In this document: piece after piece, positions 1 through 17,390 of the stretch
How the letters are laid out: each line of letters begins with the position of its first letter
Position numbering within the stretch: the first letter of the stretch is position 1
Assembly: GCA_025356695.1 (NCBI GenBank)
Contig: JANXSE010000418.1
Coordinates: 1 to 17,390 of the forward strand
DNA length: 17,390 nucleotides
Direction of reading: 5' to 3'
Origin: Betaproteobacteria bacterium
GTDB taxonomy: Bacteria > Pseudomonadota > Gammaproteobacteria > Burkholderiales > SG8-41
The notes under the pieces: model-generated
Told to the model about the DNA's origin: nothing
The model's database searches: none
Seen by the model: the letters and a program-made list of their open reading frames with translations, nothing else
Program-made: the position numbers and the translations under genes

Positions 1-56
1 CGCGTCGTCTTCGCGTAGCGCTCGAAACCCGCAGCAGCCAGTGTCATTTGTTTCAT
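1..56 (-). CDS. IS5-family transposase, N-terminal fragment cut by window edge
   Basis: Reading from the CAT at 54-56 on the minus strand gives MKQMTLAAAGFERYAKTTR, the characteristic opening of IS5-family DDE transposases (compare the QLTFADSEF...KRRQTRKE opening of E. coli IS5 transposase). A good Shine-Dalgarno, GAGGGAAG, lies upstream of this ATG. Only 18 codons are visible, so whether the element is intact or active cannot be judged. The protein would cut and join the IS ends during transposition. This gene also shows that open frames running into 1-137 from the plus strand start inside the IS and are artefactual there. Confidence 0.75.
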   Translation of the reverse strand, partial: MKQMTLAAAGFERYAKTT

Positions 57-137
57 CGTTATACTTCCCTCGATTCGTCTCGTATTTGCTCTACAACGTA
101 CAAGACACTCGATCGGATGACTTAATCAGAGATTCCC
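1..137 (-). mobile_element. Partial IS5-family insertion sequence (transposase-start end)
   Basis: The window begins inside an insertion sequence that continues to the left. On the minus strand it holds the transposase start (1-56) and about 80 bp of leader. The outer end, read inward from 137, starts GGGAATCTCTGATTAAGTC, which has the look of an IS5-type terminal inverted repeat beginning with GG. The flank reads CTAA/TAA, fitting the YTAR or TNA target preference of IS5-family elements. The exact end (136 or 137) and the target duplication cannot be verified because the other end is outside the window. The identification rests on the transposase N-terminus; the boundary is inferred. Confidence 0.72.
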
Positions 138-151
138 TAATAATAACCTCT

Positions 152-703
152 ATGACGAACGGGCACGGAACCGAAACGCCAGCCAACAAAATAGCGACGG
201 CTCAGGCCACCTTTGGGCTTGCGATTCGTTTCAACGGAGAAGTACTGGCTGGTCGAATCGACGCGTCAATCTATCAACGAGAGGTCAAGGTCATTACTGG
301 CGGCACGGGCCTTGCCTTACCAGCCTTCCCGGCGGGCACATCCGAAGACTTGAAACTTGGGACGTTCAATCTCGTGCTCATTGCGCTCAGCGCGTCTGCA
401 CTTACGACTGACGAGGCCTTGGACGAAGTCTTTGGCAAGCTCAATACTGAAACCGACGCAAATCGTCTTGGCATTAGGGTCATGGTTAATCAGTTGCGCA
501 ACGCCTTCGCCCACAACCCATCGCGTCCCAAGTGGCTCGTGTTCCCCAAGTATCGAAACGCGTATCCTATCGTCCTCGAAGACGGTTCGAAGTTCACGTT
601 CGATGCCACACACTTGGATGGTGATGGGGTCAAGCCCGAGCAAGTTGGAGGCTTGGAGTTCTGGGTCAAACTGCTGCAAAACTGCGAAAGACTTGTCACA
701 TGA
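152..703 (+). CDS. Uncharacterised protein with HEPN-like R-x4-H motif
   Basis: 183-residue protein of no firmly recognised family. ATG at 152 is chosen because the earlier in-frame start at 41 lies within the IS; no clear Shine-Dalgarno precedes 152. Residues 110-121 read VMVNQLRNAFAH, containing R116-N117-x3-H121. This R-(N)-x3-H pattern on a predicted helix, followed by a Pro/Trp-rich stretch, is how many HEPN-fold proteins look, including ribonuclease toxins and abortive-infection proteins. The rest is soluble with no signal peptide or membrane segment. Base composition is lower in GC than the core genes to the right, suggesting transfer. It sits between an IS end and an attC-like stem, so it may be a mobile cassette gene. 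The HEPN assignment is an inference from a short motif. Confidence 0.6.
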   Translation: MTNGHGTETPANKIATAQATFGLAIRFNGEVLAGRIDASIYQREVKVITGGTGLALPAFPAGTSEDLKLGTFNLVLIALSASALTTDEALDEVFGKLNTETDANRLGIRVMVNQLRNAFAHNPSRPKWLVFPKYRNAYPIVLEDGSKFTFDATHLDGDGVKPEQVGGLEFWVKLLQNCERLVT

Positions 704-707
704 AGAT

Positions 708-777
708 GTCTAACTTTAAATGCAACGGACCGTCTTCGGCGGCCGTCGATTATTGCCGTTGCATGGCGCTTTAGCGC
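708..777 (+). repeat. Nested inverted repeat, possible degenerate integron attC site
   Basis: The 79-bp gap between the two small genes begins with GTCTAAC (708-714), which fits the RYYYAAC left core of attC sites. Five bases later comes ATGCAACGG (720-728), perfectly complementary to CCGTTGCAT (756-764). After a further 5 bp is TTTAG (770-774), whose TTAG can pair with the CTAA of the left core. Gene stop, double-stem structure and next start codon at 783 are spaced as in cassette arrays. Against it, the right core lacks the GTTRRRY consensus and its cleavage-site GTT. It could be a decayed attC or an unrelated stem-loop. Confidence 0.35.
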
Positions 778-782
778 ACCCA

Positions 783-1157
783 ATGAACACCGTTCTTGAA
801 TTCCACGACTCCGAAGTCCGTAGCGTCAAGTCGAACGCGGATTCGCTGACCGTGACGTTCTCAGCCGCACATGTTCTTCGCGCCGATGCTGTCGCCGGTT
901 ATGTGCAATCGCTCGAACTGAAGCTCTCCAGCGCAACGTGGATAGGGCCGGTTGCAGAATGCGTGGGCAGGCTCTCGGCTGGAAAAGTGGTGACCAATGG
1001 CGTGGCGCGATCGAGTCTCGAGCTGCCCTACACTTCCACCGGCAGTGTGACTGCGGAACTGCAGTTTTCAAACGGCTCGCTGTTGACGATCACCGCAACC
1101 ACATTGGAGTGCCGCCTCACCGACGAACCTAAATTCGTCGAGGCGTTTCGCTGCTAG
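783..1157 (+). CDS. Conserved-looking hypothetical protein (HDSEV-type), 124 aa
   Basis: The protein opens MNTVLEFHDSEVRSV and alternates short hydrophobic and polar segments typical of an all-beta fold. It has no signal peptide, membrane segment or recognisable catalytic motif, and I do not know its function. ATG 783 is preferred over the upstream frame start at 720, because 720-764 is occupied by a stem-forming repeat and the N-terminus becomes compact. No Shine-Dalgarno is visible, as is common for cassette-borne genes. It lies 79 bp after the HEPN-like gene on the same strand, and its end is convergent with the MFS gene (19 bp apart). A 7-bp inverted repeat (CGACGAA/TTCGTCG, 1121-1140) sits in its last codons. 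Confidence 0.6.
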   Translation: MNTVLEFHDSEVRSVKSNADSLTVTFSAAHVLRADAVAGYVQSLELKLSSATWIGPVAECVGRLSAGKVVTNGVARSSLELPYTSTGSVTAELQFSNGSLLTITATTLECRLTDEPKFVEAFRC

Positions 1158-1176
1158 CCGCAAGCCGGCTTCGGCG

Positions 1177-2310
1177 TTAAGCCTTCTCTTTCGGCCGGCT
1201 CATTAGCCCGCCAGCGCCCATCATCAGCCCGTTGATGATGAACACCGCCGTCAATCCCGTAAACGACGCCACCACACCGAACAGCGCCGGCCCCGCCACG
1301 CGCATGATGTTGTTCACCGTCAAACGCAGGCCCAGCGTTTCGCCGGTGCGGCCTTCGGCGCATTTGGCGAACATCAGCATGGTGGTGAGCGGCTGGCCGC
1401 AGCCCATGCCGAGCCCGAAAACAAAGGCCACCAGACAGAGCACGACGACGCTGTGCGATGCCGGGATCAGCATGAAACCCAGCGCGCCGAAATAAAACGA
1501 ATACGTCAGCAGACGTTGTTCGGTAAAGCGCCCGACCAGTTTCGGCATGCCGAAGCGCACGCAGAATGCCGCGGAGGCAAACGCCGCCAGCACCGCGCCA
1601 ATGGCGCTCGCCGACATGCCCGCGCCGTGGCCGTAGATCGGCATGTAGAACTGGAAGAGATCGGTGCCGAGCTGCATGAGACCGCTGGTGATCAGCATGC
1701 CGCGCATTTCGCGGTCGGACAGCGTGTCCATCACGCGCAGCCTGGGCGCGCTGGAACGCTGCCCTTTCGGCAGCGCGCGGCCGTTGGTCAGCATCAGCAG
1801 CAGCGCTCCCACCGACAGCGCGGCGATGAACAGACAGGCCGTGGCGTGGCCCGTATGGTCGACGGCCAATCCGCCGAGCAGCGGCCCGCAGAAATTGGTG
1901 GCCGCACCGACCAGGCTGAAGTTGGAAAAATTGCGCACGCGCTCGTCCGCCGTGCTGAGACGCCCGACCAGCGTCTGCAGGTTGACGTGAAAGAGCGACA
2001 GCGCGAGACCCGACATCGAGGCGGCGATATACAGCGCGGCAACGTGCTGCCAGAAAAACGGCAGCACCAGACCGAAACCGGCAATGACGGCGCTCGCGAT
2101 CAGCGGCCGGCGCGGCCCCATGCGGTCGGACAGTGCGCCGACCGGCCACGACAGCAGCAAGGGAAAAATAAAGAACATCGCCGCCAGCACACCGACCGCC
2201 GAGGCTTCGGCGCCAAGCTTCAGCGCGTAGAGCGAGAGCACCACGCGCGAAGCCGTCATCGCGGTGAAACTGAGAAAACCGACCGCGAATGTCAGATGCA
2301 GCGGATTCAA
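1177..2310 (-). CDS. Major facilitator superfamily transporter
   Basis: 377-residue polytopic inner-membrane protein with about 12 hydrophobic segments, the usual MFS length. The loop between TM2 and TM3 carries motif A, GALSDRMGPRRP, at residues 58-68. The substrate cannot be named. The TTG at 2310 is selected: GGAGG lies 10 bp upstream and the first membrane helix begins within a few residues (NPLHLTFAVGFLSF). The frame stays open far upstream, but that part overlaps selD antisense-free coding in another frame. It starts 55 bp after the selD stop on the same strand, so co-transcription with selD is likely. A selenium-related substrate would be attractive but is only a guess from position. 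Confidence 0.85.
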   Translation of the reverse strand: MNPLHLTFAVGFLSFTAMTASRVVLSLYALKLGAEASAVGVLAAMFFIFPLLLSWPVGALSDRMGPRRPLIASAVIAGFGLVLPFFWQHVAALYIAASMSGLALSLFHVNLQTLVGRLSTADERVRNFSNFSLVGAATNFCGPLLGGLAVDHTGHATACLFIAALSVGALLLMLTNGRALPKGQRSSAPRLRVMDTLSDREMRGMLITSGLMQLGTDLFQFYMPIYGHGAGMSASAIGAVLAAFASAAFCVRFGMPKLVGRFTEQRLLTYSFYFGALGFMLIPASHSVVVLCLVAFVFGLGMGCGQPLTTMLMFAKCAEGRTGETLGLRLTVNNIMRVAGPALFGVVASFTGLTAVFIINGLMMGAGGLMSRPKEKA

Positions 2311-2365
2311 CGCGTCAAAGCCTCCGCGTTGTTGCCACTGCCCACAGGTCGCCAGTCGCGCGTCC

Positions 2366-3424
2366 TCATGTAATGAGGATGTTCGGCTCGCCCGCCGACA
2401 AGGTGCCGATCTCGCAGGCCGTGGCAAAACCCTCGGCCTTGAAGATATCAAGCACCTTCGGTGCGGTGGCACGGTCGCAGGCCACCAGCAGCCCGCCGCT
2501 CGTCTGCGGATCGCACAACAGCTTGCGCTGCCATTCGGCAAAATCTGCGGGCAGTTTTGTATACGGCCCGACGCTGGCCCAGTTGCGCTCGGAGGCACCG
2601 GTGACATAACCGGCCTGCGCGAGATGCACCGCCGCTGACAGCACCGGAATCCCGGCGTAACGAATATCGGCGCGCAGTTTCGAGCCGCGGCAGATTTCAT
2701 GCAGATGGCCGAGCAGACCGAAACCGGTGACATCGGTCAACGCGTGCACGCCGGGCAACGCCGATAAGGCGATGCCGGGCGTGTTGAGTTGGGTCGTGAC
2801 GGCTATCATCTGCTGATAGGCCTTCTCGCGCAGCTCGCCCTTCTTCAGTGCTGCGCTCATGATGCCGACGCCGATGCCCTTGCCGAGAATCAGCACGTCA
2901 CCCGCCTGCGCGCCGTTGTTGCGTTTGACGCGCGACGGATGCACGAGCCCGATCGCCACCAGACCGTAGATCGGCTCGGGGTTGTCGATCGAATGCCCGC
3001 CGGCGATCGGAATACCCGCCGCCTTGCACACCGCCTCGCCGCCGGCGAGGATCTGCTGCGCCGCCTCGACCGGCAGCTTGCCCAGCGGCATGCCGAGCAG
3101 CGCCAGCGCGAAAATGGGCGTGCCGCCCATCGCGTAGACATCCGAGATCGCATTGGTCGCGGCGATGCGGCCGAAATCGTAGGCGTCGTCGACGATCGGC
3201 AAAAAGAAATCCGTGGTCGCGACGATCGCCTGTTCATCGTTGATGCGATAAACAGCCGCGTCGTCGCTCCACTCGGTGCCGACCAGCAAATTCGGATACG
3301 CTTTCGCCAGCGGCGATTTCGACAGCAATTCCCCCAGCAACGCTGGCGGTAATTTGCAGCCTCATCCGCCGCCGTGTGAAAATGCGGTCAGCTTGATTTT
3401 CTGTTGGTCCATGGGTTGAGTCAT
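2366..3424 (-). CDS. selD: Selenide, water dikinase (selenophosphate synthase), UGA-containing selenoprotein
   Basis: SelD makes selenophosphate from selenide and ATP, the selenium donor for Sec-tRNA and for 2-selenouridine in tRNA. The 352-residue frame starts at ATG 3424 (MTQPMDQQKIKLTAFSHGGG) and reads through a TGA at 3364-3362 as Sec21, giving GGG-Sec-GCK. This matches the catalytic Cys17...Lys20 of E. coli SelD (here Sec21, Lys24). Beyond the UGA the AIRS-type fold continues without interruption, with DFFLPIVDD, AISDVYAMGG, AGGHSID, LTDVTGFGLLGH and CDPQTSGGLL. A SECIS-like hairpin follows the UGA. A caller treating UGA as stop would start at a TTG at 3340 and lose the active site. Start is divergent from selU by 24 bp; the MFS gene follows on the same strand. 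Confidence 0.95.
3326..3364 (-). promoter_or_regulatory. Sec UGA codon and bacterial SECIS-like hairpin in selD
   Basis: On the minus strand the UGA (3364-3362) is followed after 20 nt by a GUU apical loop (3341-3339). The loop is closed by a perfect 5-bp stem CCAGC/GCUGG (3346-3342 with 3338-3334). The stem extends downward through two further C-G pairs after one G-G mismatch, and then weaker A/U pairing (AAUU on both sides). Loop distance and a GU in the loop agree with bacterial SECIS elements read by SelB, such as that of fdhF. The hairpin lies in coding sequence. Pairing was done by eye. Confidence 0.75.
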
Positions 3425-3448
3425 CGGGCTCGTTTCTTCGAGGTTTCA

Positions 3449-4498
3449 TTGCGTAACAACGAACCGGTTACCGTAGCACAACTCGCCGAATTTGACGAGG
3501 TCATTGACGTGCGCTCCGAGGCGGAATTCGCCGAAGACCACGTTCCCGGTGCGATCAATTGCCCGGTGCTCGACAACGAAGAGCGCATCCGTGTCGGCAC
3601 GCTCTACAAACAGGTTTCGCCGTTCGAAGCGAAAAAAGTCGGCGCAGCGCTGGTCAGCCGCAACATCGCGCGGCATATCGAAGAAAACCTCGCGCAGCGT
3701 CCGCGCAACTGGAAGCCGCTGATTTATTGCTGGCGCGGCGGCACGCGCAGCGGCGCGCTGACTTCGGTGCTGCAGCAGATCGGCTGGCGCGCCAACCGCC
3801 TCGAAGGCGGCTACAAAACCTACCGCCGCGCGGTGATCGACGATCTCGCCGTGCTGCCGCGGCAATTCAACTTGCGTGTCATCTGCGGGCTCACCGGCTC
3901 GGGCAAAAGCCGGCTGCTGCGTGCGCTTGACAAAGCCGGCGCGCAAGTGCTCGATCTCGAAGCGCTGGCGGCACACCGCGGTTCGGTGCTGGGCAACCTG
4001 CCGGATGCACCGCAACCCTCGCAAAAAATGTTCGAGAGCATGGTCTGGCATGCGCTGCGCAATTTCGACACCGCCAAACCGGTGTTCGTCGAATCGGAGA
4101 GCAAAAAAATCGGCAACCTGCGCACGCCCGAAGCGTTGATCGAGGCGATGTGGGCGAGCAACTGCATCCACCTTGAGGCGGGCACCGATCTGCGCGTACC
4201 GATGCTGATGCTGGAATACGATCACTTCGTGCGCGACTCCGCAGCACTCGGCGCGAAACTCGATTGCCTCGTGCAACTGCACGGACACGAACGCATCGAT
4301 GCATGGAAGGCACTGTCGGTCGCCGGCGACGACAAGACGCTGGTGCGCGAACTGCTGGAGCTGCACTACGACCCCGCCTACACGCGCTCCATCCTCGACC
4401 ACTACCCGCGCCTCGCGCAGGGCCTGCAACTCAGGGTTGAAGCGGACAGTGACGCCGATTTCGAGCGCCTCGCCGCGCAGTGCGTGGCCAGCGCCTAA
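3449..4498 (+). CDS. selU: tRNA 2-selenouridine synthase
   Basis: SelU (YbbB/MnmH) converts 2-thiouridine at the wobble position of certain tRNAs to 2-selenouridine via a geranylated intermediate, using selenophosphate. The 349-residue protein has an N-terminal rhodanese domain (VIDVRSEAEF near residue 20; YCWRGGTRSG with catalytic Cys94). A P-loop domain follows, with GLTGSGKS at 147-154. Length matches the family. The TTG at 3449 is chosen because GAGG lies 5 bp upstream and the family N-terminus is short; the frame is open back to 3404, but that would overlap selD. It is divergent from selD, its substrate supplier. The short gap means each promoter must overlap the neighbouring coding region. 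It is convergent with the small gene that ends at 4511. Confidence 0.93.
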   Translation: MRNNEPVTVAQLAEFDEVIDVRSEAEFAEDHVPGAINCPVLDNEERIRVGTLYKQVSPFEAKKVGAALVSRNIARHIEENLAQRPRNWKPLIYCWRGGTRSGALTSVLQQIGWRANRLEGGYKTYRRAVIDDLAVLPRQFNLRVICGLTGSGKSRLLRALDKAGAQVLDLEALAAHRGSVLGNLPDAPQPSQKMFESMVWHALRNFDTAKPVFVESESKKIGNLRTPEALIEAMWASNCIHLEAGTDLRVPMLMLEYDHFVRDSAALGAKLDCLVQLHGHERIDAWKALSVAGDDKTLVRELLELHYDPAYTRSILDHYPRLAQGLQLRVEADSDADFERLAAQCVASA

Positions 4499-4510
4499 GG
4501 GGGCGCCCGA

Positions 4511-4807
4511 CTACTTCGCCGCGCAGATTTCTTCGCTGCGTGCCTTGGCGAACTGAAAATGATTGAAGCTGCTGGCGTTCATGGTCTGTTCGTCGTCACG
4601 CATGATGCAGGGCGTCTCGGCCACCTGGCGGTAGCTCCCGAGCAACTGGTCCGGCTGCATACCGGCCACGTAAAGCCGCTGTAGCGTCTCATCGACCGCC
4701 CGCTTGGCCGCGGCCACCGCGTCCTCAAGACTGTCGTAGGCGCCGATCTCGCGAACGGAGTTTTGCGCCTCGGGGCCCCGTTTCAGGACCGATAAACTGA
4801 ATTTCAT
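4511..4807 (-). CDS. Small uncharacterised protein, 98 aa
   Basis: The ATG at 4807 is preceded by GGAG with 5 bp spacing, which decides the start although the frame is open further upstream. The product (MKFSLSVLKRGPEAQNSVRE...) has a helical, Ala/Glu/Lys-rich middle (SLEDAVAAAKRAVDETLQRL) and three cysteines. There is no signal peptide or membrane segment. I do not recognise the family and assign no function. It is divergent from the cyclase-FHA gene across an intergenic region holding a 16-bp palindrome, so the two could share a regulator. It ends 12 bp from the convergent selU. Confidence 0.68.
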   Translation of the reverse strand: MKFSLSVLKRGPEAQNSVREIGAYDSLEDAVAAAKRAVDETLQRLYVAGMQPDQLLGSYRQVAETPCIMRDDEQTMNASSFNHFQFAKARSEEICAAK

Positions 4808-4874
4808 CCATGCTCCAATGCCACAAAGTGTGACTTCTGACCTCGCGCCGGACCGCCGGCTGCTGTATGTATAG

Positions 4875-4890
4875 GTTGGCAAATGCCAAC
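4875..4890. promoter_or_regulatory. Perfect 16-bp palindrome in divergent promoter region, operator candidate
   Basis: GTTGGCA and TGCCAAC flank a central AA, forming a perfect inverted repeat. It lies midway in the intergenic region (4808-5117, counting the GTG start) between the small minus-strand gene and the cyclase-FHA gene. Its size, symmetry and location fit a dimeric repressor or activator site. No clear -35/-10 pair was found around it, and no regulator gene is adjacent. The rest of this gap holds nothing else I can identify. Confidence 0.45.
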
Positions 4891-5117
4891 TATTACCGCT
4901 TTTTCGGACCGTTACAAAATCATGTGCCATCTGCAGTCGAAATGCAATTGCAAATCCGTGACGCCGTCGCGCGCCCGCCCATTGGACCATCATGCCGGCC
5001 AGCCTGAGTGACCATCGCGATGAACTCGCCGGATCGCCGCTGCGGCCTCGGGACATCCGTACCTCACGCGAAGCCGAACGGCCGCAGCCGCCGACTACGG
5101 CAGCGGGGAGCCAGCGC

Positions 5118-6032
5118 GTGACTTCAGAGCGGGTCATGCTGGCAATTCTGTATGCTGACGTCAGCGACAGCACGCGCCTCTACGAGCAGATGGGCGACAC
5201 CGGGGCCTTCGGCCAGATCAAGGATTGCATGCAAATCCTGACCGAGGTGACGACGAAATTCGGCGGCTGGGTCGTCAAAAACATCGGCGACGGCATGATG
5301 TGCGCCTTCCAGGGCGCCGATTCGGCCGCGCTGGCGGCCTGCGAAATGCAAAAACGCATTTCCTACCGACCACCACAAAAAGGCCGTGCGAAGCTGAGCA
5401 TCCGCGTCGGCTTTCACTGCGGCTATGTGTTGCGCGAAGGCAAGGAGGTCTTTGGCGACACCGTGCATATCGCCGGGCGTATCGCCTCGATGGCGACGGC
5501 CAGCCATATCGCCATCACTTCGGCGGCCGCGGCGCAGTTGTCCCCCGAGTTCAATTTTCGCGTGCGCAAACTCGCCGCCATGCCGGTCAAGGGCAAGGAA
5601 CAGGCGATCGACGTGCACGAAATCGCCTGGCAGGACTCGGGCACGGACACGCATCTGTCTGGACGTCCGGGCGCCATGGTAAATCTCGTCGAGCCACGCC
5701 TGCACATCACCTACCAGAACAGAAATTTCGTTTTCCGCGAATCGGTGAAGCTCGGTCGCGATGCCACCAACGACGTGGTGATCGAAGATCCGATGGCTTC
5801 GCGCAACCACGCCCGCATCGAAAAACGCAAAGAACACTTCGTGCTGATCGATCAAAGCACCAACGGCACCTACGTTACCTTCAGCGACCAGAAGGAAATC
5901 GCCGTGCGCCGCTCGGAGTTCATGCTCTATGGCGAGGGCCGGATCGCCTTCGGCGATTCGCCGAAAACGCGGCCCGACGTTGCCGAGATCCGCTTCCGTT
6001 GCGAATTGCCGGAACAGTCGAGCACTATCTAG
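5118..6032 (+). CDS. Class III adenylate/guanylate cyclase fused to C-terminal FHA domain
   Basis: 304-residue soluble protein. Residues 6-170 form a class III cyclase homology domain: metal-binding Asp14 (LYADVSDST), Lys54 and Asp58 (VVKNIGDG), then GDTVHIAGR with Asp114 and Arg121. Lys54 and Asp114 are the adenine-type specificity residues. The usual transition-state Asn in VNxAxR is His117, so activity may be altered. Residues 195-290 form an FHA domain (LGRD 212-215, SRNH 228-231, then STNGTYV), which binds phosphothreonine. GTG 5118 is preferred because GGGGAG lies 7 bp upstream and it starts just before the catalytic domain. ATG 4992 is an alternative that adds 42 Pro/Arg-rich residues without a visible ribosome site. 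It is divergent from the 98-aa gene; the arn promoter follows its stop. cAMP as product is inferred. Confidence 0.88.
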   Translation: MTSERVMLAILYADVSDSTRLYEQMGDTGAFGQIKDCMQILTEVTTKFGGWVVKNIGDGMMCAFQGADSAALAACEMQKRISYRPPQKGRAKLSIRVGFHCGYVLREGKEVFGDTVHIAGRIASMATASHIAITSAAAAQLSPEFNFRVRKLAAMPVKGKEQAIDVHEIAWQDSGTDTHLSGRPGAMVNLVEPRLHITYQNRNFVFRESVKLGRDATNDVVIEDPMASRNHARIEKRKEHFVLIDQSTNGTYVTFSDQKEIAVRRSEFMLYGEGRIAFGDSPKTRPDVAEIRFRCELPEQSSTI

Positions 6033-6109
6033 TCGTTCGCGGAGCGGGGCCGGCACCTCGCCATCAGCAGCACCGTTGGGCGCCAACGCGGCGGGAATAA
6101 CGCAGCGGC

Positions 6110-6118
6110 TGGTATAAT
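6110..6118 (+). promoter_or_regulatory. Extended -10 promoter of the arn operon
   Basis: TGGTATAAT is a perfect extended -10 (TG-N-TATAAT), placing transcription start near 6125. No good -35 hexamer is found 16-18 bp upstream, which extended -10 promoters tolerate. It overlaps the first in-frame ATG (6117), so that ATG cannot be on the transcript and arnT must start at 6153. No PmrA- or PhoP-like box was recognised in 6033-6112. Confidence 0.65.
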
Positions 6119-6152
6119 GCTTCCCCATTTGAACGGTTCCCCGCCCATCTCG

Positions 6153-7805
6153 ATGTCATCGCCCACACGCGCCACGCGCGGCTGGTGGCTCATCCTCATC
6201 GCCGCACTGCTGATCTGGTGCGCCAACCTCGATTACCGCAAGCTCGCGCTCTCCGACGAGGGCCGCTATTCCGAGATTCCGCGTTACATGGCGCAGTCCG
6301 GCGACTGGGTGACGCCGCGCCTCAACGGCATCAAGTATTTCGAAAAACCCGCGCTGCAATACTGGACGACGGCGGCCGCTTACAAGGTCTTCGGCGAACA
6401 CGAATGGACCGCGCGCATCTGGCCGGCCGTCACCGGCTTCGCCGGCCTCCTGCTGGTCTTCTTTGCCGGCGCACGACTGTATGGTGCAGCGGCCGGTTTT
6501 TACGCGGCGCTGGTGCTTGGCAGCAGCCTGCTCTATGCGGGCATGGCGCACATCCTGACACTCGATATGGGGCTCGCCTTTTTCATGGCGCTGGCCATGG
6601 TCGGTGTGTTGCTCGGCCTCGATCCAGGCGGCAGCGCGCCATCGCAAAAGCGCTGGATGCATGTCGCCGCTGCCGCCTGTGCGCTGGCGGTATTGAGCAA
6701 GGGCCTGGTCGGCATCGTGCTGCCCGGCGCCGTGGTTGTTTTATACATGCTGGTCAAACGCGATTTCGGCCTGTTGCGCCGCCTGCATCTTGTCAGCGGC
6801 GGCCTGCTTTTCTTCGCTGTCTGCGCACCGTGGTTCGTTGTCGTTTCACTGGCCAACCCGGAGTTCCCGCATTTCTTTTTCATCCACGAGCATTTCCAGC
6901 GCTACACCTCGACCGTGCACCAGCGTTATCAGCCGTGGTATTACTTCATACCAATTCTGCTGCTGGGCATTCTGCCGTGGATCCTGACGCTGTTCGACGC
7001 ACTGTTCGCGGCGGTCAAACGCGAACGCGTGCGTGAATTCGATGCAACGCTGTTTCTGCTGATCTGGGCGGGCTTCATCTTCGTGTTCTTTTCGGCTTCG
7101 GGTTCCAAGCTGCCGTCGTACATTCTGCCGATCTTTCCGGCACTCGCCCTGCTGATGGGCGCGCGGCTTGCTGAAATCCGCGGCCGCACGCTGGCACTGC
7201 AGCTGCTGCCGATCGCCCTGTTGGCCGCCGCCGGTTTATACGCCACGCAATTTACGGATCGCCTTGCCTCGGCGGCAATCCCGGCGGAACTTTATCGCGC
7301 GCAGATGCCCTGGCTGCATGCGGCGGCAGCAACATTGCTGATCGGCATGCTCGCCGCCATCACGCTCGGCTGGCGCGGCAAGACGCATGCGGCCATCGCC
7401 TTCTGCGCGCTATCCGGACTGGCGACAACACAGCTGGCGGTCACCAGCGAAGACGCGTTGTCGCCGGCGCACTCGACTTATCATCTGGTGAAAAAGCTGC
7501 CAACCGACATCACACCCGCAACGCCCTTCTACAGCATCGGCAGTTACGAACAGACGCTGCCGTTTTATCTCAAGCGCACGGTCACGCTGGTTGAATATCA
7601 GGACGAAATGGCCTTTGGCCTCGAACACGAACCGCAGCACTGGATACCAACGATCAAGGCTTTCGAGCCCGTCTGGAACACGCAGACCTATGCGCTGGCC
7701 GTGATGGGGCCCGAGATGTACGATCAACTGCAAAAAGCCAATCTGCCGATGCAACTGATCGCGCGCGACACTGAACGCGTGTTCGTGCGCACCCCGCCGC
7801 GCTGA
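6153..7805 (+). CDS. arnT: Lipid A 4-amino-4-deoxy-L-arabinose transferase
   Basis: A 550-residue inner-membrane GT-C glycosyltransferase, about the length of E. coli ArnT. It moves L-Ara4N from undecaprenyl phosphate to lipid A phosphates on the periplasmic face, lowering surface charge and giving polymyxin resistance. Near the N-terminus are one membrane helix and the first periplasmic loop with SDEGRYSEI (residues 34-42), SGDWVTPRLNG and YFEKP (62-66). These match the DE-containing and FEKP motifs of the PMT/ArnT family. A dozen or so further hydrophobic segments follow. Start 6153 is chosen because the earlier ATG at 6117 lies in the promoter -10. It is the first gene of the arn operon; the SMR gene follows after 22 bp. 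A related PMT-family transferase with another sugar is possible, but context favours ArnT. Confidence 0.92.
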   Translation: MSSPTRATRGWWLILIAALLIWCANLDYRKLALSDEGRYSEIPRYMAQSGDWVTPRLNGIKYFEKPALQYWTTAAAYKVFGEHEWTARIWPAVTGFAGLLLVFFAGARLYGAAAGFYAALVLGSSLLYAGMAHILTLDMGLAFFMALAMVGVLLGLDPGGSAPSQKRWMHVAAAACALAVLSKGLVGIVLPGAVVVLYMLVKRDFGLLRRLHLVSGGLLFFAVCAPWFVVVSLANPEFPHFFFIHEHFQRYTSTVHQRYQPWYYFIPILLLGILPWILTLFDALFAAVKRERVREFDATLFLLIWAGFIFVFFSASGSKLPSYILPIFPALALLMGARLAEIRGRTLALQLLPIALLAAAGLYATQFTDRLASAAIPAELYRAQMPWLHAAAATLLIGMLAAITLGWRGKTHAAIAFCALSGLATTQLAVTSEDALSPAHSTYHLVKKLPTDITPATPFYSIGSYEQTLPFYLKRTVTLVEYQDEMAFGLEHEPQHWIPTIKAFEPVWNTQTYALAVMGPEMYDQLQKANLPMQLIARDTERVFVRTPPR

Positions 7806-7827
7806 AGAAGTTACCGAGGAGGCAACC

Positions 7828-8199
7828 ATGAACGCCATCAGTTTTTCACTGCTCATGACCGGCGTGCTGCTCAACGCCGGCGCGCAACTGCTGCTCAAGG
7901 CCGGCACCAACAGCGTCGGCACCTTTGAATACATCAGCGCCAACATCATTCCGATCGGCTGGAAGCTCGCCACCGAGCCGCACATCATCGGCGGGCTGGG
8001 CTGTTACGTCATCAGCGTGGTAGTGTGGATCATGGCGCTGTCGCGCGTCGAAGTCAGCATCGCCTATCCACTGCTGTCGGTCGGTTATGTCGTCAATGCG
8101 ATCGCCGCCTATTACCTGTTCGGCGAGGCGGTGACGCCGATGCGCTTGACCGGCATTGCCGTCATCATCGTCGGCGTCTGGATCGTCGCGCGGTCGTAA
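7828..8199 (+). CDS. SMR-type membrane protein, likely undecaprenyl-phosphate-Ara4N flippase subunit (ArnE/ArnF-like)
   Basis: 123-residue protein with four hydrophobic helices, the small multidrug resistance/EamA half-transporter architecture. Features include LLMTGVLLNAGAQLLLKAG in TM1, VEVSIAYPLLSVGYVVNA in TM3 and a final GIAVIIVGVWIVA helix. A strong GAGGAGG ribosome site precedes the ATG. In enterobacteria ArnE and ArnF together move undecaprenyl-phosphate-Ara4N across the inner membrane. Here one gene occupies that place between arnT and arnC, so it may act as a homodimer or pair with a distant partner. An efflux role (EmrE-like) is less likely given the operon. The flippase role is inferred from position and fold. 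Confidence 0.85.
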   Translation: MNAISFSLLMTGVLLNAGAQLLLKAGTNSVGTFEYISANIIPIGWKLATEPHIIGGLGCYVISVVVWIMALSRVEVSIAYPLLSVGYVVNAIAAYYLFGEAVTPMRLTGIAVIIVGVWIVARS

Positions 8200-8230
8200 A
8201 CCCCCTTCGCATCGGGTAACATTCGCCTTC

Positions 8231-9181
8231 ATGAGCACCCCACAGGTTTCCGTCGTCATACCGGTTTACAACGAAGAGCAGACATTGCCGCTGCTGTTCG
8301 CGCGCCTCTATCCGGCGCTCGACAAGCTCGGCGTTGGCTATGAGATCATTTTCATTAATGACGGCAGCCGCGACCGCTCGGCGGCCCTGCTGCGCCAGCA
8401 GTACGAAAAACGCCCCGACGTCACCCGCGTCATCCTCTTCAACGGCAACTTCGGCCAGCACATGGCGATCATGGCCGGCTTCGAGAACGTGCGCGGCAGT
8501 CGCATCGTTACACTCGACGCCGATCTGCAGAACCCGCCGGAAGAAATCGGCAACCTGCTGGCAGCCATGGACCAGGGCCACGATTACATCGGATCGATCC
8601 GCAAGAACCGCCAGGATTCGGCTTTCCGCCGTCACGCCTCGCGCATGATGAACTGGATGCGCGAGCGCATCACCAAAATCCGCATGACCGACCAGGGCTG
8701 CATGCTGCGCGCCTACGACCGACCGATCGTCGACGCCATCACCAGCAGCCGCGAGATCAACACCTTCATCCCGGCGCTCGCCTACAACTACGCGGCGAAC
8801 CCGACCGAAATCGAAGTCGCGCATGAAGAACGCGCCGCCGGCGAATCGAAGTATTCGCTCTACAGCCTGTTGCGCCTGAATTTCGATCTGGTCACCGGCT
8901 TTTCAATCGTACCGCTGCAGGTGTTCTCGCTGCTCGGCATGCTTGTCGCCGTGCTGTCGGTTCTGACTTATATCGTCGTCATCGCCCAGCGCTGGTTCGC
9001 CGCCGGTAGTATTGCCGAAGGCCTGATAGCGCTGTGGGATCGTGACATTCTGCAGTTCTTCCTGACGGGCATCGTGCTGTTCGGCGTAGGACTCCTCGGC
9101 GAATACATCGGCCGCATCTACCAGCAGGTGCGCAGCCGGCCGCGCTTTCTGATTCAGGCGATCCTGGAACGCAAAGAATGA
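8231..9181 (+). CDS. arnC: Undecaprenyl-phosphate 4-deoxy-4-formamido-L-arabinose transferase
   Basis: 316-residue GT2-family enzyme that transfers Ara4FN from UDP to undecaprenyl phosphate on the cytoplasmic side of the inner membrane. Residues 6-16 (VSVVIPVYNEE) open the GT-A fold. DADLQNPPEE (Asp96-x-Asp98) is the metal/nucleotide-sugar motif, and a conserved MTDQGCMLRAY segment follows. Two C-terminal hydrophobic helices (about 230-295) anchor it, as in E. coli ArnC and the dolichol-phosphate-mannose-synthase-like family. ATG 8231 is chosen from the start of the fold, since the frame is open upstream into the SMR gene. Its stop overlaps the next start (ATGA), indicating translational coupling. 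Confidence 0.92.
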   Translation: MSTPQVSVVIPVYNEEQTLPLLFARLYPALDKLGVGYEIIFINDGSRDRSAALLRQQYEKRPDVTRVILFNGNFGQHMAIMAGFENVRGSRIVTLDADLQNPPEEIGNLLAAMDQGHDYIGSIRKNRQDSAFRRHASRMMNWMRERITKIRMTDQGCMLRAYDRPIVDAITSSREINTFIPALAYNYAANPTEIEVAHEERAAGESKYSLYSLLRLNFDLVTGFSIVPLQVFSLLGMLVAVLSVLTYIVVIAQRWFAAGSIAEGLIALWDRDILQFFLTGIVLFGVGLLGEYIGRIYQQVRSRPRFLIQAILERKE

Positions 9182-10113
9182 CGCGTGCGGTTGTTTTTGC
9201 TTATCACAATGTCGGCGTCCAGTGTTTATCCGTGCTGCTCAAGCACAAGATCGACGTCGCGCTGGTTCTCACGCACATCGACAATCCGGCTGAACTGATC
9301 TGGTTCGACAGCGTTGCGGCATTGTGCAAACAGCATGGCATCGAAGCCATCACACCAGACGACGCCAACACGCCCGCGATACTCGAACGTATACGTGCAC
9401 TGAAACCCGATTTCATCTTCTCGTTTTACTACCGCAACATGCTGAAGCAGCCGCTGCTCGACTGCGCTTCGCGCGGCGCGCTCAACATGCACGGCTCGCT
9501 GCTGCCGCAATACCGCGGCCGTGTGCCGATCAACTGGGCGGTGATCAACGGCGAATCCGAAACCGGCGCCACGCTGCATTACATGACAGCAAAACCCGAT
9601 GCCGGCGACATCGTCGATCAACAGGCCGTGGCCATCCTGCCCGATGAAACGGCAGCGGACGTGTTCAAAAAAGTCACCAGCGCGGCGGCACAGGTGCTCG
9701 ACCGCAGCCTGCCCGGCCTCGTTGCCGGCACCGCGCCCCGCGTTAAACAGGATCTGACGGCCGGCGCTTATTTCGGCGGCCGCAAGCCGGCTGACGGTTG
9801 CATCAACTGGGCGCTGCCTGCACTGCGCGTGCACAACCTCGTGCGCGGCGTGGCCCCGCCCTATCCCGGCGCGTTTACCAATCTTGCAGGCGGCACGCTG
9901 AAGGTGTTCCGCACACAGCCCGAACCGACGGCACCTGCCGGCTTGCCGCGTCCGTCATTGTCCGTGCGTGATGGACACTGCGTCGCCGTCTGCAGCGACG
10001 GCAGCGCGCTGCGTCTGCTGGAAATGGAATTTGAAGGCAAACCTTTAAACGCACGTGATTTTCTGTCACGTTTCGGCGACAATCCGGTAATACTGGAGAC
10101 CTTGCAACAATGA
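9178..10113 (+). CDS. arnA: UDP-L-Ara4N formyltransferase (stand-alone equivalent of ArnA N-terminal domain)
   Basis: 311 residues matching the formyltransferase half of ArnA, which N-formylates UDP-Ara4N with 10-formyltetrahydrofolate. Catalytic residues align with E. coli ArnA Asn102, His104 and Asp140: Asn103-Met-His105 in NMHGSLLP, and Asp141 in KPDAGD. A C-terminal subdomain of the methionyl-tRNA formyltransferase type follows (INWALPALRVHNLVRG..PYPGAF). In E. coli this domain is fused to the dehydrogenase; here it ends with its own TGA overlapping the next ATG. Both junctions, with arnC and with the dehydrogenase, are 4-bp overlaps, so the three are one translation unit. Confidence 0.92.
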   Translation: MTRAVVFAYHNVGVQCLSVLLKHKIDVALVLTHIDNPAELIWFDSVAALCKQHGIEAITPDDANTPAILERIRALKPDFIFSFYYRNMLKQPLLDCASRGALNMHGSLLPQYRGRVPINWAVINGESETGATLHYMTAKPDAGDIVDQQAVAILPDETAADVFKKVTSAAAQVLDRSLPGLVAGTAPRVKQDLTAGAYFGGRKPADGCINWALPALRVHNLVRGVAPPYPGAFTNLAGGTLKVFRTQPEPTAPAGLPRPSLSVRDGHCVAVCSDGSALRLLEMEFEGKPLNARDFLSRFGDNPVILETLQQ

Positions 10114-11153
10114 AACGCATACTCATACTCGGCGTCAACGGCTTCATCGGCCACCACCTTTCCCAGCGCATCATCAAGACCACCGACTGGGAGGTCTACG
10201 GCATGGACATGCAGACCGACCGTATTTCGGACCTGCTGCACCATCCGCGCTTTCACTTCTTCGAAGGCGACATCACGATCAACAAGGAGTGGATCGAATA
10301 CCACATCCGCAAATGCGACACTGTGCTGCCGCTGGTGGCGATCGCCACGCCGGCCACCTACGTCAAGCAGCCGCTGAAGGTGTTCGAGCTCGATTTCGAA
10401 GCCAACCTGCCGATCGTCCGCCATTGCGTCAAATACAAGAAGCGCGTCGTTTTCCCGTCGACCTCCGAGGTCTACGGCATGTGCGACGACGCCGAGTTTG
10501 ACCCGGAACTGTCGAACATGGTCCTCGGCCCGATCAACAAGCCGCGCTGGATTTATTCCTGCTCGAAGCAGTTGATGGACCGCGTGATCCACGCCTACGG
10601 CATGCAGGAAGGCCTGCAATACACGCTGTTCCGCCCGTTCAACTGGATCGGCTCCGGCCTCGACAATATCCACACGCCGAAGGAAGGCAGCTCGCGCGTG
10701 ATCACGCAGTTTCTCGGCCACATCGTGCGCGGCGAAAACATCAAGCTGGTCGACGGCGGCACGCAGAAACGCGCCTTCACCTACATCAGCGACGGCATCG
10801 ACGCGCTGATGAAAATCATCGACAATCCGCGCGGCATCGCCAGCAGCAAGATTTACAACATCGGCAACCCGACCAATAATTACTCGGTCAAGGACCTCGC
10901 GCAGATGATGCTGAAACTTGCACTGACCTATCCCGAGTACCAGGCCAGCGCAAAGAAGGTCAAGCTGATCAAGACCACCTCGGCGCTGTATTACGGCAAA
11001 GGCTATCAGGACGTGCAGAACCGCGTGCCGAAGATCGCCAACACGCGCACCGACCTCAAGTGGAAACCGCAGGTCGACATGAAAACCGCGCTGAAGAACA
11101 TCTTTGACGCCTATCGCACGCATGTCGCTGACGCCAAGAACTTGATGAATTGA
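10110..11153 (+). CDS. arnA: UDP-glucuronate 4-dehydrogenase/decarboxylase (stand-alone equivalent of ArnA C-terminal domain)
   Basis: 347-residue extended SDR that oxidatively decarboxylates UDP-glucuronate to UDP-4-keto-arabinose with NAD. The N-terminal Rossmann motif is GVNGFIG (8-14). Catalytic residues agree with E. coli ArnA: Ser119-Glu120 in PSTSEVYG (Ser433/Glu434) and Tyr149-x3-Lys153 in YSCSK (Tyr463/Lys467). The segment YGKGYQDVQNR probably carries the active-site Arg (Arg619). Glu and Arg at these positions separate decarboxylases from plain epimerases. Its start overlaps the formyltransferase stop. A stretch of 100 bp without a recognisable signal separates it from arnD. Confidence 0.93.
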   Translation: MKRILILGVNGFIGHHLSQRIIKTTDWEVYGMDMQTDRISDLLHHPRFHFFEGDITINKEWIEYHIRKCDTVLPLVAIATPATYVKQPLKVFELDFEANLPIVRHCVKYKKRVVFPSTSEVYGMCDDAEFDPELSNMVLGPINKPRWIYSCSKQLMDRVIHAYGMQEGLQYTLFRPFNWIGSGLDNIHTPKEGSSRVITQFLGHIVRGENIKLVDGGTQKRAFTYISDGIDALMKIIDNPRGIASSKIYNIGNPTNNYSVKDLAQMMLKLALTYPEYQASAKKVKLIKTTSALYYGKGYQDVQNRVPKIANTRTDLKWKPQVDMKTALKNIFDAYRTHVADAKNLMN

Positions 11154-11253
11154 TGCGCTTTGCGACGTAAAGTGTGAAGGGCACGATTTTTCCGGTACTG
11201 GCGGTGACGCGGCATTCCTCCTAACACCGCGCTTCTCACGCCTCATCCCTCTC

Positions 11254-12174
11254 ATGAAAATCGCTCTCAAAATCGACGTCGATACCTACCGCGGCACGCG
11301 CGAAGGCGTGCCGCGTCTGATCGATGCATTGAAGCGTCACCATGCCGGCGCCACCTTTCTGTTCAGTCTCGGCCCCGACCATACCGGTCGCGCCATCCGC
11401 CGTGCCTTACGCCCCGGCTTCATGAAAAAAGTGTCGCGCACCTCGGTGCTCGAACACTACGGCATCGTCACCCTGCTCTACGGCACGCTACTGCCCGGTC
11501 CCGACATCGGCGTACGCTGTGCCGACATTCTGCGCAGCGTGCGCGACGCCGGCTTCGAAACCGGCATCCACACCTGGGACCACGTCAAATGGCAGGACGG
11601 TGTGGCGCAGGCTGACGCCGCCTGGACCGTGGAACAGATGGAGCTGGCGTGCAAACGCTACGAAAACGTTTTCGGCGAACGTGCGCGCGTGCACGGCGCC
11701 GCCGGCTGGCAGATGAACCGGCACGCCTACCGCCTGACGCAACAACTCGGTTTCGATTACTGCTCCGACACGCGCGGCGGCGGCCCCTTCATTCCCGTCA
11801 TCAATGGTGAGATCATCGCCTGCCCGCAACTGCCGACCACGCTGCCGACGCTGGACGAACTGATCGGCGTCGGCGCTATCACCGTGGACAACGTCGCCGA
11901 CCATCTGCTGCACCTGAGCGCCGACAACCGCGCAAGAGGCCACGTCTACACGCTGCACGCCGAACTCGAAGGTATGAAGCTGCTGCCGGTGTTCGAGCGC
12001 TTGCTCGAAGGCTGGCGCGCCGCCGGCCACGAACTTGTTTCACTGCGCGATTATGCCGGCACACTCGAAGCCGGCGCGCTACCGCGCTACGCAGTCATCG
12101 ATGGCGAAATTCCCGGACGCTCCGGCACACTCTCGGTGCAGGACGGCGAATTTCTGGCGGAAGCCGCACCATAA
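11254..12174 (+). CDS. arnD: 4-deoxy-4-formamido-L-arabinose-phosphoundecaprenol deformylase
   Basis: 306-residue NodB/polysaccharide-deacetylase-type hydrolase that removes the formyl group from undecaprenyl-phosphate-Ara4FN before flipping. The first motif, KIDVDTYRG with Asp8 and Asp10, sits at the extreme N-terminus as in E. coli ArnD. GIHTWDHVKWQD supplies the metal-binding histidines, and a C-terminal TLHAELEG segment carries another conserved His. There is no signal peptide, fitting a cytoplasmic-face enzyme. It is the last arn gene; the 100-bp gap from the dehydrogenase is the largest in the cluster, but no terminator or separate promoter was recognised there. Confidence 0.93.
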   Translation: MKIALKIDVDTYRGTREGVPRLIDALKRHHAGATFLFSLGPDHTGRAIRRALRPGFMKKVSRTSVLEHYGIVTLLYGTLLPGPDIGVRCADILRSVRDAGFETGIHTWDHVKWQDGVAQADAAWTVEQMELACKRYENVFGERARVHGAAGWQMNRHAYRLTQQLGFDYCSDTRGGGPFIPVINGEIIACPQLPTTLPTLDELIGVGAITVDNVADHLLHLSADNRARGHVYTLHAELEGMKLLPVFERLLEGWRAAGHELVSLRDYAGTLEAGALPRYAVIDGEIPGRSGTLSVQDGEFLAEAAP

Positions 12175-12240
12175 TCGCCGGCGTCAAGCCCATTAACCGC
12201 CTGGCGTGACAATTTGATTACACGCGCAGTTGCGACACGC

Positions 12241-12269
12241 TTGCCACCTCTGCTTTTTTGCGACACAAT
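12241..12269 (+). promoter_or_regulatory. Candidate sigma-70 promoter upstream of bcp
   Basis: TTGCCA (12241-12246) and CACAAT (12264-12269) are separated by 17 bp, matching 5 of 6 and 4 of 6 consensus bases. The start would fall near 12276, about 23 bp before the bcp ATG. A 9-bp direct repeat, TTGCGACAC, occurs at 12230-12238 and 12258-12266, flanking and overlapping the spacer. The remainder of the 124-bp arnD-bcp gap shows no clear terminator. Confidence 0.35.
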
Positions 12270-12298
12270 GAAATCTGAGCTTCAAGCACAAAGCATCC

Positions 12299-12766
12299 AT
12301 GCCCAAGAAAACGTTTCCTGATTTCGAGCTACCCGGAACCAGCGGCATCACCTTCAAGCTTTCTGCGCAGCGTGGCCATCCTGCCGTGCTCTACTTCTAC
12401 CCGAAAGACAACACCCCGGGCTGCACCACCGAGGGCCAGAACTTTCGCGACCTGCATCCGCAGTTCCAGAAACTGAAGTGCGCCGTCTTCGGCGTCTCGC
12501 GCGACAGCCTGAAGTCGCACGAAAATTTCAAGGCCAAGATGACCTTTCCGTTCGAGTTGCTGTCGGACGCGGAAGAAACGGCGTGCAAGCTCTTCAGCGT
12601 GATCAAGATGAAGAACATGTACGGCAAGCAGGTGCGCGGCATCGAACGCAGCACCTTCGTTTTCAACGCCGCCGGCGAACTGGCGCGCGAGTGGCGCGGC
12701 CTCAAGGTGCCGGGCCACGCGCAGGAAGTCCTCGACTTCATCAAGACACTGGGGCCCGCGAACTGA
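12299..12766 (+). CDS. bcp: Thioredoxin-dependent peroxiredoxin, PrxQ/Bcp type, without the usual resolving Cys
   Basis: 155-residue cytoplasmic peroxiredoxin that reduces H2O2 and organic hydroperoxides. The thioredoxin-like fold carries YFYPKDNTPGCTTEG, with peroxidatic Cys42. In most PrxQ proteins a resolving Cys follows five residues later (E. coli Cys45/Cys50). Here that position, 47, is Gln. Other cysteines lie at LKCAVFG and TACKLF, so it may work as a 1-Cys enzyme or use a distant partner. Length is typical. A weak ribosome site precedes the ATG; a candidate promoter lies upstream. The PIN-PhoH gene follows 78 bp downstream on the same strand. Confidence 0.93.
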   Translation: MPKKTFPDFELPGTSGITFKLSAQRGHPAVLYFYPKDNTPGCTTEGQNFRDLHPQFQKLKCAVFGVSRDSLKSHENFKAKMTFPFELLSDAEETACKLFSVIKMKNMYGKQVRGIERSTFVFNAAGELAREWRGLKVPGHAQEVLDFIKTLGPAN

Positions 12767-12844
12767 TGGAACACGCATGCATGCGTGTCACGGTTCCGGC
12801 GGCCCCGCCACAGTTTCTTCTCCCCTGTCCATCGTTGGAGCGAC

Positions 12845-14269
12845 ATGACACCGCGTAAACCCGTTTCATCCGTCACGCGCCTACATCCTTCCGTCAAGCT
12901 CTTCGTGCTTGACACCAACGTGCTGATGCACGACCCGACCTGCCTGTTCCGTTTCCAGGAACACGATATCTACATCCCGATGGCGACGCTCGAAGAGCTC
13001 GACTCCAGCAAGAAAGGGGTCTCCGAAGTCGCCCGCAACGCGCGCCAGGCGAGCCGTTTCCTCGACGAAATCGTCAGCCCGGTCGAACACGACATCGAAC
13101 AGGGTATCGAACTGCGGACGCACAACGGCGGCGAAGCCACCGGCCGGCTGTTTTTGCAGACACAGGCGATTATCGGCGAACTGCCCGTCCGCCTCGCCAG
13201 CGGCAAGGCCGACAACCAGATCATCGGCGTGGTCAAGCACCTGCAGGACGCACAGACAAAACGCCAGGTCATCCTCGTCAGCAAAGACATCAACATGCGC
13301 ATCAAGGCGCGCGCGCTGGGTCTGGCGACCGAGGACTACTTCAACGACAAGGTGCTCGAAGACACCGACCTGCTCTACGCCGGCACGCGTGAGCTTGGTG
13401 CCGACTTCTGGGACAAACACGCCAAGGGCATGGAGTCGTGGCAGCACGGCGCCCATACCTACTACCGCATCAGCGGCCCGCTGGTGTCGCAGTTGATGGT
13501 GAACGAATTCGTTTATCAGGAATCGGACCGTCCGCTCTACGCACGCGTGAAGGAAATCACCGGCAAGCAGGCGGTGCTCGAAACCATCATCGATTACACC
13601 CACCAGCGCCACAGCGTGTGGGGCATCACCGCGCGCAACCGCGAACAGAATTTTGCGTTGAACGCACTGATGAATCCGGATGTTGATTTCGTCACCCTGC
13701 TCGGTCAGGCCGGCACCGGCAAAACCCTGCTGACGCTGGCGGCCGGCCTCATGCACACCCTCGAACACAAGACCTACAGCGAAATCATCATGACCCGCGT
13801 CACGGTGCCGGTTGGCGAAGACATCGGCTTCCTGCCAGGCACTGAAGAAGAAAAGATGAACCCGTGGATGGGCGCACTCGAAGACAACCTCGACGTGCTC
13901 AACACCACCGACGACGAGGCTGGTGAATGGGGCCGCGCGGCAACGCGCGACCTCGTGCGTTCACGCATCAAGGTGAAGTCACTCAACTTCATGCGCGGCC
14001 GCACCTTCCTCAAAAAATATCTGATCATCGACGAAGCGCAGAACCTGACGCCAAAGCAGATGAAGACGCTGATCACGCGCGCCGGTCCCGGTACTAAAGT
14101 GGTCGTGCTCGGCAATATCTCGCAGATCGACACGCCCTACCTGACCGAAGGCAGTTCAGGGCTCACCTATGTGGTGGACCGCTTCAAGGGCTGGGCGCAC
14201 AGCGGGCACATCACGCTGCAGCGTGGCGAGCGCTCAAGACTGGCGGATCACGCCGCCGAGGTACTGTAG
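12845..14269 (+). CDS. phoH: PIN-PhoH fusion ATPase/ribonuclease (PhoH2 type)
   Basis: 474-residue cytoplasmic protein. The N-terminal PIN domain has LDTNVLMHD (first acidic residue Asp23) and LEELDSSKKG, which supply metal-binding acidic residues of this nuclease fold. The C-terminal PhoH ATPase has Walker A GQAGTGKT (287-294), Walker B LIIDEAQN (393-400) and the family segment VVLGNISQIDTPYL. PhoH2 proteins studied elsewhere couple RNA unwinding to cleavage. ATG 12845 is chosen because GGAG lies 4 bp upstream and it starts just before the PIN domain, although the frame is open back to 12785. No antitoxin-like gene precedes it. It is convergent with the membrane-protein gene, with a strong palindrome between. 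Confidence 0.92.
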   Translation: MTPRKPVSSVTRLHPSVKLFVLDTNVLMHDPTCLFRFQEHDIYIPMATLEELDSSKKGVSEVARNARQASRFLDEIVSPVEHDIEQGIELRTHNGGEATGRLFLQTQAIIGELPVRLASGKADNQIIGVVKHLQDAQTKRQVILVSKDINMRIKARALGLATEDYFNDKVLEDTDLLYAGTRELGADFWDKHAKGMESWQHGAHTYYRISGPLVSQLMVNEFVYQESDRPLYARVKEITGKQAVLETIIDYTHQRHSVWGITARNREQNFALNALMNPDVDFVTLLGQAGTGKTLLTLAAGLMHTLEHKTYSEIIMTRVTVPVGEDIGFLPGTEEEKMNPWMGALEDNLDVLNTTDDEAGEWGRAATRDLVRSRIKVKSLNFMRGRTFLKKYLIIDEAQNLTPKQMKTLITRAGPGTKVVVLGNISQIDTPYLTEGSSGLTYVVDRFKGWAHSGHITLQRGERSRLADHAAEVL

Positions 14270-14276
14270 GCGGTAT

Positions 14277-14301
14277 GTAGGGTGCGCAGTGCGCACCCTA
14301 C
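14277..14301. repeat. Perfect 25-bp palindrome between convergent genes
   Basis: GTAGGGTGCGCA and TGCGCACCCTAC are perfect 12-bp complements around a single G, in the 50-bp gap between the phoH stop and the convergent membrane-protein stop. It has no T-run on either strand, so it is not a classical intrinsic terminator, but could end transcription bidirectionally. GTAGGGTGCGC-type palindromes are familiar as dispersed intergenic repeats in proteobacteria. Only one copy is in this window. Confidence 0.7.
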
Positions 14302-14319
14302 GCGCTTTGCAGGTGGCCC

Positions 14320-15636
14320 TCAGACAGGGCCAATGGTGATGCGCTCGTAAATGTGCAGCACAACAATGCCAAGCACCAGCATCTGAAAGCTGTAGAGGCG
14401 GTTGCGATTGAGCAGATCGCGCGTCGAAATCTGATAACGCGCATGCACCGCCAGTATGGTATTGCCGAGCGGACAGGCCGTGAGGCCGAAGGCCCATGGC
14501 ATCAGCAGCGACATCGCCAACAGGTTGGGATCGGGATTGAGCTGCGCGATCCACGGCCCGATCACCATGCCGAGTATGACCGGATGAAAACCGAGCCACG
14601 CGGCAAATGTCATCGCCGTCGCGGTAATGCCCGCCTCGGTGGCGCCGAAATGCGCAAACGGCAGACCGAGGTTGAAAGCGGCAACAGCGCCTGCCATGCC
14701 CGCCGACAGCACGCCGGCCGACATGAACAGCGCCATCTCGCCGCCCATTTCCGGCAGCCGCACGTCAATCACGCGGCGCAGCGCGGCGCCGGTGAGGCCG
14801 CCGTCACGCACCAGCAGCGTCAGCGCGGTCAGAATCGGCGCGGTCAGCGTAATGATCGCCAGCACCGGCCACGCCGGCTGCAGCTCATGTATGACCAGCA
14901 CTGAAACCACCAGCGCAAACGGCAACCACAATGCCTCAAGGTGCAGCGGGTAGCCCGCGAACTCACGCGCATAGCCGTGGCGTCGCGACGACAGCGTGAA
15001 CCAGCTCACTGCCAGACCGATCAGTGCCAGCGGCAAACCGATGCTCATCAGCCGCGTCAGACTCGCACCCGGTGCAAAGGTCAGCGCCACCGCCATCGCG
15101 CCATAAAACGGCGACCACACGGCGCCGATGATGAAGGACTGCGACAGTGCGGTAGCCTGATCCAGTGTGAGCCGCGTGCGCGCGCTCAGACGGTCGGCGA
15201 AGATCGCCACCGCCGAATAATTGATCACCGCGCCGAACAGATGCACGCCGAGCAGCGTGCGGAACAGTGCGCCGCGACCGGTCGAGAGCTTTTCTTCCGG
15301 CGTTCCGGGCTGCGCGCCGATCAATTGCAGAAAGGAGACGGCGAGCAGCATGCCAACCAGCGGCAGGTTCTGTGTCAAGGCGCGATTGAAGAAACCGGCG
15401 TGTCCGGCAAGCGTGCCAACAGCAACGCCGGCGCCGCCGAAAGCGAGCAGCAGCAGAACGACGCGGCGCTGCAAGGGTTTGACCTTGTGCCAGAGCATGG
15501 CGCAGGCGGCCCAGCAGATGGCGCCGGTGATCCAGTCCGGCCATGCCGGCACCAGTTCACCAACCACCGCCAGCGCGCTGACCGAGGCCAGCAACCACGC
15601 GGCGACACGATCGGTCGCCGGTGTCGCAAACCACAT
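14320..15636 (-). CDS. Polytopic inner-membrane protein, permease-like, unknown substrate
   Basis: 438 residues with about 11-12 hydrophobic helices separated by short loops, e.g. residues 10-30, 58-78, several in the middle and a final VLGIVVLHIYERI. No signature of a named transporter family was recognised. Overall look and conserved Pro/Gly-rich helices such as AVWSPFYGAMAVAL suggest an anion-permease-like carrier, but this is speculative. Its ATG directly abuts the stop of the upstream SDR gene (TAAATG), so translation is probably coupled and the two products may act in one process. It ends 18 bp from the palindrome at 14277-14301. Confidence 0.8.
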   Translation of the reverse strand: MWFATPATDRVAAWLLASVSALAVVGELVPAWPDWITGAICWAACAMLWHKVKPLQRRVVLLLLAFGGAGVAVGTLAGHAGFFNRALTQNLPLVGMLLAVSFLQLIGAQPGTPEEKLSTGRGALFRTLLGVHLFGAVINYSAVAIFADRLSARTRLTLDQATALSQSFIIGAVWSPFYGAMAVALTFAPGASLTRLMSIGLPLALIGLAVSWFTLSSRRHGYAREFAGYPLHLEALWLPFALVVSVLVIHELQPAWPVLAIITLTAPILTALTLLVRDGGLTGAALRRVIDVRLPEMGGEMALFMSAGVLSAGMAGAVAAFNLGLPFAHFGATEAGITATAMTFAAWLGFHPVILGMVIGPWIAQLNPDPNLLAMSLLMPWAFGLTACPLGNTILAVHARYQISTRDLLNRNRLYSFQMLVLGIVVLHIYERITIGPV

Positions 15637-16410
15637 TTACAAAACGCCGGAGAGACCGCCGTCGACGTTGATGCAGGTGCCGGTGACGTAACTGGCCGCA
15701 TCCGAGGCGAGGAAGGCGATCACGTTGGCCACTTCCTCGGACTCACCCATGCGGCCCATTGGAACGGCCTTGCCGGTTTTGGCGTAATGCTCTTCAACCG
15801 TGATGCCGGCGCGCGCAGCGCCGCGTGCCTGCTGCGCCGACTTGATCTTGCCGACGGCGACAACGTTGACCAGAATATTGTGCGGTGCGAGTTCCTTCGA
15901 CAGGCCTTTCGCCAGCGCGAGGCCGGCAGCGCGGCTGACGGTGGTCGGAAACTGCGCCGCCCCCGGCTGTTTCGCTGCCGTCATGTTCAGGTTGATGATG
16001 CGGCCGCCGCCCTGCTTCTTCATGTGCGGAATCACCGCGCGCGCCGTGTAGATGTGCGCCATCACCTTGACGTCGATGTCTTTCTCCCACGCTGCGTCGT
16101 CGACCGTATCGAATGCCGCCTGCCCGGTAGCGCCGGCGTTGTTGACCATGATGTCGATGCGGCCGAATTTCTTCACCGTTTCATCGACGAAACGCGACAT
16201 GTCTTCGGGCTTGGTGGCATCGGCGATACTGGTCATGACTGTGCCGCCGGCAGCACGGATTTCCGCCGCGAATTTTTCGAGGACCTCGGCGCGGCGCGCG
16301 CAAATCGCCACGCTGGCGCCCAGTTCGGCGAGCTTCAGTGCAGTGGCACGGCCGATGCCTTCGCTGCCGCCGGTGACCGCGGCGACCTTGCCTTTGAGAT
16401 TCAGGTTCAT
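15637..16410 (-). CDS. SDR-fold protein with substituted catalytic residues
   Basis: 257-residue classical-SDR fold. The cofactor motif TGGSEGIG (13-20), NNAG (90-93) and the C-terminal YVTGTCINVDGG are intact, so NAD(P) binding and a FabG-like fold are expected. The active site is not canonical: the expected Ser position reads Met143, and Tyr-x3-Lys is Thr156-x3-Arg160 (FPTTVSRAAG). The Asn of the tetrad also appears to be Lys115. The protein is therefore either a non-classical oxidoreductase or a binding/regulatory protein. ATG 16410 is chosen from GGAG 5 bp upstream and the fold start. It is the first gene of a two-gene unit with the membrane protein, and divergent from the 80-aa gene. Confidence 0.88.
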   Translation of the reverse strand: MNLNLKGKVAAVTGGSEGIGRATALKLAELGASVAICARRAEVLEKFAAEIRAAGGTVMTSIADATKPEDMSRFVDETVKKFGRIDIMVNNAGATGQAAFDTVDDAAWEKDIDVKVMAHIYTARAVIPHMKKQGGGRIINLNMTAAKQPGAAQFPTTVSRAAGLALAKGLSKELAPHNILVNVVAVGKIKSAQQARGAARAGITVEEHYAKTGKAVPMGRMGESEEVANVIAFLASDAASYVTGTCINVDGGLSGVL

Positions 16411-16506
16411 GTTTTCTCCGGTTAGTGTGGCGGGATTTTCGCATATCACGCGCTGCGCCGCTGGCGCAATGGCGCTAAAATTGCACCACTACGCAGAAAG
16501 TGGAAC

Positions 16507-16749
16507 ATGCAAAAACTATTCGACGAAGAAATGCACGCAGCGCTGCAACAGCTGATGGACGAAACCATCGAGGCGCTGCAACTCGCCAAGGTCAGCCCCG
16601 ACGTAGACGACCTCGGCGCAACTTTTGCCGTCGCCCTGCTCAAGCTGGGTCTCGCCACCTCCTTCGTCGACAGCAAACACCGCGGCTTTGCCAAGGATGT
16701 CGAAGAAAAGCGCCAGCGCGTGCTCGCAGCGCTGATGCCGCGGCATTGA
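16507..16749 (+). CDS. Small uncharacterised protein, 80 aa, upstream of iscS
   Basis: The product ([20 protein letters not shown]...) is acidic and mostly helical, with no cysteine, signal peptide or membrane segment. Function unknown. GTGGAAC upstream of the ATG is a modest ribosome site. TAAAAT at 16476-16481 could be its -10 but no convincing -35 accompanies it. Its stop is 17 bp before the iscS start on the same strand, so the pair is probably one transcript. It is unlike IscR or any Fe-S assembly protein I know. Confidence 0.68.
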
Positions 16750-16766
16750 TCCCAGGAGCCCGTATT

Positions 16767-17390
16767 ATGCCCAGCCTCCCGATCTATCTTGATAACTCCG
16801 CCACGACTCCGGTCGATCCGCGCGTGGTCGAAAAAATGCTGCCGTGGCTGACTAGCCGCTTCGGCAATCCGGCCAGCGGCTCGCACGCTTTTGGCCGCGA
16901 AGCGCGTGCCGCCGTCGAGGCCGCGCGCGCTGCCGTAGCGCGTCTCGTCAACGCCGGTGCGCAGGACATCATCTGGACCTCCGGTGCCACCGAATCGAAC
17001 AACCTCGCGCTGAAGGGCGCGGCACAGGCCAACGAAGCGCGCGGCCGCCACCTCGTCTCGGTGCAGACCGAGCACAACGCGGTGCTCGATACCCTGCGCG
17101 ATCTGGAAAGCCGCGGTTTTACGACCACGCTGCTGGCGCCGCAATCCAGCGGCCTGCTCGATCTGGCCGCGTTTGAAGCGGCGTTGCAGCCCGACACCAC
17201 GCTCGTCTCGGTGATGATGGTCAACAACGAAATCGGTGTCATTCAAGACATCGCCGCGATCGGCGCGATCTGCCGTGCACGCGGCATCGTGCTGCACGTC
17301 GATGCGGCGCAGGCCACCGGCAAGGTGGCGATCGATCTCAAAGCCCTGCCGGTCGATTTGATGTCGCTGACCGCGCACAAGACCTACGGC
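16767..17390 (+). CDS. iscS: Cysteine desulfurase, N-terminal 208 residues, cut by window edge
   Basis: PLP-dependent enzyme of the IscS/NifS group, which takes sulfur (or selenium) from cysteine for Fe-S clusters and tRNA thiolation. The frame from ATG 16767, with AGGAG 8 bp upstream, stays open to the window end. Visible motifs are [12 protein letters not shown] (7-18), SGATESNN (72-79), His103 in [13 protein letters not shown] (153-157), Asp179 and Gln182 in VDAAQATGK, and the PLP lysine Lys205 in LTAHKTYG. The catalytic Cys loop and C-terminus are beyond the window, so IscS versus a NifS paralogue cannot be settled. No iscR precedes it; the 80-aa gene does. It may also provide selenium for the SelD pathway in this window. 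Confidence 0.9.

Follow-up and report, generated by a model that had tools for sequence, protein, structure and literature searches.

The window, by which we mean the whole stretch of 17,390 nucleotides that was analysed, carries on its minus strand a selD gene with an in-frame TGA codon close to its start (Table 1). When this codon is read as selenocysteine (Sec), the product begins MTQPMDQQKIKLTAFSHGGGUGCKLPP... and scores 514 bits against the curated SelD equivalog NF002098 (cut-off 299) and 425 bits against TIGR00476 (cut-off 125), so the comparison with SelD families that an earlier note on this DNA had suggested as a check is favourable to its identification of the gene. That note had also placed Sec at the catalytic position of the enzyme, and the alignment agrees: Sec21 lies opposite Cys17 and Lys24 opposite Lys20 of chain 3u0o_A, which we take to be E. 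coli SelD, with Cys17 and Lys20 presumably its catalytic residues. The gene has TGA (2366-2368) as its own stop codon as well. An ordinary ORF caller reports a protein of 324 amino acids from an internal TTG at 3340, which is 28 residues short and lacks the active-site loop, exactly the truncation that had been foreseen for standard gene calling. Of the 13 close relatives with Sec, 12 have a start codon aligned with the ATG at 3424 (ATG in 11, GTG in one); the SelD start of L010 is two codons later.

Table 1. Positions of the selenium-related features in the window.
Feature	Position	Strand	Detail
selD, selenide water dikinase	2366..3424	minus	352 residues with Sec at residue 21
Sec codon TGA	3362..3364	minus	opposite Cys17 of 3u0o_A
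bacterial SECIS-type hairpin within the coding sequence	3325..3357	minus	apical loop GUU at 3341-3339, inner stem CCAGC/GCTGG
mnmH (selU/ybbB), tRNA 2-selenouridine synthase	3404..4498	plus	NF008752, 508 bits (cut-off 266)

The mnmH gene is divergent from selD and has an uncertain start, the first TTG being at 3404 and a later TTG at about 3449. Of the 63 fetched Sec loci with at least 900 bases of upstream flank, 59 have mnmH in this divergent position next to selD (48 of 52 when repeats are left out); the upstream flank is present in L153, L186, L204 and L215 and gave no mnmH match there. An MFS gene (1177-2316) lies downstream of selD and was otherwise found only beside the selD genes of L001-L004 and L168, so we leave it out of the system. 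Elsewhere in the window, a Prx gene at 12299-12766 is, from its sequence, a Cys form, and a scan of 96 TGA codons for conservation of read-through was made against a near relative whose DNA is too similar to be informative. On the plus strand, successive genes at 6117-12174 encode proteins in which Pfam recognises aminoarabinose-transferase, formyltransferase, epimerase and deacetylase domains; we take this run to resemble the lipid A arn operons.

The RNA structure that follows the TGA is where the earlier note had seen it: the loop, GTT in the DNA, opens 20 nt past the codon. The 61-nt region 3370-3310 folds more strongly than 200 of 200 shuffled versions (z -3.4), and a scan of the window with Rfam gave no match at the gathering threshold. 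According to the available part of PMC13188914, a bacterial SECIS (bSECIS) element has a loop of 3-9 nt with a G in its first two positions, a stem of 4-16 bp, a spacing of 16-37 nt and an MFE of -7.5 or lower. The extended hairpin in the window (3357-3325) lies inside all of these limits with its GTT loop, its spacing of 20 and its folding energy of -15.4 kcal/mol, as scored with a script that requires at least four pairs overall rather than a contiguous upper stem. The scoring for a bacterial SECIS that had been recommended in the earlier note was thus positive for the window, but it lacked the power to discriminate: the same generic rules accept 69 of 69 Sec rows and also 50 of 97 Cys genes, and so the hairpin alone proves little. 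For this reason we rejected the generic bSECIS criteria as proof and relied instead on tests of codon entropy. The best hairpin has a spacing of 20 and a GTT or GGT loop in 54 of the 69 Sec rows and lies elsewhere in the remainder (for example, in L215 and L225-L230). The 69 are the rows distinct by sequence among 81 rows with TGA, L138, L169-L177, L179 and L287 being repeats of other loci.

Codon freezing is the best evidence for a SECIS in these genes, and it discriminates Sec genes from Cys genes. Among 165 conserved columns in 68 Sec rows, codon entropy falls to zero only at the TGA itself, at codon +7 (GCG) and at codon +9 (CTG), while the median of the conserved columns is 1.13. At codon +9 the entropy is 1.95 in 96 Cys genes versus 0 in the Sec rows. 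The 68 rows represent 67 genes, for L153 was excluded and L278, a shorter copy of the L227 gene, was still counted; L020 was dropped from the Cys set to give the 96 used. The residues encoded under the hairpin also differ from those of Cys relatives: Ala occupies +7 in 68 of 68 Sec rows and Leu occupies +8 in 54 of 68, whereas in the Cys rows L013-L048 position +7 is mostly occupied by other residues and +8 is Val in 24 of 34. The SelD protein may have been bent to fit its RNA hairpin.

The in-frame TGA is neither chance nor error, and nearly a whole family shares it. One scan of genome contigs confirmed 384 relatives, and in the best 80 of these 384 loci, which were fetched, the catalytic codon is TGA in 13 and TGC or TGT in 66; the SelD motif that we used was not found in the one other, L020. 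The nearest relative, L001 in genome G001, has a SelD that is 95% identical to that of the window. SelD with exactly one in-frame TGA is found in 70 of the 74 genomes of G001's family, and the TGA is at the codon used in the window in all 52 of those 70 whose position was read. As to the other four genomes, G397 has a C-terminal SelD fragment only and G390, G403 and G441 gave no match of SelD grade. The family matches listed include no Cys form of SelD grade; in addition, G416 and G424 each have a distantly related SelD-like frame that is free of stops (33% and 32% identical). Beyond the family, an order sample of 399 genomes drawn evenly, 267 of them with a SelD match at E<=1e-60, has a TGA-containing SelD in at least 25 genomes, 12 within G001's family and 13 outside it, and in all 13 of the latter the TGA was read at the same codon. 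In a class sample of 369 genomes, the matches of SelD grade that were listed have one TGA in G001, G266, G148 and G346. We conclude that the organism of the window is closely related to G001 and belongs to a betaproteobacterial lineage in which SelD as a rule contains Sec.

Some individual loci in these samples call for comment. The matches in G148 (C3:36854-37882) and G346 (C13:1128828-1129859), which correspond to L282 and L283, are SelD matches of about 40% identity with one TGA each; one of the two lies in an open frame of 770 residues, and the SelD motif was found in neither locus. Genome G410 has two copies of a Sec-selD on different contigs (L298, L299), by duplication, strain mixture or an assembly effect. 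The titles of the MAGs that contain L001, L004 and L012 (Chitinophaga pinensis, Bordetella parapertussis) do not seem to be the right organism names, because G001, G004 and G012 fall in one family and their SelDs group in a clade with MAGs titled Betaproteobacteria.

How the codon came to be TGA is a question on which the trees differ. A FastTree phylogeny of 202 rows with the Sec site masked, from which most Hymenobacter-type rows were left out, gathered the 68 Sec rows (without L153) into one clade (0.935) inside Cys rows, and a 97-row tree from which the SECIS-coding stretch had been removed gave one clade of its 30 Sec rows with a weak support of 73. The first tree suggested a single, clean Cys-to-Sec gain, a reading that we abandoned since a careful tree of 59 rows split the Sec rows and AU tests kept the alternatives alive. 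In that 59-row tree the Sec rows form two groups with Cys rows between them, which amounts to three changes when L153 is included, and both Sec groups are inside a node (98/99) that itself lies among Cys rows; a single Sec clade was not rejected on these data (AU, p 0.195). A tree that united the Sec rows with L153, the Sec form from Gammaproteobacteria, was rejected (p-AU 0.0009). The Cys rows treated as betaproteobacterial include, judged by title, L019 and L046 (Gammaproteobacteria), L040 (Chromatiaceae) and L042 (Lamprocystis). For rpoB we asked for 30 genomes, obtained a match in 27 and built a tree of 26 rows, G518 being left out: the family rows with G448 and G577 make up one Sec group (99/98), G787, G500 and G733 make up a second one beside the Cys genome G569 (85/87), and a single Sec clade was again not rejected (AU, p 0.391). 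One oddity is L019 in genome G013, a Cys SelD 65% identical to that of the window in a genome that is without SelA and groups with the gammaproteobacterial G266 on rpoB, which is either the result of a selD transfer or a binning artefact.

On the SelD tree as on that of rpoB, Cys rows surround the Sec rows and also lie beyond them. A move from Cys to Sec is thus the parsimonious direction, and a Cys-to-Sec gain in this part of the Betaproteobacteria is the simplest reading rather than a proven one; it may stand for one gain, for two, or for a gain plus a loss. The opposite polarity, in which these Betaproteobacteria had Sec to begin with and their Cys forms have arisen by loss, is in our estimation the less likely course of events, the position of those outer and surrounding Cys rows telling against it, but it draws some support from the AU tests. 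When the 54 near Cys rows of the 97-row set were held together as a clade, the resulting tree scored 15 log units above the quick free tree (p-AU 0.722), and a near-Cys clade was not rejected on the 59-row tree either (p 0.236); moreover, some Cys rows are inside the well-supported node that contains the Sec groups, where a loss of Sec to Cys is possible.

The earlier note had inferred that the organism must carry selA, selB and selC, and for the window's organism we deduce these genes from its relatives, which are mostly fragmented, MAG-like assemblies. SelA is found in 67 of the 74 family genomes; the other seven are without it at 1e-5, and one of the seven, G011, has a SelA fragment. All 13 close genomes with Sec-SelD have SelA (one as a fragment at a contig end) and SelB over the cut-off, and 12 have tRNA-Sec over the cut-off, which in G006 was not found at that level; ARAGORN reports tRNA-Sec, with anticodon tca, in all 12 of the loci that it was given. 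G001 has SelA, SelB and tRNA-Sec. In G013, the one Cys-SelD genome examined alongside them, none of the three was found over the cut-off. Among the matches listed for the order sample, SelA (E<=1e-20) occurs in 24 of 25 Sec-SelD genomes, the exception being G581, versus 85 of the 374 others, a group that may hold further Sec forms because the count of 25 is a minimum.

In the 12 genomes in which tRNA-Sec was found, the selB and selC genes are on the same strand and 1098-1355 bases apart in 12 of 12 clusters, and between selB and the tRNA-Sec gene all 12 (L108-L119) have a gene for a thioredoxin-reductase-like protein with the CxxC motif CADC. Two of these proteins score 245 and 239 bits against TIGR01292, below its cut-off of 343, and so we call them TrxR-like rather than proven TrxR. 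In the literature searched we found no earlier report of a reductase gene inside a sel cluster. It is possible that the TrxR-like protein of this cluster reduces redox proteins that contain Sec.

Candidates for such proteins are present. An alpha subunit of FDH-N with one TGA is found in at least 12 of the 74 family genomes, one of them partial, when at most nine candidates per genome are scored at E<=1e-100; three further family genomes have an FDH match without a TGA, which in two of the three, G412 and G413, is a C-terminal piece. In G001 the UGA-containing FDH-N alpha gene (C9:79305-82382; L123) is on the same contig as selD (C9:64455-65510). A weak FDH-type match in G011 (C174:754-1254, E 3.9e-11) has two in-frame TGA codons. 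With a UGA-containing FDH gene in only 12 of 74 genomes it looked likely that the Sec machinery was being kept for SelD alone, an idea that we rejected on finding AhpC-TSA genes with UGA in 10 of the 13 close genomes (G001, G002, G003, G004, G006, G007, G009, G010, G011 and G012; stretches L398-L415). SelD is therefore probably not the sole selenoprotein predicted for these close genomes, although the machinery may serve SelD alone in G005, G008 and G014, whose searches gave no UGA-containing gene for FDH or for AhpC-TSA.

The AhpC-TSA search returned 25 rows with one TGA each, which fall into four sequence groups (of 10, 7, 7 and 1 rows) with the UGA contexts PFAFTGGU, FFYIGAFTxxU, ATWUxxC and DDTPGU. 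We take the UGA to occupy the place where Cys relatives carry their redox Cys, and the groups to be two types of peroxiredoxin, a TlpA-like UxxC protein and a BCP type; the genes for the TlpA-like protein and for one of the Prx types are in tandem. Four of the UGA-encoded proteins, with Cys typed for Sec, score above the Pfam AhpC-TSA cut-off. Codons of conserved residues are again frozen after the UGA in the three groups that have enough members: in one group, identical codons were found for 8 of 9 such residues at +1 to +13 versus 3 of 60 elsewhere in the genes, in a second group for 8 of 11 versus 9 of 57, and in a third for 7 of 12 versus 15 of 81. From the three families searched, six selenoprotein genes are predicted in G001 (SelD, FDH and four AhpC-TSA) and six in G007 (SelD and five AhpC-TSA). 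The available text of PMC5029168 sets the threshold for calling an organism selenoprotein-rich at six, and links such richness chiefly with Deltaproteobacteria, Clostridia and Synergistetes.

Taken at the level of sequence, these observations indicate that the selD gene of the window is almost certainly functional, that its catalytic residue would be selenocysteine and that Sec would be inserted at the UGA by way of the hairpin. By analogy with the established bacterial mechanism, SelB carrying Sec-tRNA-Sec would bind the hairpin just past the UGA, and Sec would be put in at residue 21 in place of termination. Sec21, together with Lys24, would then help to convert selenide and ATP to selenophosphate, which would feed the synthesis of Sec-tRNA, including that for the Sec of SelD itself, as well as the selenouridylation of tRNA by the divergently encoded MnmH. 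Several peroxiredoxin- and TlpA-type proteins of the lineage also appear to carry Sec.

Other readings of the TGA fare much worse. The UGA could be a true stop, selD having decayed or starting at the internal TTG, and the clean frame that an ordinary caller finds from position 3340 would fit this; we judge it very unlikely nevertheless, because the Sec relatives have conserved SelD sequence ahead of the UGA as well, because one in-frame TGA has been kept almost throughout the family while the codons round the hairpin are frozen, and because a protein that started at the TTG would be without both residues of the catalytic loop. More improbable still is a reassigned code in which UGA specifies Trp or Gly: we found nothing in its support, selD itself terminates with TGA, the 25 AhpC-TSA rows have their single TGA where a redox Cys is expected, the codons that follow it are frozen in three of the four groups, and close relatives have SelA, SelB and tRNA-Sec. 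A sequencing or assembly error that turned TGC or TGT into TGA, which the earlier note had named as a possible refutation and which the Cys codons in 66 of the best 80 SelD loci might seem to favour, is scarcely credible given that independent assemblies of other species have the same TGA.

With UGA read as Sec in SelD, a wider interpretation can be put forward, tentatively, as one that we would hold at somewhat less than even odds. It is that a lineage-wide move from Cys to Sec has taken in SelD, up to four groups of peroxiredoxin- and TlpA-type proteins and, in part, FDH; that the selA-selB-TrxR-selC cluster serves these proteins, which its TrxR-like member may reduce; and that SelD is a further case of conversion besides that in Pasteurellales, made under demand from the cell's own selenium clients. 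Redox genes that contain UGA would be broken by ordinary ORF calling, which shortens selD too, and the family's selenium biology is therefore likely to be under-annotated. A family that has Sec-SelD almost throughout, with close Cys relatives at hand, offers a natural test of why selenium should be needed by the very enzyme that activates it, and the UGA-containing peroxiredoxin-type genes and the reductase-like gene of the sel cluster make up a redox system that can be tested.

Sec-SelD itself is well known, as the earlier note had said of some bacteria: in the part of PMC4561486 available to us, Sec is present in 19% of the SelD genes of the reference set, always at the same position, and Pasteurellales are the first clearly documented case of a Cys-to-Sec conversion of SelD. 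Its setting here is what we have not found described. Our search of the literature, which covered paper listings and main texts, turned up no report of Sec-SelD in Betaproteobacteria, and the available portions of PMC5029168, PMC9312934, PMC12013277, PMC13188914 and PMC7435645 carry no mention of it; a supplementary table may quite possibly have listed it before. For the Betaproteobacteria, the accessible text of PMC1794560 counts ten selenoproteins of one family, with FdhA the sole selenoprotein there, and proposes SelD as the single selenoprotein of several species with YbbB.

The SelD described here is the same enzyme as the Sec-SelD of other bacteria, with Sec at the same active-site position, and differs from it in lineage, a clade of the window's group with the gammaproteobacterial L153 having been rejected (p-AU 0.0009). 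It resembles the SelD of Pasteurellales in being a Sec form among Cys relatives, which points to conversion of the codon; the conversion is documented there, whereas here its direction is the parsimonious one and the AU tests permit others. The trait recorded earlier for Betaproteobacteria, in which FdhA is the only selenoprotein (PMC1794560, in its available part), shares with the present family the clustering of selA, selB and selC and the UGA-containing FDH alpha gene. In contrast to that trait, the family described here has Sec-SelD almost universally and UGA-containing FDH in a minority of genomes, with UGA-containing AhpC-TSA genes in 10 of 13 close genomes, and in 12 of 12 clusters its selB and selC have a TrxR-like gene between them.
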